Shown: piece after piece, positions 1 to 64,000 of the stretch
Layout: each line of letters opens with the position of its first letter
How positions within the stretch are numbered: the stretch's first letter is position 1
Source of the DNA: Sulfurimonas paralvinellae
GTDB taxonomy: Bacteria; Campylobacterota; Campylobacteria; Campylobacterales; Sulfurimonadaceae
NCBI RefSeq assembly: GCF_014905135.1
Contig: NZ_CP041406.1
Coordinates: forward strand, 620,001 to 684,000
Direction: 5' to 3'
Length of the DNA stretch: 64,000 nt
Program-made: the position numbers and the translations under genes
Notes under the pieces: generated by a model
Database searches by the model: none
Told to the model about the DNA's origin: nothing
Seen by the model: the letters and a program-made list of their open reading frames with translations, nothing else

Positions 1-495
1 GAGAATGACGTTCGTATTGTTGCGACTTCAAAACAGCTCCAGTTTAATGAGTTGTTAGATGATCTTTTTAGTGTTAAATTGGATATACCGCCATTAAGAG
101 AAAGAGTTGAAGATGTTACATTTTTAGTAGAGAAATTCACCAAAGAGGCGGCAGAACTTTTTGGCAGTGATGAAAGTTTTAATATTAAAAATTTCAAACC
201 GGACCTGTCTCAAAACGCAAAATCATTGCGTCGGCAGGTAATGATTAATTATCTTTTACAAGATATCGGGGACAGTGACTTGATGGGAATCATAGAGAAT
301 TATCTCTATGACAAGTTGGGATCCAATAGTGACTATAGAAACTTTTTGTATCTTTATGAAGTACCTCTCATTAGAGGAGGACTGAAAAAGTTCAAATCAC
401 AACTGCAGTTGGCAGATAAACTTGGTCTCAACAGAAATACATTACGGAAAAAAATTACAGAGAACAAACAATACTTAGAAGGAGAAAAACAGTGA
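1..495 (+). CDS. Sigma-54-dependent activator, C-terminal part (5' end outside window)
   Basis: The open frame runs in from base 1 (ENDVRIVATS...) and ends at a TGA. The start corresponds to the end of an NtrC-type AAA+ domain: DVRIVATS is followed by PPLRERVEDV, which in this family lies after the arginine-finger helix. The last 40 residues (LADKLGLNRNTLRKKI) form a Fis-type helix-turn-helix for enhancer binding. The block between, where GNVREL normally sits, is poorly conserved (NAKSLRRQ), so this is a divergent member. The TTG at 52 is only an internal codon, not a start. The stop overlaps the fabD start by 4 nt, so the two are probably co-transcribed. Its target genes cannot be read from this fragment; flagellar FlgR-type regulators are possible relatives. 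Confidence 0.85.
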   Translation, partial: ENDVRIVATSKQLQFNELLDDLFSVKLDIPPLRERVEDVTFLVEKFTKEAAELFGSDESFNIKNFKPDLSQNAKSLRRQVMINYLLQDIGDSDLMGIIENYLYDKLGSNSDYRNFLYLYEVPLIRGGLKKFKSQLQLADKLGLNRNTLRKKITENKQYLEGEKQ

Positions 496-1430
496 GTAAA
501 ATAGCAATGATATTTGCAGGGCAAGGCAGCCAGGCAGTAGGAATGGGTAAAGATTTTTATGATAACAGTGAACTTGCACGTGAGATGTTTGCAAAAGCAG
601 GTGAGAGAATCGGTGTTGATTTTAAAGAGTTGATCTTTGAAGAGAATGAGCAGCTTGGACAAACTGCATATACGCAGCCGGCAATTCTATTGGTGCAGAT
701 GATTGCCTATAAACTTTTTAAAGAAGCGTGTCCTGATGTGAAAGCGGAACTTTTCTTAGGTCACTCTCTTGGTGAATTCTCTGCACTTTGTGCTGCAGGT
801 GCTATTGATTACGTTGATGCAGTTGAACTCGTACATAAACGTGGGGCTTTTATGCAAGAGGCGTGTGAAGGCAAAGATGCAGGGATGATGGCTATCGTTG
901 GACTCGATGATGAAAGTGTTGAAAAAATTTGTGCAGATGCGCAGGCTGAAGGTAAGCAGGTATGGCCTGCAAACTACAACCAAGACGGTCAGCTTGTAGT
1001 TGCGGGTAATAGAGCAGATCTTGCAAGTTTGGAGGAGACTTTTAAAAATGCAGGCGCTAAAAGAGCACTTCTTTTAAATATGTCAGTGGCGTCTCACTGT
1101 GAGATACTCTCACCGGCACAAGAGCCGCTTGCTGCATTGATGGAAAAATATATTACCGATGATTTTGAAGCACCGGTTATATCAAATGTGACAACAAAAC
1201 CGTACAATACTAAAGCGGATGCTGTAGCACTTTTAAAAGACCAGCTTGTAAAACCGGTAAAATACAAACAATCTATCCAAGCAATTGCAGGTGATGTAGA
1301 TATGGCCATAGAATTTGGAAATGGTGTCGTACTCAAAGGACTCAACAGAAGAATTGCCAAAGAGCTTAAAACACTTAATATCTCAGATATGGCATCTTTA
1401 GAAAAAGTAAAAGAGGAAGTCTGCTCATAA
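492..1430 (+). CDS. fabD: Malonyl-CoA:ACP transacylase FabD
   Basis: Transfers malonyl from CoA to acyl carrier protein in cytosolic type II fatty acid synthesis. The 312-residue length is normal. Seen: N-terminal FAGQGSQ (8-14), the nucleophile elbow GHSLGE (90-95, Ser92), the malonate-binding Arg in VHKRGAF (Arg117) and the catalytic His in SVASHCEIL (His202). GTG start overlapping the upstream TGA by 4 nt, with AGAAGGAG ahead of it. It sits in a tight operon between a sigma-54 activator and a nitrilase-family gene rather than in a fab cluster. Function is firm. Confidence 0.97.
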   Translation: MSKIAMIFAGQGSQAVGMGKDFYDNSELAREMFAKAGERIGVDFKELIFEENEQLGQTAYTQPAILLVQMIAYKLFKEACPDVKAELFLGHSLGEFSALCAAGAIDYVDAVELVHKRGAFMQEACEGKDAGMMAIVGLDDESVEKICADAQAEGKQVWPANYNQDGQLVVAGNRADLASLEETFKNAGAKRALLLNMSVASHCEILSPAQEPLAALMEKYITDDFEAPVISNVTTKPYNTKADAVALLKDQLVKPVKYKQSIQAIAGDVDMAIEFGNGVVLKGLNRRIAKELKTLNISDMASLEKVKEEVCS

Positions 1431-1431
1431 T

Positions 1432-2148
1432 ATGAGAGTAACACTTGCACAAACTTCACCGAAATTAAATCGCTCGAATTTGAGCGATATTATTGCTATT
1501 GTCAAACAAAAGAAAGATGATGCAGATTTGATCGTTTTTCCTGAGCTTGCATTAAGCGGGTATCTGTTGCAGGATAAACTGCGTGAAGATGCCTGGAGTG
1601 AGGATGAACTGCATGAGTTGGGAACACTGAGCAGCGAGGTTGATATTGCCGTGGGTGCTGCAATGCGTGATGGAGAACTCTTTCGTAATTGTGGACTCTA
1701 TTTTAGCGGTGGAGAACTTGTTGCCAAGCACATTAAAGTACATTTACCAAACTATGGAATGTTTGAAGAAGCTCGCTATTTTGAAGGTGGAGATAAATTT
1801 GAAGCGTTTGAGCTCAATGGCGCAAAGATTTCGATTCTTGTCTGCGAAGATCTATGGCATAAAGAGGTGCATCATGAGCTTCTTCGTTTAGATCCTGATT
1901 TGATTGTCGTTCATGTTGCTTCTCCTGCTCGAGGGTTTAGTGATACGGGTTTGACCATAGAGACAAAATGGTATGAAATTATACAGACGGTTGCCAAAGA
2001 GTGTGAAGCAAAGCTTGTCTTTGTCAATCGTGTCGGTTTTGAAGACGGGCTTGGCTTTTGGGGTGGTAGTTGTGTTGTCGATGCAGATGGAACCATTACA
2101 AATAAACTGCCGAAATTTGAGCAAACAGTACAAACAGTAGAAATATAA
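1432..2148 (+). CDS. Carbon-nitrogen hydrolase (nitrilase superfamily)
   Basis: A 238-residue single-domain nitrilase-fold amidohydrolase, probably cytosolic. The catalytic triad is intact: Glu38 in FPELALSGY, Lys102 in IKVHLPNYG and Cys138 in LVCEDLWH. The LPNYGMFEEARYF segment resembles the glutaminase domain of glutamine-dependent NAD synthetases, but there is no synthetase domain, so the substrate is open; an amide or nitrile in nitrogen salvage is as far as the sequence goes. ATG starts 1 nt after the fabD stop, and mtnN follows 9 nt later, so it belongs to the fabD operon. Contrast with the nitrilase-like gene at 54085-54879, which lacks these residues. Confidence 0.9.
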   Translation: MRVTLAQTSPKLNRSNLSDIIAIVKQKKDDADLIVFPELALSGYLLQDKLREDAWSEDELHELGTLSSEVDIAVGAAMRDGELFRNCGLYFSGGELVAKHIKVHLPNYGMFEEARYFEGGDKFEAFELNGAKISILVCEDLWHKEVHHELLRLDPDLIVVHVASPARGFSDTGLTIETKWYEIIQTVAKECEAKLVFVNRVGFEDGLGFWGGSCVVDADGTITNKLPKFEQTVQTVEI

Positions 2149-2157
2149 AGGGTTAGA

Positions 2158-2853
2158 ATGAAAATAGCGATAATGGGAGCAATGCCGGAAGAGGTTGCGC
2201 CGATACTTGAACGTCTTGATGATGTAGAAGAGGTTAATTATGCAAAAAACAGATACTATAAAGCAAAATACAAAGATATTGATGTCGTTGTGGCTTATTC
2301 AAAAATAGGGAAGGTCTTTTCAACATTGACTGCCGCTACAATGCTGCAGATGTTTGCTTGTGATGTTTTACTCTTTACGGGTGTTGCCGGTGCGGTAAAT
2401 CCTGAACTTAAAATTGGTGATTTGGTTGTAGCAAACAAACTTGCTCAGCATGATCTTGATATTACGATCTTTGGACATCCTCATGGATATGTTCCAGAAG
2501 GAAGTGTCTATATTGAAGCAGATAAAGATTTAATTGCTCTAAGTAAAATTGTAGCTTCGGAGATGGGTGTAAATGTTAAAGAAGGCATTATCGCAACTGG
2601 TGATCAGTTCATCGCTTCAGAGGAGAGAAAGAACTTCATAGCAGAGACTTTTAAAGCCGATGCATTGGAGATGGAAGGTGCAAGTGTCGCTGTTGTCTGT
2701 GATGCTTTAGGCGTGCCGTTTTTCATTCTTCGCTCTATCAGTGATTCAGCAGATATGGATGCTGGTTTCAACTTTGAAGAGTTCGTTGAGAGCTCTGCAA
2801 AAGTAAGTGCCGAATTTCTAATGAAAATGGTTGACAGGCTGGCAAACGCTTAA
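2158..2853 (+). CDS. mtnN: MTA/SAH (and probably aminofutalosine) nucleosidase
   Basis: Hydrolyses the N-glycosidic bond of 5'-methylthioadenosine and S-adenosylhomocysteine. In Campylobacter and Helicobacter the same enzyme also cleaves 6-amino-6-deoxyfutalosine for menaquinone synthesis, so the same dual role is inferred here. Seen: GAMPEEV with Glu12, ALEMEGASVA (Glu173) and SISDSAD (Asp196), matching the family's catalytic set, in a normal length of 231 residues. ATG with AAAGGG upstream. The stop and the next start overlap by 1 nt (TAATG), linking it to the TtcA-like gene. Confidence 0.96.
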   Translation: MKIAIMGAMPEEVAPILERLDDVEEVNYAKNRYYKAKYKDIDVVVAYSKIGKVFSTLTAATMLQMFACDVLLFTGVAGAVNPELKIGDLVVANKLAQHDLDITIFGHPHGYVPEGSVYIEADKDLIALSKIVASEMGVNVKEGIIATGDQFIASEERKNFIAETFKADALEMEGASVAVVCDALGVPFFILRSISDSADMDAGFNFEEFVESSAKVSAEFLMKMVDRLANA

Positions 2854-3611
2854 TGGCTGTCAAACTCTCTAAAAAGATCATGTCCAAACTCGGCAAGACA
2901 AATGCCGAGTTTGAACTCATAGAAGAGGGCGATAAGATACTCGTCGGTTTGAGCGGCGGGAAAGATTCGTTGACGATGATCCATGCTATGAAAGAACAAC
3001 AACGCCGTGCTCCTTTTAAATTTGATTTTGTTGCGGTGACTATCAGTTACGGGATGGGTGAGAATTTTGACAATCTAATTGCCCACTGCAGGGAGCATGA
3101 TATCCCACATATAGTTCACGAAACAAATACCTATGATCTTGCTAAAGATAAGATCCGTAAGAACTCCTCTTTTTGTTCATTCTTCTCACGCATGAGACGT
3201 GGTTATCTTTACTCTGTGGCAAAAGAGCAGGGCTGTAATAAAGTCGCATTAGGACATCATATGGATGATGCGGCAGAGAGCTTTTTTATGAACTTTATCT
3301 ACAATGGGCAGATGCGTTCACTTGCTCCCAAATACAGAGCAGAAAACGGACTCATCGTCATTCGACCGCTTATTCAGATGCGTGAGCGACAGCTGCGGGC
3401 TTTTGTAGTTGATAACGGTATTGAAGCCATAGGTGATGAAGCCTGTCCTGCAATGCGTTTTGATGTGAAAATGCCTTATGCACGAGCGAAGATGAAAGAT
3501 ATGCTTGGGGATATGGAAAAAGAGTATCCGCAGCTTTTTACTTCACTCAATGCAGCATTTAAAAATATATCAGCTGATAGTTTTTTCGATAAAGAGAAAT
3601 TCTCTTTATAG
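2853..3611 (+). CDS. ttcA: TtcA-like tRNA 2-thiolation ATPase (PP-loop), one cluster cysteine replaced
   Basis: PP-loop ATPase of the TtcA/TilS group; TtcA installs 2-thiocytidine at tRNA position 32. Seen: SGGKDS PP-loop (34-39), the LGHHMDDAAES motif and the TtcA-type block CSFFSRMRRG (108-117). E. coli TtcA has CxxC in that block and a third cysteine further on, together holding an Fe-S cluster. Here Cys108 and the later EACPAM cysteine are kept, but residue 111 is Phe. At 252 residues it is also shorter than the E. coli protein. So the family is clear, but the cluster chemistry or even the reaction may differ. Last gene of the fabD operon; its 3' end overlaps the convergent unknown gene by 6 nt. 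Confidence 0.85.
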   Translation: MAVKLSKKIMSKLGKTNAEFELIEEGDKILVGLSGGKDSLTMIHAMKEQQRRAPFKFDFVAVTISYGMGENFDNLIAHCREHDIPHIVHETNTYDLAKDKIRKNSSFCSFFSRMRRGYLYSVAKEQGCNKVALGHHMDDAAESFFMNFIYNGQMRSLAPKYRAENGLIVIRPLIQMRERQLRAFVVDNGIEAIGDEACPAMRFDVKMPYARAKMKDMLGDMEKEYPQLFTSLNAAFKNISADSFFDKEKFSL

Positions 3612-5084
3612 ATTTATTTCTATAACGTTATAACCGCACTCGTTTTTTTTATTTTTGTGTTCGTAAATATTGTTTATTCTAAAACTTAGTTTATTATTAC
3701 AAAATTTAATGTGAGATAATGGATGCCAATTCCTACCATCTAGTCTGATATTGTTTGGTAGTTTTGCATGAATTTCTTTGAGAAAATTGCCCTGATGGTC
3801 AAATTGCCATACAGTAATTCTCATAGGATTTCGAGACATACTTAATACAAAAAAGTAGTTTGTTGTTTTTAAAGTTGCTGCGCGAGAATTTCCCATAAAA
3901 TCATCTGAATGGGAGAGTGTTGTATATGTTATATTATTATCATTAAATATGAATCTATTAGGATTAGTATTTAATTTAATAGAATAATCTTTTTCTCTTG
4001 AATGCCAAACATTGAATGGATAAGACATATAGTCATCATCTTGTCGCAAAGTACAAAAGCCAATATATTTATTATAAAGAAAGGATGCTGTTGTATTGAA
4101 AGTAAATTTTTTCCAGTCTATATCTTTCTTAGTATCTGTGATACTGTTATTTAAAAAATCTACAATAATTTGTTTATTGTCTGTTTGGCCGAAACCCAAA
4201 TAATATATTATTGCATTCCATATATTATGTCGAAGCAAATATTCTAACCTTGTATCAAAGTCATTTAAATCTTTACTACGTTTTTTCTGTTTTGTACTAT
4301 GAAAAGGAAGCTGGTCTTTAATAGTAAGAGATGATAAAAGCTCATTTTTTTGTAATATCTTAATGGTGAGATTATAAGAATGACTTTTCTCTTTATAATT
4401 AACGATTATTTTCTTATCTGATGGTTTAACCCAAGAAAATGAAATTTCTTGAATACCTAAAATATAAGGAATAATGGTTGACTTATGTAGTGTGGGGAAT
4501 TCCCAATAACCACATCCGCAACCTTCATTTCCACCAAAAGATAAAAAATCAAACTTATTATATGTAATTGGGATATTTTTACTGTTACTTTGTAGTTCTA
4601 TAAATTCTTTATTTTTTACTTGTAATGTTTTATTAAATATTTCATCGATATTTCGATCTTTACCTAAGAGTTCTGCACCTAAAACAAAAAGGTTTGTATT
4701 TAAACCTATAATTGCTGATATGAAGATGAAAATAAATATTTTTTTCATTAAGGAAAGAGTTTTGGATGGCAAAAGATCCATTATAATAAATGTAATCAGT
4801 AAAACAACATATGTTGGAAATATATGTATAAATATTAAAAAAGAGAGAATCCAAGGTATCCCAAAAGTTATTATAGTACCTACAATAATAGAGAGAGCAG
4901 TTAAAGCTATTGTTGTTCCAGATGCTTCTTTAATTGCCAAGTAACCAAGAAAAGAAATTATGAGTGTTGGGTAAAACATATATAATGCAGGCATTGGCGG
5001 CATAAATAGTGCCATAGCTATAGAGATAAACAGTATTATCAATAAAACAACTAGTTTTATTTTTTTTACTTCTTCATTTGTCAA
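3606..5084 (-). CDS. Unknown membrane protein, about five N-terminal TM helices plus large soluble domain
   Basis: I do not recognise this 492-residue protein. About five hydrophobic segments fill residues 9-135 (VVLLIILFISIAMAL first). The rest is a polar, Asn/Lys/Tyr-rich domain of about 350 residues containing GGNEGCGCGYWEF and several later Cys residues, but no CxxCH, Walker or protease motif that I can see. Start is TTG at 5084 behind AAGGG; no better ATG is in frame. The base composition looks more AT-rich than the genes around it, and it is transcribed toward the fabD operon, so it may be an acquired gene. Function unknown. Confidence 0.8.
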   Translation of the reverse strand: MTNEEVKKIKLVVLLIILFISIAMALFMPPMPALYMFYPTLIISFLGYLAIKEASGTTIALTALSIIVGTIITFGIPWILSFLIFIHIFPTYVVLLITFIIMDLLPSKTLSLMKKIFIFIFISAIIGLNTNLFVLGAELLGKDRNIDEIFNKTLQVKNKEFIELQSNSKNIPITYNKFDFLSFGGNEGCGCGYWEFPTLHKSTIIPYILGIQEISFSWVKPSDKKIIVNYKEKSHSYNLTIKILQKNELLSSLTIKDQLPFHSTKQKKRSKDLNDFDTRLEYLLRHNIWNAIIYYLGFGQTDNKQIIVDFLNNSITDTKKDIDWKKFTFNTTASFLYNKYIGFCTLRQDDDYMSYPFNVWHSREKDYSIKLNTNPNRFIFNDNNITYTTLSHSDDFMGNSRAATLKTTNYFFVLSMSRNPMRITVWQFDHQGNFLKEIHAKLPNNIRLDGRNWHPLSHIKFCNNKLSFRINNIYEHKNKKNECGYNVIEINL

Positions 5085-5146
5085 TATTTTACCCTTTTAA
5101 TAACCTGATTTTTTCAAAAGAAACAATATAATATGAAAATTATACT

Positions 5147-5353
5147 TTAATCTCCATTGAAATCAGCATCAACAGTAGCATCAAAATCAGATGCATCGTC
5201 ATTCTCTCGATATAAGTCTTGTATTAAGCTGTTAGTATCTTTAGTCTCTAAAGAGATATCTCCTTTTTTGGATTTTGATTTTGAAGAAAAATATTGAAAT
5301 ATAGCTAAAAAGATAAATAATATTATAAATGGTAAAAATACAATATAGGACAA
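5147..5353 (-). CDS. Small single-TM protein, unknown
   Basis: 68 residues: an N-terminal hydrophobic helix (FLPFIILFIFLAIFQYF), a short basic stretch (KSKSKK) and an acidic tail (about 35 residues rich in Asp and Glu). This charge pattern suggests a single-pass protein with its tail in the cytoplasm. TTG start, 13 nt after the RDD gene stop on the same strand, so probably the last gene of the guaB-RDD operon. Family not recognised. A short ORF in an AT-rich stretch can arise by chance, but the helix plus acidic tail and the operon spacing favour a real gene. Confidence 0.6.
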   Translation of the reverse strand: MSYIVFLPFIILFIFLAIFQYFSSKSKSKKGDISLETKDTNSLIQDLYRENDDASDFDATVDADFNGD

Positions 5354-5366
5354 TGGTTACTTCTCG

Positions 5367-7314
<1,948 letters not shown>

Positions 7315-7327
7315 TTAAAATTTACGG

Positions 7328-7333
7328 ATTATA
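7328..7333 (-). promoter_or_regulatory. -10 box for guaB
   Basis: On the minus strand TATAAT, in the context AAAGGTATAATCC, lies 22 nt upstream of the preferred guaB start. No clear -35 hexamer is seen, which is usual for Campylobacterota sigma-70 promoters. Confidence 0.6.
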
Positions 7334-7345
7334 CCTTTTTTGTGG

Positions 7346-7777
7346 TTAAAAAGAGGTAAAATCCAAGAACATAAATTGGGAAAGGAGTATGATAATGACT
7401 ACTAAAATAAAAGGGAAAAGATGGCTTTTAAAGACCCATGGGTTGATGCCGAAGAGTTTTTGATTGATGCCTCGAAAACCAAGCCAAAGGCCTAAAAATG
7501 CTTTTACGCTTAGTACCATTTGAAAAGAGGAAAGTCCCTCTTGAGATATTTCACCAAATACTTGCGAAAAGAGAAAAAGCCCACTCGCAACAGCGACCAT
7601 AAGAGCATAAGGAACGACTTTGCGAACATGCATCATGATGGCTTCACGTGCTTTTTTATACTCATTAGCATCTAAAGACTGCTGCATTTTAGACATAAAC
7701 AGGATATCGGTAAATAAAAATCCGCCATAGATAAATACGGAATATATATGAATGGTGTGTATGATTGTATAGAGCAT
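7346..7777 (-). CDS. Four-helix membrane protein, CopD/HemJ-like, function unknown
   Basis: 143 residues with about four transmembrane segments (roughly 4-30, 50-70, 82-100, 118-138). A conserved-looking His in the first helix (HTIHIYSVFIYGGFLF) and the overall plan recall the small CopD/HemJ-type membrane proteins, but the match is weak and I do not assign a function. Its ATG overlaps the stop of the upstream 136-residue gene by 1 nt, so the two form an operon. Confidence 0.75.
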   Translation of the reverse strand: MLYTIIHTIHIYSVFIYGGFLFTDILFMSKMQQSLDANEYKKAREAIMMHVRKVVPYALMVAVASGLFLFSQVFGEISQEGLSSFQMVLSVKAFLGLWLGFRGINQKLFGINPWVFKSHLFPFILVVIIILLSQFMFLDFTSF

Positions 7778-8187
7778 TATTTATCGTTCTTTTGAGCTTT
7801 TCTAAAAAGGTGATAGTTTTCAGCTTCCAACATATCTTCGACATAGCCGGCAACACATTTGGTACAGTTTGTCCAGATACCTGAGGGTAGGCGGACTTCC
7901 AGTTTTTTCTTTTCACGAAGTTTGATGATTTTCTTCGGTGAAAGTACCTTTGTAACAGGTGCAAAATCTACATCGGTAAGGTCAATATCTTTTTTGTAAT
8001 AGAGCGTCTGCTTTTTAAAGTTTCCCCAACCTGGTACTCCATCTTCCGTATAAGGAACTTCATAACCGTTTTTGAATTGTACCATTATCTTGTAGTGGGA
8101 ATCATCAAAAACCTGTGTGATCTTTCCAGGGCCAAAGACAAGTCCATAAACTTTTTTACCCTCTTTTGCTTTTTTAAAATATGCCAT
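7777..8187 (-). CDS. Conserved-looking soluble protein with CxxC, unknown
   Basis: 136 residues, no signal peptide or membrane helix. The N-terminal 60 residues (VYGLVFGPGKITQVFDDSHYKIMVQFKNG) look like a small beta-barrel, similar in pattern to SH3/KOW-type folds. The C-terminal part is helical and holds a lone CxxC (NCTKCVAGYVEDML) followed by a His, a possible metal or redox site. The ATG is preceded by GGAG. Family not recognised. It is translationally coupled to the membrane protein downstream. Confidence 0.75.
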   Translation of the reverse strand: MAYFKKAKEGKKVYGLVFGPGKITQVFDDSHYKIMVQFKNGYEVPYTEDGVPGWGNFKKQTLYYKKDIDLTDVDFAPVTKVLSPKKIIKLREKKKLEVRLPSGIWTNCTKCVAGYVEDMLEAENYHLFRKAQKNDK

Positions 8188-8242
8188 TTTCTACTCCTTT
8201 ATTGAAATTGTAACCACTATATATTTCAAATTGATTACAAAA

Positions 8243-9586
8243 TTAGGCTTTATAAGCCACTGCTGCTTCAAGACTTAATGAACCGTCAAAAAGTGTTTGT
8301 TCATCATATGCTGCAGCAATAAGCTGTAACCCTACCGGCATACCTTCACTATTTTTCATAATTGGCAGTGAAAGGGCAGGCAGACCTGCAAGATTGACAC
8401 TGATGGTATAGATGTCACTCAAGTACATATCCATAGGATTTGCAAGTTCTCCAAACTTCGGTGCTACTGTCGGTGCAACGGGTGAGAGAATGAGATCTAC
8501 ATCTTCAAAGATTTTATTGTACTCATCTTTTATCATGTGACGTGTTTTTTGTGCTTTGACATAATATGCTTCGTAGTAACCGCTTGAGAGTACGAAGTTT
8601 CCGAGCAAGATACGGCGTTTTACTTCATTGCCGAACCCTTCGCTTCTTGTGTTGTAGTATGTCTCTTCAAGATTGGCACCTTCTACACGGTTTCCATAGC
8701 GAATACCGTCATAACGGCCAAGATTGGTAGCTGCTTCAGCCGTTGCTGTTATGTAGTAAGCCGAGATGTCATATTTGGCATCCATCATCTCTTTTTCTAT
8801 TATTTCATGTCCTGAAGATTGAAGTGCTTCAATAGCTTTTGCGTATGCATCTTTAACATCCTGACTTGCATTTTCAATATATTTTGGAAGGACTGCAATA
8901 CGAAGTTTACGATCACTATTTAAGTGAGGAACTACTTTGTCATTTTTCTGTGCATTCGTTGAGTCTTTGGGATCGCTTCCGCTTATGATGTCATATAAAA
9001 TCGCTGCATCTTCAACATTTTGAGTCATTGGTCCGATCTGATCCAAACTCGATGCATAGGCACCAAGACCATAACGGCTTACACGGCCATAGGTCGGTTT
9101 CATCCCGACAATACCACAAAAAGCGGCAGGTTGGCGGATAGACCCACCTGTATCACTTCCAAGAGCTGCTATTGCAACGCCTGCACCGACAGCAGCTGCT
9201 GATCCGCCGGAACTGCCTCCCGGTACTCTGTCACTTGCGTGAGGGTTTTGTGTTTTGCCGTAAAAGCTTGATTCTGTTGTAGAACCCATGGCAAATTCAT
9301 CCATATTTGTTCTTCCAAAAGGAGAGAGACCTGCATCTTGAAGTTTTTCGATAACTGTCGCGTTATAGGGAGCGATGTAGCCTTGCAGTATCTTACTTCC
9401 TGATGTCACAGACCACTCTTTGACTTGAATATTGTCTTTTATCGCGATTGGTACACCTTCACCCATACTCTTGACATCAATGTAGGCATTGAGCTCAGGA
9501 CGTGCATCAATTTTTGCTTTGAGATCATTTTTAAGATTATTGAGTTCATCTTTATTGAGTTTAAGAGCTTCTTTTAATGTAATCAC
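8243..9586 (-). CDS. gatA: Asp/Glu-tRNA amidotransferase subunit A
   Basis: Amidase subunit of GatCAB, which releases ammonia from glutamine to convert mischarged Glu-tRNA(Gln) or Asp-tRNA(Asn). Seen: the amidase triad Lys50 (AIKDNI), Ser125 ([13 protein letters not shown]) and Ser149 ([16 protein letters not shown]), with exactly the spacing of the family, and 447 residues, slightly short of the usual ~480. GTG start behind AAGGAAAAA. gatB and gatC are not in the window, as is common for scattered gat genes in Campylobacterota. It is downstream of ileS and a small membrane ORF, making a tRNA-charging operon. Confidence 0.97.
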
Positions 9587-9596
9587 TACTTTTTCC

Positions 9597-9704
9597 TTAT
9601 TTAAACTTTTTAACTAAAAATATGCCAATACCGATAAGAACAAATATTGCAGCTACAGTTTGCGCAACAAATGAGAGTGTTACCGGTTCACTCAAATTAG
9701 GCAT
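9597..9704 (-). CDS. 35-residue single-TM protein between ileS and gatA
   Basis: A small ORF beginning [10 protein letters not shown] and ending FLVKKFK. It is one hydrophobic helix (about residues 10-31: two Phe, several Val/Ile, GIGI) with a basic end, so the C terminus is probably cytoplasmic. The ATG overlaps the ileS stop by 8 nt and the stop codon lies inside the gatA ribosome-binding site, 10 nt before its GTG. The spacing on both sides fits translational coupling. No homologue is recognised; its reality rests on the tight fit and TM character alone. Confidence 0.5.
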
Positions 9705-12459
9705 TTACAACACTTTGGCATCGTTGGCAGAGACAATCTTCTTCTGTCGATTGAAATTTCCAACATCGTGGACATTTGTAAGCAGTTGCTTTTGCAATTG
9801 TGAACATATCCTCATCTACTTTAAAGCTTCCGAGCATCTCTTCTTCTGGTTTATCTTCAAGTACACCAGATACAACAAACCAATCTTCAGCATCGACTCT
9901 ATCCATATCTACGGTAGCTTTTGACTCTGTATAGATAACTAGTTCCAGTGTTGATTTGATGATTTTTTCTTTTTTGAGTCCATCGACAACTGCACCAAAA
10001 CCTTCTCGCGCTTTTACCATGTAGGTAGCATCAAATGGCGCATCTATATTTTGAAGTGCTTTATACTGCATATCGAATATGTCTTCGGCATCATTTTTGA
10101 TGATGCTTGGTGCATTTTCTATAATCTCATCTGCTGTGTATGTAAGGATCGGTGCCATGAGCAGCAAGAGTGTTTTTGTAATCATTGCCATGGCACTTTG
10201 ACTCGCACGGCGACGAGCAGAGTCTTTTGCGTTACAGTAGAGATTGTCTTTTGTCATATCTATGTACATACCGCTTAACTCGTTGACGATGAAGTTGTTG
10301 AGCGTACTCATACCGTTTACAAAGTTATACTCACTGAACTGTTTATGAACTTCTGCAAGGACAGCTGCCGCTTCACTCAAGATCCATTTATCAAGATCAC
10401 CCATCTTTTCAGGTGCGACAAGCTCTTCAAGATCATTGATGTTTGCCAACATAATTCTAAAAGTATTTCTAAGTTTGCGATAGTTTTCACTTGTCTGTTT
10501 CAAGATGCCCTGAGAAATCTTCAGATCACCCTGATAGTCTGATGACGCAACCCATAAACGAAGAATCTCGCTTCCATACTCTTTTAAGACTTTTTCAGGT
10601 GCAATGACATTGCCTTTGGACTTTGACATCTTTTCACCTTTTTCATCCACAGTGAAGCCGTGCGTGAGAACACCTTTATAGGGAGCTTTATGCTCAATGG
10701 CCGCTGATAAAAAGAGTGAAGACTGGAACCAACCGCGGTGCTGATCACTTCCTTCAACATAAAGGTCTGCAGGATATGTTCCGGCATCATAGTTGCGTGA
10801 TTTAAGTACTGAGTTCCAGGTAGAACCGGAGTCGAACCATACATCGAGAATATCATTGACTTTTTCGAGTTCTTCAGGTTTGTAACCGCTTCCAGGGTAG
10901 AGAAGCTGGGCAATATCCATAGAGTACCATGCATCACTTCCCTGCATCTCAAAGATCATGGCAACAAAATTGAGAACTTTTTCGTCTAAAAGAACTTCAC
11001 CGGTAGCTTTGACTCTGAAAAAAGCGATAGGAACACCCCAGTCACGTTGACGTGAGATACACCAGTCGGGACGATTTTCTACCATGGAGTTAAGACGGTT
11101 TCGCCCTGTCTCAGGAATGAATTTTGTCTTTTGGACTTCACCGAGTGCTATCTCACGCAGCGTTTTTTGCTCACCTTCCGGTCTGCCGTCAACAGAGATA
11201 AACCACTGTTTTGTTGCACGGTAGATAAGCGGTGTATGACTTCTCCAGCAGTGTGGATAAGAGTGCATGAACTTGTCGACTTTCAGTACTGCATCACCCA
11301 TAAGCTCAATAAGCTCTTCATTGGATTTAAAGATGTGGCGTCCGACAAAATCTTGGGCATTGGGAATGAGCTTCTCACGTACAATTGTTTCATCATAACA
11401 TCCTGTCTCATCGACCGGCATAACGACATCAAGTTCATAAACAAGTCCGACGCGGTAATCATCTTCACCATGTCCAGGAGCTGTATGAACACATCCTGTT
11501 CCATTGTCGACCATAACATGCTCACCGAGAACAAGACGAGAATTTCTGCCGTTTAATGGGTTAATGGCAATGAGGTTTTCAAGTTCTTTCGCATCGAACT
11601 CTTTGTCTACAGTACCATTGACAACATCACTCTCTACAAGTGAATTTAACAACTCTTTTGCAACGATATAGCCATCGGTTGTAAGCACATACTTCTCATT
11701 TGGATTGAGTGATATACCTGTGTTTGCAGGAATGGTCCATGGCGTCGTTGTCCAGATGACAGGAGCAGCCTTTCCTGTGATACCGAGCTTTTCTTTTGCT
11801 TCATCGCTAAGCTCAAAGGCGATAAAGATAGAGTAGTCTTCTTTATCTTCATACTCAACCTCTGCTTCAGCAAGGGCTGTACGCTCTGCCCATGACCAGA
11901 AAACAGGCTTGCTTCGCTCGATTAGCAGGCCTTTTTTAGCGACATCGCAGAGTGTACGGAAGATATTTGCTTCAAATTTATAGTCCATTGTTACATAGGG
12001 TTTTTCCCAGTCTGCAATGATACCGAGTGTTTTAAATTCACTTCTTTGGATATCGACGAATTTGGCAGCGTGCTCACGACAGAGTTTACGAATTTCAGCA
12101 GTCTCGAGCTGCTCTTTTTTCTGTTTTCCGCCAAGTTTTTTCTCAACCTGTTGTTCGATTGGAAGACCGTGACAATCCCATCCCGGAGTGAAACGGACAG
12201 ATTTGCCGTTAAAATAGTTATGTTTGATGATGATATCTTTGAGAACTTTGTTAAGCGCATGACCGATGTGGATATGGCCGTTTGCATACGGAGGTCCGTC
12301 ATGCAGTGTAAAGCTCTCGGCTCCGGCACGGTTGGCTTTCATCTTATGATAAATTTTCTTTTCATCCCATGCCGCATAGCGTTTTGGCTCGTTATTGATA
12401 AGGTTGCCGCGCATAGCGAACGAAGTTGTCGGTAAAAGTAGTGTCTCTTTGTAATCCAT
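9697..12459 (-). CDS. ileS: Isoleucyl-tRNA synthetase
   Basis: Charges tRNA-Ile in the cytosol. 920 residues, normal for bacterial IleRS. Seen: class I HIGH motif (HIGH at 64-67, in PPYANGHIHIGHAL), the editing-domain block VIWTTTPWTIPANTG, KMSKSKGN in the catalytic loop, and a C-terminal zinc site (CPRCW then CLCQRC). Start ATG gives MDYKETLLLP, the usual bacterial N terminus. Divergent from the cinA-like gene; heads the ileS-small ORF-gatA operon. Confidence 0.98.
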   Translation of the reverse strand: MDYKETLLLPTTSFAMRGNLINNEPKRYAAWDEKKIYHKMKANRAGAESFTLHDGPPYANGHIHIGHALNKVLKDIIIKHNYFNGKSVRFTPGWDCHGLPIEQQVEKKLGGKQKKEQLETAEIRKLCREHAAKFVDIQRSEFKTLGIIADWEKPYVTMDYKFEANIFRTLCDVAKKGLLIERSKPVFWSWAERTALAEAEVEYEDKEDYSIFIAFELSDEAKEKLGITGKAAPVIWTTTPWTIPANTGISLNPNEKYVLTTDGYIVAKELLNSLVESDVVNGTVDKEFDAKELENLIAINPLNGRNSRLVLGEHVMVDNGTGCVHTAPGHGEDDYRVGLVYELDVVMPVDETGCYDETIVREKLIPNAQDFVGRHIFKSNEELIELMGDAVLKVDKFMHSYPHCWRSHTPLIYRATKQWFISVDGRPEGEQKTLREIALGEVQKTKFIPETGRNRLNSMVENRPDWCISRQRDWGVPIAFFRVKATGEVLLDEKVLNFVAMIFEMQGSDAWYSMDIAQLLYPGSGYKPEELEKVNDILDVWFDSGSTWNSVLKSRNYDAGTYPADLYVEGSDQHRGWFQSSLFLSAAIEHKAPYKGVLTHGFTVDEKGEKMSKSKGNVIAPEKVLKEYGSEILRLWVASSDYQGDLKISQGILKQTSENYRKLRNTFRIMLANINDLEELVAPEKMGDLDKWILSEAAAVLAEVHKQFSEYNFVNGMSTLNNFIVNELSGMYIDMTKDNLYCNAKDSARRRASQSAMAMITKTLLLLMAPILTYTADEIIENAPSIIKNDAEDIFDMQYKALQNIDAPFDATYMVKAREGFGAVVDGLKKEKIIKSTLELVIYTESKATVDMDRVDAEDWFVVSGVLEDKPEEEMLGSFKVDEDMFTIAKATAYKCPRCWKFQSTEEDCLCQRCQSVVNA

Positions 12460-12491
12460 AGATACCCCAAATTGTATTTAAAAAGTTGTGG

Positions 12492-12497
12492 ATTATA
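12492..12497 (-). promoter_or_regulatory. -10 box for ileS
   Basis: Minus-strand TATAAT in the context AGATATAATCC, 32 nt upstream of the ileS ATG. No clear -35 box. Confidence 0.55.
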
Positions 12498-12529
12498 TCT
12501 TTAATGTGTTTAAAAGCTCATAAAAGTGT

Positions 12530-12535
12530 TATAAT
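12530..12535 (+). promoter_or_regulatory. -10 box for the cinA-like gene
   Basis: Plus-strand TATAAT in GTGTTATAATAAG, 37 nt upstream of the chosen cinA ATG. The ileS and cinA -10 boxes lie back to back in a 113-nt divergent intergenic region. Confidence 0.55.
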
Positions 12536-12572
12536 AAGCAGAACTAAATCTTGAACCAAGGCATTGAAAACT

Positions 12573-13661
12573 ATGAAACTCCATCTGATATTTATAGGCA
12601 ACAAATTTATATACAACCAACCGCTCAAAGAGTATATTCTTCGTAATGTAGAAAAAGATGTCAAGTTTATAGATTCTATCACTTTTTTCAAAGAGAGTGA
12701 TAACTCTTTTTTCCTTTATCTTGAACAGGAGTTGCAAAAAGATGACAAGATTCTCATAGTGACAAATAAACAGAACTTTTCAACCTTAGGCAAGGTGATA
12801 TGTACAATTACCGAAGATAATCAGGTGCTAAAAGAGGGTATGCTCATTCCTCAAAAAGCGACTTTGTATGAAGATAGAACATATCTGCTGGAATACAAAA
12901 GTGCGATTGTCAATGTGATATCTATGGATGAAGGTGAAAATATTCCACAGATTCTTATACAAACCATAGATACAAAAGCGACTATCCATGTGTTTGAAGA
13001 AGAGAAAGATGATCTCATCAGTATCTTAAATCCTTTGGCTCAGACATATGAGGTCACTTTCGGTGTGACAAGTTATGTTGAGGGTTGGCTGCGCATCGAC
13101 ATCAGTTCTAAACGTTACGGGGATATATCAAAGTTTATTCATGCGGCAAAAAACCTGCTTCCAAAGAAGCTTATTGCTTCAGCTGATATTGTCGAATATA
13201 TCATAGAAAAACTCTCGAGTAAGGGAAAAACTGTTAGTTTTGCAGAGAGTTGTACAGGGGGACTACTCAGTTATTACCTTACAAAACACAATGGTGCTTC
13301 GAAAATACTTGAAGGCTCTTTGGTTACGTACTCCAATGCACTCAAAGAGAATTGGCTGGCTATTGAACATCAGACGCTAGAGCGTGAAGGAGCGGTTTCG
13401 GCTGATGTTGTCAATGAGATGAGTGAGGGAGTGTTAAATGTCAGTCATGCGGATTATGCGCTTTCTGTAAGCGGTATTGCAGGTGACACGGGCGGTACAG
13501 AACTAAAACCTGTTGGAACAGTTTTCATCGGGGCAAGAAGCAAAACAGAACATGTGGAAAAAAGATTTCACTTTAACGGTGATAGAAACTATGTTCAGCA
13601 TCAGAGTGCCATGATGGCGATTAAAATGCTCCTTTTGATAGACAAAGATATCTTTTTTTAA
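12573..13661 (+). CDS. CinA-like protein with NMN deamidase (PncC) domain
   Basis: The C-terminal ~150 residues are a clear CinA_C/PncC domain (SFAESCTGG, the GSLVTYSNALKENWL block, SVSGIAGDTGGT), the enzyme that deamidates nicotinamide mononucleotide in NAD recycling. The N-terminal ~200 residues occupy the place of the MoCF/CinA_N domain but are very divergent: a remnant like IFIGNKFIYNQ is all that resembles it, and the usual GGLGPT-type glycine motifs are missing. So pyrophosphatase activity is doubtful. ATG at 12573 is preferred over the TTG at 12564, which is only 2 nt from the AAGG. Symbol withheld because the N domain departs from CinA. Confidence 0.85.
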   Translation: MKLHLIFIGNKFIYNQPLKEYILRNVEKDVKFIDSITFFKESDNSFFLYLEQELQKDDKILIVTNKQNFSTLGKVICTITEDNQVLKEGMLIPQKATLYEDRTYLLEYKSAIVNVISMDEGENIPQILIQTIDTKATIHVFEEEKDDLISILNPLAQTYEVTFGVTSYVEGWLRIDISSKRYGDISKFIHAAKNLLPKKLIASADIVEYIIEKLSSKGKTVSFAESCTGGLLSYYLTKHNGASKILEGSLVTYSNALKENWLAIEHQTLEREGAVSADVVNEMSEGVLNVSHADYALSVSGIAGDTGGTELKPVGTVFIGARSKTEHVEKRFHFNGDRNYVQHQSAMMAIKMLLLIDKDIFF

Positions 13662-13678
13662 ATTTATAGAGATTTTTC

Positions 13679-13707
13679 TTGACATATAAAAATGATTTGT
13701 CTATAAT
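13679..13707 (+). promoter_or_regulatory. Consensus sigma-70 promoter of the tRNA cluster
   Basis: TTGACA (13679-13684), a 17-nt spacer and TATAAT (13702-13707): all 12 consensus positions match, which is rare in this AT-rich phylum. The discriminator that follows reads TTCGACCT, and the same string follows the -10 box of the tRNA(CAT) gene at 53261. The tRNA-Lys gene begins 27 nt after the -10 box. Confidence 0.9.
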
Positions 13708-13734
13708 TTCGACCTCTTAACATAAAGAGTATTT

Positions 13735-13810
13735 GTCTTGTTAGCTCAGCTGGTAGAGCACGTCACTTTTAATGATGTGGCCGATGGTTCGAATCCATCA
13801 CAGGACACCA
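13735..13810 (+). tRNA. tRNA-Lys (TTT)
   Basis: 76 nt with encoded CCA. Acceptor GTCTTGT pairs with ACAGGAC (one G-T), anticodon stem CGTCA/TGATG with loop CTTTTAA, T arm GATGG/CCATC around TTCGAAT. First gene of a six-tRNA array. Confidence 0.97.
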
Positions 13811-13826
13811 TTTTTAAACTAAATAT

Positions 13827-13903
13827 GCGGTGGTAGTTCAGTTGGTTAGAATACCTGCCTGTCACGCAGGGGGTCGCGAGTTCGAGTCTCGTCCACCGCG
13901 CCA
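13827..13903 (+). tRNA. tRNA-Asp (GTC), copy 1
   Basis: 77 nt with encoded CCA. Acceptor GCGGTGG/CCACCGC, anticodon loop CTGTCAC, discriminator G. Identical to the copy at 14301-14377. Confidence 0.97.
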
Positions 13904-13917
13904 CTTTTAGTTTAGAT

Positions 13918-13993
13918 GGGCGCTTAGCTCAGTTGGTAGAGCGCTACCCTTACAAGGTAGATGTCACTGGTTCGAGTCCAGTAGTGCCCACCA
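13918..13993 (+). tRNA. tRNA-Val (TAC), copy 1
   Basis: 76 nt with encoded CCA. Acceptor GGGCGCT/AGTGCCC, anticodon loop CTTACAA. Identical to the copy at 14128-14203, and both copies are preceded by TTTAGAT. Confidence 0.97.
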
Positions 13994-14020
13994 TTTAATT
14001 AACCCTTTGTTAATGAAAGT

Positions 14021-14096
14021 GACCCTTTCGTCTAGTGGCCAAGGACACTATCACTTCATGGTAGTAACAGAGGTTCAAATCCTTTAGGGGTCGCCA
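14021..14096 (+). tRNA. tRNA-Glu (TTC) with C at position 33
   Basis: 76 nt with encoded CCA. Acceptor GACCCTT/AGGGGTC, D arm like other tRNA-Glu, anticodon stem CTATC/GGTAG. The seven-base loop reads ACTTCAT, so the base before the anticodon is C, where bacterial elongator tRNAs almost always have U33. T stem AGAGG/CCTTT contains one G-T pair. Otherwise a complete cloverleaf. Confidence 0.92.
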
Positions 14097-14127
14097 TTTA
14101 CGGTGTTTATTTTTCCCATTTTTAGAT

Positions 14128-14203
14128 GGGCGCTTAGCTCAGTTGGTAGAGCGCTACCCTTACAAGGTAGATGTCACTGGTTCGAGTCCAGTAGTGCCCA
14201 CCA
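14128..14203 (+). tRNA. tRNA-Val (TAC), copy 2
   Basis: Identical over 76 nt to 13918-13993, including the CCA and the seven bases before it. Probably from a local duplication of the Asp/Val genes. Confidence 0.97.
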
Positions 14204-14224
14204 TTTTTGATTATTTGCACTGAA

Positions 14225-14270
14225 GCTTAAAGCTCACGTACTTCAAGTACGCTTCACTTTAATCTTAAGC
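14225..14270. repeat. Nested inverted repeat between tRNA-Val and tRNA-Asp
   Basis: Inner arms CGTACTT (14237-14243) and AAGTACG (14245-14251) form a perfect 7-bp pair; outer arms GCTTAA (14225-14230) and TTAAGC (14265-14270) pair imperfectly around them. No T-tract follows, so a terminator is unlikely; it may be an RNA-processing hairpin or a dispersed palindromic repeat. Confidence 0.5.
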
Positions 14271-14300
14271 ACAACTAATTAAAAAACATTATTTTAGAGT

Positions 14301-14377
14301 GCGGTGGTAGTTCAGTTGGTTAGAATACCTGCCTGTCACGCAGGGGGTCGCGAGTTCGAGTCTCGTCCACCGCGCCA
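14301..14377 (+). tRNA. tRNA-Asp (GTC), copy 2
   Basis: Identical over 77 nt to 13827-13903. Last gene of the array. Its CCA ends 4 nt from the stop codon of the convergent rodA, so no terminator separates them. Confidence 0.97.
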
Positions 14378-14381
14378 CTCT

Positions 14382-15494
14382 TTACAAGAAACTCTTCGTT
14401 CCACTTTTATCATATAAATCTTTATATCGAAACGTTATCAGATTCTCCATAATTGCAAATAGAATTATAAAATTTAAAAAGCTGCTTCCTCCATAGGAAA
14501 ACATTGGAAGTGGTACTCCGACAACCGGTGCATAGCCTATCGTCATTGAAATATTGACTCCCATATATATGAAAATCATAAATGATATCGCCACCGTTAC
14601 TACTTTTATGTAGTAATCTTTGTTGAAAATTGCCAGACTGAGCAGATGTAAAATAAGCAGTATATAGATAAAAATAAGTCCCAAAGCTCCTAAGAATCCT
14701 GTCCTTTCAACGACAAAGGCGAAGATAAAGTCACTGGTGGCAATTGGAAGAAACTTCATCTGCGTCTGTGTGGCGTTTTCTTTGTCTTTCCCTGTCCAGC
14801 CTCCCGAACCGATAGCAATGATAGACTGCTGTACGTGATAAGAGGGTTTTGCTCCCAAAAAATCCGTTATACGGGTTTTTTGATAATCATGAAGTCCGTA
14901 TTTGTATGCTAGTGGAGAGATCAGTAAAATAGCAGCAAGAATGGTTGCAACAATCTTCCAGTAAATGCCGACGAAAAACAAAACACCATATCCAATCAGT
15001 AAAAGGACAAGAGCCGTACCCAAATCCGGTTCCTTTGCAATGAGAATAAAAGGCAGAAGGATATAGAGACTTATCTTTAAAAAGTCTTTGATTCGGTAGC
15101 CGCCCATAGGCGGGGGATTTTTGTTGATGAGGTAAGCAAGCATCAAAATGAGTGCCGGCTTGACAAACTCCGAGGGTTGAATGGTGGCATTTATGAAAGG
15201 TATCTCTATCCATCTTTGTGCACCGAGTCTGGAGTGACCAAAAAATTCAACGGCCAAAAGGAGTAAAATATTTCCCCAGTAGATAAAGGGAATGAGCCAG
15301 CTCATACGTCGTATAGGCAAAACAAAAATGGCCAAAAAAGCTAAAAAGGCTACACCGACATAGGCTATCTGCTTTTCTGCCAAGGCAGGAACAGCTTCTC
15401 CTATAAGCCAATTAGACATAATTACAAGCGGAATGATAAGTATGATAGAAAGAAAGTCAAATTGTGATAAAATACTCTTATCAAATCTCCACAA
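14382..15494 (-). CDS. rodA: Peptidoglycan polymerase RodA (SEDS family)
   Basis: Inner-membrane glycosyltransferase of the elongasome. About ten TM helices and SEDS blocks are visible: GAQRWIEIPFINATIQPSEFVKPALILMLAYL, AKEPDLGTALVLLLIGYGVLFF (with the key Glu-Pro-Asp), and SYGGSSFLNFIILFAI near the C terminus. The frame stays open to 15632, but that would overlap divergent rluD. I chose TTG at 15494 because GGAG lies 8 nt ahead and the protein then starts with WRFDKSILSQFDF, as RodA proteins do, giving 370 residues. Shares a 53-nt divergent intergenic region with rluD. Confidence 0.93.
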   Translation of the reverse strand: MWRFDKSILSQFDFLSIILIIPLVIMSNWLIGEAVPALAEKQIAYVGVAFLAFLAIFVLPIRRMSWLIPFIYWGNILLLLAVEFFGHSRLGAQRWIEIPFINATIQPSEFVKPALILMLAYLINKNPPPMGGYRIKDFLKISLYILLPFILIAKEPDLGTALVLLLIGYGVLFFVGIYWKIVATILAAILLISPLAYKYGLHDYQKTRITDFLGAKPSYHVQQSIIAIGSGGWTGKDKENATQTQMKFLPIATSDFIFAFVVERTGFLGALGLIFIYILLILHLLSLAIFNKDYYIKVVTVAISFMIFIYMGVNISMTIGYAPVVGVPLPMFSYGGSSFLNFIILFAIMENLITFRYKDLYDKSGTKSFL

Positions 15495-15547
15495 GTCTGT
15501 AACTCCAAAATTAAAATTACATGATTGTATCATAAAGGGTAAACAAA

Positions 15548-16522
15548 ATGTTAAATACAGAAGAATATATCTGTGAAAAGAGCGAACGCTTAGATACGTT
15601 CCTAACAGGGAAAATCGGAAAAACCCGTTCACAGATCGCTGCTCTTATTAAAAATGAAGCCGTTTATGTGGACGATAAAAAGGTCTCACGTCCGGGAATA
15701 AAACTGAAAGTCGGACAACATGTTCGTGTAGAATTTCCGGAAATTAAAAAGTCTGAAGCACAAGAAGTTACTTTTGACGTAGAAATACTTTATGAAGATG
15801 AAGATGTACTGGTCATCAACAAGCCAAGCGGTGTGACGGTGCATCCTGCACCAAGTGTGAAAGAGCCGACTTTGGTCGATTGGCTCAAACATAAAGGCAT
15901 ACGTCTTTCAACAATCAGCGGAGAAGAACGCCATGGAATCGTTCACCGTTTAGATAAAGGGACCAGTGGTGCTATGGTCGTAGCAAAAAACAATGAAGCC
16001 CATGAATTTTTGTCTAAACAGCTGCAGGATAAGAGTATGGGTAGATATTATTTGGCAGTTGTTACCCCTCCTTTAAAAGATGATGTTACAATTATAGAGT
16101 CAAATATAGGACGAAGTGCTCATAACCGTCTCAAAATGGCAGGGGGACTTGAGCATGGCAAGTATGCAAAAACAGTATTTAAGCATTTGGCTTTGGACAG
16201 TGATGAAAAAACGCAGCTTATTGCGTGTAAACTCTTTACTGGAAGAACCCATCAGATTCGTGTTCACCTTGAGAGTATGAACCGTCATATACTGGGTGAT
16301 CACATCTATGGATTAAGCCCAAAAGTAGAGAAATCGGAACGTATTTTGCTACATGCTTACTTAATATATTTTGACCATCCAAGAACACAAAAAAAACTCT
16401 CTTTTAAAGCAGACTTTGATGCTGTGATGAAAGAGGCAATAGATAAAAAATTTGATACGGAGATTTTAAATGAAGTTCTCGATACTGACTACATTGTTCA
16501 CAGCTTCACTACTGCTTTTTAG
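15548..16522 (+). CDS. rluD: RluA-family 23S rRNA pseudouridine synthase (RluD-like)
   Basis: Converts specific uridines to pseudouridine in large-subunit rRNA. N-terminal S4 RNA-binding domain (about 14-62: ERLDTFLTGKIGKTRSQIAALI) and the synthase domain with GIVHRLDKGTSG, catalytic Asp136, and the TGRTHQIRVH motif. 324 residues. It could be RluC rather than RluD; the symbol is the commoner choice. Its last 53 nt overlap the start of the downstream lipoprotein gene in another frame, an unusually long overlap. Confidence 0.9.
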   Translation: MLNTEEYICEKSERLDTFLTGKIGKTRSQIAALIKNEAVYVDDKKVSRPGIKLKVGQHVRVEFPEIKKSEAQEVTFDVEILYEDEDVLVINKPSGVTVHPAPSVKEPTLVDWLKHKGIRLSTISGEERHGIVHRLDKGTSGAMVVAKNNEAHEFLSKQLQDKSMGRYYLAVVTPPLKDDVTIIESNIGRSAHNRLKMAGGLEHGKYAKTVFKHLALDSDEKTQLIACKLFTGRTHQIRVHLESMNRHILGDHIYGLSPKVEKSERILLHAYLIYFDHPRTQKKLSFKADFDAVMKEAIDKKFDTEILNEVLDTDYIVHSFTTAF

Positions 16523-17852
16523 CGGTTGTGCTGAAATTACACCTACACCAAAGGAAGAAGTTGTTGTAGATTCTACACTTCCTACGGTTACATTGACAAA
16601 AAATGGCATTATTACTGATATGAAAACAGTAGCTTTTGAATGGAAAAGTATTACAGATCCGCGTGTGACAGGGATTTATGTCTATAAAAAATCTCCAGAA
16701 GATAAAAAAGAGACGAAAGAACTGGAGTATTATGATACGATAGATACGCGTTATTCGACACATTATGTTGATAGAAACGTAGACCCGGATAAAAAATACA
16801 GTTATGCATTCAGAGTGTTTGCAAAGAATGCGCAGGGTGTCAACTCAAAAGTATTTGTTGTCAATACACTGCCTGTACTACAGTCTGTTTCATGGATTCA
16901 CTCTATTGGCGGTCTGCCTCGAATAGCAAAGATAATCTGGCGACCGCATGTAAGTGAGAGGGTAGCATCTTATATTATCGAAAGAAAGACATTTGAAGAT
17001 AAAGAGTGGCATCAGATTGATGAACTAAGTGGAAGACTCAATGCCGAGTATATTGATACAGGACTTGAAGACAACCATGTTTATATGTATAGAATAAGAG
17101 TAAAAACATATGACGGTATCATCTCTACGCCTTCACAGATTGTAAAAGCAGTGACAAAACCATTGCCGAAGAGTGTAGCTAAAATCGAAGCAACCAAGAA
17201 TCTTCCAAAAATGATAAAACTAAACTGGACACCATCGAAACAAAAAGACTTTGATCGTTATTATCTTTACAGATCCGATGATGTTGACGGTTCTTATGAA
17301 CTCATAGCTAAGTTATACAATCCAAAATTTACAGATAAAATCGATGAAGATGGAAAAGTATACTTCTATCAAGTCAGTGTCGTTGATAAAGACGGGCTTG
17401 AAAGTGAACATGAAAAGACTACAGTTATGGGAAGAACACTTGTTAAACCTAAAGCACCTGCTATTGTCGAGGCAAAACTTCTTGGTTCAAAAATCGAACT
17501 GAAATGGGGAGAAAGTGATCCAAGAACAGTATCGTACATTGTTGTGAAAAAATCTAAAAAAGGCTGGTTCGATGAGGTTACAAAAGAGTATAAAGGTATA
17601 AAAAAGACTCTTTTTATAGATTCCGATATCGAAGCTGATACGCTTTACACTTATACTGTTTACAGTGTGGATAAAAACTCGATTGTTTCAGAACCTAGTA
17701 TAGAAGTTCAGATCAAAACACCTGAATCAAAAGAGATTGTTGCAGCACCTAAAACAAAGGCAACTGAGCAAAAGGTTGCACAGCCCGTAAAATCAAGCAG
17801 CAGTGAAAGTACAGTAGCACCGGCTGAAGAACTAGACCTGAATGGACTTTAA
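16470..17852 (+). CDS. Fibronectin type III repeat lipoprotein
   Basis: 460 residues. A lipoprotein signal peptide ([20 protein letters not shown], lipobox LFSGC) anchors it to a membrane facing the periplasm. Then come about four FN3-like beta-sandwich repeats of ~90-100 residues, each with a W..ITDPRV/KW...D.R-type start and a DKDGLES/DKNSIVS-type turn. A low-complexity tail of Lys, Ser and Ala ends the protein. FN3 lipoproteins of this kind are frequent in Campylobacterota but their role is not known. The ATG lies within the end of rluD; the stop overlaps trmB by 1 nt. Confidence 0.88.
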
Positions 17853-19027
17853 TGCCGCATCTTCATATAAAAGAATTTAAGACAATTGAACTTCCTGCTG
17901 TGCAGGATGAGGTTCATTTTAATTTTATTGCTGATAATGCAAACCATCAAGATGAAAAGTTGATTGCTACAGAGTATGAAGGCGAGGATTTTTTTCTGCT
18001 TGTTAAAGAAGAAGAGGGTAGAAGTCTTCTTAAAACAGATAAACTGACACGTCCTGCTTCTATTTATAATGTGCACCGTGCTTTACTTGCCTATGCAAAA
18101 GCAGCAGGGTTGGAAGTTATTGCTTCCAATGTTCCTCAAACACAGAAAAACGTGCATCTGCAGACAGCTTCTGCACTCAAAAAAATAGACTATTTTGCAA
18201 ATGATTTTCCCCGTGAGAAAGAAGTAAGGATAGAAGTCGGTTTTGGTTCAGGAAGACATTTACTGCATCAGGCTGCAAATAATCCGGATATTTTGTTTAT
18301 AGGTATAGAGATACATCGACCGTCAATAGAACAGGTACTCAAGCAGGTTGTAATTCAAAAGCTCGACAATGTAATGGTTCTTGATTATGATGCACGTCTT
18401 TTTATGGAACTCGTTCCTTCAAATATTGTGGGTGCCATTTATGTACATTTTCCTGTTCCGTGGGATAAAAAACCGCATAGAAGAGTCATATCAACAAGCT
18501 TTATTCAAGAGGCTCGCCGTGTTTTAAAAGAAGGAGGGACTCTGGAACTTCGAACAGACAGTGAAAACTACTATGCCTATTCGTATGAGACTTTTATAGC
18601 ATTTCCTAAAATAACGCTGCAGATAAAGAAAAATCATGACATCGCCGTGAGCTCCAAGTATGAAGACAGATGGAAAAAGATGGAGAAAAACATCTATGAT
18701 GTCATCATGGTAAACGATGAAATTTCTCCTGAACTGGTGATAGAGGGTGATTTCTCTTTTGAAGGCTCTAGCCCTCGTTCGGCAGATGAACTGTTGGCAC
18801 TGCATAACAAGACTATTCGTTTTGACGGTGGTTTTATCCATTTTGAAAGAGTTTATAAACTTACAAATGGTGTTATGCTTAGGATTTCGATGGGGAGTTT
18901 TGACAGACCGGAGCATCTTTATCTAATCATAACGGATAATAGACTATCATACTATCCGCAATTGCCTCTTCGTTCCCCTATCAACCTTGAGGCGCATAAA
19001 CATTTGTTAAAGGCTGTAAATGGATAA
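17852..19027 (+). CDS. trmB: tRNA (guanine-N7)-methyltransferase TrmB, long form
   Basis: Methylates G46 of tRNA with SAM. The methyltransferase core lies at about 120-270: [14 protein letters not shown] for SAM binding, and [17 protein letters not shown], the counterpart of the family's FPDPWPK.RH..R block. At 391 residues it is far longer than the ~240 of E. coli; an extra N-terminal ~120 and C-terminal ~100 residues are typical of the Campylobacter/Helicobacter form. Starts in a TAATG overlap with the lipoprotein gene and overlaps ftsE by 8 nt. Confidence 0.95.
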
Positions 19028-19691
19028 AGTGATCATTGCCGAGAATCTCTCTCTTGCATATTCTGATGATGAAACGATTATAAATAAAGCCAATCTATCC
19101 ATAGACTCCGGCAGTTTTGTTTTTATTACCGGAGCGAGTGGTAGTGGAAAATCGACATTGCTGAAATCACTTTACGGAGCACTTAAACCAATTGAAGGAA
19201 GTTTGGTTGTCGGCGGTGTGGAACTTCGCGGTGTTTCTTCGACAAAGCTGAACTTTTTACGCAAGCACCTTGGAATCGTTTTTCAGGATTACAAACTTGT
19301 AAAAGAGTGGACAATTGAAAAAAACATCATGCTGCCGCTTATTATTAACGGTTATGAAAAAACAGTGACACAAAATCAGGTTGATTCGCTTTTGAAACAT
19401 GTGAAACTTCGTCATCAGGCAGGAAAATATCCTCAAGAACTCAGTGGTGGAGAGCAGCAGCGTGTGGCTATGGCAAGAGCATTGGCACACAATCCTATCT
19501 TAATACTTGCCGATGAGCCTACAGGTAACCTCGATGATTACTCATCACAACTTATATGGAATCTTCTTGAAGGTGCAAATGAACAGCTCAAGACAACTGT
19601 CATAGTTGTAACACACCACATTCCAGAGACAATGAAAACGGATTACAAGCATTATCATATAGAGTTTGGAGATATACGTGAAGTCATTTAA
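19020..19691 (+). CDS. ftsE: Cell-division ABC ATPase FtsE
   Basis: Cytoplasmic ATPase that with FtsX drives a periplasmic peptidoglycan hydrolase system at the septum. Seen: Walker [10 protein letters not shown] (38-46), signature [15 protein letters not shown], Walker [14 protein letters not shown] and the switch His in VVVTHH. 223 residues. Followed at once by ftsX and an EnvC-like gene, which fixes the identity against other small ABC ATPases such as LolD. Confidence 0.95.
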
Positions 19692-20490
19692 AAATCATCT
19701 CTCTTTAGTTATCGCACTTTTGAGTATTCTCTTTTCTCTTCAGATCTTTACGATTGTAGATAGAGCTATCGATGCTTATAAAGAAAATCTGGCACAAAAC
19801 TACTCCTTAGTTGTCGTGGCACAAAAAAGAGTTAATATTCCAAGCCTTTTAAACGGTAACAAGTTAGTTCAAAGTGTAACAGAACTCTCTGCAGACAGTG
19901 TCATTCAAAAACTCAACAGCGGTATCAGTAAACAAAATATGGAGTTGTTAAAACTAACACTGCCTAAATTCTATAAACTCAAACTAAAATACTACCCCTC
20001 ACCAAGTGAACTTGAAGATTTGACAAAATCACTGCTGCGAACACAGTCCATAGAGAAGGTGGAGACATTCTCTAAAACACATGATACAACATATAAACTG
20101 CTTCTGCTTTTTAAAACTGTCATTAGTGTCTTTGCCTTTACTGTTCTTGTCGTAACGGTACTGCTTATCTTTAAAGAACTTCGTATTTGGCAGTTCAAGC
20201 ATAATGAACGCATGAGTATTATGGGGCTCTTTGGTGCTCCTGTATGGCTGCGTTCGGCTGTACTTTTTCGACTTGCATTAGTCGATGCTCTCATTGCATC
20301 GCTACTGTCATTCGTGATTTTTTCATACCTTAGTGCAATGCCGTGGGTTGCAGAACAGTTTAATAATATAGGCATTCATATTGTCGTATTTGACAAAGTG
20401 TATGATTTTTTAATTATGCTCGGAGTTTCCATTGTAGTTTCTTTGTTGCTTGCGACTTTCATCGTTCTTGGACATAAAGAAGAGGTATGA
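19678..20490 (+). CDS. ftsX: Cell-division protein FtsX
   Basis: Four-TM inner-membrane partner of FtsE. Helix 1 lies at the N terminus (LVIALLSILFSLQIFTI), then a periplasmic loop of ~110 residues, then three helices from about 145 onward. GTG at 19678 is preferred: GGAG lies just upstream, while the TTG at 19666 has no site. It overlaps ftsE by 14 nt, and its TGA overlaps the next ATG. Confidence 0.93.
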   Translation: MKSFKNHLSLVIALLSILFSLQIFTIVDRAIDAYKENLAQNYSLVVVAQKRVNIPSLLNGNKLVQSVTELSADSVIQKLNSGISKQNMELLKLTLPKFYKLKLKYYPSPSELEDLTKSLLRTQSIEKVETFSKTHDTTYKLLLLFKTVISVFAFTVLVVTVLLIFKELRIWQFKHNERMSIMGLFGAPVWLRSAVLFRLALVDALIASLLSFVIFSYLSAMPWVAEQFNNIGIHIVVFDKVYDFLIMLGVSIVVSLLLATFIVLGHKEEV

Positions 20491-21713
20491 TGCATCGTTT
20501 CCTTCTGATTTTTGCCCTTCTTTTTGTTTCTTTGCATGCACAGGGTGAGATAGATAAAAAAATAAAAAAGACAAGCTCCAGGCTGCACTCTTACAGTAAG
20601 AACTACTCGAGTTTAAATAAAAAAATGGCAAAAACAGCCAAGGCGATACTACGCCAAAAAAGAGAACTTCTCAAACAAGACGCGTATCTAAAAAAATTAA
20701 AAGAGGAGCTTTTAAATAAAGAGAGCAGTTATAAAATAAATACAAAAGAGCTGCAACGTCTAAAAGAAGCACAAAACAGGCTCAAAAAAAGACAAAACAG
20801 ACTTGAAGAGGAGTTGGTCTTTGTCATTGCAAAAAGTGTTTCTCTCTCTGTAATACTCAATGAAGAGTATCCTGCAAATGAAAAGTCACTGATTGAACTT
20901 GAAGTGTTGAAATCGATGCTCAAAGAGTCACAGCAAAAAGCAAAACATCTCAGTGATCTTTATATCCAAAATTCAAAAATCATTCAAAATCTTCATGCTA
21001 AAACAGACACTATAGAAAAATCTATTGCTTCCATCGACAGTAAACGAAAAGAACTTTTAAAAAAACAGGCTGAGAACAAAAAAGCGCTCAAAAAATTGAA
21101 ACTTGCAAAATCCTCTTATAAAAGAGAGCTCAAAAAGCTTCTCAAACGTCAAAGTGAACTTAAAAAGACACTATCACAGCTTAATCTGATAAAAGTCGAT
21201 GAGATTAAAAAAGCAAAAGAGGAACAGGCTCGTAAAAAAGCTTTTGCTAAACAAAAAATTGTTTTAAATGAAAATCTTCCAAAAGTAAAAAAACACGGGA
21301 GTTCCTATCAGAGTGTCAGAACAATTCGATACAACGGACCAAAAACAATTGCACCTCTTTCAAGATATACTATTACAAAAAAATACGGAACCTATACGGA
21401 TCCAATTTATGGTATAAAAATTTTTAACGAATCAATTTCACTTAAACCCAAACAATTAAATTCTAAAGTAAAAACTGTCTTTAACGGTAAAGTTATCTAT
21501 GCGGACAAAACGGCTGTTTTAGACAATATTGTTATCGTTGAGCATAAAAACGGCCTTCATACTATTTATGCAAATCTTTCACAAATCGCACCAAATATAC
21601 GTAAAGGTAAAAAAGTCAAACGCGGAGCTGTCATAGGACGTGTCAGAGATGAACTTGTTTTTGAAGTGACACAAAAAAGTGCCCATATAAATCCTATACG
21701 ATTATTTAGGTAG
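20487..21713 (+). CDS. EnvC-like murein hydrolase activator (degenerate LytM domain)
   Basis: 408 residues: signal peptide (RFLLIFALLFVSLHAQ), a long Lys/Glu-rich coiled coil (about 25-250), then a C-terminal M23/LytM-type domain (about 300-405, GKVIYADKTAVLDNIVIVEHKNGLHTIYANLS). The LytM metal ligands are missing: the first HxxxD site is replaced (FNESISLKP) and the HxH site reads HTIYAN. That is what EnvC-type activators look like: they bind FtsX and switch on a separate amidase rather than cut peptidoglycan themselves. Immediately follows ftsEX, consistent with this. Confidence 0.88.
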   Translation: MMHRFLLIFALLFVSLHAQGEIDKKIKKTSSRLHSYSKNYSSLNKKMAKTAKAILRQKRELLKQDAYLKKLKEELLNKESSYKINTKELQRLKEAQNRLKKRQNRLEEELVFVIAKSVSLSVILNEEYPANEKSLIELEVLKSMLKESQQKAKHLSDLYIQNSKIIQNLHAKTDTIEKSIASIDSKRKELLKKQAENKKALKKLKLAKSSYKRELKKLLKRQSELKKTLSQLNLIKVDEIKKAKEEQARKKAFAKQKIVLNENLPKVKKHGSSYQSVRTIRYNGPKTIAPLSRYTITKKYGTYTDPIYGIKIFNESISLKPKQLNSKVKTVFNGKVIYADKTAVLDNIVIVEHKNGLHTIYANLSQIAPNIRKGKKVKRGAVIGRVRDELVFEVTQKSAHINPIRLFR

Positions 21714-21720
21714 TTTTAGA

Positions 21721-21726
21721 TATAAT
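21721..21726 (+). promoter_or_regulatory. -10 box for thrC
   Basis: TATAAT followed by CGCGAAAA, 31 nt before the thrC ATG. No recognisable -35 box. Confidence 0.6.
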
Positions 21727-21757
21727 CGCGAAAATTTTTTAAATAAAGAGAAATAGC

Positions 21758-23230
21758 ATGAACTTTATTCAAACACGTGGTGTTGATAATTCAAAACCAG
21801 AGAAAGTGACATTTTCAGAAGCAATACTAAGCCCAATTGCTTCATTTGGCGGTCTGTATGTACCGGAGAATCTTCCTAATTTGGGAGAAGCGTTTTTAAA
21901 CAAGCACCGCAACTCTTCTTATAAAACACTTGCAAAAGATATGCTTGACGCTTTTGCAATTGATATTGATTCTGCAGTGATAGACGAAGCGCTTAATTTG
22001 TATGATAAGTTTGATGATGCTTCCAATCCAGTTCCTGTTGTAAAAGTCAAAGAAAATCTTTATGTAAGCGAACTTTATCATGGTCCTACACGTGCTTTTA
22101 AAGATATGGCACTGCAGCCTTTTGGAATCGTGCTCTCTTCGATTGCGCAAAGATTGAATGAAAACTATCTTATCTTAGCGGCAACAAGTGGTGATACAGG
22201 TCCGGCAGCCTTGGAGACATTTAAAAACCGTGCAAATGTCAAAGTGGCTTGTTTGTATCCTGATGGCGGTACAAGTGATGTTCAGCGCTTGCAAATGGTT
22301 ACTGAAGATGCTGCCAATTTAAAAGTTATCGGTATTAACGGTGTCTTTGATGATGCACAGAGTGCACTCAAACGTCTTTTGGCGAGTGAGACATTCAAAA
22401 AAGCACTGCAGGAAAAAGATACGAAACTCTCTGCTGCAAATTCTGTGAACTTTGGACGTATTATCTTCCAAATTATCTATCATATTCACTCCTATCTGGA
22501 GCTTGTTCGTCAAAATGCCATTTCTATGGGTGAGAAAGTTTACCTCAATGTGCCTTCTGGTAACTTTGGAAATGCACTTGGTGGCTATTACGCTTGGAAA
22601 ATGGGACTTCCTGTTGAAAAAATAATCATATCTTCCAATGAAAACAATGTACTGACACGCCTCATTCGTGATGGAAAGTATGACCTGCGTGGATGTGAAG
22701 TTGTCAGTACAACATCACCGGCAATGGATATATTGAAATCTTCAAATGTTGAGAGAGTTCTGTTTGACCTTTTCGGAGAAGCACGAACAAAAGAGTTGAT
22801 GCTGAGCCTTGAAGAAAAGAACTTTTATGAGCTGCGTGAGGATGAACTCGCACGTCTGCGTGAGCTTTTTGATGCTGATTATTGTACGGGTGAAGAGGGT
22901 AAAAAATACATCAAAGAGACTTTTGAACAGTATGATTATCTTATGGACCCACATACTGCGACATGCATGAAATCATATGAAACATGTTCTAAAGATGATA
23001 TTAAAAGCATCATCTATTCAACAGCAGAGTGGACGAAATTTTCTCCGGTTATTGCCAATGCTCTGACGGGTGAAGTGGACACTAAAGACATTGATGCTCT
23101 TCAATCAATTGCAAAGGTGGCAAAACTGCAAATTCCATCGATGATCAATGAACTTTTCACAAAAGAGATAGCGCAAAAAACCGTTATTGAAAAAGAAGCC
23201 ATTGAAGAGGAGATACTTAAGTTTTTATAA
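21758..23230 (+). CDS. thrC: Threonine synthase
   Basis: PLP enzyme that converts O-phosphohomoserine to threonine. Seen: the PLP-lysine motif HGPTRAFKDMALQ (Lys115), the phosphate-cup AATSGDTGPAALE, and NVPSGNFGNALGGYYA. 490 residues, the longer form of the family. It has its own promoter and starts a monocistronic unit. Confidence 0.97.
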   Translation: MNFIQTRGVDNSKPEKVTFSEAILSPIASFGGLYVPENLPNLGEAFLNKHRNSSYKTLAKDMLDAFAIDIDSAVIDEALNLYDKFDDASNPVPVVKVKENLYVSELYHGPTRAFKDMALQPFGIVLSSIAQRLNENYLILAATSGDTGPAALETFKNRANVKVACLYPDGGTSDVQRLQMVTEDAANLKVIGINGVFDDAQSALKRLLASETFKKALQEKDTKLSAANSVNFGRIIFQIIYHIHSYLELVRQNAISMGEKVYLNVPSGNFGNALGGYYAWKMGLPVEKIIISSNENNVLTRLIRDGKYDLRGCEVVSTTSPAMDILKSSNVERVLFDLFGEARTKELMLSLEEKNFYELREDELARLRELFDADYCTGEEGKKYIKETFEQYDYLMDPHTATCMKSYETCSKDDIKSIIYSTAEWTKFSPVIANALTGEVDTKDIDALQSIAKVAKLQIPSMINELFTKEIAQKTVIEKEAIEEEILKFL

Positions 23231-23340
23231 CTTTTTATCTTTTATAAATGATATGCACTTCTTTCCTATAGTAATATTATTTAACGCATTAAGGCATAGT
23301 TAATTTATTTGATTGTAGAATTAGTCTATAGGATACTTTA

Positions 23341-23745
23341 ATGAATGAAACAATAGAAGATGAGTTAACAGAAAAGCGGAATATGCTTTACTATAATCAG
23401 CTTGTTATGAATGAGAGAAAAGCAAAATCTCATAAGACTGACAAGCATAAAAAAAAGAAGCAGAGTTTTGCTTCCCAAGAAGTAAACTTTAGAGATTTTC
23501 TGTATATACCAGAAGAGTGGGCTGCCGCTTTTTACGTTTTATATGGCGTAGGTGTCCCTTATCTTACTGGAGCTATTTTTCTTTTCTTTTTTGTAGCTCA
23601 CGGAAGTTATGAAAACTTCAAACTGCTCAATACAAATGCTTTTTTGATTATTTGGCTGATTGGGTATGAGATAGTAGCAATTGTTTCGCTTATTTGGATT
23701 CTTATTCTATATCTTCAGTATGATTCAGAGGAAGAGTATTACTAA
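23341..23745 (+). CDS. Two-TM membrane protein, unknown
   Basis: 134 residues. The N-terminal ~55 are charged and Lys-rich (HKTDKHKKKKQ), followed by EEWAAAFYVLYGVGVPYLTGAIFLFFFVA and a second helix (IIWLIGYEIVAIVSLIWILILYL), and an acidic tail. Both ends are probably cytoplasmic. No family recognised. It is preceded by a 110-nt gap and followed by a hairpin terminator, so it is monocistronic. Confidence 0.75.
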   Translation: MNETIEDELTEKRNMLYYNQLVMNERKAKSHKTDKHKKKKQSFASQEVNFRDFLYIPEEWAAAFYVLYGVGVPYLTGAIFLFFFVAHGSYENFKLLNTNAFLIIWLIGYEIVAIVSLIWILILYLQYDSEEEYY

Positions 23746-23763
23746 AAGAAAAATATTGCAGAG

Positions 23764-23781
23764 CTGAGTTTTATAACTCAG
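23764..23781. terminator. Hairpin terminator between convergent genes
   Basis: CTGAGTT (23764-23770), loop TTAT, AACTCAG (23775-23781). On the + strand TTGCTCTTTT follows; on the - strand a T-run follows after about 11 nt. The hairpin includes the last codons and stop of proC, so it probably ends transcription from both sides. Confidence 0.55.
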
Positions 23782-24529
23782 TTGCTCTTTTATAAGCTTT
23801 TTCAAGTGCACTTATACAGGCACTTCTAACATTTCCATCTTCGAGAGCAGAATAACCGGCAGCTGTTGTACCGCCTGGACTCATTACACCATCTTTTAAA
23901 AGTGCTGGATGAACATCTTGGATCAATTTTCCAAAACCATCAAACAGTCCACGCATAATAGCAAGGGCATCATCGCGTTTAAGACCCTGTTTGACGGCAC
24001 CATCTGCCAAGGCTTCCGCAATAAGAGCCAGATAAGCCGGACCGCTCCCTGCAAGAGCCGTTGCAATATCTATCTCTTTCTCACTTGCCAGCCAACGAGT
24101 AGAGCCAATAGAGTTAAAGAGTTCTATGGCCTCATCTTTGTAAGCAGCGTCACCTGTAAGTGTTGTCATGGATGCCCCAACGGATGCTGCGAGATTTGGC
24201 ATGGCTCGGACATAGGATTTTGCATTGAGGTTAGTCTGTAGTTTTTGAAGTGTTGTTCCTGCAAGGACTGAGTAGAGTACTGAAGCAGTTCCTTTTAGCT
24301 GTTTACCTACTTCTTCTACATTGGCAGGCTTTACACAAAGTATTATTATCTTGTCTGTTATATCAAAATCATTGAGAAGATTTTTGTCAATTTTTACATC
24401 CAAATCTTTTTCAAATGCATCAAGTTTTTGCTGATTTCTTCCGACAACTTCAATATAGTAGTTATCTTTGAGTCCTTTGGCAATACTGAGTGCCATATTG
24501 CCATTTCCGATAAAAGTGATAGTTTTCAT
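23771..24529 (-). CDS. proC: Pyrroline-5-carboxylate reductase
   Basis: Reduces pyrroline-5-carboxylate to proline with NAD(P)H. Seen: N-terminal Rossmann FIGNGNMALSIAKGL, the AGSGPAYLALIAEALADGAVKQGL block and the C-terminal VMSPGGTTAAGYSALEDGNVRSA signature. 252 residues. Divergent from proA across a 69-nt intergenic region, so two proline-pathway genes share one control region. Confidence 0.97.
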   Translation of the reverse strand: MKTITFIGNGNMALSIAKGLKDNYYIEVVGRNQQKLDAFEKDLDVKIDKNLLNDFDITDKIIILCVKPANVEEVGKQLKGTASVLYSVLAGTTLQKLQTNLNAKSYVRAMPNLAASVGASMTTLTGDAAYKDEAIELFNSIGSTRWLASEKEIDIATALAGSGPAYLALIAEALADGAVKQGLKRDDALAIMRGLFDGFGKLIQDVHPALLKDGVMSPGGTTAAGYSALEDGNVRSACISALEKAYKRATEL

Positions 24530-24598
24530 AAAAGTCCTAAATATTTTATGGTAGTATTATACCATTTATTGAATTTAATCATTTTGGAAGAGAAAAAT

Positions 24599-25831
24599 AT
24601 GGAAAAGTTTTTACAAGAAGCAAAAGCAGCAAGCAGAGTACTGAATACTCTCAGCGGTGCAGAGAAAAATGGGATATTAAAAGAGATGGCCGCAGCGTTG
24701 CGTGCCAATACAATGGAGTTGATGGAAGCTAATGCCAAAGATATGGCTGATGGAGAGAAAAATCAACTCTCTTCGGCTTTGATGGACAGACTCTTTTTAG
24801 ATGAAAAACGTATTGATGCAATGGCGGTTGCCATTGAAGAGATAGCAGGGCTTAAAGATCCTGTCGGGCGTGTTCTTGACGGCTGGGTAACCGAAGATGC
24901 TCTCAAAATAGAAAAAGTCTCTATTCCCATCGGAGTCATCGGGATTATATATGAATCTCGTCCGAATGTGACAAGTGATACGGCAGCACTCTGTTTTAAA
25001 AGCTCGAATGTTTGTGTTTTAAAAGGCGGGAAAGAGGCTGAAAATTCAAATCGCGCCATTGCGAAAGTATTACAGGCAACGTTAGAGAAGAACAATCTTC
25101 CGCGTGAGCTTATTTCTCTTATTCCAGATTCTTCACGTGAGGGTGTTGCAAAATTGATTAAGATGGATAAGTATGTAGATCTGATCATTCCTCGTGGCGG
25201 GGAAGGACTCATAAAATATGTCAGTCAAAATGCTACAGTCAGTGTTGTTAAGCATGATAAAGGGCAGTGTCATACTTACATAGATAAAGATGCAAAGATG
25301 GAGGATGCTGTAAAGATCGCTGTCAATGCAAAAGTACAGCGTCCCGGTGTATGTAATGCAATGGAGACACTTTTGGTCGATAAAGCAATCGCAAAAGAAG
25401 CATTGCCAAAACTAAAAGAAGCATTCGATAAAGAACATACTGACTTGAAAGGCTGCAGCCTCACGCAAGAGATCATTACAGTGGCTCACGCAAGTGATGA
25501 AGATTTCGATACAGAGTATTTGGCAAATATCTTAAATATAAAAGTAGTCGAAGGTGTCGAGGGTGCGATAGAGCATATTGTACGATTTGGTTCAGGTCAT
25601 TCAGAAGCAATCATAACAGAAAATATTACGACGGCTGAGAGCTTTTTAAACGGTATCGATGCAGCGGCGCTCTATGTCAATGCATCTACGCGTTTTACAG
25701 ATGGCGGGGCATTTGGTTTTGGTGCAGAAGTGGGGATATCTACAAACAAACTGCATGCCAGAGGACCAATGGGTATAGAAGGATTGACGACCTACAAGTA
25801 TAAAATTTATGGAAAAGGTCAGATAAGATAA
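24599..25831 (+). CDS. proA: Gamma-glutamyl phosphate reductase
   Basis: NADPH-dependent reduction of glutamyl phosphate in proline synthesis. Seen: GVIGIIYESRPNVTSDTAALCFKS, the catalytic Cys in VQRPGVCNAMETLL, and ASTRFTDGGAFGFGAEVGISTNKLHARGPMG at the C terminus. The frame is open back to 24428, but that would run into divergent proC. The ATG at 24599, behind GGAAGAG, gives the usual 410 residues. Coupled to the Crp/Fnr gene by a TAATG overlap. Confidence 0.97.
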   Translation: MEKFLQEAKAASRVLNTLSGAEKNGILKEMAAALRANTMELMEANAKDMADGEKNQLSSALMDRLFLDEKRIDAMAVAIEEIAGLKDPVGRVLDGWVTEDALKIEKVSIPIGVIGIIYESRPNVTSDTAALCFKSSNVCVLKGGKEAENSNRAIAKVLQATLEKNNLPRELISLIPDSSREGVAKLIKMDKYVDLIIPRGGEGLIKYVSQNATVSVVKHDKGQCHTYIDKDAKMEDAVKIAVNAKVQRPGVCNAMETLLVDKAIAKEALPKLKEAFDKEHTDLKGCSLTQEIITVAHASDEDFDTEYLANILNIKVVEGVEGAIEHIVRFGSGHSEAIITENITTAESFLNGIDAAALYVNASTRFTDGGAFGFGAEVGISTNKLHARGPMGIEGLTTYKYKIYGKGQIR

Positions 25832-26475
25832 TGCAGAGTGTTAATGAATTACGAGATATTACTTTTTTTGAAAATCTCTCTACCGAAGAGTTGGAACAGT
25901 TAGCAACAATCTCACGCAAGCGAAAGTTTTCAAAAGGTGAAATTCTGTTTTATGAAAAAGATGAAGCACGTTTTTTAACGTTGCTCACTGAGGGCATTTT
26001 AAAAGTTTACAAGACAGATCCCAAGAATAATGAGATAGTCCTGCATCGGTTCAATCCAAAATCACTGGTCGCAGAGATGGCTGTCTTTGAAGAGATGCCA
26101 TACCCGGCTTCAGCTGCTTTTGAGACAGATGGAGAAGTTATAGAAATCGATTTTGTAAAATTTAAAGAGAACTTTTTATGTAATCCCGAGATTGCATTTG
26201 CATTTTTTAAATCACTTACGCAAAAGATAAAGTATCTCGAAGGTGTTATTGCACTCAATATCGTTCTTGATTCGACAGCAAGAGTTGCAAAGTATATCTG
26301 TGAAAATGAAGAAGCACTTGAAATGAAACACAATCAGCTTGCCCAGTATTTACATATGACACCTGAAACACTCTCTCGAATTTTTAAAAAATTTGCAAAA
26401 CTCGGTTTCATTGTGAAAGAGGGCAGTTCTTATAAAATAGAAAATAAAGAGGCTTTATCAATACTTTTTGAATAA
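25831..26475 (+). CDS. Crp/Fnr-family regulator, candidate NO/O2 sensor (DNR/NNR-like)
   Basis: 214 residues: an effector-binding beta-roll (about 10-120), a dimer helix (about 125-150) and a C-terminal winged helix (HNQLAQYLHMTPETLSRIFKKFAKLGF). The recognition helix TPETLSRIFKKF has the E..SR pattern of FNR/DNR-type proteins, which read TTGAT half-sites. There is no N-terminal cysteine cluster as in Fnr, so direct Fe-S oxygen sensing is unlikely; DNR-like heme/NO sensing is the better guess. It ends 12 nt before an FNR/DNR box controlling the next operon. Regulation of the nearby nir/nor genes is inferred from position and boxes. Confidence 0.85.
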   Translation: MQSVNELRDITFFENLSTEELEQLATISRKRKFSKGEILFYEKDEARFLTLLTEGILKVYKTDPKNNEIVLHRFNPKSLVAEMAVFEEMPYPASAAFETDGEVIEIDFVKFKENFLCNPEIAFAFFKSLTQKIKYLEGVIALNIVLDSTARVAKYICENEEALEMKHNQLAQYLHMTPETLSRIFKKFAKLGFIVKEGSSYKIENKEALSILFE

Positions 26476-26487
26476 TTTAGTTGATTA

Positions 26488-26529
26488 TTGATATATGTCA
26501 ACATGCGCTTTATCTTATTGAATTACAAT
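26488..26529 (+). promoter_or_regulatory. FNR/DNR box and -10 box of the DUF2249 operon
   Basis: TTGATATATGTCAA (26488-26501) is TTGAT-N4-GTCAA, one base from the FNR consensus. TACAAT (26524-26529) follows with the box centred at about -41.5, the class II activator position. The gene starts at 26563. Confidence 0.8.
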
Positions 26530-26562
26530 CCGAAATATATTTATTAAGATAAAGGATTTTTT

Positions 26563-26910
26563 ATGACGTATATTCCTGAAGATGCACAAAAGATTGCAGT
26601 AGAAGGTGCTACAGTTGATTTTTATAAACTACAAAAAGATGGAGAAAGTACATACTACTTCGATTCTTCTAAAGAAGGACCCCCACACCCGATGGTAAAT
26701 GCGATGGCAGGACTAGGGCTTATTAAAGGAACAAATGATACGTTAGTCATGATAAACCATAAAGCGCCTGGAGGACTTTTTGCAAAACTTGAAGATGATG
26801 TACATTATGATGTCGAAGATCTGCCTGACGGGCTTGTAAAAGTTGTGTTTTCATACAATTCCAATGCACAAAGTGAATCAGATTTGACACAAACTAGCTG
26901 TGGCGGTTGA
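26563..26910 (+). CDS. DUF2249-like small protein with C-terminal Cys-Gly-Gly
   Basis: 115 residues, soluble. The core PPHPMVNAMAGLGLIKGTNDTLVMINHKAPGGLFAKL...YDVEDLPDGLVKVVFSY has the DUF2249 pattern (PP.PM, a central D/N-H-x-P motif, and an E-x-L-x-D-G strand). DUF2249 proteins have a TusA-like fold and recur in NO-stress and denitrification loci; their biochemistry is unsettled. The protein ends SCGG, a lone Cys two residues from the end. RBS AAAGGA. First gene of a three-gene operon with its own FNR/DNR box. Confidence 0.8.
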   Translation: MTYIPEDAQKIAVEGATVDFYKLQKDGESTYYFDSSKEGPPHPMVNAMAGLGLIKGTNDTLVMINHKAPGGLFAKLEDDVHYDVEDLPDGLVKVVFSYNSNAQSESDLTQTSCGG

Positions 26911-26921
26911 GATAATAGCCA

Positions 26922-28157
26922 ATGATGAAAATATCGCAAGATTTTGCGCCTCCTTTTAAACTCATTGCTCCTTTTTTTATCATTGGGGGCTTTTTTTATA
27001 TTTTGGCAACATTAGCCGTTTTTCTAGTTCACGCACAAGATTTAGTATATACATCACCTGTAGTTATCAGTTTTACACATCTGTTCTTATTGGGCTTTGT
27101 AATGATGACTATTTTTGGTGCTATGGCTCAACTTGTTCCTGTTGTGCTTGAAGTAGGGCATTTTGGTGTAGAACTCTTTTATGCTATTTGGACGCTTCTT
27201 CTTATTGGCACACTGCTGATGGTATTTGGATTTTTATATTCACCTGCTTTACTGCCTTACGGCGGAATGGTAGTGCTTATCAGTATGATGATATTTGTTG
27301 GTGAAATATTCTTAACAATCAAAAAAGTAAAAAAACTTAACTTGGTAATGAGCAGTGTTTTAATATCAAATACATTTTTATTTTTTGGAATTATTTTTGG
27401 TCTCTTAATGGCACTTTCGTATGCAGGAACAATCTCTTTGGATATTTCTCAAATGCTTCGAGCTCATGTTTACTCTGTGATTGGCGGTTATATAGGTATT
27501 ACAATTATGGGACTTTCCATTGTTTTGGTACCAATGTTTACACTTTCACATAGTTTTTCATTAACACCGCTTAGAATATCAATAACATTGATGAGTATGG
27601 GTGTTGCGAGTGTTATAGGATCTGCACTGTTTGATGTAGAATTTTTAGAATATCTAGGCTATTTTTTATCATTTTTATCGTTGCCGTTTTATTTTTATAT
27701 TATTTATATCATCTATAAAACGCGACCTAGAAAAGAGAATGATATTTACGCCATATCTATGATGTTCGCATATTCCGCAATGCTGGCAGCATTCTTTTTG
27801 GCTATAGTATATTTTGCACTGCATAAAGAGGTGTTCTTATTGGCATCTGCATGGGTGTTCTTTTTTGGATTTTTTGGATTTATGATTACGGGGCATATCT
27901 ACAAAATAATTCCATTCTTGGTTTGGTTTGAAAGATTTTCTCCGTTAGTCGGAAAACAAAAAATCCCGATGCTTGTAGATATGGTGCCCCAAAGAAGTTC
28001 TCAGGCACAGTTTGTGTTTTCAACTGTAGGTGTAGTGTTGGTAACATTTGCTATTTTAACAAAGAGTGAGACTTTATTACATGGAGGTGCATCATTCTTA
28101 CTGTTTGGTGCGCTTGCTTTTGTTCGAAGTATGCTCTATATGATAAATTTTAAATAA
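26922..28157 (+). CDS. Polytopic membrane protein, NnrS / heme-copper-oxidase subunit I-like
   Basis: 411 residues, about twelve TM helices. Motifs such as SFTHLFLLGFVMMTIFGAMAQLVPVVL, RAHVYSVIGGYIGITIMG and TGHIYKIIPFLVWFERFSPLVG recall the NnrS and stand-alone heme-copper subunit I-like proteins, with His residues at helix ends that could bind heme. NnrS protects Rhodobacter and Vibrio from NO-related metal stress. I assign the superfamily likeness only. It starts 11 nt after the DUF2249 gene and ends 13 nt before the DUF59 gene, all under one FNR/DNR-type promoter. Confidence 0.8.
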   Translation: MMKISQDFAPPFKLIAPFFIIGGFFYILATLAVFLVHAQDLVYTSPVVISFTHLFLLGFVMMTIFGAMAQLVPVVLEVGHFGVELFYAIWTLLLIGTLLMVFGFLYSPALLPYGGMVVLISMMIFVGEIFLTIKKVKKLNLVMSSVLISNTFLFFGIIFGLLMALSYAGTISLDISQMLRAHVYSVIGGYIGITIMGLSIVLVPMFTLSHSFSLTPLRISITLMSMGVASVIGSALFDVEFLEYLGYFLSFLSLPFYFYIIYIIYKTRPRKENDIYAISMMFAYSAMLAAFFLAIVYFALHKEVFLLASAWVFFFGFFGFMITGHIYKIIPFLVWFERFSPLVGKQKIPMLVDMVPQRSSQAQFVFSTVGVVLVTFAILTKSETLLHGGASFLLFGALAFVRSMLYMINFK

Positions 28158-28170
28158 ACAGGAGAATAAT

Positions 28171-28476
28171 ATGGGTATGTACACAAAAGAAGAAATTTTT
28201 AAAGCGATCTCAACTGTAATAGATCCGGAAGTCGGTTTTAATCTTGTTGAGATGGGACTTATATATGATGCAAGCAGTGATGATGAAGGTAATGTCAAGG
28301 TCACGATGACACTCTCTACAAAAGCGTGTCCACTGCATCAGATGATACTTCAATGGGTAAAAGAAGCCGTTGAAAAATTGCCAGATGTAAAAGAGGTTGA
28401 TATTGAGGTTGTTTGGGAGCCGGAATGGAATATCTCTATGGCGGATGATAATGTTAAAAAAGCGCTAGGTGCGTAA
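28171..28476 (+). CDS. DUF59/MIP18-type metal-sulfur cluster factor (PaaD/SufT-like)
   Basis: 101 residues. Seen: AISTVIDPEVGFNLVEMGLIYD, the conserved Cys in LSTKACPLHQMI, and VWEPEWNISMADDNVKKALG. This is the DUF59 fold used in Fe-S assembly and in PaaD of phenylacetate degradation. Here it is last in an operon with DUF2249 and an NnrS-like protein, so a role in repairing or loading an Fe-S or heme target under NO is the best inference. RBS GGAG. Confidence 0.9.
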   Translation: MGMYTKEEIFKAISTVIDPEVGFNLVEMGLIYDASSDDEGNVKVTMTLSTKACPLHQMILQWVKEAVEKLPDVKEVDIEVVWEPEWNISMADDNVKKALGA

Positions 28477-28503
28477 AGCATAAACACATTATTGTTTATG
28501 CTT
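28476..28503. terminator. 10-bp hairpin between convergent operons
   Basis: AAGCATAAAC (28476-28485) and GTTTATGCTT (28494-28503) pair perfectly around an 8-base loop, between the DUF59 gene and the convergent 99-residue gene, whose last codons it overlaps. Short T-runs only; probably a bidirectional terminator. Confidence 0.6.
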
Positions 28504-28788
28504 ATGTTTGTTCTGAAGGTAACTATTTTTTATTTTAATAAGCTCATAGAGTGATACTGTTGGCATCGCTTCTTGTATGAGCTTATCTGTATCTGCATAT
28601 GTTCCCTGCATTTTTTTAATCTCATCATAGGCTTTTGGCTTTACTTCACTTGTCGCTACAGAGATTACACCCGCCCATATGAGTATAATTGCAGTCCACA
28701 CAAGTTTTTGTGCATGTGTATAGACACCTATGAAGTGAAAAACAATAGTAACGGCAATGCCGATGCCAATTAAAAGCATAAGACTCAT
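28489..28788 (-). CDS. Two-TM small protein, last gene of heme d1 operon
   Basis: 99 residues: helix 1 at about 2-22, helix 2 at about 29-46 (LVWTAIILIWAGVISVA), then a soluble C-terminal part ending in a His/Lys-rich tail (KHKHKQ) that could bind metal. Function unknown. Its ATG overlaps the stop of the 53-residue ORF (ATGA), so it is co-translated with it in the operon led by the siroheme decarboxylase gene. Confidence 0.7.
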   Translation of the reverse strand: MSLMLLIGIGIAVTIVFHFIGVYTHAQKLVWTAIILIWAGVISVATSEVKPKAYDEIKKMQGTYADTDKLIQEAMPTVSLYELIKIKNSYLQNKHKHKQ

Positions 28789-28946
28789 AAATCTATCCTC
28801 TCTCCTTGTGGTTGTATCGTTATATTTGCATCTTGAAACATTTTATCTCCAAAATCTTTGACACCAAGTGTGCCAAGCAGCATTAAGATGATGACTAAGA
28901 GTAAAAAAACAAGAGCCATGCCATATCTTTTGAGTGCCTGTATCAT
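28785..28946 (-). CDS. 53-residue single-TM protein
   Basis: Starts MIQALKRYGMALVFLLLV and ends QPQGERIDL: a basic N terminus, one strong TM helix (about 9-27) and a polar tail of ~25 residues likely in the periplasm. It overlaps the genes on both sides by ATGA (4 nt at its start, 4 nt at its end), which strongly supports translation. It fills what would otherwise be a 154-nt gap. Small enough to be missed by automatic annotation. Function unknown; location suggests a role with NirS maturation or electron delivery. Confidence 0.75.
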   Translation of the reverse strand: MIQALKRYGMALVFLLLVIILMLLGTLGVKDFGDKMFQDANITIQPQGERIDL

Positions 28947-29347
28947 TTTTGCGTATCTTCTTTTGCTTTGGCAGCTATTGGTGCATAATCAACACAGCGT
29001 GCTGTATGAAAATCTCTTTCGAAGTCTGGATTTTTGAAGTAGTCTCCTTCAAGTCTCCATCCCAGTTTTTTAGAGATGAGCACAGATTGCGAAATTGTTC
29101 TTCTCATTTTATTCTCACAAATAATAGTCTCACCATTGTTAAATATCTCTTTAACGCCGTCCATTCTTTTGCTTGTTACATAGTAGTGTAGACCTATCAT
29201 AATGGCAAAAACACCAAAGATGCCTATCATTCCTTTTTTGAAAGCTCCTTTTGGCATGAAATCTCTTGTTGTTACAAAAGCAGTGACTGCCAGAAAAAAA
29301 AGCATTATGACTATGTATGGAATCTCCAGTTCAAAAAATCTATCCAT
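28943..29347 (-). CDS. Two-TM protein in heme d1 operon, unknown
   Basis: 134 residues with two TM helices near the N terminus (about 8-25 and 38-57), then a soluble domain of ~75 residues with two Cys (IICENKM, ARCVDYAP). The start overlaps the decarboxylase stop by 8 nt. Not recognised. The C-terminal domain is probably periplasmic, where NirF and NirS act. Confidence 0.75.
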   Translation of the reverse strand: MDRFFELEIPYIVIMLFFLAVTAFVTTRDFMPKGAFKKGMIGIFGVFAIMIGLHYYVTSKRMDGVKEIFNNGETIICENKMRRTISQSVLISKKLGWRLEGDYFKNPDFERDFHTARCVDYAPIAAKAKEDTQK

Positions 29348-30338
29348 TGTATTTCTCCTCCCATTCTTTAAAAGCTGGTGTAAAGTATTCTATACGAACT
29401 TTTTTAAATTCGCGTGAGGAGTAAAGCGGCATATGCGAGCGTGAGTCTATCTCTTTTGCCATCTCTTCAATGATGCCGTTTGTCTCCTCTGTTGTTTTGC
29501 CATGAACCATTGTAAAGAGATTGTATGGCCAGTTTGGGTATTTAGGACGCAGGTAACAGTGTGATACCGCTGAAAAGGTTGCCGCTTTTTCTCCTATGGC
29601 TTCTCCGTTTGCTTCATCGACATCCCAGACAACCATTGCATTGGCATTGAAGCCTGCTTTTCTGTGGTTGAGTATGGAAGCAAAACGCCGCATGACTCCG
29701 GCATCCTGTAGCTCTTGTAAAACTGAGAAAAATGTCTCATAGTCAATACCCAGTTCATCGATTATTTTTTTAAAAGGCTCACTGACAAAATCGATGTCAT
29801 ACTGTGCTCGCATGATGATATCATGGTGCAGCGGTGTTAGTTCAATATCTGTATGAACGACCTTCTTTACTTTTTCTTTTTTTTCATCTTTGCCTGTTGT
29901 ATTGAGCTTGACATTGATCTTAAAGAGCTTGAGTGTGGGAAGCATGATATAATCATCCGCTTCGGTTAGTTTTGCAAGTATCTCTATGGTTTTATCAAGT
30001 CCCATTTTCGAATCGGGTGCGACTGCCATTGTGAACCAGATGTTGAAATCATGGTTTCTTTCATAATTATGTGATACTCCGGGATGCTCGTTTATGATTT
30101 TAACGGCACTGCTGATCTTCTCTTTTGGAATTTTAAAAGCTACAAGTGAAGATTTGTAACCTAATCTTTTTGTATCAAAGATCGCAGAGGTCTGACGAAT
30201 GATGTTGGCTTTTTTTTCTGCCTGCAGAATCTCCAAAACTTCATCTTCACTTATTCCAAGCTCATCAGCTATGGCAGCAAAAGGCTTGGGTACTAGCGGA
30301 AATTTCTTTTGTATCCTTGATAATATCTCTTGTTTCAT
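29340..30338 (-). CDS. Siroheme decarboxylase, two NirD/L/G/H-type halves fused
   Basis: Removes the two acetate carboxyls (C12, C18) of siroheme to give didecarboxysiroheme on the way to heme d1. The 332-residue chain consists of two AsnC/Lrp-like halves. Half 1 (1-150) has an HTH-like start and NYERNHDFNIWFTM; half 2 (170-330) has SHCYLRPKYPNWPYNLFTM. These match the active-site blocks of NirDL and NirGH (AhbA/AhbB relatives), with a Lys-rich linker at about 152-163. In Pseudomonas these are separate genes. First gene of a minus-strand operon starting at the shared FNR/DNR box. Confidence 0.9.
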   Translation of the reverse strand: MKQEILSRIQKKFPLVPKPFAAIADELGISEDEVLEILQAEKKANIIRQTSAIFDTKRLGYKSSLVAFKIPKEKISSAVKIINEHPGVSHNYERNHDFNIWFTMAVAPDSKMGLDKTIEILAKLTEADDYIMLPTLKLFKINVKLNTTGKDEKKEKVKKVVHTDIELTPLHHDIIMRAQYDIDFVSEPFKKIIDELGIDYETFFSVLQELQDAGVMRRFASILNHRKAGFNANAMVVWDVDEANGEAIGEKAATFSAVSHCYLRPKYPNWPYNLFTMVHGKTTEETNGIIEEMAKEIDSRSHMPLYSSREFKKVRIEYFTPAFKEWEEKYNG

Positions 30339-30371
30339 GTTTGTATTTCTTTCATCTTTTTTTATTTGGTG

Positions 30372-30440
30372 ATTGTATCTATCTTTCTATAATTTTAAAT
30401 TGATGTTTATCAATAAATAATTGTAATAGTATGCTATGAT
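30372..30440. promoter_or_regulatory. Bidirectional FNR/DNR box with a -10 box on each side
   Basis: TTGATGTTTATCAA (30400-30413) is a perfect palindromic FNR consensus (TTGAT-N4-ATCAA). On the minus strand TACAAT (30377-30372) follows after 22 nt, and on the plus strand TATGAT (30435-30440) after 21 nt, so the box is centred at about -41.5 and -40.5 for the two divergent operons. One box can therefore activate both. Confidence 0.85.
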
Positions 30441-30472
30441 TTTACTACAATAAGTTGAAACGAAAGGTAATA

Positions 30473-31039
30473 ATGAGCTATTTTCCAGCTTTTTTAAAAC
30501 TTGATGATAAAAAAATCTTAATTGTAGGCGGTGGTAACATCGCTTATGAGAAATTGGATCATCTTTTAGACTTTACAAGTGATATTGACTTGATTGCACA
30601 GGAATTTTCAGATGAGATGTTACAAAAGATACAAAAATATGGTTTAAAGTATGAAACAAGGGCTTATAAAGAGGGTGATATTGCTCAATACGCTATAGTT
30701 ATAGTTGCAGTTGATGATATTGGCTTGCAGGCTGCAATCTTTGAAGAGTCAAAAGCGTATAAATGTCTATGCAATGCTGTCGATTCGGTCGATTATTGCG
30801 ATTTTATCTTTCCATCTTATATAAAAAAAGAGGATCTTACAATCGCAGTCTCAACTTCGGGAGCTTCACCGGCAATGGCGAAGCATCTCAGACGATATCT
30901 ACAGGAGTTGATTCCACAGAGTATAGGATCATTTTTAAAAGAGATGCGAGGATTGCGTGAGAGCCTGCCAAAAGGTAAAGAAAGAATGAAAATGCTTGAT
31001 GAAAAAGCAAAAAATTATATACAAAGTTGGAGTAAGTAA
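30473..31039 (+). CDS. Precorrin-2 dehydrogenase / sirohydrochlorin ferrochelatase (CysG N-domain, Met8-type)
   Basis: Oxidises precorrin-2 and can insert iron to make siroheme, the substrate of the decarboxylase encoded divergently. 188 residues: YFPAFLKLDDKKILIVGGGNIAYEKLDHLLDF (NAD-binding), the NAVDSVDYCDFIFPSYIKK block, and VSTSGASPAMAKHLRRYLQELIP, the standard Met8/CysG N-domain pattern. ATG at 30473 has AAAGG at good spacing; the TTG at 30455 does not. Downstream of the FNR/DNR box. Confidence 0.93.
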   Translation: MSYFPAFLKLDDKKILIVGGGNIAYEKLDHLLDFTSDIDLIAQEFSDEMLQKIQKYGLKYETRAYKEGDIAQYAIVIVAVDDIGLQAAIFEESKAYKCLCNAVDSVDYCDFIFPSYIKKEDLTIAVSTSGASPAMAKHLRRYLQELIPQSIGSFLKEMRGLRESLPKGKERMKMLDEKAKNYIQSWSK

Positions 31040-31416
31040 TGAACGTAAAAAAAGGTTTTTTTCTAGGATTGCTGTTTGCATTTTTTGCACTTGGTTTTAT
31101 AGCTATACAAAAGGCGACACCGGCACATAAAGAAGATAGAATATATAAAGAGATAAAGCTCTATTCACCTTATAAGTTTGAAAAAAGAATGGGCGGACTT
31201 ACTATTGTCAACATAAAAACAGGTGACAAAGAAAAACCAAATGCGGCCGATGCCCTTTATAGAATGGATGATCTTGACCAGCAATGGGGTAAGAAGCACC
31301 TTAAGATAGTTGGAAATGATGTAATCATTATGGGAGACAATAATCAAACGGTTACAAAGATATTTATAGAGACACAAAAAGAGAGAGACTGGGTGAAGAA
31401 GTTTTTTGGGATTTAA
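31039..31416 (+). CDS. Small exported or membrane-anchored protein, unknown
   Basis: 125 residues: an N-terminal helix (FFLGLLFAFFALGFIAI) that may be an anchor, then a ~100-residue soluble domain with no Cys and no motif I recognise. The ATG overlaps the previous stop by 1 nt (TAATG), so it belongs to the heme d1 operon. Periplasmic location suggests NirS maturation or support; that is inference. Confidence 0.7.
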   Translation: MNVKKGFFLGLLFAFFALGFIAIQKATPAHKEDRIYKEIKLYSPYKFEKRMGGLTIVNIKTGDKEKPNAADALYRMDDLDQQWGKKHLKIVGNDVIIMGDNNQTVTKIFIETQKERDWVKKFFGI

Positions 31417-31466
31417 TAAAGGGCACTTCTAAAAAGTATTAAAGGAAAATTATCATAAATAAGATT

Positions 31467-32276
31467 GTGCTTATAACAGGATCTGGTTCTGGAATGGGAC
31501 GAGTGAGCTGTGAATTCTTAGCGGAACTTGGCTATACTGTCTTTGCTGGAACAAGAGATGTGTCTAAATTTGATAACAATAACATAAAAAATATTTTTCC
31601 TATAGATCTTGATATTACTTCTCAAGAGAGTATAAATCGAGTTATTGCAGATATATTACAACGATATGGAAAGATAGATATTCTTGTAAACAATGCAGGG
31701 TATGGACTGGTTGCAACTGTTGAGGATTTTAGTGAAGCAGAAATGCTCTCTGAGTATAATGTGAATGTCTTTGGTACTCTCCGAACCTGTAAAGCGGTTA
31801 TCCCAAGTATGCGAAAAAATAGAAGTGGAATTATTATCAATATATCTTCATTTTTGGGAAGAATTGGACTGCCTCTGCTAACGCTTTATAACTCCAGTAA
31901 ATATGCTGTTGAAGGAATTACAGATTCATTACGGTATGAACTAAGAGAGTTTGATATTCGCGTTCATTCCATTATGCCAGGCTTTTTTAGTACAGAGTTC
32001 GCCAAATCCAATCTTGTTACGAACCTACATACTTTTGATGAAAACTCTCCATATAGACATCTTGTCACATCTCTAGCTCCTGTTATCCTTGATCAAATTA
32101 ACAACGGAAATAATCCTTTGGAAGTCGCACACCTTATAAAAGAAATCATTGATGATGACAATTTTGTTGCCAGAGTAACCGTAGGGGATAAAGCAAGAAA
32201 ATTTATTCCTATGCGTAAAGAACTTAGTGATGAAGATTTTGAGCGTAGAGTTAGAAACTACTACAATATAAAATGA
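31467..32276 (+). CDS. Short-chain dehydrogenase/reductase, copy 1 (start codon uncertain)
   Basis: Classical SDR: TGSGSGMG cofactor loop, LVNNAGYG, Ser in INISSFLGRIG and the catalytic YNSSK. About half identical to the SDR at 33297 and colinear with it. The GTG at 31467 begins 4 residues later than the paralogue and cuts into the first beta strand. Upstream, in frame, the codon that aligns with the paralogue's Met1 is ATA (31455), with AAAGGA 8 nt before it. So the natural start may be ATA, or an ATG was lost. Substrate unknown. Followed by AraC in a 4-nt overlap. Confidence 0.85.
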   Translation: MLITGSGSGMGRVSCEFLAELGYTVFAGTRDVSKFDNNNIKNIFPIDLDITSQESINRVIADILQRYGKIDILVNNAGYGLVATVEDFSEAEMLSEYNVNVFGTLRTCKAVIPSMRKNRSGIIINISSFLGRIGLPLLTLYNSSKYAVEGITDSLRYELREFDIRVHSIMPGFFSTEFAKSNLVTNLHTFDENSPYRHLVTSLAPVILDQINNGNNPLEVAHLIKEIIDDDNFVARVTVGDKARKFIPMRKELSDEDFERRVRNYYNIK

Positions 32277-33193
32277 TGGAAAGCTTTTTTTTTAATATTA
32301 CAGATGCTTCCTATAAGGTTACTATGGAGTATGAAAACCAAGAAGAGTATGTTAAAAGAGTCGATATATCCAATGGCATTGTCTTTTATGATATTTTTTT
32401 AAATTCTTTTGGTGCAAATCAAAGCTTTGACATAAAAAATTTAGACAGACTTGTCGCTATTATTGTAGTCAATCAAGGAAATATTTCACTTCTTGATAAT
32501 ATTAGTGAAACAAATTATCTCCTTAAAGAAAATACTATTAGCATTTTTGAATCCTCTCGACAAAACTTTTCCTTTATGATTAATTCAAAAATAAAGATAT
32601 TTGCTATTTTTATTGCGGACTTTATTTTAAAAAGATATTTAAGTTCAGATAAGAACGAAGTTATTGATTTTTTATATGCCAATATTCAGGATGAAGTAAG
32701 CTGTATGCTTGTTGATGTACAGCCTATAGATGCTTTAAGTCTTTATATTATAGAAAAAATTCTTTACAAAAATGAAGATAATTTTATGAAGAGCATCAAG
32801 TGTGAGCATAGTATTTTAGAGTTTATGATTCATCGATTTTCACTTATAGATAGGTTAAATGATACTTTAGATATTGATGAAAAACATATAGCAAAGTCAG
32901 CCAGGGATATTTTACTTAAAAATTATATGACACCGCCTCACATTAAAGAATTGGCACATTTATGTGCTACAAACGAAACAAAACTCAAACAAATTTTTAA
33001 AAAAGCATATAAAACTACCATATATGCTTATATTCAGAAACTTCGTTTGGAAAAAGCAAATTTATTATTACGGGATAAACTTTGCACTATAGGTGAAGTA
33101 GCAAAGGAAGTTGGCTACAAACATCAGGGAAACTTTTCAAAACGATTTTTTGAGTATTACGGAGTTTATCCAAAAGAGCTACTTAAGAAATAA
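32273..33193 (+). CDS. AraC-family transcriptional regulator
   Basis: 306 residues. The C-terminal ~90 residues carry the two AraC helix-turn-helices (PPHIKELAHLCATNETKLKQIFKKAY and TIGEVAKEVGYKHQGNFSKRFFEYYGVYPKEL). The N-terminal ~210 residues look like an AraC-binding-type domain (NQGNISLLDN...), likely sensing a small ligand. The ATG overlaps the SDR stop (ATGA). Probably controls the next transcription unit, whose promoter has two direct repeats just upstream of the -35 box. Confidence 0.92.
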   Translation: MMESFFFNITDASYKVTMEYENQEEYVKRVDISNGIVFYDIFLNSFGANQSFDIKNLDRLVAIIVVNQGNISLLDNISETNYLLKENTISIFESSRQNFSFMINSKIKIFAIFIADFILKRYLSSDKNEVIDFLYANIQDEVSCMLVDVQPIDALSLYIIEKILYKNEDNFMKSIKCEHSILEFMIHRFSLIDRLNDTLDIDEKHIAKSARDILLKNYMTPPHIKELAHLCATNETKLKQIFKKAYKTTIYAYIQKLRLEKANLLLRDKLCTIGEVAKEVGYKHQGNFSKRFFEYYGVYPKELLKK

Positions 33194-33232
33194 TTCTTTG
33201 AGTGCTAAAATAAAATTCTTTTTGTGCTAAAA
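33192..33232 (+). promoter_or_regulatory. Two 19-bp direct repeats, likely AraC-family operator
   Basis: Repeat 1 (33192-33210) AATTCTTTGAGTGCTAAAA and repeat 2 (33214-33232) AATTCTTTTTGTGCTAAAA differ at 2 of 19 bases and start 22 bp apart (about two helical turns). Repeat 2 ends 5 bp before the -35 box. This is the usual geometry for an AraC-type activator touching RNA polymerase, and repeat 1 begins at the end of the regulator gene itself. Confidence 0.75.
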
Positions 33233-33237
33233 ACTCC

Positions 33238-33266
33238 TTGACTGAAGAAAAAAAACTTTCTATACT
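33238..33266 (+). promoter_or_regulatory. Near-consensus promoter of the second SDR operon
   Basis: TTGACT (33238-33243), 17-nt spacer, TATACT (33261-33266). Followed by a leader of about 30 nt and a TAAGGAG ribosome-binding site before ATG 33297. Confidence 0.85.
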
Positions 33267-33296
33267 TGATACAGTTTAAATAAGGAGAACTTAATC

Positions 33297-34109
33297 ATGA
33301 AAAAAGTAGTTTTAATTACAGGTGCAACATCAGGAATGGGTAAATTAACAGCTGAAACTTTGACAAAAGCTGGTTATATGGTATATGCTGGAACTAGAGA
33401 TAAGAATAGTTCTGCATCTACAGATAATTTAAAAGAAATTTATATAGATGTAACAAATACAGAGAGTATTAATGATGCAGTAGCAGCAATTATTACAAAA
33501 GAAGGCAAAATAGATGTACTTGTAAACAATGCCGGTTATGGTTTATTGGCAACTGTTGAAGATGGTACGGATGAAGAGATGTATCATCAATTTGATGTCA
33601 ATGTTTTTGGACTTTTAAAAACAACACGTGCGGTCATTCCTCATATGCGTAAAGAAAGGTCAGGTGTAATAATAAACATTTCTTCATTTTTGGGAAAAAT
33701 GGGCTTGCCTCTTTTAACTCATTATAATGCTTCTAAATATGCAGTTGAAGGAATTGTCGATTCACTAAGATTTGAGATGAATCCCTTTTGTGTACGTGTT
33801 CATTCCATTCAGTCTGGATTATTTGGAACAAATTTTGTTGCAAAAGGTTTAGTAGCAAATGTACAAACTACAAATGAAAATTCACCATACAAAGAATTAG
33901 TTGCTCATTTTGTGCCAATTGTTGCAAAAGCTATAAATGAAGGACCATCTCCCCAACCAATTGCTGATGCAGTAAAAGATATTATTGAAGATGAAAATTC
34001 TGATATTTTTGTACCAGTTGGTGCTGAAGCTGAAACATTTGTACCTATGCGAAAAGAGTTAAATGATAAAGAATTTGAAGTAAAAATAAAAGAGACTTTT
34101 GGAATTTAG
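33297..34109 (+). CDS. Short-chain dehydrogenase/reductase, copy 2
   Basis: 270 residues, classical SDR: VLITGATSGMG, VLVNNAGYG, IINISSFLGKMG with catalytic Ser, and YNASK. Colinear with the SDR at 31467, about half identical, including the unusual C-terminal block FVPMRKEL. Two diverged copies flank the AraC gene, a sign of old duplication followed by specialisation. Substrate unknown; the SSFLG..GLPLLT.YN.SKYAVEG pattern is widespread among NADP-dependent alcohol/aldehyde SDRs. Behind a strong regulated promoter. Confidence 0.93.
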   Translation: MKKVVLITGATSGMGKLTAETLTKAGYMVYAGTRDKNSSASTDNLKEIYIDVTNTESINDAVAAIITKEGKIDVLVNNAGYGLLATVEDGTDEEMYHQFDVNVFGLLKTTRAVIPHMRKERSGVIINISSFLGKMGLPLLTHYNASKYAVEGIVDSLRFEMNPFCVRVHSIQSGLFGTNFVAKGLVANVQTTNENSPYKELVAHFVPIVAKAINEGPSPQPIADAVKDIIEDENSDIFVPVGAEAETFVPMRKELNDKEFEVKIKETFGI

Positions 34110-34138
34110 TTATATTTTTTTATAAAGGAGAAGTTGAT

Positions 34139-35341
34139 ATGTTGCGACTGAGTTTTTTAGCAATAATTATAATTATTGCCTGGATAGAAGTCCTCCCTTA
34201 TTTAATACCGAAAAAACCAAAAAAGAGTTATAACGATGAACAGTTGCGTGAAATTGCTTTAAGTCGGGGAATGCGTCCTATTCCAAAGGAGTATGATACA
34301 TTTTTAAAACTTCTTGATTCTAAAGAAAATCCTATTACAAAAGCAAAAGTTGCACTTGGGAAAAAACTTTTTTTTGATAAGCTTCTTTCAAGTGATAAAA
34401 CTATCAGTTGTGCATCATGTCATCTTCTTGGCGAAAATCCTCATAATCAAAATCAATTTTCAGATGACATGACTCATCCACAAGGCAAAACAGATTGTAT
34501 GGTCTGTCATATAAAAGATGAAAGCGGTTCGGACAGACTATCAACCGCTATAGGTGTGCAAGGAAGAACTGCCCCAAATCATCTCAATACGCCTACAATT
34601 TTGAATTCTGCTTTGGCGAAGTATAGAATGTGGGACGGTTCAGCTAAAACCTCATTAGATACTATCGCACCTATGATACATGATAAATACAAAATGAATC
34701 TCACATCGGCAGAACTAGTGAAAAGATTAAACAATAATACTTTTTATAAACAAGAGTTTGCAAAAGTTTTTAAAAACGGTGTAACATTTGAAAATGTACA
34801 AAAGGCACTGGATATTTATCAAAAGACACTCCTGACTAGAAGTGCTTATGACAGATTTTTAGAAGGAGATAACCAAGCACTGAGCGAAGAAGCAAAAAGA
34901 GGTTTTAGAAATTTTATACAGCTTGGATGCAAGGGGTGTCATACCGGTATAACAGTAGGAGGGCAAACTATACAAAAGTTTCCTGCTCGAAATTATAATC
35001 ATATTATTGATGTTACGGGAATGTTTAGCAGAGAATATATTGGAAGAGATGTTGCTGCATTTAATTTTAACTTTAAACCATCTCATAGATATCCTTTTGA
35101 AAATAAAGGCGGCTATCTTGGTAAAGATAACAAACAGCTTTTTCGTGTACCGATTTTAAGAAATGTTACAAAAACTTCCCCTTATTTTCATAATGGATCG
35201 GTATTTGATTTACGAGAAGCCGTTCACATTATGGGGAAATATCAATTAAGTATGGAATTGACTGAGACTCAAATAGATGAGATAGTGGCTTTTTTGAAAT
35301 CACTTGATGGTGAAGTAGTCGAGTATAAGGAGCTGAAATGA
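34139..35341 (+). CDS. Cytochrome c peroxidase/MauG-family protein with three heme motifs
   Basis: 400 residues: an N-terminal membrane anchor (5-22), then periplasm. Heme motifs CASCH (91-95), CMVCH (120-124) and CKGCH (264-268). Motifs 1 and 3 with GRTAPNHLNTPTILN and RVPILRNVTKTSPYFHNGSV are the normal diheme peroxidase set. The middle motif lies in a loop inserted between heme 1 and the substrate side, so it is extra. In E. coli YhjA the third heme is N-terminal instead. Possible roles: H2O2 reduction or oxidation of a periplasmic target. RBS GGAG. Overlaps the next gene by 4 nt. Confidence 0.9.
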   Translation: MLRLSFLAIIIIIAWIEVLPYLIPKKPKKSYNDEQLREIALSRGMRPIPKEYDTFLKLLDSKENPITKAKVALGKKLFFDKLLSSDKTISCASCHLLGENPHNQNQFSDDMTHPQGKTDCMVCHIKDESGSDRLSTAIGVQGRTAPNHLNTPTILNSALAKYRMWDGSAKTSLDTIAPMIHDKYKMNLTSAELVKRLNNNTFYKQEFAKVFKNGVTFENVQKALDIYQKTLLTRSAYDRFLEGDNQALSEEAKRGFRNFIQLGCKGCHTGITVGGQTIQKFPARNYNHIIDVTGMFSREYIGRDVAAFNFNFKPSHRYPFENKGGYLGKDNKQLFRVPILRNVTKTSPYFHNGSVFDLREAVHIMGKYQLSMELTETQIDEIVAFLKSLDGEVVEYKELK

Positions 35342-37146
35342 AAATTTTGTATGTTAACTTTGATATTCTTTTTATGTTTATCAGCGGTCTGTTACTTATA
35401 AACTATTTTTCTATAGAATGGTCTTATTTTCGTGTGATAGAGTTTTTGCATATATTTGGTTCCATTGTCATTACAGTTTTTTTTGTACTTCCCTTTTTGT
35501 ATAAACATATCTATGCGAGTATGATAAAAATGAAGCATGAGAGCAAGAGTGGTCTTCTCTTTGCTTTTGTCTTTTTTTTACTGCTTGTTAGTGGGGTATA
35601 CCTGTTTTTAATCGGTAATAGAGGAGGAGATGTTTATGGCATTATATCTTACAATGTCCATCTTTACGGTTCTTTTATTTTGATGTTTTTTCTAATTTTA
35701 CATCTTAGAAAATTCTTTTTTTCGAAAGTATTTACAACATTGGCTTGGGCTGTTGTTCTTTTTTTACCGAGCCATGCTTATTCAAGTTCAAAGAAATTGA
35801 CTAATATTGTTTTTGCTGACGGGGCGAGGAGTTATCATAATATTGATTGGACGAATTCAACTACATGTAAAGAGTGCCATCCAAAAATTTTTCAACAGTG
35901 GGCTGATTCAAATCACAGACATCTTGCTGATTCAAATCCATATTATATGGTACTGGAGAACTTAGCGGGAATGGATAGAGGTGAAAAATTTCGACAATGG
36001 TGTATGGGATGTCATAATCCGAGTGCTGTGAGTATGCATCAGGAAAAAACAACACACTTTATGAGAGACAATATTATGCCGGAATCGCTCTTTACAAAGG
36101 GGTCGCAAAATCTTATAAATGAATATAAAGCACATCCATACCGCTTGGAGCATGGTGTCTCCTGTATTGCATGTCATCGCATAGTGGATGCTAAACCTAT
36201 GGGGAACAGTTCCTATTCACTGAATCTTACAAAAAGAAAGAAATATTTATATGAAGACTCTCATAGTGATACAAAAGTCTGGATAAGCCACAAGCTTATC
36301 AATGCAAATCCGAAAACACATAAACAAGAGTATATGAAACCTTTGTATAAAAAAAGTAAGTATTGTGCATCGTGTCATAATGAATTCTTACCACATTCAG
36401 GGAAAAAGGTTGTTTCAACGTATGAACAATGGGAAAAATCACCTTATAATGATCCTAAAAAACCAAAAAAACATAAAGATTGTATAGATTGTCATATGAC
36501 ATATTTAGATAATGGAACATATACTCCGCTGCAAGGAACTTCAACACTTGGTGGTAAAAAGAAAAAAGATATAAAAGTACACTATTTTGCAGGAGGGAAC
36601 TATTTCCTTGCAGGTTTGAAAAATAAAGAGAATGAATCACAATCAATTCAGCTTTTAAAAACATCTGCAAAATTGGATGCAAAAATTGATACTAAAGGCA
36701 TATTGCAAATTGGCGTGAAAAATGTAGGTGCAGGGCACAAGCTGCCGACAGGAGCAGCAGATTTTCGAGAACTTTGGCTTGATGTTAGTGTTAGGGATAA
36801 AAATAAAAAAATCGTTTTTAGCAGCGGAAAATTGGACAAAAAAGGTGATATAGAAAAAGGTTCTATTGTTTTTAACAAGATGTTTGGCGATAAGGATGGG
36901 AATCCTGTAGGTCTGTATTTTTGGAGATATGAAAAGCTGATTAAAGACACAAGAATACCTGCAGGTAAGAGAGTTGTAGAAAAATTCACACTACCTGAAA
37001 ATGTAGAGTATCCATTGCATGTAGAGATAAAACTAAACTTTAGAATTTATCCGCAATGGGTTACCAATATAGTAAAATCAGCATATCCGCAATTGACGGA
37101 TCCTCCCGTTATTACAATACAAAAGCTGGAGAAGCAATTTGATTAA
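35338..37146 (+). CDS. Cytochrome-b-like membrane domain fused to pentaheme cytochrome c
   Basis: 602 residues. Residues 1-145 hold four or five TM helices with four His (38, 57, 108, 122) in two pairs, as in di-heme b561-type bundles. Then come five CxxCH motifs: CKECH (177), CMGCH (222), CIACH (276), CASCH (343) and CIDCH (382). The last ~200 residues are beta-rich, with the motif VGAGHKLPTGAADFRELWLDV found in some multiheme cytochromes. The layout suggests a quinol-oxidising or quinone-reducing electron conduit feeding the adjacent peroxidase. Substrate unknown. It overlaps both neighbours (4 and 8 nt). Confidence 0.88.
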   Translation: MKILYVNFDILFMFISGLLLINYFSIEWSYFRVIEFLHIFGSIVITVFFVLPFLYKHIYASMIKMKHESKSGLLFAFVFFLLLVSGVYLFLIGNRGGDVYGIISYNVHLYGSFILMFFLILHLRKFFFSKVFTTLAWAVVLFLPSHAYSSSKKLTNIVFADGARSYHNIDWTNSTTCKECHPKIFQQWADSNHRHLADSNPYYMVLENLAGMDRGEKFRQWCMGCHNPSAVSMHQEKTTHFMRDNIMPESLFTKGSQNLINEYKAHPYRLEHGVSCIACHRIVDAKPMGNSSYSLNLTKRKKYLYEDSHSDTKVWISHKLINANPKTHKQEYMKPLYKKSKYCASCHNEFLPHSGKKVVSTYEQWEKSPYNDPKKPKKHKDCIDCHMTYLDNGTYTPLQGTSTLGGKKKKDIKVHYFAGGNYFLAGLKNKENESQSIQLLKTSAKLDAKIDTKGILQIGVKNVGAGHKLPTGAADFRELWLDVSVRDKNKKIVFSSGKLDKKGDIEKGSIVFNKMFGDKDGNPVGLYFWRYEKLIKDTRIPAGKRVVEKFTLPENVEYPLHVEIKLNFRIYPQWVTNIVKSAYPQLTDPPVITIQKLEKQFD

Positions 37147-37519
37147 AGGCATAGTTGTTTTGATTCTTTTGGCTTTGTATGCTGATGCGTTTATAATAGA
37201 AAGTTCTTATGAAATGGCACACACAAAAGCGCTCAAAAAAGGAAAGTCTTTGGTTGTTTTTTTGACAAAAAAGAACTGCAATGGGTGCAATGAAGAACTT
37301 GCAAAAATTATTCATAGTAAAGATTTATCTTTGAGTATTGATGAATATGCAGTCTTTGTGATAGGACAGCAAGGGCAAAAAGGGAGTTATCCCATAGAAA
37401 TGCTCTACACTACACAATATCCGGCACTGTTTATTCTTGATGAAAATGAGTTGTTAAAATGCAATTTCTTTAGTACAAACATGGAATTTAAAGATATCAC
37501 CAAATGCATAAAACCATAA
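37139..37519 (+). CDS. Periplasmic thioredoxin-like protein (CNGC)
   Basis: 126 residues: signal peptide (GIVVLILLALYADA), then a thioredoxin-like domain with CNGC in place of CGPC and the cis-Pro strand TQYPALFIL. TTG start, overlapping the pentaheme gene by 8 nt. Its position next to two multiheme proteins suggests a role in heme-cysteine reduction or disulfide handling. Another Cys near the C terminus (KDITKCIKP). Confidence 0.85.
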   Translation: MIKGIVVLILLALYADAFIIESSYEMAHTKALKKGKSLVVFLTKKNCNGCNEELAKIIHSKDLSLSIDEYAVFVIGQQGQKGSYPIEMLYTTQYPALFILDENELLKCNFFSTNMEFKDITKCIKP

Positions 37520-37542
37520 GCATTATGTTTAGTGTAATGCTT
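37518..37542. terminator. 8-bp hairpin at convergent gene ends
   Basis: AAGCATTA (37518-37525) pairs with TAATGCTT (37535-37542) around a 9-base loop, spanning the end of the thioredoxin-like gene and the stop of the convergent TrpD2 gene. No T-tract, so weak support for termination. Confidence 0.35.
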
Positions 37543-38422
37543 CAAAAGCTTCTTCGATACTGTTATATTTCTGTGTTATAAAAAGATATACAGCAGCATT
37601 TAATTGTGCTAGTTTCAGGTATTCTTCCGAAGGATTGTTTAACTGGTCAAGTGAGTCTTGGAGTGTTATAGTTTCCCACGATTTTTTGTAATGGATATCG
37701 AAATATTCAGGGTCTATAATATGCTCCTCTATATCTTCACCGTTAACGATCCATAAGCGTCCTTTGCTGAAAAGTTCCGGTGTACCTTCATTGCCTTGAA
37801 TCAAGGCTAAATGTTTGTACCTGTCAGTATAAATTTCGGCATATTTTTTTACAAAAGGTTTATGAAAAACACCGGTTATGGCATATTCACTTTTAGCGAC
37901 TCCGGAGAGCTTTTCTATGGTGCTAAAGCTGCTTCGAAGTCCAAGTTTGTTCCGTACATCAGTAAGATTATGCAGTTTGTTAAAAAACTCTTTTCTGTCA
38001 AAGTAGTGAGTGTTTGGTGTGAGATTGATGTGCGTGATGATATCTTTGATAGTAATACCGTCTTTTGCCGGCTGTTTTTCATCACCGACAAGTACAAGAT
38101 TAAGATTATGTTTTTCGAGCGCTTTGGCAACAAGTGGAAAGATATAGGGATTTTTAGCTTTGCCGTCAAAAGGATAACCTAGTTCAATGGAGTTTTTCAC
38201 CTCTGATTTTGTAATATTCTTATCACAGGCGGCAAGTGCACCTTGAAACTCTTCTGTCGTCTCCGGTTTAAGTCTCCAGCCGAGTAAGAAGGCCGCTATC
38301 TGTTCTGTCGGGATACTTTGGTTTAAAATCTGTGTCATCATATCTTGTGCTTCTTCGAAACTAAGATCACGATTCCCTTTTGGACCGGTTCCAACGGCAT
38401 GTATATATTTGAAAAAATCCAT
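37529..38422 (-). CDS. TrpD2/YbiB-type glycosyltransferase-family-3 protein
   Basis: 297 residues, resembling anthranilate phosphoribosyltransferase in the N-terminal helical domain (SFEEAQDMMTQILNQSIPTEQIAAFLLGWRLKPET). The substrate region departs from TrpD: no GTGGD motif, instead ELGYPFDGKAKNPYIFPL. This fits the TrpD2 (YbiB) group, which in E. coli binds nucleic acid and lacks PRT activity. Single gene on minus, convergent with the thioredoxin-like gene. Confidence 0.8.
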   Translation of the reverse strand: MDFFKYIHAVGTGPKGNRDLSFEEAQDMMTQILNQSIPTEQIAAFLLGWRLKPETTEEFQGALAACDKNITKSEVKNSIELGYPFDGKAKNPYIFPLVAKALEKHNLNLVLVGDEKQPAKDGITIKDIITHINLTPNTHYFDRKEFFNKLHNLTDVRNKLGLRSSFSTIEKLSGVAKSEYAITGVFHKPFVKKYAEIYTDRYKHLALIQGNEGTPELFSKGRLWIVNGEDIEEHIIDPEYFDIHYKKSWETITLQDSLDQLNNPSEEYLKLAQLNAAVYLFITQKYNSIEEAFEALH

Positions 38423-38481
38423 AATTTAGCTACCTTTATTTATTAATAAATAAAGTGTAGCAAAATTACATAAATGAGAGT

Positions 38482-38817
38482 TTATAATCCCAGTTTATCT
38501 TCGATAGCATCTTCTAAATCACTGTCATGCGGTGTAAGATTTACATAGTTTTCTGCAAAATCAATCGTCACTGCCTTTGTGTTGCCATTATCTGTTTTTT
38601 CTGCGATGAGTTCATTTTCTTTAAACTCTGTCATTCTCCAGCCATCTTCTTCACCAGCCTCGACAATGCGTGCGTGAACTTCTTTTAAAGGCATAGCCTT
38701 AAAGTGTACGTAGTTTGCTGTTTTGACATCACCATCCCCTGTTGATGTTGTGCTGCATGCAGTAAAGAGAAGCGTAGTAAGTAAAAAAGAGAGTGTTAAG
38801 ATAAAGTTTTTTTTCAT
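38482..38817 (-). CDS. Small lipoprotein, unknown
   Basis: 111 residues with a clear lipoprotein signal (MKKNFILTLSFLLTTLLFTAC) and lipobox LFTAC. The mature part is ~90 residues, acidic at the C terminus, with a regular alpha/beta pattern and no motif recognised (RIVEAGEEDGWRMTEF). Divergent from the 64-residue membrane protein. Confidence 0.8.
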   Translation of the reverse strand: MKKNFILTLSFLLTTLLFTACSTTSTGDGDVKTANYVHFKAMPLKEVHARIVEAGEEDGWRMTEFKENELIAEKTDNGNTKAVTIDFAENYVNLTPHDSDLEDAIEDKLGL

Positions 38818-38913
38818 AATTATGTCCTGTTAAGTGTATTCTAATCCAGATAAGGAGTAGAATACTATGATATAATAATAATTATAAAAAAACTTTGAAC
38901 TGAATGGATTTTA

Positions 38914-39108
38914 ATGACTGCACATGACATAATGATGGTTTTGGTAATGACATTTCCGATGTTTCTTTTCTCTATTTATCCGGGGATAGTAGTGAGTAAT
39001 TTTTTAGAAAAGAAGTATGGCATTGAAGAGTCTAAAAAAAGAGCTGTGATGATAGGCGTTACTTTTCTTTTTGCATTGACCCTCTCTTTATTGCTTTATT
39101 ATGTTTAG
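38914..39108 (+). CDS. Two-TM small protein, unknown
   Basis: 64 residues, two hydrophobic helices (about 5-28 and 44-63) joined by a charged loop (EKKYGIEESKKRA). Upstream TATAAT-like boxes occur but none is decisive. The next gene starts 10 nt after its stop, so they are probably co-transcribed. Confidence 0.65.
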   Translation: MTAHDIMMVLVMTFPMFLFSIYPGIVVSNFLEKKYGIEESKKRAVMIGVTFLFALTLSLLLYYV

Positions 39109-39118
39109 GAGTGTTTCG

Positions 39119-39724
39119 ATGAAAATATTTTTTTTGATGCTTATTTTTGCAGTTTCTCTTTTTTCATCCACAAATGAAGCGCTGCAGGCATATAAAAACA
39201 AGCAGTACACAAAAGCCTTTTCGCTTTATATGCAAGAAGCAAAGAAGGGAGACACTTCTGCTCAAAATGCAGTGAGTTATCTCTACTTTAACGGTATAGG
39301 TGTGCAGCAAAGTAAAAAAGATGGAGTGCTATGGCTAAAAAAAGCTGCAAAAAGCGGTGATGACAGAGCCTGTTTGGATCTAGGCATGATGTATCTTACT
39401 GGTGTCAATATTGGAAAAGAGTATGCACAGGCATTGAAGTGGTTGGAATGTGCTTCAAAAAAAGGCAATGCAGAAGCATCCTATAATCTTGCGCTTATGT
39501 ATTATAATGGTGATGGTGTAAAGCAAGATATAAAAAAAGCGGCAGAACTGTTAGAAATGGCAGCAAAAGCAGGGCATAAAGGTGCTAAAAAAAATGTCGG
39601 GCGCATTTATATGCAGCTGCTTGATTTTAAAAAGGCAAAATACTGGCTCAGTGAAAATGTAAAAGAGGGGGATGTGGAAGCAGCCACTCTTTTAAAAGAG
39701 ATAGAAGCTTCTAAAAAAGATTAA
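39119..39724 (+). CDS. Sel1-repeat (SLR) periplasmic protein
   Basis: About 201 residues: a signal peptide (FFLMLIFAVSLFSSTNEA) followed by four Sel1-type TPR repeats of ~36 residues (AQNAVSYLYFNGIGVQQSKKDGVLWLKKAAKSGD..., ASYNLALMYYNGDGVKQDIKKAAELLEMAA). Such proteins are protein-protein scaffolds, common and Cys-poor or Cys-rich in Campylobacterota; here no disulfide spacing is seen. ATG 39119 behind AGGAG is preferred over ATG 39101, which lacks a site. Convergent with cobA. Confidence 0.85.
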   Translation: MKIFFLMLIFAVSLFSSTNEALQAYKNKQYTKAFSLYMQEAKKGDTSAQNAVSYLYFNGIGVQQSKKDGVLWLKKAAKSGDDRACLDLGMMYLTGVNIGKEYAQALKWLECASKKGNAEASYNLALMYYNGDGVKQDIKKAAELLEMAAKAGHKGAKKNVGRIYMQLLDFKKAKYWLSENVKEGDVEAATLLKEIEASKKD

Positions 39725-39726
39725 GT

Positions 39727-40458
39727 CTATTTGAACCAGTTGAGCTGCTCACGCAGCTCTACGACACGGCCTACAATGATTAAAGCAGGGGTAGGGATGC
39801 CTTTTGCTTCTTCAACTATATTTTCAAGTGTTGAGACAACGACTGTCTGATCTTCTGTCGTTCCACGTGAAATAACGGCACAAGGGTACTCTCTTGGTTT
39901 GCCGATTTCCATTAGTTTTGACGCTATTTTACCGAGATTGTGCAGTCCCATTAAAAAGACGATCGTATCGTCTGTTTTGAAGTTTTCCCATGGAATCTGT
40001 GAAACCTCTTTGTTTGGCGATTCATGTCCGGTTACAACGCGAAAACTGACAGCTACACCACGATGGGTAACAGGTATTCCTGCATAGGCAGGGACACTTA
40101 CAGCAGATGTAATACCTGGAATAATTTCAAATTTTACATCTCTTTCTTGAAGATAAGCTCCTTCTTCCCCGCCACGCCCAAAGACAAAAGGATCTCCGCC
40201 CTTAAGACGAACCACAACATCATGTTTGAGAGCATTTTGATAAATGACTTCATTTATCTCATCCTGTGGCAGTGTATGGCGGCCATCTTCTTTACCGACA
40301 TAGACAAACTCACAGCCGTTCTTTGCCATATCCAGAAGTTCAGGATTTGCTAAACGGTCATAAATGATGACATCAGCCTCCGTAATTACTCTGTGTGCTT
40401 TGACGGTAAGGAGTTCAGTGTCTCCAGGTCCAGCTCCTGTTAAGTATACTTTGCCCAT
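39727..40458 (-). CDS. cobA: Uroporphyrinogen-III C-methyltransferase
   Basis: Converts uroporphyrinogen III to precorrin-2 using two SAM, the branch toward siroheme and heme d1 (also called NirE in this setting). Seen: VYLTGAGPGDTELLTVKAH, IYDRLANPELL, VRLKGGDPFVFGRGGEE and ITSAVSVPAYAGIPVTHRGVA. 243 residues. The start overlaps the nirF stop by 1 nt, placing it at the end of the nirC-like/nirJ/nirF/cobA operon. Confidence 0.96.
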   Translation of the reverse strand: MGKVYLTGAGPGDTELLTVKAHRVITEADVIIYDRLANPELLDMAKNGCEFVYVGKEDGRHTLPQDEINEVIYQNALKHDVVVRLKGGDPFVFGRGGEEGAYLQERDVKFEIIPGITSAVSVPAYAGIPVTHRGVAVSFRVVTGHESPNKEVSQIPWENFKTDDTIVFLMGLHNLGKIASKLMEIGKPREYPCAVISRGTTEDQTVVVSTLENIVEEAKGIPTPALIIVGRVVELREQLNWFK

Positions 40459-41555
40459 TATTTGCCTTTTTGATAGATAAATATTCCGGATGGTTTTTTT
40501 ATAGTGAGTATCTCACGTTTTAACCACCAGCCTTTAGTATTTAAAACTGCTACTTTGTTGGAGTCATTGACAGATATATAAAGTTCAGGTTTTTCATTTG
40601 ACCAGCGAAGATGTAAAACCTTGCCGTCAAACTCAAATCTTTTGATGACTCTGAGTGTTTTTGTATCTATTATTTGAATAACAGGAAATTTCTTGCCGCT
40701 GAAAGTCACTGCCAAATATTTTTTATCTGGTGAAAGTGCTGTAAATACAGGAAGACCTTCTGTTTTAATAGCTTTTATGAATTTGAAATCCGGTGTAAAT
40801 ACAAATACTTTGTTATCGCCCACTGCAGGAATAAATACTTTGGAATCACTGATAGACCAAAATCCAAAGTGAGGTACTTTGAGTACCGGTTTTCTGTCAT
40901 CGAGTTGCAGTTGAATCTTTTCAAATTTCAGTGTGTCTAAGTCAACAACGCCAAACCATGGAGACTGAAAAAATCCATTGATGTATTTGTCACCTTTGAT
41001 CATAGCATCAAAAGGCATGACACCTACATTTTTAAACTCCTTGACAAGTTTAAAATGAGGTTTTCCTCTGCCTCTGTTTACATCTTCATAAATGGCGATG
41101 GCATCCTTGTCCATTTCAGAAAAGACAAGATAGTTTTTATAGATTTTTATTCCCACGTTGCGTGATCCTGTCTTGATCTTCTCTATCGGTTTTAGATCAC
41201 GTGAGAGAATATCGACACTTTTATCATCATAATTTGCAACGGCTACATAGTTTTTGTTAATGACAAAACCGATGGCACTTTTGCTTGTTTTATACTCATT
41301 CAGCTTTTTCTCACTGCGTGGATCAAATCGTACAATATAGCCGTCACGTGAGATGAGATAACCGTCATTATCATAGAATTTGATGACACCATGGTTCATA
41401 TTGTGCATATTTTGCATATGATGGCGTGGTAGACCATTTTCAATAACAGCTACAGAACTGCTTTCTCTCTCAACAACGAAATATTTTTCTTTTGCCTGTG
41501 AATGTGTGAAAAATGCTGCACTGACAAGTGCTCCTATTAGCAGTTTTTTTATCAT
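40458..41555 (-). CDS. nirF: Heme d1 biosynthesis protein NirF
   Basis: Periplasmic dehydrogenase for the last steps of heme d1 formation (dihydro-heme d1 oxidation). 365 residues with a signal peptide (LLIGALVSAAFFTHSQA). The remainder is an eight-bladed WD/NirS-like beta propeller with repeats such as KNYVAVANYDDKSVDIL and DKKYLAVTFSGKKFPVIQIID. A Met/His-rich patch near residue 45 (RHHMQNMHNMNHG) is unusual and could bind copper or heme. Starts 2 nt after nirJ. Confidence 0.93.
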   Translation of the reverse strand: MIKKLLIGALVSAAFFTHSQAKEKYFVVERESSSVAVIENGLPRHHMQNMHNMNHGVIKFYDNDGYLISRDGYIVRFDPRSEKKLNEYKTSKSAIGFVINKNYVAVANYDDKSVDILSRDLKPIEKIKTGSRNVGIKIYKNYLVFSEMDKDAIAIYEDVNRGRGKPHFKLVKEFKNVGVMPFDAMIKGDKYINGFFQSPWFGVVDLDTLKFEKIQLQLDDRKPVLKVPHFGFWSISDSKVFIPAVGDNKVFVFTPDFKFIKAIKTEGLPVFTALSPDKKYLAVTFSGKKFPVIQIIDTKTLRVIKRFEFDGKVLHLRWSNEKPELYISVNDSNKVAVLNTKGWWLKREILTIKKPSGIFIYQKGK

Positions 41556-41557
41556 AT

Positions 41558-42679
41558 TTAAATACTCTCTCTTTCTTCTTTAGTTAAGTAGCATGATGGA
41601 TCTTCTGCCCAAAGATCTCCGCTGATAGCATATGCACGTGCGCGAGAACCGCCATTACAGATATCTATCTGTTTACAGTCACTACATATTCCGGAAATCT
41701 GTTTTCTTGGGTGTATACGAAGCTCATCAAGCAATTCACCGCTTTGCCAGATATCCCCAAAGTTTTGATTGATGATATTACCGACAATAAGCGGAAAAAA
41801 CGGGTCAGGACGAACATCACCTTCTGAATTTATATTGAGCAGTTTTCGTCCTGCAGAATTACCACCCCATTTAATAAGCCTATCTCTCATTTTATCTTTT
41901 AAGTCCGGATATTTTTTGCCGAATTTCTCAAGTAAGAGTATAGCATCCATTTCCATATTTCCGGTAACAATCTCTATATCACGACCAGTTTCATAATATT
42001 GAAAAGCTTTGTCAAGTATGAACTCTACTGCTTTGCGGCGTTGCTCCTTTGTTAGATCCATCTTTAAATTATCAAGGCCTCTACCGGAATAGACAAGGTG
42101 AGAGACATAGATTTTTGGTATATTGTGTTTCTCTGCAAGATCAAAAATATACTCCAGTGAGTCGATTGTATCTTTTGTCATCGTAAAACGGATGCCGACT
42201 TTTGAACCGGTCTGGTTTGCCAATAAAACAGCTTTGAGTGTCTCTTTAAAAGCACCTTTTAATCCGCGAAAGTAATCATGAGTAGGTTCATCACCGTCAA
42301 TGCTAACTCCAACATAATTAAAAGTATCTGTAATCTTTTGAATATTACCTTTTGTAAAATAGAGACCATTGCTTGAAAGGTAGGTAATAATACCGTTTTC
42401 CCTACAAAATTCAGCTATCTCAAAAAGATCTTTTCGCGTGAGCGGTTCTCCTCCTGAGAAGATGATAAATTTAACACCATTTGCTTTCATCTCTAAAATC
42501 GTTTTTTTTATCTGCTCTGTAGTGAGCGTATCTACTTCATCAAGAGTCGATTTAGAGTAGCAATGAAGGCATGAAAGATTACAGCGGTTTGTAAAGTTCC
42601 ATATGGCGATGCTGCCGTCTAAAATTCTCTCTTTTTTATCCTCAACTACCGAAGCAATGAGATTGGACAATCGAAACAT
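41558..42679 (-). CDS. nirJ: Radical SAM heme d1 biosynthesis protein NirJ
   Basis: Radical-SAM enzyme acting on didecarboxysiroheme side chains. 373 residues: the 4Fe-4S motif CNLSCLHC (Cys33, 37, 40), IFSGGEPLTRKDLFEI, and a C-terminal SPASM-like cysteine region (CSDCKQIDICNGGSRARAYAISGD then PSC) binding further clusters. The stop of the cytochrome gene overlaps its start by 1 nt. Confidence 0.95.
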   Translation of the reverse strand: MFRLSNLIASVVEDKKERILDGSIAIWNFTNRCNLSCLHCYSKSTLDEVDTLTTEQIKKTILEMKANGVKFIIFSGGEPLTRKDLFEIAEFCRENGIITYLSSNGLYFTKGNIQKITDTFNYVGVSIDGDEPTHDYFRGLKGAFKETLKAVLLANQTGSKVGIRFTMTKDTIDSLEYIFDLAEKHNIPKIYVSHLVYSGRGLDNLKMDLTKEQRRKAVEFILDKAFQYYETGRDIEIVTGNMEMDAILLLEKFGKKYPDLKDKMRDRLIKWGGNSAGRKLLNINSEGDVRPDPFFPLIVGNIINQNFGDIWQSGELLDELRIHPRKQISGICSDCKQIDICNGGSRARAYAISGDLWAEDPSCYLTKEERESI

Positions 42680-42987
42680 TATTTTTTTCCTTTAAAAGAG
42701 AGTATATAGTCACTGATCAGATCGAGCTCTTGCGCATTTAAGTTTAGTTGCGTCATTACTGTTCTTTTGTAGCCAAAAGCTTTGTACATTGATTTTGGAG
42801 AAGCAATGTACGCTTCTACCTCGGCTTTTGTTCTTTTAGCTGCTATTTGATTAAATGGCGGTCCAAAAGCCATAGCTGTTTGGTGATGACAACCCCAACA
42901 GTATGTTTCAAAAACTTTTTTCCCTGTAAGTGTATCAGCTGTTAATGATGTTGTAATTAATAAGAGTAAAATTGTGAAAGTTTTCAT
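42679..42987 (-). CDS. Small monoheme cytochrome c (NirC-like)
   Basis: 102 residues: signal peptide (MKTFTILLLLITTSLTAD), heme motif CWGCH (30-34) and a distal Met near residue 79 (RTVMTQL). NirC/NirM-type cytochromes donate electrons to NirS or take part in heme d1 assembly; position before nirJ fits. The small distance to nirJ (1-nt overlap) puts it at the head of this sub-operon. Confidence 0.9.
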   Translation of the reverse strand: MKTFTILLLLITTSLTADTLTGKKVFETYCWGCHHQTAMAFGPPFNQIAAKRTKAEVEAYIASPKSMYKAFGYKRTVMTQLNLNAQELDLISDYILSFKGKK

Positions 42988-43041
42988 TTTGTTTCTTTTG
43001 TTGAATTAAATATTATTCTAGCAAAATTAAGCTTGAAAAAT

Positions 43042-43054
43042 GCCTTAAAAAGGC
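43042..43054 (-). terminator. Weak hairpin with T-run upstream of nirC-like gene
   Basis: On the minus strand GCCTT-TTT-AAGGC is followed by ATTTTT: a weak 5-bp stem with a T-run, 55 nt upstream of the nirC-like ATG. It may partly end the nor-nir transcript. Downstream (minus) TGCTAGAAT could be an extended -10 for the nirC-like gene. Confidence 0.4.
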
Positions 43055-43139
43055 TGTAAAATAGGAATTTTCTAAAGAGTGTGTATTAAGAATATTATTA
43101 AAAAAAATTATAGAAAAAGTTGCTGTTCTTAGTGAGAAG

Positions 43140-43162
43140 TTTCTCTCCGCAAGGGAGAGAAA
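43140..43162 (-). other. Strong hairpin 8 nt after nirS stop
   Basis: TTTCTCTCC (43140-43148), loop GCAAG, GGAGAGAAA (43154-43162): a 9-bp perfect stem just past the nirS stop. No T-tract follows in the nirS direction, so a terminator is doubtful; more likely an RNA 3'-end stabiliser that lets nirS mRNA outlive the rest. Confidence 0.55.
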
Positions 43163-43170
43163 AAAGATGC

Positions 43171-44808
43171 TTACGCACCTGGAATTGATTGTCTATGTTC
43201 GATAGAGTAAGTAAAAGTCGGCGTTGTTAAACCTTTGATGTATTTAACGAATTTACCAGTTTTTGCTTCATAGATACCGATACGACCAGCATTCCATTCA
43301 GAGATCATAGTCCAGTGACCATGATTAGCAGGTTCAGCGTGTAAGATTCTAGGAATCACAACTTTACCTTTTTTATCTTTAACTGTTGGCACTTTCCAGC
43401 TGTAAAGTACTTTGTGTGTTACAGGGTCTGTAACAGTACCTCTTTTTGTTCCAACAGTGATGATTCTGTCTGTTTCAAGAGTTTGTTTGTTGATAAGATA
43501 CATTTTGTTCCAGTTAGCTTTTCCGCCAAGTACACAGTCTGACCAGATAAATGGTGTATGCTCACTTGTACCAACGAAAAGACCACCACCAGCAGTTCTA
43601 ACGTGTGCAACAACATCCCAGCTGCTATCCCAGATAACAACATCACCAACATTCATACTGTTTGTAGCATAAAGCTGACCATATCTGTCATTGTACCAGC
43701 TAGATCCTTGACCTGGGTGAGGCTTGCTTCCTGGACCTGTATAGACTTTAGCAACGAGAGATTTCGTTTTAAAATCAACAACGCCCATTACATCAGAACC
43801 TTGAGATGCTTGCATTAAGTAACGACCGATCTCTTTACCTTCATTTTCAAAACCATCGTGTAAGATTTTACCGATATTTGGAATATCTCCAACGATTGGA
43901 TAGTTTGGTTTAGAGTAATCTACTATATAAACATGCCCTGCATCTTTAAGTGCAAATGCAATGTATGGACCGTACGGAGTATCATAAATACCTGCAACCC
44001 GGCTTGAACCGATGTCTCCATCCATATTGATAACAGATGATGTAGGGTATACTTTTAACGGCTCTAATGTCATAGCATCCATAAGTACTGCACCACCTGG
44101 AACATAGTTACCTGCCATGAGGTATTTACCATCTGGTGAAACTGCAAGACCACGAGATTCAGACCCGACTTGACACTGTGCAATTTTTTGCTGACCTTTT
44201 GAAGCAAGGTCGAACATAGTTACCAGACCTGAACGACTGATAGAGTATGCATAACGAGGCTGACGTTTATTTGTCACTGTTACGTGAACAGCAAATCCGG
44301 CAGGGTGTTTTGATAAAACTTTTCCATTTGTGCCATCAACAAAAACAACACGTGCAGCATCACGTTCTGTAACGAAACAGATATCTGTTACTTTTTTTAC
44401 ATCTGCTGCGTGAGGATATTTTTTCAACAATGCCATTCTGTCATTGAGCTTTTTCCACCCTTTTTTAACAGCATCCAAAGTAAGAACTTCAATTTTCTTA
44501 CCTTTGAAGTGTTGTAGGTAGTCAACCATTTTTTGTGCATCTGCTTTATTCATTTTTTCAGCAAACGGAGGCATTGCCGTACCCGGACGGCCATTTAAAA
44601 TAGTCTGAGCAAGTGAATATGAATTTTTGTCTTTTAACTTCGCTGGACGTAAATCAGCACCAACACCACCTTCGTGATTTGGTCCATGACATCCTTGACA
44701 CTCTTTTTCGAACATTTTTTCAACATTCATATGTGAAGTGCCGGCAAATAAACCTGAACTTACAACTGCAAGTGCTGCAACTGATATAACTAATTTATTT
44801 AATCTCAT
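43171..44808 (-). CDS. nirS: Cytochrome cd1 nitrite reductase NirS
   Basis: Reduces nitrite to NO in the periplasm. 545 residues from the ATG at 44808: signal peptide (KLVISVAALAVVSSGLFA), cytochrome c domain with CQGCH (37-41), then an eight-bladed heme-d1 propeller starting near residue 115, including a His-rich C-terminal part. The frame runs to 44910, but that N-terminal extension has no ribosome-binding site, whereas AGGAG precedes ATG 44808. Preceded by a small membrane protein gene and norB in the same operon. Confidence 0.97.
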   Translation of the reverse strand: MRLNKLVISVAALAVVSSGLFAGTSHMNVEKMFEKECQGCHGPNHEGGVGADLRPAKLKDKNSYSLAQTILNGRPGTAMPPFAEKMNKADAQKMVDYLQHFKGKKIEVLTLDAVKKGWKKLNDRMALLKKYPHAADVKKVTDICFVTERDAARVVFVDGTNGKVLSKHPAGFAVHVTVTNKRQPRYAYSISRSGLVTMFDLASKGQQKIAQCQVGSESRGLAVSPDGKYLMAGNYVPGGAVLMDAMTLEPLKVYPTSSVINMDGDIGSSRVAGIYDTPYGPYIAFALKDAGHVYIVDYSKPNYPIVGDIPNIGKILHDGFENEGKEIGRYLMQASQGSDVMGVVDFKTKSLVAKVYTGPGSKPHPGQGSSWYNDRYGQLYATNSMNVGDVVIWDSSWDVVAHVRTAGGGLFVGTSEHTPFIWSDCVLGGKANWNKMYLINKQTLETDRIITVGTKRGTVTDPVTHKVLYSWKVPTVKDKKGKVVIPRILHAEPANHGHWTMISEWNAGRIGIYEAKTGKFVKYIKGLTTPTFTYSIEHRQSIPGA

Positions 44809-44864
44809 TTTATTTCTCCTTCTAAAATTGAAGATTGGGCATGGCCCCAATGGAGCCAGCCGAA

Positions 44865-45017
44865 CTAGTTTTCGTTTTCTAAGCGTTTTTTCTCTTGGAA
44901 GTAAATCCAAATCATTGGAAGTACAATAATAGTGTGAAGAAAAATCGTTAACGTTAAAGGACCTTGGTTGAGCCAGCCGAAAAAGCTAGGCACAACGTCT
45001 GTAAATGGTTCAAACAT
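44865..45017 (-). CDS. 50-residue single-TM protein between norB and nirS
   Basis: Starts MFEPFTDVVPSFFGWLNQGP, with one TM helix (about 20-40, LTLTIFLHTIIVLPMIWIYF) containing a His, and a charged tail EKKRLENEN. The ATG has AAGGAGAT upstream; the norB stop lies 9 nt before it and nirS starts 56 nt after its stop. The AAGGAG site plus position in the operon make translation very likely. It looks like a small accessory subunit (CcoQ-like in size and topology) for NorBC or NirS, but I recognise no family. Confidence 0.8.
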   Translation of the reverse strand: MFEPFTDVVPSFFGWLNQGPLTLTIFLHTIIVLPMIWIYFQEKKRLENEN

Positions 45018-45026
45018 TTTATCTCC

Positions 45027-46451
45027 TTATCTTTCGTGTACTGGATTTTTACCAGTAGTAAGTAAATCTTTTGCAAGGAATACAAAACCTAGGAATGTTA
45101 CAGCACCCATAATAAGTCTCCAATCCATTGCTTGTATAAACCACATACCGCTTTGACCGTCAAAGTATCCTGCCCATGTAGCACCCATTTGTGCACGTGA
45201 GACAAGAACTTGAACGTATCCGGCAATAGTCAGTGCTACTGTCATACCGACAACACCACCAGTGATCATACTAACAGCCCAGATTGAAGCTTTTGTATGT
45301 TTCATAACTTTAAGACCATTTGTCCCTTGAACTGCGATATACATCATACCTACAAGGATAGTTGCATATGCACCAAAGAATGCCAAGTGACCGTGTGCTG
45401 AAGTAAACTGTGTACCGTGAGTATAAAGGTTTACCTGTGGTAGTGTGTGGAAGAATCCCCAGATACCAGCACCTAAGAAGTTACCAAATGCATTAAGAAC
45501 AAACCATGTAAACGCAGGTTTATTATTGATAACAGATACATCACTACCTTTAGCTTCTTCACCACCTTGTGTTTTACCCCAGTCATAAAGTACGTGGATA
45601 AACATTGCAACAAGTGGTAGTGGTTCTAGAGCTGAGAAGAGTGCACCAATTTCCCACCAGTACTCAGGTGTACCGATCCAGAAGTAGTGGTGACCTAGTC
45701 CAAGAATACCTGAACCAAATAGCATCGCAACCTCTATCCATAGCCACATCTCAACAACTTTACGGTGTGCACCGATCATAGTGATAAGACCATAAGCAGC
45801 GATTGAACCAACAAAAACTTCCCATGTAGCTTCAACCCATAAGTGGATTACCCACCACCACCAGTATTGATCAACAGAGATATTGTCAGTAAAGAACATA
45901 CCAGCTAAGTAAAGACCTGCAAATGCAATCATATCTGCCATAAGAACAGTTACAATTCCTGTTTGTTTACCTTTTATACCTGTTAAGAATAAGTTTGCAA
46001 CAAATCCTAACGCTACTACTACAATACCCCAGTCAGCCCAACGAGGCGCTTCGATATATTCACGTCCTTCAGTAATGAACCAGATAGTTGTTGCATCTGC
46101 CGGACCTACTTGAACAAGAAGGTAAACCAACACAACGACAACGATAGCAGCTGCAAAGATCCAAAAAAGAAGCTTTCCAAGTTTAATACCAACAGTTTCT
46201 ATACCTGTTTCATCAGGTAATAACCAGTAAACTGAACCAAACATTGCAAAAACCATCCATACTACAAGAGCATTGATGTGTAAGATTCTAGCAATAGAGA
46301 AGTCTAATACTCCATAAAGGAAACCTGGCATTACGTACTGAATTGCTGCAACTAAACCAAAAAGTAATTGAGCACCAAAAATGATAGCAGCAAAAGTAAA
46401 GTACCATGTTGCTAATTGTTTTGACTCTGATGTTAAATGATTATTTGCCAT
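45027..46451 (-). CDS. norB: Nitric oxide reductase large subunit NorB
   Basis: Heme-copper-type NO reductase subunit (2 NO to N2O) in the inner membrane, cNOR type with NorC. About 12 TM helices and intact metal sites: HINALVVWMVFAMFGSVYW (low-spin heme), HLWVEATWEVFVGS with FeB-ligand His and the conserved Glu, GLGHHYFWIG (His-His), and HGHLAFFGAY (heme b3/b ligands). ATG at 46451 behind AAGGAG is chosen; the longer frame to 46493 lies inside norC. Overlaps norC by 11 nt. Confidence 0.97.
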   Translation of the reverse strand: MANNHLTSESKQLATWYFTFAAIIFGAQLLFGLVAAIQYVMPGFLYGVLDFSIARILHINALVVWMVFAMFGSVYWLLPDETGIETVGIKLGKLLFWIFAAAIVVVVLVYLLVQVGPADATTIWFITEGREYIEAPRWADWGIVVVALGFVANLFLTGIKGKQTGIVTVLMADMIAFAGLYLAGMFFTDNISVDQYWWWWVIHLWVEATWEVFVGSIAAYGLITMIGAHRKVVEMWLWIEVAMLFGSGILGLGHHYFWIGTPEYWWEIGALFSALEPLPLVAMFIHVLYDWGKTQGGEEAKGSDVSVINNKPAFTWFVLNAFGNFLGAGIWGFFHTLPQVNLYTHGTQFTSAHGHLAFFGAYATILVGMMYIAVQGTNGLKVMKHTKASIWAVSMITGGVVGMTVALTIAGYVQVLVSRAQMGATWAGYFDGQSGMWFIQAMDWRLIMGAVTFLGFVFLAKDLLTTGKNPVHER

Positions 46452-47094
46452 TGATAGCTCCTTGCATATGTCCAAAGTTTCTTGGGAAACCATTTGTATC
46501 TATTGATGACATATGTTTTAAAAATGCAACCAAACCTTTAGCCTCTTCAGCTGTAATACCTAAATTAGGCATCATACGAGCATGTGTAGGATATTGGTCA
46601 GGATGTTGTAAGAATTCAGCCATAGCTTCTTCTTTTGTGTTTTTTCCAGTTAATGCCTGCATTGCACCATCTGGTCCCCAAGCTGGGTCTAACCATGCTT
46701 TTGTCAAGTCTGGTGCATAATAAGCTCCATTACCAAGAAGTGTATGACAATCCATACAGTTTTTAGCCTGTGAACCCAGTTTACCTAAGTGAAGGAGAGC
46801 TCCCGCTTCTTCTTCTGAATAATCATCACGACCAAAGAACTTCTCTTTTTCTCCGATTACCGGAACTTCATGACCGCGTTTTGCACTCATTTCATATGTA
46901 ATCTTGTAATTAATAACAGTAGGTCCTGGAACCCTTTTTGTTACACCATTTTTAAGATCTTGATCGTTACCCATTGCAATTTGTGCCGACGTATCAAACG
47001 TTAGCCAAATCAGTAGTATCGATGCAAAACCTGTAACCCACGTTGCTGAACGCTGCCAGAAACGATTGTCACTCCATACAGATTTATTAGCCAC
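46441..47094 (-). CDS. norC: Nitric oxide reductase cytochrome c subunit NorC
   Basis: Membrane-anchored monoheme cytochrome that hands electrons to NorB. 217 residues: one TM helix (about 17-36), then heme motif CMDCH (113-117) with TLLGNGAYYAPDL behind it and a distal Met in ARMMPNLGIT. Larger than the ~150 residues of Pseudomonas NorC because of ~60 extra residues between helix and heme. Confidence 0.96.
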   Translation of the reverse strand: MANKSVWSDNRFWQRSATWVTGFASILLIWLTFDTSAQIAMGNDQDLKNGVTKRVPGPTVINYKITYEMSAKRGHEVPVIGEKEKFFGRDDYSEEEAGALLHLGKLGSQAKNCMDCHTLLGNGAYYAPDLTKAWLDPAWGPDGAMQALTGKNTKEEAMAEFLQHPDQYPTHARMMPNLGITAEEAKGLVAFLKHMSSIDTNGFPRNFGHMQGAINGK

Positions 47095-47132
47095 TGTATC
47101 CTCCTAAAAAATTATTGTCAAATATATAGTTA

Positions 47133-47459
47133 TCAATGTTCATTCTCTTCATGAACTTGATTCTGCATATAATAAACTGCAAATGGAAGTAAAAACAATC
47201 CAATAGCAGCGACAACTAAAGCTTTTGCAGTAAAATCCCCTACATGCATCAAACTTCCCATTAAATACAAACAATAGGCAGTCATCATCCAAAAACCATA
47301 GGCTATAATCATTGTCCACGGCTTTAGCAGTTTAACTTTTACTGCAGTATATATACCAACATAAACTCCTCCAAAAACTAACACAAGTGCAGATGAGACA
47401 AAGATAGGTAAAAAATCATCGAGTGCTATCTCTGGTCTAACTACTGATGGATCTATCAT
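47133..47459 (-). CDS. Three-TM membrane protein heading the nor-nir operon
   Basis: 108 residues, about three TM helices (14-37, 45-67, 75-95) and a His/Glu-rich tail (QNQVHEENEH). It is the first gene of the operon, 38 nt before norC and about 45 nt from the predicted transcription start. Not recognised; too short for NorE and no clear NorF likeness. An assembly or electron-supply accessory of cNOR is the natural guess. Confidence 0.75.
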   Translation of the reverse strand: MIDPSVVRPEIALDDFLPIFVSSALVLVFGGVYVGIYTAVKVKLLKPWTMIIAYGFWMMTAYCLYLMGSLMHVGDFTAKALVVAAIGLFLLPFAVYYMQNQVHEENEH

Positions 47460-47503
47460 TATGCTTTCCTTAAACTTAGGTTAGATTTTAGAATCATATG
47501 TAG

Positions 47504-47543
47504 TGTATAAAGTTTTAGATTAAATTAGCTTGATTTAGGTCAA
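47504..47543 (-). promoter_or_regulatory. FNR/DNR box and -10 box of the nor-nir operon
   Basis: Minus strand: TTGACCTAAATCAA (47543-47530; TTGAC-N4-ATCAA), 20 nt, then TATACA (47509-47504). The box is centred at about -40. The start codon is at 47459. In the other direction it reads TTGAT-N4-GTCAA, exactly as at 26488. Confidence 0.8.
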
Positions 47544-47667
47544 TAATTACATATAAATTATAATTTTTTGATAAATTTTATTTTAAGTGTTACTTTATAG
47601 ACGTTGATATATTGAGTTTTAGTGTCAAATAATTTGAAGAGTGAGTAGAAAAAAAGCTAGAGGAGTT

Positions 47668-48795
47668 CTAGCTTTGTGAATGAAGGTATTTTTTAATCTC
47701 TTTGATGAGTGCTTCAAGTTTTTCTTTAAATGTAAAAAGAAGTCTTGATTTGTGATTGTCATCCTCACGCAGAGATGTTTTGAGCTGGACTGCTATTTTG
47801 TTGAGATTTTGAGCACCGATGTTTGCCGAGACGCCTATAATATCAAGTAATAGTTTATCTGCATTGTCGATGTTGTTGTGTTTAATAAACCTGTCAATAA
47901 CTTCATGGGCATTTTCATAACTTTTTATGAACTCTTCGAGTATTTCATGATAAAATTCACTGTCATCTCCTGAAATTTCCAGACCTTCTTCAACATCGAG
48001 TTCACTATAGTTGTCATCTGTCTGTGAAGTATTTTCATCAGGTGTATAGGCATAGAGTACATCGTAAAGTGCATCCATTTTAAGTGGTTTTTCAAGATGC
48101 TCTGTCATACCGGCTTCTGTCATTTTTCTGATATCATCAGCTGCTGTGTCACCGCTGAGTGCTACAACAACTATATGATCGTATTTTGGATTTTCTCTGA
48201 TTTTACGCGTTGCTTCGAAACCATCCATACGCGGCATATGGGCATCCATGAGAACCATTATGAAATTATCATCTTTTTCTAAAATTTCCAAAGCATCAAC
48301 ACCGTCATTTGCCACTACAATTTCAATGCCGCTTTCTGCTAGAAGACCCTGGATGACTTTTTGATTGATAATGTTGTCTTCTGCTAGTAAGAGGCGCTGT
48401 CCCGAAAATTCTTTAAAGTCTTCTTTTACTATTTTTGCATGTGGCGGTACATCTCGTTTGTGTATCTTTTTTTCTTGGGGAGCTTTTTTGTCAGCTGTTG
48501 TGCTTTCTACGATTCCGAAATCACCTTCCTCTTTGCCGTCAAGCATTTCGATAGATTCTTCATCACTTGCTGTTTCTTGTTCTGCCTGATTTACAGTCTG
48601 TGCATCTTCTGTATTTTCAACTGCTTCTTCGTGTTCGAAAAGAGTTTCATCAGTAACTGCAATAGTCTGATCTTCAGCCTCTTCAGCAGCTTCATTGTCC
48701 TCATTTTTGCGTTTTATTTTTATATATATCAGTATGACAACTAAAATGGCGACTAAAGCTAAAAGTTCGTTTTGATAGGCAGCTAAAAGGTCCAT
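47668..48795 (-). CDS. Membrane-anchored receiver protein with HPt-like domain lacking its His
   Basis: About 375 residues. N-terminal TM helix (about 10-27), an acidic linker (~90 residues), a CheY-like receiver (LLLAEDNIINQKVIQGLL, phospho-acceptor Asp in MVLMDAHMPRMDGFEA, switch Lys in LEKPLKMD) and a C-terminal HPt-like helical domain. In HPt domains the block AHSLKGVSGNIGA carries the phosphorylated His; here the matching stretch is LLLDIIGVSANIGA, so the His is Leu. Output is therefore likely protein-protein contact rather than phosphotransfer. Start at 48795 chosen because GAGG precedes it. No kinase gene lies near. Confidence 0.85.
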   Translation of the reverse strand: MDLLAAYQNELLALVAILVVILIYIKIKRKNEDNEAAEEAEDQTIAVTDETLFEHEEAVENTEDAQTVNQAEQETASDEESIEMLDGKEEGDFGIVESTTADKKAPQEKKIHKRDVPPHAKIVKEDFKEFSGQRLLLAEDNIINQKVIQGLLAESGIEIVVANDGVDALEILEKDDNFIMVLMDAHMPRMDGFEATRKIRENPKYDHIVVVALSGDTAADDIRKMTEAGMTEHLEKPLKMDALYDVLYAYTPDENTSQTDDNYSELDVEEGLEISGDDSEFYHEILEEFIKSYENAHEVIDRFIKHNNIDNADKLLLDIIGVSANIGAQNLNKIAVQLKTSLREDDNHKSRLLFTFKEKLEALIKEIKKYLHSQS

Positions 48796-48864
48796 AATCC
48801 CTCTTTTTTTAAAATATTGCTCAATCATACAGTATAAAAAATTAAACCTAAATCAAATTTGCTG

Positions 48865-48870
48865 TATAAT
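48865..48870 (+). promoter_or_regulatory. -10 box for rsmH
   Basis: TATAAT in GCTGTATAATCAC, 28 nt before the rsmH TTG start. No clear -35. Confidence 0.55.
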
Positions 48871-48898
48871 CACTTTAAATTTTATTTTAGGGTGACAT

Positions 48899-49828
48899 TT
48901 GCAAAATATTCCACATATTCCAGTCTTGTACAGAGAGGTCGTGTCAGCTTTTGAAAATATAGAAGATGGAATTATTATTGACTGTACTATGGGATATGGC
49001 GGTCACTCCTCAATGATTCTCGATGCAAATCCAAATATCAAGCTTATAGCTATAGATCAAGACCAGACAGCTATAGACTTCTCACGCAAAAGACTTGAAA
49101 AGTACGGTGATAGAGTTGAGATACGAAAAGGGCGTTTTTCTCAGGTTATTCAAGATATTCTGCGTGAGATAGATCCAAGAGATATCAAAGGCCTGCTTGC
49201 AGATATAGGAGTATCGTCACTGCAGCTCGATCAAAAAGATCGTGGATTTTCCTATGAGAGTGAGAATCTTGATATGCGTATGGATAAAGATGCACCACTC
49301 TCGGCGTCCAATGTCGTCAATGAATATTCACAAAACGAGCTAGAAAAGATACTGCTGGAATATGGAGAGCTGCGTAACTATAAAAAAATTGCCTCAGAAA
49401 TAGTGAAAAACCGTCCTTTTACTTCAGCTAAAGAGCTGAGCGACAGACTCAAATCTTTTATGCCAAGAGGTAAAAAGATTCATCCTGCGACACTTTTAAT
49501 GCAGGCAATACGCATAGAGGTAAATAATGAACTCGGTGAGCTGAAGTCACTGCTTGAAAGCATTGAAAATGCGAGACTGCCTCATGCAAAGATAGCTGTT
49601 ATCTCATTCCATTCGTTAGAAGACAGAATAGTGAAAAAGATCTTTTCAAAGTGGTCAAAATCCTGCATATGCCCGCCTGAAGCAATACGCTGCAGTTGTG
49701 GAAACGATCACCAGCTTGGTCACATTCTTACGAAAAAACCGATTATGGCAAAGGATGATGAGCTCAGAGAAAATGCCAGAAGTAGAAGTGCAAAGATGCG
49801 GATATTTCAGATGGATATCGAGGAGTAG
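48899..49828 (+). CDS. rsmH: 16S rRNA (cytosine-N4)-methyltransferase RsmH
   Basis: Methylates C1402 of 16S rRNA with SAM. 309 residues: PVLYREVVSAF, DCTMGYGGHSSMIL (SAM site), LLADIGVSSLQLDQKDRGFSY, RIEVNNELGEL, and a C-terminal CICPPEAIRCSCG Cys block. TTG start with AGGGTGAC ahead. Followed 3 nt later by an FtsL-like gene, as in dcw clusters. Confidence 0.96.
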   Translation: MQNIPHIPVLYREVVSAFENIEDGIIIDCTMGYGGHSSMILDANPNIKLIAIDQDQTAIDFSRKRLEKYGDRVEIRKGRFSQVIQDILREIDPRDIKGLLADIGVSSLQLDQKDRGFSYESENLDMRMDKDAPLSASNVVNEYSQNELEKILLEYGELRNYKKIASEIVKNRPFTSAKELSDRLKSFMPRGKKIHPATLLMQAIRIEVNNELGELKSLLESIENARLPHAKIAVISFHSLEDRIVKKIFSKWSKSCICPPEAIRCSCGNDHQLGHILTKKPIMAKDDELRENARSRSAKMRIFQMDIEE

Positions 49829-49831
49829 GGC

Positions 49832-50110
49832 GTGAGCGACAAGCATGAGCTTTTAGATGAAGTCGACGGACTTATAACACACAAAAGACGACTGGATTTC
49901 AACTATTTTTTATATATGATATTGACACTGCTTTTTATCGCAATGTTCGCTTTTCCAAAGATATATATAACACAGCAGATCTACTTTAAAAGCAGAGAGA
50001 TAGCAAAACTAAAAGTGGAGTATGAAACGCTTAAAGAAGAAAATAAACTGATTTCTGCTTCCGTTGAGTCCATCAAGTTTAAAAATCAAATCCTCGACAC
50101 AATGTTTTAA
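49832..50110 (+). CDS. FtsL-like small division protein
   Basis: 92 residues: short cytoplasmic N terminus, one TM helix (FLYMILTLLFIAMFAFPKIYI), then a coiled coil (REIAKLKVEYETLKEENKLISASVE), the layout of FtsL/FtsB. Position right after rsmH, where ftsL is found in dcw clusters, supports FtsL. GTG start 3 nt after rsmH. Sequence alone cannot separate FtsL from FtsB. Confidence 0.75.
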   Translation: MSDKHELLDEVDGLITHKRRLDFNYFLYMILTLLFIAMFAFPKIYITQQIYFKSREIAKLKVEYETLKEENKLISASVESIKFKNQILDTMF

Positions 50111-50119
50111 GGAAAAAAA

Positions 50120-53100
50120 TTGATTCGTAAATTTATAGAGTTTGCTATAGAAAAGCCACTACTCAATCATATTTTGTTGATCTTTATCTTTATGCTTTCC
50201 ATTTTTGCCTATATTAATATTCCAAAAGAGATCTTCCCTCCGATGAATATGGACAAGATCACTATTAAAGGCGGCTATGCAGGGACATCGGCTGATATTT
50301 TGGATAAGATGGTTGTACAGAGCATCGAGGATGATCTGCAAAATATCGATGAACTTGACACAATCAAAAGCAGTATTAAAAACGGCTCTTTTCTTATTTC
50401 TGCAGAGATAAAACCAGGTTCTGATAATATCTTGGTCTTAAATGATGTCAAAGATGTTGTCAGCGGTGTCAAAAAAGATCTGCCTGCAGATATGAATGAG
50501 CCTGTCGCTAAAATTAAAACACACGCTTTTCCTCTTGTACTTATTGCACTTTCAGGCGATGTATCCAAAGAAGAACTGCTTGAGCGTGCAGACGAACTTA
50601 AAAGTGAACTCTCTAAATTTAAAGATCTCAGTGATATTACCATTCGCGGTGATGCTGATGAAGAACTGGATATCTCTTTAAACTATCCCAAGATAAAAGC
50701 GTATGGCCTGAACTCTTCACAGGTAGTATCTGCCATCAGTAACATCAGCTCTATTTTTCCTATTGGGACGATTAAACAAAAAGCACATCATCTTTATATC
50801 TCTACGAACAACGGTGAAAAAAGTAGAGAAAAAATTGCCGATACCATCATCCATGTCGGTAGTGTAAAACTTCGTATCGGAGATATTGCCGATGTGGCAT
50901 TTAAACTTAGTGATTCGGCAGAACTTTCTCATTACAATGGTATCAGAAATGTTTCCATCAATGTTACAAAAAGTAAAAACGGTAATGCAATAGCACTTGT
51001 AAAAGATATTCGTAAACTTTTAAAAGAGCAGAAGCTGAAACATCCTAAACTCAACTATAGTATCTACACAGATACTTCTGTCTGGATCAAGAATCGTCTG
51101 AATGTCGTCTTTTCAAATATTGTCTTTGGATTGATGCTTGTTTTTTTGGCAATGCTGATCTTTATCAATCGTGGTATCGCTTTTGTCGTGGCCTTAGGGA
51201 TTCCAGTAAGCTTTATGATAGGGCTCATAGTAACGGAAATTTTGGGTGATAGTCTCAATATGCTCTCACTTTTGGGTGCGCTTATTGCACTGGGTATGCT
51301 GGTGGATGAAGCAATTGTTGTCGCTGAGAATATCTATAGACATCTTGAAGAGGGAATGGATAGAAAAGAGGCTGTTATCAACGGGGCAGCGGAAATGTTT
51401 CCGGCAGTCCTCACGGCAACATTGACAACTGTTTTTGCCTTTTTACCAATGCTTTTGATGACAGGGGAGATGGGGATGTTTATAAAAATCATCCCTATTA
51501 TGATTACGGTTCTGCTTCTCTCTTCTCTTTTTGAAGCGTTTTATTTCTTGCCGCTGCATGCACATGACTTTTTGAAAGTCTCACGTGAGGGGAGTTTTAC
51601 AAAAAGATTCTGGGATAAAATGTATGTGTGGTACTCCAAAGGACTGCATTTTTTCTTCAAACGTAAAGTTCTCTCTTTACTTTTTATAACGAGTGCCATA
51701 CTCGCTTTGGAATTTGTAATGATAAAACATGCAAAATTTCAGCTCTTTCCTGATTTTGACAATACACAGGTATATGTTTATGGAAAGGTAAACATTAACA
51801 ATGAACTCAAAGATACTGAAAAAGTGGTCACAAAACTTGAGAATATCATTCTCAAACATATCGACAAGAACAATGTCTCTTCGGTAACTTCAGTCATAGG
51901 TTTTAAAATGGATGCCAAGAACAGAGCTGAACTTGGTGAAAATATGTTTCATATCTTTATTGACCTGCATGAACGTGCACCTGAAAACTTTTTTGATAAA
52001 TACATAAGTCCTCATCTTTCTATAGAGTATGATCCAAAAGTGCAGACAAGAACAAAAGATGCAAAAGAGATAGCAGAGGAGATTAAAAAATCACTTGCAG
52101 GCATACGTGAGGCGAAGGATGCGAAATCACAAAAGCTTTTTGAAGAATTGGTTGTTAAAGTACCTGGTGCAGGTGTGATTGCCCATGATGTTGAGATAGG
52201 TTTAAGTTCTAAAAATGATGAAAGTGTTGTTCCTTATCTTAAGCAGTTAGAGAAAAAACTCTCTTCAATACAAGGTGTTTTCAATATTTCTGATGATGCA
52301 ACTCCTGGAGAAAAAGAGCTCAAACTCCGAGTCAATAGATACGGGCAGGAGTTGGGCTTTAACGAAGGAATCGTATCGAATGTACTTCGCGCCTATTATC
52401 TTAAAGGTGAATACGGTAAACTTTTTAACAAGTCAGGACTCATTAGAATCCGTTTGGAAAGTAAGCTTGACAGTGAGATCGATTCATTGAACAACCTTGA
52501 ACTGCAGGTACCTTCATCTAAGCAGTATGTAAAACTCAAAGATATTTGTGATTTTAAATATAAACAGGGTTATGTAACGCTGAAAAAAGAGGACGGCAAG
52601 CGTGTTCGCAGTCTTTTTGCTTCTACAGATAAAAAGATCATAACATCTTCTGAACTTATGCAGCAGATAGAACCGCTGCTTAAAGAGTTCAAGAAAAAAG
52701 GCATGATCGTTGAGATAAAGGGTGAAGAGAAAGAGAACAATAAAAATAAAAAAGAGATGATGCAGTCTGCACTTATTGCAATATTTTTAATTTTTATTAC
52801 TTTGGTATGGCTGTTTGATTCTATAAAGAAATCTTTAATTGTTATCAGTACAATACCGCTTGTATTACTTGGTGTTTTTGTAGGGCATTGGCTGATGGGA
52901 CTTAACCTTACAATGCCGGGACTCATAGGAATAGTAGGACTGGCAGGAGTTGTCGTCAACGATGGACTGATCATGGTTGACTTTATCAAAAAAGCAAAAG
53001 ATACGGAAGAGTTGATGCGACGGGCACAGACACGTCTGCGACCGATTCTTTTGACATCTTTGACAACGGTACTCGGATTGTTGACATTGATATTTTTTGC

Positions 53101-53236
53101 TTCAGGGCAGGCAAAGATTCTGCAGCCTATGGCAGTCTCTCTTGGTTACGGTATAGCATGGGCAACAGTGTTAAATCTACTCTATGTTCCACTGCTGTAT
53201 GCTGTAGTCTATAAGATAAAAGTACCAAAAAATTAA
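50120..53236 (+). CDS. RND-family efflux permease (HAE1/AcrB-like), orphan
   Basis: 1038 residues, 12 TM helices in two halves and two large periplasmic loops. Seen: FAIEKPLLNHILLIFIFMLSIFAYINIPKEIFPP at the start, the TM4 block LGMLVDEAIVVAENIYRH and VVVNDGLIMVDFI in the second half. In AcrB the TM4 proton relay is Asp-Asp; here it reads VDEAI (Asp-Glu), compatible with proton coupling. No membrane-fusion or outer-membrane partner gene is nearby; substrate unknown. TTG start behind AAGGAAAAA, 9 nt after the FtsL-like gene. Confidence 0.9.
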   Translation: MIRKFIEFAIEKPLLNHILLIFIFMLSIFAYINIPKEIFPPMNMDKITIKGGYAGTSADILDKMVVQSIEDDLQNIDELDTIKSSIKNGSFLISAEIKPGSDNILVLNDVKDVVSGVKKDLPADMNEPVAKIKTHAFPLVLIALSGDVSKEELLERADELKSELSKFKDLSDITIRGDADEELDISLNYPKIKAYGLNSSQVVSAISNISSIFPIGTIKQKAHHLYISTNNGEKSREKIADTIIHVGSVKLRIGDIADVAFKLSDSAELSHYNGIRNVSINVTKSKNGNAIALVKDIRKLLKEQKLKHPKLNYSIYTDTSVWIKNRLNVVFSNIVFGLMLVFLAMLIFINRGIAFVVALGIPVSFMIGLIVTEILGDSLNMLSLLGALIALGMLVDEAIVVAENIYRHLEEGMDRKEAVINGAAEMFPAVLTATLTTVFAFLPMLLMTGEMGMFIKIIPIMITVLLLSSLFEAFYFLPLHAHDFLKVSREGSFTKRFWDKMYVWYSKGLHFFFKRKVLSLLFITSAILALEFVMIKHAKFQLFPDFDNTQVYVYGKVNINNELKDTEKVVTKLENIILKHIDKNNVSSVTSVIGFKMDAKNRAELGENMFHIFIDLHERAPENFFDKYISPHLSIEYDPKVQTRTKDAKEIAEEIKKSLAGIREAKDAKSQKLFEELVVKVPGAGVIAHDVEIGLSSKNDESVVPYLKQLEKKLSSIQGVFNISDDATPGEKELKLRVNRYGQELGFNEGIVSNVLRAYYLKGEYGKLFNKSGLIRIRLESKLDSEIDSLNNLELQVPSSKQYVKLKDICDFKYKQGYVTLKKEDGKRVRSLFASTDKKIITSSELMQQIEPLLKEFKKKGMIVEIKGEEKENNKNKKEMMQSALIAIFLIFITLVWLFDSIKKSLIVISTIPLVLLGVFVGHWLMGLNLTMPGLIGIVGLAGVVVNDGLIMVDFIKKAKDTEELMRRAQTRLRPILLTSLTTVLGLLTLIFFASGQAKILQPMAVSLGYGIAWATVLNLLYVPLLYAVVYKIKVPKN

Positions 53237-53260
53237 AGCAACTTCTAAGCAAGGCCTCTG

Positions 53261-53266
53261 TATAAT
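53261..53266 (+). promoter_or_regulatory. -10 box of tRNA(CAT) gene
   Basis: TATAAT followed by TTCGACCT, the same 14-base -10 plus discriminator as upstream of the tRNA-Lys array. No consensus -35 box. Confidence 0.7.
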
Positions 53267-53285
53267 TTCGACCTACCAAAAAAGT

Positions 53286-53362
53286 GGGTTCTTAGCTCAG
53301 TTGGTTAGAGCCCTCCGCTCATAACGGAGTGGTCATGTGTTCGAGTCACATAGAACCCACCA
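53286..53362 (+). tRNA. tRNA with CAT anticodon (elongator Met or Ile2)
   Basis: 77 nt with encoded CCA: acceptor GGGTTCT/AGAACCC, anticodon stem CTCCG/CGGAG, loop CTCATAA, T arm TGTG/CACA around TTCGAGT. The first pair is G-C, so it is not the initiator. Whether it is elongator Met or tRNA-Ile2 (lysidine at C34) needs comparison with the other CAT tRNAs of the genome. Confidence 0.93.
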
Positions 53363-53367
53363 CTTTT

Positions 53368-54042
53368 TCAATCAGCCTTTGGCAATCCAAACTTTTGCGT
53401 GACTAATTCTCCTTCATCATTAAAAAACAGATAATAGAGCAGATCCTTTTTAACGCTTTGCTTTGCTAAAAATCGCAGTGCTAAATTTGCCTGCAGGGAT
53501 GCTATATGCATAACGATAGGTGCGGCGATTCCAGCTGGTGTTTTTTTGATAATCTTGAATGAGTCAGAAAATGATGACTTATCAATGAAAGCAACCTGTC
53601 CGTGAAAGGCTTCTACACTGCCGTAGACCCATGGGAGATTTTTGGCTTTTGCATAAGCGTTTATCTCTGCGCGTGTAGGAAGATTGTCTGTCGCATCAAG
53701 AATAAGATCAACGTTAATGTCCAGCTTGCTCCACTCTTCAAAGTTCATCTCATGTGCGATTGCTTTGGCATAAGGGCAGCGCTCTTCTATGATATGGGCA
53801 TTGATGAGGGCTTTATTCTTTCCTTCATCACCCATTTTAAAGGCAATCTGTCGATGAATATTATGAAGACTTACTTCATCGAAGTCCACCATGTGAATCT
53901 CTCCGATTCCCGTTGCACCAAGAGCAAAAGCGAGTGAGGAACCAAGTCCGCCTGAACCGATAATGGCAATTTTTTTATCTTGCAGGGAAGACTGTGTCTC
54001 TTCACCCCAAAGTTGAACCTGTCTATGGAAGTATTGCATCAT
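53368..54042 (-). CDS. ThiF/MoeB/HesA-family adenylyltransferase
   Basis: 224 residues: YFHRQVQLWGEETQSSLQDKKIAIIGSGGLGSSLAFALGATG (ATP-binding), MVDFDEVSLHNIHRQ, DATDNLPTRAEINAYA. This is the E1-like family that adenylates the C-terminal Gly of ThiS, MoaD or similar sulfur carriers. The two CxxC zinc pairs of MoeB/ThiF are absent, as in shorter HesA-like members. Partner unknown. Convergent with the tRNA gene, 5 nt away. Confidence 0.9.
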   Translation of the reverse strand: MMQYFHRQVQLWGEETQSSLQDKKIAIIGSGGLGSSLAFALGATGIGEIHMVDFDEVSLHNIHRQIAFKMGDEGKNKALINAHIIEERCPYAKAIAHEMNFEEWSKLDINVDLILDATDNLPTRAEINAYAKAKNLPWVYGSVEAFHGQVAFIDKSSFSDSFKIIKKTPAGIAAPIVMHIASLQANLALRFLAKQSVKKDLLYYLFFNDEGELVTQKFGLPKAD

Positions 54043-54084
54043 GAAGAAGCCTTTATAAAAAATATTTATATCAAAATTTAGTGA

Positions 54085-54879
54085 TTATAACACTCTTTTA
54101 TTTATTGCTTCTTTAAATCCCCAGGTTCTGCGTGAGCTGATGACATCAGAGTGCTGCATATCGACTATCATCAACTCTTCTGTATTTCCTAAATGCGTGA
54201 GAAGTTCTCCATTTGGATCAACTAAGATGGAATCACCATAAAAACTCCATGTGTATTCATTGTCTTTATATTCCCCTATTCTATTTGCCCGAAGGATATA
54301 GCAGTTGTGTGTGAATGCCCGCGCGGAGATAAGTGCTTTCCATCGCTCATATGATTCAAAGGTAGAAACACTCGGCACTAATATGCAGTCAATGTTTTTA
54401 CTGTCGAGTTTTTCAAAAATGGCATCAAAGTGAAGCTCAAATCCACTGATGACTGCGAATTTAAAGCCGTCTAGTTTAAAAACCAGGGGAGACTGCAGCG
54501 GTTTAATTTCATTTGCAAAGAACTTCTCTTCATTCCAATGGGCATAGTTGATGAGAATCTGCTGCTCATAGTAAGCGGTTGAAGCCGGAGAAAATTTAGC
54601 AATAGTCTTATAGACCTGCTTTTTTTTGACAATGACAAGTGGTGCTATAATTGTCATATTATAGGTAGATGAGAGCTCTTTGAGCATCTTGATTTGATGG
54701 GATGCCTGCTCTTTTATCATGCTTAGAGACATAGACTGCAGTTCTTTGAAAAACGGGTTGAGAATATACTCACCTAAAAGAAGAGCTTTTACACCTTTTT
54801 TACTGGCTATGCGAATGTAGTTGTAGAGTTTTGTGGAACTCATGCCTTGTGAGCTGAGTTGTAGGACGGCTGCACGCAT
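54085..54879 (-). CDS. Nitrilase-fold protein without catalytic Cys/Lys (probable pseudoenzyme)
   Basis: 264 residues, related to nitrilase/amidohydrolase proteins. The Glu region is kept (LLGEYILNPFF). The Lys block, normally K-x-H-L-x-N-Y, reads QILINYAHWNEEKFF, and the Cys block (LVCEDL in the gene at 1432) reads VISGFELHFDAIF, so Cys and Lys are gone. Helicobacter pylori has a comparable gene beside xseB (HP1481 region), so the pairing is old. It starts 1 nt after the xseB stop and probably acts as a binding protein. Confidence 0.8.
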   Translation of the reverse strand: MRAAVLQLSSQGMSSTKLYNYIRIASKKGVKALLLGEYILNPFFKELQSMSLSMIKEQASHQIKMLKELSSTYNMTIIAPLVIVKKKQVYKTIAKFSPASTAYYEQQILINYAHWNEEKFFANEIKPLQSPLVFKLDGFKFAVISGFELHFDAIFEKLDSKNIDCILVPSVSTFESYERWKALISARAFTHNCYILRANRIGEYKDNEYTWSFYGDSILVDPNGELLTHLGNTEELMIVDMQHSDVISSRRTWGFKEAINKRVL

Positions 54880-54880
54880 A

Positions 54881-55066
54881 TTAAGAAGCTTTTATCTCTT
54901 GGATTTTGATGACGGCATCTTCGAGCATTTTTTGTGCTTCGTTCAACTCTTTCATCCCCTGCTCATAAGCTTTGACACTATCTTCAAGTGTAATCTCCGG
55001 TTTCATGAGGGTTTCAAGTATCTTCTTTGCATTTTCGAGTTTTGTTTCAAATTGTTCTTTAGCCAT
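54881..55066 (-). CDS. xseB: Exodeoxyribonuclease VII small subunit
   Basis: 61 residues: EQFETKLENAKKILETLMKPEITLEDSVKAYEQGMKELNEAQKMLEDAVIKIQEI, the two-helix XseB pattern with E.SLEE-type turn (ITLEDSV). Partner XseA is not in the window. Overlaps the metX end by 8 nt, so probably translationally coupled. Confidence 0.93.
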   Translation of the reverse strand: MAKEQFETKLENAKKILETLMKPEITLEDSVKAYEQGMKELNEAQKMLEDAVIKIQEIKAS

Positions 55067-56165
55067 CGAGTGTATCCTTCACATAAGATTCAAATTTTTC
55101 AAGTTCCACAAGAAAGGCATCATGTCCGTAGTCACTTTCTATGTCAATATAATCATAGTTGGTATTACCGATATTTTTAAACTCATCGGCAATCTCTAAC
55201 ATCTCGAAATTTTTAAAGAGTATATCATTTTTAAAACTAATAAGATGCATCTTTGCTGTGACACGTTTAAGCGCTTCACGCAGTGAATCAAAACCACGTG
55301 AGAGATCATAGATGTTGATCGCTTTTGTGATGTAAAGATAGGTAAGGGGATCAAACCATTTTGTAAAGTTATAGCCGTTATACTCGAGATATGACTCTAC
55401 CTGAAATTTTCCGAAAAGTTCATACAGCCCGTCTGTCAGCTTATAATCTCTGCCAAATTTTTCACGCATGGATTCAGGTGATAAGAAACTGATATGACCG
55501 GCCATACGTCCAATTGCCATACCGGCCAATCCCTGTTCTTTAATGATTTCAGGGTCATAATAGCCCTGTTTGAAATCAGGATCTTTGAGTATTGCTTCTT
55601 GCGCTACCTTGTTAAAAGCGATCGCCCAAGGCTGTGTTGCATGTGTTGCGGCCATGGCTATGATCTTGTTTGCAAAGTTAGGGTAATGAATAGCAAATTG
55701 AAGTGCCTGCATACCGCCCATACTACCGCCGATGATTGCGTGAACCCTATGAATATCGAGTCTGTCAAAGAGTATTCGCTGTGCTTTTACCATATCTTTG
55801 ATACTCACTACCGGAAACTTATAGCGATAGGGTTCTTGATGCGGATGTTGTGGTGACATTGGTCCGGTTGAACCAAAGCAGCTGCCTATTACATTGGAGC
55901 AGATTACAAAATATTTGTCTGTATCGATAGCTTTATTTGGACCGATGAGGCCATCCCACCAGCCGGATTTAGTTTCACCTTCGTAAGTTCCAGCAGCATG
56001 ATGACTTCCTGTAAGTGCATGGCAGACAACGACTACATTACTTTTGTCCTCATTGAGCTCACCATATGTTTCATAGGTGATGTCATAAGGCTCTAATATA
56101 CGTCCACTCTCAAGGTAGAGTGGATTGGTAAAATGTTCTGTGTATGTCTGCAGGTTCAGGCTCAA
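55059..56165 (-). CDS. metX: Homoserine O-acetyltransferase MetX
   Basis: Acetylates homoserine from acetyl-CoA in methionine synthesis. 368 residues, alpha/beta-hydrolase fold: nucleophile elbow GGSMGGMQAL (Ser148), LTGSHHAAGTY, NVIGSCFGSTGPMSP, and the catalytic His in SDYGHDAFL. Succinyl versus acetyl use cannot be settled from sequence alone, but the MetX form without the MetA fold is typical of acetyl. Followed by xseB and preceded by metY, both on minus. Confidence 0.95.
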   Translation of the reverse strand: MSLNLQTYTEHFTNPLYLESGRILEPYDITYETYGELNEDKSNVVVVCHALTGSHHAAGTYEGETKSGWWDGLIGPNKAIDTDKYFVICSNVIGSCFGSTGPMSPQHPHQEPYRYKFPVVSIKDMVKAQRILFDRLDIHRVHAIIGGSMGGMQALQFAIHYPNFANKIIAMAATHATQPWAIAFNKVAQEAILKDPDFKQGYYDPEIIKEQGLAGMAIGRMAGHISFLSPESMREKFGRDYKLTDGLYELFGKFQVESYLEYNGYNFTKWFDPLTYLYITKAINIYDLSRGFDSLREALKRVTAKMHLISFKNDILFKNFEMLEIADEFKNIGNTNYDYIDIESDYGHDAFLVELEKFESYVKDTLDG

Positions 56166-56216
56166 ATTATACGCTCTTTTTAAAATATTGATGACATTTT
56201 AGCAAAAGTCTCTTAA

Positions 56217-57482
56217 TTACGCGTCAAGTGCCTGTGCAATATCATCAATGAGATCTTTTGCACTCTCTAATCCGCATGAGATTCTAATGAGTCCTTCCGG
56301 TACACCACAGGCAATGAGCTCTTCATGAGAAAGCTGCTGGTGTGTAGTGGAAGCGGGATGCGTGATGATAGATTTTGAGTCTCCAATGTTGACAACCAAA
56401 GAGTAGAGTTTCGTTGCATTGACGATTTTTTCTGCTTCTTCAAGACTTGCTACTTCAAAACTGAGCAGTCCGCTACAAAGTCCGTCAGTAAAGTATTTTT
56501 GAGCATTTTTAAAATTTGCATTGCTTTGCAGACCTGGATAGTTGACTTTCTTGACTTTCGGATGGGATTCTAAAAACTCTGCTAGCATCAGTGCATTGCG
56601 TGAGTGCTCTTTCATACGAAGAGCTAAATGTTCCATACCCTGAATAAAGAGCCAGGAGTTAAATGGAGAAACGACAGCACCAAGGTCACGCAGGAGTGAA
56701 AGGCGTGCACGTAAAGTAAATGCAGGCAGTCCTGTTTGTGTATATACCAGACCATGATATGACGCATCTGGTTCATTAAAATGAGCGTAGAGAGGATTGT
56801 CTTTGAGCTTATCATTTAAACCTTTACGCTCAACTAAAATACCGCCGATGGCAAGACCCTGTCCTGTTGTGTATTTTGAAGCACTGTGTACAGTAATGTC
56901 CGCTCCCCATTCAAAAGGACGGCAGAGTACAGGTGTTGCAACTGTGTTATCAACAACTGTCAAAATATTGTGTGCATTGGCTATTTCTGTCAAGGCTTCA
57001 ATATCTGCAACGTCAATGCTTGGATTTGTTAAAGATTCGAAAAAGATCACTTTTGTCTTTTCATCGATGAGCTGTTCAAGTTCAAGAGGGTTGTGCACAT
57101 CGAAAAATCTTGCTTCAATGCCAAAACGTTTGAGTGTATGGGCAACTTGCGTGAGGCTACCGCCGTAGAGTTGTTTTGCACAGACAATGTTGTCACCGAC
57201 TTCAGCTGCATTTGCAAAAGCGTAAAAGATGGCACTCATGCCTGATGATGTGGCAAGTGCGGCTTCGCCTCCTTCGAGTGTGGCAAATCTTTTTTCAAAG
57301 ACATCAGTGGTCGGATTGTTCAGACGTGTGTAGATGTTGCCAAGCTCTTTGAGAGCAAATAGATTTGCCGCGTGTTCTACATCACGGAATTCGTAGGCTG
57401 TTGTCTGGTATATAGGTACGGCCATTGTTCCTTGAGAATCTTTTTCATAACCTGCATGAAGAGCGAGTGTTTGTAAATCCAT
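56217..57482 (-). CDS. metY: O-acetylhomoserine sulfhydrylase MetY
   Basis: PLP enzyme making homocysteine directly from O-acetylhomoserine and sulfide. 421 residues: PIYQTTAYEFRD at the start, TSSGMSAIFYAFANAAEVGD, the PLP-lysine block SASKYTTGQGLAIGG, and THPASTTHQQL. Direct sulfhydrylation suits a sulfide-rich lifestyle. Just upstream of metX; the upstream hypothetical ends 5 nt before its ATG. Confidence 0.96.
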   Translation of the reverse strand: MDLQTLALHAGYEKDSQGTMAVPIYQTTAYEFRDVEHAANLFALKELGNIYTRLNNPTTDVFEKRFATLEGGEAALATSSGMSAIFYAFANAAEVGDNIVCAKQLYGGSLTQVAHTLKRFGIEARFFDVHNPLELEQLIDEKTKVIFFESLTNPSIDVADIEALTEIANAHNILTVVDNTVATPVLCRPFEWGADITVHSASKYTTGQGLAIGGILVERKGLNDKLKDNPLYAHFNEPDASYHGLVYTQTGLPAFTLRARLSLLRDLGAVVSPFNSWLFIQGMEHLALRMKEHSRNALMLAEFLESHPKVKKVNYPGLQSNANFKNAQKYFTDGLCSGLLSFEVASLEEAEKIVNATKLYSLVVNIGDSKSIITHPASTTHQQLSHEELIACGVPEGLIRISCGLESAKDLIDDIAQALDA

Positions 57483-57487
57483 AACTA

Positions 57488-57952
57488 TTATTCCTTTATT
57501 GTTGGGTTTGTATCTTGAAGTGTTTCATCTTGGAGCTTCTGCAGAAATTCCAATATGTTTTTTTGATATGAAAGAGTATCTTCATCTTCACTGAGATCTA
57601 AAAAACTTTTCAGTGTTTCAATATCGATTTTTTTTGCATATCTCGGTACTATTTTTAACTCTTTTTGAATAGTGTTTATAAGCAGATCGAGATCAAGGCC
57701 ATTGTGCTTTTTAACTTTATCGACAAGCTCTTTTGTCGTGAGTAACAATAGATTTGCCCGGTCTATGTCTTTTTCATAAATCTTGGATGCCAACTCTTTG
57801 ACTAAAATGAAATTTTCGACTTTTGGTTTTTCATTTGCCGCAATAATGAGTGCAAAGATTTTAGCACGGAACTCTAAAGAACCGTGATGATGAACAAAGA
57901 TTTCACGAAACGCACTAAAAAAATGGTGTTTGATCCTAAAAGAGAGCCTCAT
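57488..57952 (-). CDS. Conserved Campylobacterota-type soluble protein, unknown
   Basis: 154 residues, helical, no signal peptide, rich in Lys and Leu. Ends 5 nt before metY, so it heads the metY-metX operon. No family that I recognise. A divergent intergenic region of ~78 nt separates it from yebC. Confidence 0.7.
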   Translation of the reverse strand: MRLSFRIKHHFFSAFREIFVHHHGSLEFRAKIFALIIAANEKPKVENFILVKELASKIYEKDIDRANLLLLTTKELVDKVKKHNGLDLDLLINTIQKELKIVPRYAKKIDIETLKSFLDLSEDEDTLSYQKNILEFLQKLQDETLQDTNPTIKE

Positions 57953-57998
57953 TTATATTCCTTATGCGTTATTATAATAGACTTCTTTTAAAAAGTGG

Positions 57999-58004
57999 TA
58001 TAAT
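57999..58004 (+). promoter_or_regulatory. -10 box for yebC
   Basis: TATAAT followed by TTCGAAAA, 26 nt upstream of the yebC ATG. The AT-rich discriminator differs from the GC-rich one of the tRNA promoters. Confidence 0.55.
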
Positions 58005-58030
58005 TTCGAAAATATAATTGAGGAATTTTT

Positions 58031-58741
58031 ATGGGTAGAGCCTTTGAATATAGAAAAGCATCAAAACTAAAACGATGGGGAGCGATGTCCAAGCTGTTCC
58101 CTAAACTTGGAAAAGTTATCACAATGGCGGCAAAAGAGGGCGGGATGGATCCTGACCTTAATCCAAAACTTCGAACGGCGATTTTAAATGCAAAAGCTGA
58201 GAATATGCCTAAGGACAATATCGATGCAGCGATAAAACGTGCTGCAGCAAAAGACAGTGCTGATATGAAAGAGGTGAACTTTGAAGGTAAAGCACCGCAT
58301 GGTGTTCTTCTTTTCATCGAATGTGCAACAGATAACAATACACGTACCGTTGCCAATGTAAAGAGTATCTTAAACAAGAACGGCGGTGAGATGCTTACGA
58401 ACGGTTCATTGGAATTTATGTTCTCACGCAAAGCAATCTTTGAATTTAATCTAAAAGATGATATGGATCTTGAAGAACTTGAACTTGAACTTATTGATGC
58501 CGGACTTGAAGAGATAGAAGAGGAAGAAGGTGTTGTCCTTGCAACAGCTGACTATACATCTTTTGGTACTATGACAGAAGCACTTGAAAATCTTGGTGTC
58601 GAGATCACAAAAGCGACATTGGAAAGAATTGCAAACACGCCGATAGAAATCAGTGAAGCAGACCATGCCGATGTCGATAAAATATTAGAACGTTTGGATG
58701 ACGATGAGGATGTGCAAAAAGTCTATACAAACTTAGCATAA
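58031..58741 (+). CDS. yebC: YebC/PmpR-family protein
   Basis: 236 residues: [38 protein letters not shown] (family signature), followed by three domains as in YebC/TACO1. These bind the ribosome and relieve stalling at polyproline, and some act as transcription regulators. Acidic C terminus ([13 protein letters not shown]). RBS GAGGAATTTTT. YigZ gene follows 6 nt later. Confidence 0.93.
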
Positions 58742-58747
58742 GCAGCA

Positions 58748-59320
58748 ATGCTGACTTTAAAAGAGCATTTCACGACAACGCTCGAGGTGAAGCAATCAAA
58801 ATTCATTGCTCACCTTATTCCATTTAACTTTTATGAAACTACGTTAAAAGCACTTAAACTCGAACATCCAAAAGCAAGACATTTTGTGACAGCCTACAGA
58901 TACCTCAATGAATACAATCAGATAGTTGAACATTCAAGTGATGATGGTGAGCCGAAAGGAACATCAGGAAAGCCTTCTCTTATGGTATTGCAAGGCAAAG
59001 ACTTGATAAATGTCGCCGTTGTAATCGTGCGCTATTTTGGAGGCACAAAACTGGGCACCGGTGGATTGGTCAGAGCTTACAGCGATGCCGTCAATCTTGC
59101 CATAGAGAGTGCAGAATTTGTAGAATATAAACAAGAGATAGTAAAAACGATAGAACTACCTTACAGTGATGTGCGTTTTATTGATTATGAATGTGAGGTA
59201 TTTGAGATTACGGTAGAAGAAAAGTTGTTTGATACAAACGTTATATACAAAATAAAAGCATCGCAGGAAAATATGGATAATTTCTTAAAAAAAGTAAAAC
59301 GAACAGTAAAAATTTTATGA
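58748..59320 (+). CDS. YigZ/IMPACT-family protein
   Basis: 190 residues: an N-terminal block VEHSSDDGEPKGTSGKPSL, VIVRYFGGTKLGTGGLVRAYSDAV, the IMPACT signature, and a C-terminal ferredoxin-like domain. The family is thought to bind RNA or protect translation factors. Placed in the yebC operon by the 6-nt spacing. Terminated by the hairpin element at 59354. Confidence 0.93.
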   Translation: MLTLKEHFTTTLEVKQSKFIAHLIPFNFYETTLKALKLEHPKARHFVTAYRYLNEYNQIVEHSSDDGEPKGTSGKPSLMVLQGKDLINVAVVIVRYFGGTKLGTGGLVRAYSDAVNLAIESAEFVEYKQEIVKTIELPYSDVRFIDYECEVFEITVEEKLFDTNVIYKIKASQENMDNFLKKVKRTVKIL

Positions 59321-59353
59321 GTTTAGATTAAAAAGGGGACTGGAATGTGAAGA

Positions 59354-59432
59354 TTTTTAGCCAAGGTCAAGGCAGAATTTTGAGCTTACATAAAGTAAGC
59401 AACTAAATTCTAACGCCGGGATCGGCTAAAAA
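59354..59432. repeat. Long nested inverted repeat / bidirectional terminator
   Basis: Three nested pairs: TTTTTAGCC (59354-59362) with GGCTAAAAA (59424-59432); AGAATTT (59374-59380) with AAATTCT (59405-59411); GCTTAC (59384-59389) with GTAAGC (59395-59400) around ATAAA. It fills the gap between convergent yigZ and gspF, and the outer arms end in T-runs on both strands, so it can terminate both. The size (~80 nt) and the inner GCTTAC/GTAAGC pair look like a dispersed repeat family. Confidence 0.75.
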
Positions 59433-59440
59433 GACCACAT

Positions 59441-60688
59441 TTACTGGCGGCCTTGGACGGCATTACCCATATCCCACATAGGCAAGAATATACCAAGTGC
59501 AAGCAGAATAACCATAGAAGCGATAATAAGAAGCATAATAGGCTCAATTGCTTCACTAAGACCATCAATAATAGCATCGAAGCGCATTTTATAGTACTCT
59601 GCAACTTTTTGAATCATAGTGTCAAGTGTACCACTGTCCTCTCCGGCACGCACCATTTGAAGAATCATATTCTCAAACAGCCCTGTCTCCTCAAGTCCTT
59701 TATTGAGTGCTCCACCTTTCTCAACTGTTAAAATAACAGACTGCAGTTTTCTTTTTAACGGCAGGTTGTCTATCATATCAATAGCCGTATCAAGAGCTTC
59801 TGCAATAGGAATACCGGCACGAATCAGCTCGGAAAAAACCAGAGTAAAACGACTGAGCGTCGAGAATTTGATAATGTTTTTGATCAAATACGTTCTTAGC
59901 AACAACTGATGCCATTTGTATCTGATATCTTCATAATTTGTAATCATATAGTTAAAGACAAAATAAAAAATGGCAATTCCGGCTAACAGATAAGGTCCGA
60001 AGTTATTAAAGAGATATTCAAGTTTTAGAAGGATGATTGTCGGTAATGGCAGTTGGGCATGAAGTTCTTCAAAAATTGCTTTAAACTGCGGAACAACATA
60101 AGAGATAAGGATTGTAAAAGCAATAGCCATAGCAATCATAACATTTCTCGGATAAGCCATGGCTTTTTTAAATTTAATGACATTGGCACGAATCTCTTCA
60201 AGCATATCTGCCAGAGAGTAGAGTGCTTCATCAAGATTACCTGTTTTTTCTCCAAGTTGGATCATGGCAATAACAAGGTTTCCAACCTCAAAGCGAAAGT
60301 TTTCCATTGCTGAAGAAAGTGAATGACCGGAGTTGATATCATCGGCCACTTTGGAAAAAACAGTTTCTAAAGCTTCATCTGTTGTGGCATTTGCAATCTC
60401 ACTCAGTGAATCATGAATGGATATACCGGCATTTGTCATAACAGCAAGTTGTCTGATCGCGGCAATAAGTGCATCAGGCTTTATCTTTCTTTTTTTGATG
60501 TTTTTTAAAAGATCGTTTTTTATTCTCTTAAATTTGTCTTCCAGTGGTTCAGCAGCTTCTTCCACTTTAATGATAATACCGGATAGCTTTAGCTTAGCGT
60601 AACTATTGGCTTCTTTCTTGTCTTCAGCATATAAGCCGATCTTTTCTTTTTTACCTTTGGTTAATACCGTTACTAGAAAATACTTCAT
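59441..60688 (-). CDS. Type II secretion / type IV pilus inner-membrane platform protein (GspF/MshG/CtsF-like)
   Basis: 415 residues. Three TM helices near 170, 220 and 395; two homologous cytoplasmic domains (LAVMTNAGISIHDSLSEIAN, MENFRFEVGNLVIAMIQLGEKTGNLDEAL, RAGIPIAEALDTAIDMIDN, VRAGEDSGTLDTMIQKVAEYY) are the GspF/PilC signature. It forms the base of the pseudopilus or pilus. ATG overlaps the gspE stop (ATGA). Confidence 0.93.
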   Translation of the reverse strand: MKYFLVTVLTKGKKEKIGLYAEDKKEANSYAKLKLSGIIIKVEEAAEPLEDKFKRIKNDLLKNIKKRKIKPDALIAAIRQLAVMTNAGISIHDSLSEIANATTDEALETVFSKVADDINSGHSLSSAMENFRFEVGNLVIAMIQLGEKTGNLDEALYSLADMLEEIRANVIKFKKAMAYPRNVMIAMAIAFTILISYVVPQFKAIFEELHAQLPLPTIILLKLEYLFNNFGPYLLAGIAIFYFVFNYMITNYEDIRYKWHQLLLRTYLIKNIIKFSTLSRFTLVFSELIRAGIPIAEALDTAIDMIDNLPLKRKLQSVILTVEKGGALNKGLEETGLFENMILQMVRAGEDSGTLDTMIQKVAEYYKMRFDAIIDGLSEAIEPIMLLIIASMVILLALGIFLPMWDMGNAVQGRQ

Positions 60689-62421
60689 CCTTTTGCCACC
60701 TTTAATACTTCTTCAATACTTGTAATACCGTCAATAGCCTTTTGGAGACCATTTTGAAAGATTGGGATAAATCCTTCTTCTTTCGCTTTTTCAAGTAATG
60801 CTTCTTTTGATGCGCCTTTGGCAATGAGCGTCGAGAGGTCTTCTGAAATATTTAAAACTTCACAAATCATCTCTCGTCCCATATAGCCGGTTCCACCGCA
60901 CTCTTTACAGCCTTTGCCTTTATAAAAAGTTGTTCCTTCGGGAACTACTCCTTCTATCTCTTCTAATACCGAGGCAGAGAGTTCATCTTCAGCTTTACAG
61001 TGTACACATATTTTCCGTACAAGTCTTTGTGCCTGAATGGCGACAAGAGCTCCACTGATGAGATAGTGTTCTATTCCCATATCAGCCATACGTGGAATAG
61101 CTGATATGGAATCATTCGTATGCAGGGTTGATATAACCAAGTGACCAGTCAAAGCTGCTTTAATGGCAATCTCCAAAGTTTCCTGATCGCGAATTTCACC
61201 GATCATAATTTTATCGGGATCCTGACGCAGAATGGAGCGAAGTGCATCGGCAAAAGAGAGACCGACCTTTGCATTAACCTGTACCTGTTGAATCAGGTTC
61301 ATTCTATACTCAACCGGATCTTCAACCGTAATGACTTTGTCCTCTACATTTCTCAACTCATTCAGTGCACCATAGAGTGTTGTTGTTTTACCGGAACCTG
61401 TAGGACCAGTGACAAGGATAATACCGTATGGTGCGGCAAGCCCTTTTAAGAATTTATGATAACTGACACTGTCCATACCTGCATCTTCAAGTTTAACAAG
61501 TGCTTTTTGTTTATCAAGCACACGCATAACAATAGATTCACCGTATAAAATCGGTAAAGTAGAGATACGAAAATCATATTCACGGGCACCGACAGCTGTA
61601 GAAAAACGCCCATCTTGCGGTTTTCTTTTTTCAGCAATGTCCAGATTTGACAAAAGTTTCAGTCTTGATGCCAAAGGTGGATAAATATCCTTTTCAAAGA
61701 TAAACATCTCTGTCAGTTTCCCATCCACACGACCACGGACAACACAGTTCTTCTCTGTCGGCTCAATATGTATATCGCTAGAGCGACCGTTGATACAGGT
61801 CTTTAAGACTACGTCAATGAGAAGGAGAATTGATGAAGCTTCTTGTTGCTCTTCAAGTGTTGAAATTGAATTTAACTCTTCACGAATTTTACGTACTAAA
61901 TCTTTTACGCTGTCTTTTAAGCTGATCTTATAAAGATAATTCTCTATCTGTTTTTTTGTTGCCAGTGCAATTTTGAGTATTTTTCTTGGAAAAAGTCTTT
62001 GTATGGCTTCCTGGGCATCGATATCTAGCGGGTCATTAAAAGCAACAGTGACACTCATATCATCCTGAGAGATTGGAATGGCATTATGTTTTTGAAACTG
62101 TGCAAAAGGAACATTTGCTGTAAGGTTGTAGTCCATGTCAATCGAATCAAGGTCGACGAACATTAGATCAAGTTCTTCTGCCAATTTTTGCAGTACTGCA
62201 CTCTCTGGTATATAGTCATAATCATCAATAATAGAAAGATTATATACACCTTCACGTATCTGTTTGACAATATAGCGTATAAGCCTGTCCATTGTCATAA
62301 ATCCAGAGAGTGTAATATCTCGCAAAATAAGATTCTCACTGATGCCTTTTGCAAGGAGCCTGTCTACTTGGCCTTTCATGATTGAACCGTTGGCAAGTAA
62401 GTCTGTTGTTATTCTATCCAC
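60685..62421 (-). CDS. Type II secretion / type IV pilus ATPase (GspE/MshE/CtsE-like)
   Basis: 578 residues. N-terminal MshEN-type domain (about 1-150), Walker A GPTGSGKTTTLYGALNE, IMIGEIRDQETLEIAIKAALTGHLVISTLHTND (Walker B and His box), and a C-terminal zinc motif CVHCKAE...CKECGGTGYMGRE. GTG start behind AAGGAAAAG. With the N-domain and the neighbours it is closer to MSHA-type and Campylobacter Cts (DNA uptake) than to PilB. Confidence 0.93.
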   Translation of the reverse strand: MDRITTDLLANGSIMKGQVDRLLAKGISENLILRDITLSGFMTMDRLIRYIVKQIREGVYNLSIIDDYDYIPESAVLQKLAEELDLMFVDLDSIDMDYNLTANVPFAQFQKHNAIPISQDDMSVTVAFNDPLDIDAQEAIQRLFPRKILKIALATKKQIENYLYKISLKDSVKDLVRKIREELNSISTLEEQQEASSILLLIDVVLKTCINGRSSDIHIEPTEKNCVVRGRVDGKLTEMFIFEKDIYPPLASRLKLLSNLDIAEKRKPQDGRFSTAVGAREYDFRISTLPILYGESIVMRVLDKQKALVKLEDAGMDSVSYHKFLKGLAAPYGIILVTGPTGSGKTTTLYGALNELRNVEDKVITVEDPVEYRMNLIQQVQVNAKVGLSFADALRSILRQDPDKIMIGEIRDQETLEIAIKAALTGHLVISTLHTNDSISAIPRMADMGIEHYLISGALVAIQAQRLVRKICVHCKAEDELSASVLEEIEGVVPEGTTFYKGKGCKECGGTGYMGREMICEVLNISEDLSTLIAKGASKEALLEKAKEEGFIPIFQNGLQKAIDGITSIEEVLKVAKG

Positions 62422-62430
62422 GTCTTTTCC

Positions 62431-62973
62431 TTACCAATAGATGTGTCGTTTTATAAGCATTGTATCATAAAACTCCTCAATCACCATTTTAGTGATCTTA
62501 TAATCTTTTGCAAGATAGAGTTTATATGTCAATTTTTTATCTTTTGGATCTTCAAAAAGGTAAAATGTCCGCTTTTCATGCTTGCCCAGTTTTGTATAAA
62601 GATCAAAAACTTTTGAAAGGATATAGCTGGTTGTCGGCAGTTTGAGTTCTGAAAGTTCATAGCCATCAAGTAAAGAGTGATATAAAAGTTTCTTTTGCAT
62701 TAAAATTACAGAAAAATATGCAGAATTTGCACGTGCTTCTTGAGAAAATTTCAACATTGCTGTTGGAATGGCAAGTCTGTCAATATAGTCTGAATTAAGA
62801 CAAGCAAAAGCATAGAGTGAAACAAACTCTTCATCACTTTTATATCTGTTAAAATTATCAAATCCCAAACTGCAGACTTTATCATATTTTTTATTTTGAT
62901 AAAGACCGAACATCTCTTGTTTGACATCGGCATACAAGTTTACAATTAAAAATATTAGTATTAAAAATCTCAT
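62431..62973 (-). CDS. Secreted protein in pilus/secretion locus, unknown
   Basis: 180 residues: a short signal peptide (MRFLILIFLIVNLYADV), then a helical domain without known motif (two Cys, Cys34 and Cys58). 9 nt before the gspE start and overlapping the upstream TPR gene by 4 nt. Its place corresponds to the poorly conserved accessory gene before gspE in Cts-type loci. Confidence 0.75.
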   Translation of the reverse strand: MRFLILIFLIVNLYADVKQEMFGLYQNKKYDKVCSLGFDNFNRYKSDEEFVSLYAFACLNSDYIDRLAIPTAMLKFSQEARANSAYFSVILMQKKLLYHSLLDGYELSELKLPTTSYILSKVFDLYTKLGKHEKRTFYLFEDPKDKKLTYKLYLAKDYKITKMVIEEFYDTMLIKRHIYW

Positions 62974-63848
62974 CTGAATTTCCCGGATTCTATGTCGTTA
63001 AGTAATATTTTTGCATTACCTGAATGCGAATAATTTATATACTCACGCAATGTTTTTACAGCCATGTCTCTTTTTCCTAATTTTGCAAGTGATTTTGCAA
63101 AAATAAGCCAGCTCTCCTCAATGTCATTATTGATACCATTGGTAATAAGTGCATAATTATATGCTTGTTCATAGTTACCTATTTCATAATATTTTTTTGC
63201 TACAAAAAGACTTAACGCCGGATTGTTATTCTTTTTGAATCGTGTTATTATCTCTTTAATGTCATTTTGTGATTCACGTCTTTTTATAGTAAGAAGCTGT
63301 TTTTTTGCAGGTTCTTGTTGAACGGGCTGTTGTATGTTTCTTGTTTTTTTATTGCCTTCAAGATTCATATACTCTTCTTCAACAGTACTTTGTTGTTTCG
63401 CAATTTTATTTCTTTTTATTTTTTCTTTTTTGACAGTTTTTGTTTCATTGAGAGTCTTGTAATAAGGTTGTTGCTCTTCACTCTGAATGTGTTTCATAAA
63501 ATGCATTGAAGGTTCAAGGATAAGCTTCTGTTCTTTATCTGTGTTAATTGTTTTAGCTTTGGCAATTGTCTCAAGTTTTATATTGGTTTGGTTTGTATTT
63601 TGCTGAGTGATATTAGTCTCTTGTATAGAATTTTTGCTGTCTATAGTAGGTGTCGCCAGTGTTACAGGCTTTTTAAGAGTTTTGTCCAAAGTAACTTGTT
63701 TATGTTCTTTTTTTTGTGGTGTAGAAGTTGTTATTATAGCTGTAACAAGAATAATCACTATAAGACTTACAGCAATAACTGTATGTGGAATATAGGATTT
63801 AATCTTATAATGCAGCCAACGTTTTTCCAACTCTCGTATATTAAGCAT
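62970..63848 (-). CDS. Membrane-anchored TPR protein (MshN/CtsX-like position)
   Basis: 292 residues: cytoplasmic N terminus (~20), a TM helix (TVIAVSLIVIILVTAIITT), a long low-complexity Lys/Thr/Gln-rich spacer (about 45-190), then two TPR-like repeats (NPALSLFVAKKYYEIGNYEQAYNYALITNG, WLIFAKSLAKLGKRDMAVKTLREYI). Order ExeA-like, this, small gene, GspE, GspF matches MSHA M-N-x-E-G. The link to MshN rests on place and layout, not on close similarity. Confidence 0.8.
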   Translation of the reverse strand: MLNIRELEKRWLHYKIKSYIPHTVIAVSLIVIILVTAIITTSTPQKKEHKQVTLDKTLKKPVTLATPTIDSKNSIQETNITQQNTNQTNIKLETIAKAKTINTDKEQKLILEPSMHFMKHIQSEEQQPYYKTLNETKTVKKEKIKRNKIAKQQSTVEEEYMNLEGNKKTRNIQQPVQQEPAKKQLLTIKRRESQNDIKEIITRFKKNNNPALSLFVAKKYYEIGNYEQAYNYALITNGINNDIEESWLIFAKSLAKLGKRDMAVKTLREYINYSHSGNAKILLNDIESGKFR

Positions 63849-64000
63849 CTATTAATCCCGTATGTATAGCTGCCATCTCTATAAGCTTAGCTGATATTTG
63901 ATTTGTATTGATAGCATATATCTGATTGTTTTTTTCATAAGCTGTATAAATTTCAAAAAGTCCATAGAGTAATTTATTTGTATCTCTATAATTACCGTGG
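63841..64000 (-). CDS. ExeA/MshM-type AAA ATPase, C-terminal end (5' part outside window)
   Basis: The minus-strand frame is open from base 64000 to the TAA at 63841-63843 and overlaps the TPR gene start by 8 nt. The last ~52 residues (GNYRDTNKLLYGLFEIYTAYEKNNQ) resemble the end of ExeA/GspA-like ATPases, where a GxxRxxNKL helix precedes a final helix pair. In MSHA loci this gene is mshM, in Campylobacter ctsP. Only a fragment is seen, so the call is tentative. Confidence 0.6.
   Translation of the reverse strand, partial: HGNYRDTNKLLYGLFEIYTAYEKNNQIYAINTNQISAKLIEMAAIHTGLIDA

Follow-up and report, generated by a model that had tools for sequence, protein, structure and literature searches.

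BCCPs, MauG and BthA have a Glu, a Gln and a Pro in common in the distal heme pocket, and the BthA variant E277Q is inactive; in MauG, a Tyr serves as heme ligand (PMC6405878, available part of the paper). Single Glu or Gln variants of a BCCP are inactive as well (PMC10094543, in part). The window (the whole stretch of 64,000 nucleotides of Sulfurimonas paralvinellae DNA that was analysed) encodes a three-heme homologue of these proteins, CCP3, in a block of six genes, all on the forward strand: SDR1, AraC, SDR2, CCP3, bPENTA and a small CxxC protein. ORFs, Pfam matches and CxxCH motifs bear out this composition, which had been proposed in an earlier reading of the sequence only. CCP3 and bPENTA overlap by 4 bases, and bPENTA and the CxxC gene by 8. 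The ORF caller placed SDR1 at 31467-32276; nevertheless, its true start is probably 31455, from which the frame reads INKIVLITG; an ATG occupies this place in 13 of 29 related loci. The block is surrounded by nir/nor genes, among them a cd1 gene, a radical-SAM gene and a cd1-fold gene. The claim that it sits inside the heme d1 region is correct for the present genome and for many of its relatives. In G061 and L136-L142, however, the block lies away from nirS, and for this reason we rejected a role as a heme d1 gene.

Table 1 Features of the block and of the nir/nor region around it (positions in the window)
Feature	Position	Strand	Detail
SDR1, short-chain dehydrogenase	31455..32276	+	Probable ATA start at 31455, alternative GTG at 31467; Pfam adh_short, E 6e-46
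AraC-family regulator, 306 aa	32273..33193	+	HTH_18, E 2e-17
Putative AraC operator, two direct repeats	33194..33232	+	
Promoter-like TTGACT-N17-TATACT	33238..33266	+	Just 3' of the repeats
SDR2, short-chain dehydrogenase, 270 aa	33297..34109	+	Pfam adh_short, E 2e-45
CCP3, three-heme CCP homologue with an N-terminal anchor, 400 aa	34139..35341	+	CCP_MauG, E 6e-42
Third heme motif CMVCH, CCP3 residues 120-124	34496..34510	+	Inserted
CCP3 K185 codon, place of the BCCP catalytic Glu	34691..34693	+	Neisseria BCCP Glu aligned there
bPENTA, 602 aa, five CxxCH, C-terminal beta domain	35338..37146	+	
Small secreted CxxC (thioredoxin-like) protein	37139..37519	+	TTG start
cd1 gene	43171..44910		
COX1-family NorB-like gene	45027..46493		
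NorC-like cytochrome c gene	46441..47094		

CCP3 and bPENTA are separated by 0-39 bases in all 39 carriers found among 149 genomes (a count that includes G026 and G071, with a bPENTA fragment next to CCP3, and G007, with a CCP3 end), and all 13 further loci likewise have the two genes next to each other. Such conservation excludes a chance neighbourhood, an explanation that we rejected. The carriers are Sulfurimonas plus some relatives; seven loci (L136-L142) belong to other genera. The prediction that the neighbours stay together was thus right for this pair and only partly so for SDR1-AraC-SDR2: the presence of SDR and AraC genes varies, and in L001, L006, L007, L061, L139, L141, L143, L144 and L148, for example, none lies next to the pair. 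The distances of bPENTA and CCP3 correlate at 0.91 over 21 loci; we did not take this as evidence of co-evolution, since a correlation is expected for any two vertically inherited genes. Outside the Campylobacterota, distant relatives of the pentaheme part occur in L028, L029 and L030 (23-29% identity), and the ORF calls around the one in L028 contain no second CxxCH gene.

The five CxxCH motifs of bPENTA begin at residues 177, 222, 276, 343 and 382, and the protein matches Cytochrome_C554 and Cytochrome_C7 in Pfam (E 2e-6 each); Cytochrom_NNT (NapC/NrfH-type quinol dehydrogenase) is not among its five Pfam matches at E 0.1. The hydrophobic N-terminal part, which has no match of its own in Pfam or NCBIfam, known b-cytochrome families included, is what we infer from the sequence to be a b-type domain. 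Four His residues lie in its hydrophobic segments, three of them (38, 57 and 108) kept in 22 of 22 rows and the fourth (122) in all 21 rows with a letter at that place. Heme-free AlphaFold2 models built from 22-row alignments were poor for both proteins (mean pLDDT 57.1 for bPENTA and 61.3 for CCP3); they were used for Foldseek family matches only and no heme ligand was taken from them. The best match of the low-confidence bPENTA model was 5ze8 (E 1e-9), its sole PDB fold match with E <0.001. In at least one locus, a long bPENTA paralogue, which also carries a beta-propeller, has an FTR1 iron permease as its neighbour, so that the bPENTA family may serve other acceptors.

CCP3 scores 144 bits against the CCP_MauG profile (cut-off 25.6) and has a hydrophobic stretch at residues 5-23 and CxxCH motifs at residues 91, 120 and 264. 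All 38 CCP3 loci form one clade (tree support 0.999) beside CCP2, a two-heme CCP found in the same AraC slot of genomes without bPENTA. The third heme motif is present in 38 of 38 CCP3 loci (N-masked after the first Cys in one of them) and in none of the 15 CCP2. In the distal pocket, Glu and Pro are each absent from every CCP3 locus (0/38, or 0/37 distinct) and present in every CCP2 (15/15 each); Gln is kept in 25 of 38 CCP3 loci (24/37 distinct) and 15 of 15 CCP2, and is missing in all 10 loci of the subclade to which the window CCP3 belongs. The latter has K, M and T at the places of Glu, Gln and Pro, and at position 185 the replacements across CCP3 are K (21), Q (11), T (5) and I (1). The inter-heme W165 and the axial M365 are retained in all 38 CCP3 and all 15 CCP2; hence, the electron path of CCP3 seems to be kept. 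The Met at 365 in 38/38 means that CCP3 is without the axial Tyr of MauG, and its NCBIfam MauG score is 121.7 bits, with a cut-off of 443.85.

Could CCP3 still be a peroxidase? A quinol peroxidase parallel to E. coli YhjA, with bPENTA as donor and CCP3 reducing H2O2 by means of the residue that replaces Glu, would agree with the CCP fold, with BCCPs as the closest solved relatives, with the retained Trp and Met, with an AraC slot common to CCP3 and the full-pocket CCP2, and with YhjA itself, in which three hemes and quinol donors go together with a membrane anchor (PMC10301912, in part). However, this reading looks unlikely in view of the complete loss of Glu and Pro, the additional loss of Gln in the window subclade, the variety of residues at position 185 and the fact that one Glu or Gln change is enough to kill activity in other members of the family (PMC10094543 and PMC6405878, both in part). 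The loss of residues needed by BCCP, MauG and BthA also goes against peroxide as the natural substrate, one of the compounds suggested in the sequence-only reading, and together with the obligate bPENTA partner it led us to reject an ordinary CCP operon. The rebuilt pocket points instead to a CCP3 that serves as a relay or handles some other small ligand.

The carriers of the pair are enriched in genes for nitrite and NO reduction. Within the 149 genomes, which share ancestry such that P values are not independent, NirS occurs in 37 of 39 carriers versus 33 of 110 others and NorB in 36 of 39 versus 38 of 110. When only genomes of the genus at least 90% complete are considered, uncorrected for kinship, NirS and NorB are present in 31 of 31 carriers, and in 13 and 11, respectively, of 29 non-carriers. 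Eleven of the 13 further carriers have NirS and the two that lack it have NorB. The proposed link to NO-related genes is therefore supported by this association. CuNIR (TIGR02376) as the NO source in NirS-less carriers was rejected, as none of 15 genomes had a match above cut-off (G407 had no match at all and G429 two weak ones). Since CCP2 shows the same association with NirS and NorB, the link alone cannot separate peroxidase from non-peroxidase functions; 17 of 70 NirS genomes lack both CCP2 and CCP3.

It might be speculated that the unit is a quinol-dependent reductase of a new kind for NO (or a related N-oxide), in which a peroxidase fold was converted once, losing Glu and Pro and gaining an inserted heme, a b/pentaheme quinol-oxidising subunit and its own AraC switch, and which keeps periplasmic NO low beside NirS and NorCB; we regard this as rather unlikely. 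In a variant of this reading, Met would cap the second site in the window subclade, and the unit would be a bc1-independent electron wire into denitrification cytochromes. About as doubtful as the new-reductase reading is the idea that CCP3 itself is a terminal reductase whose altered pocket is the active site for NO or some related small N-oxide. The NirS/NorB association would suit such an enzyme, as would the NO reduction proposed for hydrazine synthase gamma, a CCP homologue (PMC12607021, in part), whose family CCP3 matches with E 5e-11, albeit at 42 bits, far under the cut-off of 625. Nevertheless, the pocket residues are not uniform, and positions 164 and 179 are both Met in the window subclade, which could cap the heme. 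In addition, CCP3 has Trp in 38/38 at the inter-heme place where hydrazine synthase gamma has His (PMC12758564, in part). Finally, NorB is already present in carriers, leaving no visible gap in NO reduction.

The putative operator in the window has the form TGCTAAAA-N14-TGCTAAAA, with copies at 33203-33210 and 33225-33232 (22 nt start to start). An AraC gene co-occurs with a direct-repeat site 5' of SDR2 and/or the CCP gene, and AraC relatives with at least 37% identity are found in 28 genomes, all 28 with CCP2 or CCP3. Both HTH_18 and the paired upstream repeats are present here, in line with an AraC-family regulator with a direct-repeat operator, and the idea of one regulator for the block is strengthened. 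Promoter-like matches are equally common in shuffled sequence (32 versus 30.8). SDR2 is located immediately 5' of CCP3 or CCP2 in many loci. The last gene of the block matches Thioredoxin_7 with 19.4 bits, below the 27-bit cut-off, and 18 of its 23 clustered relatives have the CxxC motif. A response to reactive electrophiles (carbonyl or quinone), in which the SDRs form the core and electrons are exchanged between the cytochromes and the quinone pool, perhaps in the oxidising direction, is improbable: SDR1-AraC-SDR2 does precede CCP2 or CCP3 in several families, and in G078 the repeat site and an ABM-domain gene come after a fusion of an SDR with the AraC HTH, but the pair stands without adjoining SDR or AraC genes in many loci.

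We tentatively favour, at not quite an even chance, a membrane-attached, quinol-linked electron transfer module for the NO/denitrification machinery in which CCP3 is no longer a peroxidase. Menaquinol would reduce the two predicted b hemes of bPENTA, from which electrons would pass to its five c hemes, then to the three hemes of CCP3 and finally to an acceptor in the periplasm that belongs to the nitrite/NO pathway, the two proteins presumably forming a complex. CCP3 would have arisen from a peroxidase-type ancestor that had two hemes and belonged to the same AraC operon. AraC, where present, would act by binding the paired direct repeat 5' of SDR2/CCP3, and the SDRs and the CxxC protein may have roles of their own in the module.

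Sulfurimonas species are sulfur-oxidising bacteria that matter for marine sulfur and nitrogen cycling. It is not settled how these bacteria feed and protect their enzymes of denitrification, and the module would add a new branch. It would also represent a natural change of enzyme function in which, within one clade, a heme was gained, the catalytic Glu and Pro were lost and a dedicated membrane partner was acquired together; the two-heme sister CCP2, which takes up the same slot of the operon, provides an internal control. The repeat site offers a direct handle on the AraC regulon and its signal, and the annotation of such genes as 'cytochrome c peroxidase' would call for caution. We found no description of such a module in the literature searched, which covered few subscription papers.

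Among known systems, BCCPs (6fu3 and 6qkn from Neisseria, 2c1u from Paracoccus) have, like CCP3, the CCP_MauG fold, the P and E heme motifs, the inter-heme Trp and the axial Met; in contrast with them, CCP3 has an extra heme motif placed after the first one and ahead of the distal loop, has lost the distal Glu, Pro and Phe and partly the Gln, and possesses a membrane anchor and, in bPENTA, an obligate partner. YhjA-type triheme quinol peroxidases (E. coli YhjA, QPO, PerC) also have three hemes, an N-terminal membrane helix and a presumed quinol source. However, the third heme of YhjA belongs to an extra N-terminal domain, whereas that of CCP3 is inserted within the CCP domain (residue 120, between 91 and 264), the YhjA pocket retains Glu and Gln, and CCP3, unlike YhjA, has a separate b/pentaheme subunit (PMC10301912, in part). 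The penta-heme cytochrome c552 of Thermochromatium tepidum (5ze8) resembles bPENTA in its five hemes, C-terminal beta domain and GHxLPTG-type loop, although identity over the fold alignment is 17% and the hydrophobic domain falls outside the match. The similarity of bPENTA to the heme and beta domains of ExtKL/MccSep multiheme (seleno)proteins (NF040886; 9wt8) is distant (E 6e-12; 44.9 bits, under the cut-off of 250), and the Sec place of MccSep is occupied by Ala in bPENTA and by Ala, Val or Ile in its relatives. In hydrazine synthase beta-gamma, and in homologues of it that carry c554-type hemes at the N terminus, a CCP-like domain is linked to c554-type multiheme parts, a recurring association also seen here, and the long bPENTA paralogue shares the beta-propeller with them as well; unlike them, the window bPENTA has no propeller, and the two parts are encoded by separate genes and accompanied by a hydrophobic b-like domain (PMC12758564, in part).

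ORF calling and domain searches confirmed the six genes of the block where the sequence-only reading had placed them, and its domain assignments held: two short-chain dehydrogenases (SDR1 and SDR2), a regulator of the AraC family, a CCP_MauG-domain protein carrying three CxxCH motifs (CCP3), a protein with a hydrophobic N-terminus followed by five CxxCH motifs (bPENTA) and a small CxxC protein. In this last gene, read as a thioredoxin, the CxxC motif was present but the thioredoxin match fell under the cut-off. In the 2.08 Mb genome, the block is surrounded by genes for a cd1 nitrite reductase, a radical-SAM protein and a cd1-fold protein and by NorB/NorC-like genes; these were taken as NirS, NirJ, NirF, NorB and NorC on the basis of Pfam domains. 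A glycosyltransferase-3 (TrpD-like) gene often adjoins the block in the nir region. SDR1 of the window seems to start with AUA, with AAAGGA 7 nt before it; an in-frame stop lies six codons upstream and the first ATG, GTG or TTG is a GTG. The equivalent position is AUC or AUU in L010, L026, L062, L063 and L083, ATG in 13 of 29 loci, and another codon in ten others, several of which start at least one codon upstream. Initiation at AUN codons other than AUG has a precedent in infC.

Positions of individual features in the window and in loci fetched from relatives
Feature	Sequence	Position	Strand
Apparent AUA start of SDR1 (region)	window	31455-31470	+
First ATG/GTG/TTG of SDR1 (GTG)	window	31467	+
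Glycosyltransferase-3 (TrpD-like) gene	window	37529-38422	-
Long bPENTA paralogue	L023	5970-9335	
Single ORF, SDR domain plus AraC HTH domain	L108 (G078:C80)	373-1554	
ABM-domain monooxygenase gene	L108 (G078:C80)	1596-1937	

The six genes had been proposed to form one AraC-controlled module. What stays together is the CCP3-bPENTA pair, whereas the SDR and AraC genes beside it come and go. Among 149 relatives, bPENTA had matches at E <=0.001 in 62, many of them weak and to pentaheme proteins of 370-400 aa; hand-sorting placed the short bPENTA in 39 genomes. CCP3 occurred in those same 39, separated from bPENTA by 0-39 bases in every one (judged by a bPENTA fragment in G026 and G071, and by the CCP3 end in G007). 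Of 397 Campylobacterota genomes drawn evenly, 23 had bPENTA at E 1e-60, 17 from the window's family and six from family f9, suggested to be Arcobacteraceae; three-heme CCP3 and five-heme bPENTA were adjacent in all 13 loci from carriers new in this draw, six of which had AraC. The full order SDR1-AraC-SDR2-CCP3-bPENTA was found in L002, L010, L018, L025, L072, L074 and L075, among others, and SDR1-AraC without SDR2 in L008, L020 and L021; no SDR or AraC gene adjoined the pair in L001, L006, L007 and L061.

Elsewhere the same slot holds CCP2, a two-heme CCP of 356-377 aa, and bPENTA is absent. The gene order was SDR1-AraC-SDR2-CCP-CxxC protein in L082 and L089, and SDR1-AraC-CCP in L083, L084 and L091. 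Match counts, some from partial matches, gave 23 CCP2 genomes; only G054 carried both CCP2 and CCP3. Sixteen CCP2 regions yielded 15 clean two-heme CCPs (L087, from G092, was left out because of ORF calling), which were aligned with 38 CCP3 loci (37 distinct, L011 being identical to L071). In the parts available of the source papers, the P-heme cavity of Neisseria BCCP comprises Phe, Gln, Pro, Glu and Met, and inactive Glu and Gln variants are cited (PMC10094543); BthA E277Q is inactive, and Glu, Gln and Pro are stressed as common to BCCP, MauG and BthA (PMC6405878). The Neisseria catalytic Glu aligns over K185 of the window's CCP3. This position was Glu in 15/15 CCP2 and 0/38 CCP3 (K 21, Q 11, T 5, I 1), and the neighbouring pocket differed likewise: Pro in 15/15 versus 0/38, Phe in 14/15 versus 0/38 and Gln in 15/15 versus 25/38. 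Trp165 and Met365 were common to all 53 proteins, and the third heme motif was found in 38/38 CCP3 (one masked by an N after the first Cys) and 0/15 CCP2. The outgroup consisted of ten further CCPs from these genomes, all of which except L102 kept the Glu. In the tree, CCP3 formed a single clade (38/38, support 0.999) branching among CCP2 lineages; the CCP2+CCP3 node, with support 0.401, took in outgroup L105. CCP3 would no longer cleave peroxide.

NirS was present in 70 of the 149 genomes: 37/39 CCP3 carriers versus 33/110 non-carriers (Fisher 3e-13, uncorrected for kinship). The two carriers missing it were incomplete (G033, 78%; G071, 70%). The other comparisons, equally uncorrected for kinship, agreed: NorB in 36/39 versus 38/110; among genomes of the genus with a completeness of 90% or more, NirS in 31/31 versus 13/29 and NorB in 31/31 versus 11/29; and NirS or NorB in 58/61 genomes with CCP2 or CCP3 versus 25/88 others. 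In the independent set, NirS was found in 11 of 13 further carriers, the complete genomes G407 and G429 lacking it but having NorB; in family f9, NorB occurred in 6/6 carriers versus 1/4 non-carriers looked at. Against this association, 17 NirS genomes had neither CCP2 nor CCP3, and CCP2 showed the same link.

Two direct repeats, 22 nt apart, separate AraC from SDR2 or, in loci lacking SDR2, from CCP3. Of 11 aligned loci, ten had the exact pair TGCTAAAA-N14-TGCTAAAA and L018 a degenerate one. Exact pairs numbered 26 sites in 23 of the 149 genomes, versus one site in a backwards-read control, and 21 of the 23 belong to the 28 genomes with AraC relatives of at least 37% identity (two weaker matches at 30-33%, G093 and G138, left out); all 28 carried CCP2 or CCP3. 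The putative site follows the CCP gene. Twenty-two sites lay upstream of CCP2 or CCP3 on the same strand, 62-1108 bases from the CCP match except for one in G062, which is 5 kb upstream and stands before SDR2. It occurred twice, before SDR2 and before CCP3, in G062, G025 and G074; before CCP3 and 3.3 kb from AraC in G056; and on a different contig from AraC in G067. For two of the remaining four sites, G096 and G112, no gene of the module was found; the others lay at a contig edge (G114:C210) and behind an SDR-HTH fusion (G078:C80). Seven of the 28 AraC genomes had no exact pair, and L082, L083, L087 and L089 had none even at two mismatches. Among the 13 new loci, the pair was exact in 6/6 with AraC, L147 had it without AraC nearby, and the other six had neither AraC nor an exact pair. 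The window's TTGACT-N17-TATACT lies downstream of the repeats; such matches were no commoner than in shuffled sequence. In L108, the SDR-HTH ORF is followed by the repeat site and then a monooxygenase gene, and this fusion hints at SDR1 and AraC acting together.

The evidence is most simply read as a quinol-linked chain used alongside nitrite/NO respiration, which would end in, or pass through, CCP3; the SDRs may be part of the same response. CCP3 might perform NO chemistry, although this is not favoured for the window's subclade, whose pocket carries two Met: its ten loci have Met at 164 and, by matching counts, at 179, positions that outside it are mostly Thr and Ser. bPENTA has, besides its five CxxCH, eight His conserved in at least 21 of 22 rows (167, 193, 240, 266, 328, 379, 415 and 467), by their number enough for predicted bis-His hemes, and four conserved His in its hydrophobic part could bind two b hemes.

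A long bPENTA paralogue (~1115-1140 aa; full-length matches in 5/149 genomes) shares its N-terminus and pentaheme part with bPENTA, and also contains a beta-propeller and a single CxxCH with a weak match to CCP_MauG. It was located in L023 and L077-L080, beside or near a 674-aa family without Pfam match in all five; an FTR1 iron permease adjoins it in L077. In the G004 assembly, an in-frame TAA interrupts both the short (L072) and long (L079) copies. Five-heme proteins of 370-400 aa without the hydrophobic domain occur in nir regions of relatives (L005, L008; 370-390 aa in L081, L083, L084 and L094), those of L081 and L094 at about 23% identity to bPENTA.

Passages of a review on respiration in Campylobacterota name a single cytochrome c peroxidase, Cj0358c, but describe no module of this kind (PMC6682613), and those of an S. 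pluma paper list a generic ccp (PMC10066037). Excerpts of PMC10301912 served for comparison with YhjA, and of PMC12607021 and PMC12758564 with hydrazine synthase. A structure match on a weak model points to T. tepidum c552 as a probable fold relative of bPENTA. In the window's bPENTA, Ala occupies the position of the Sec of MccSep.
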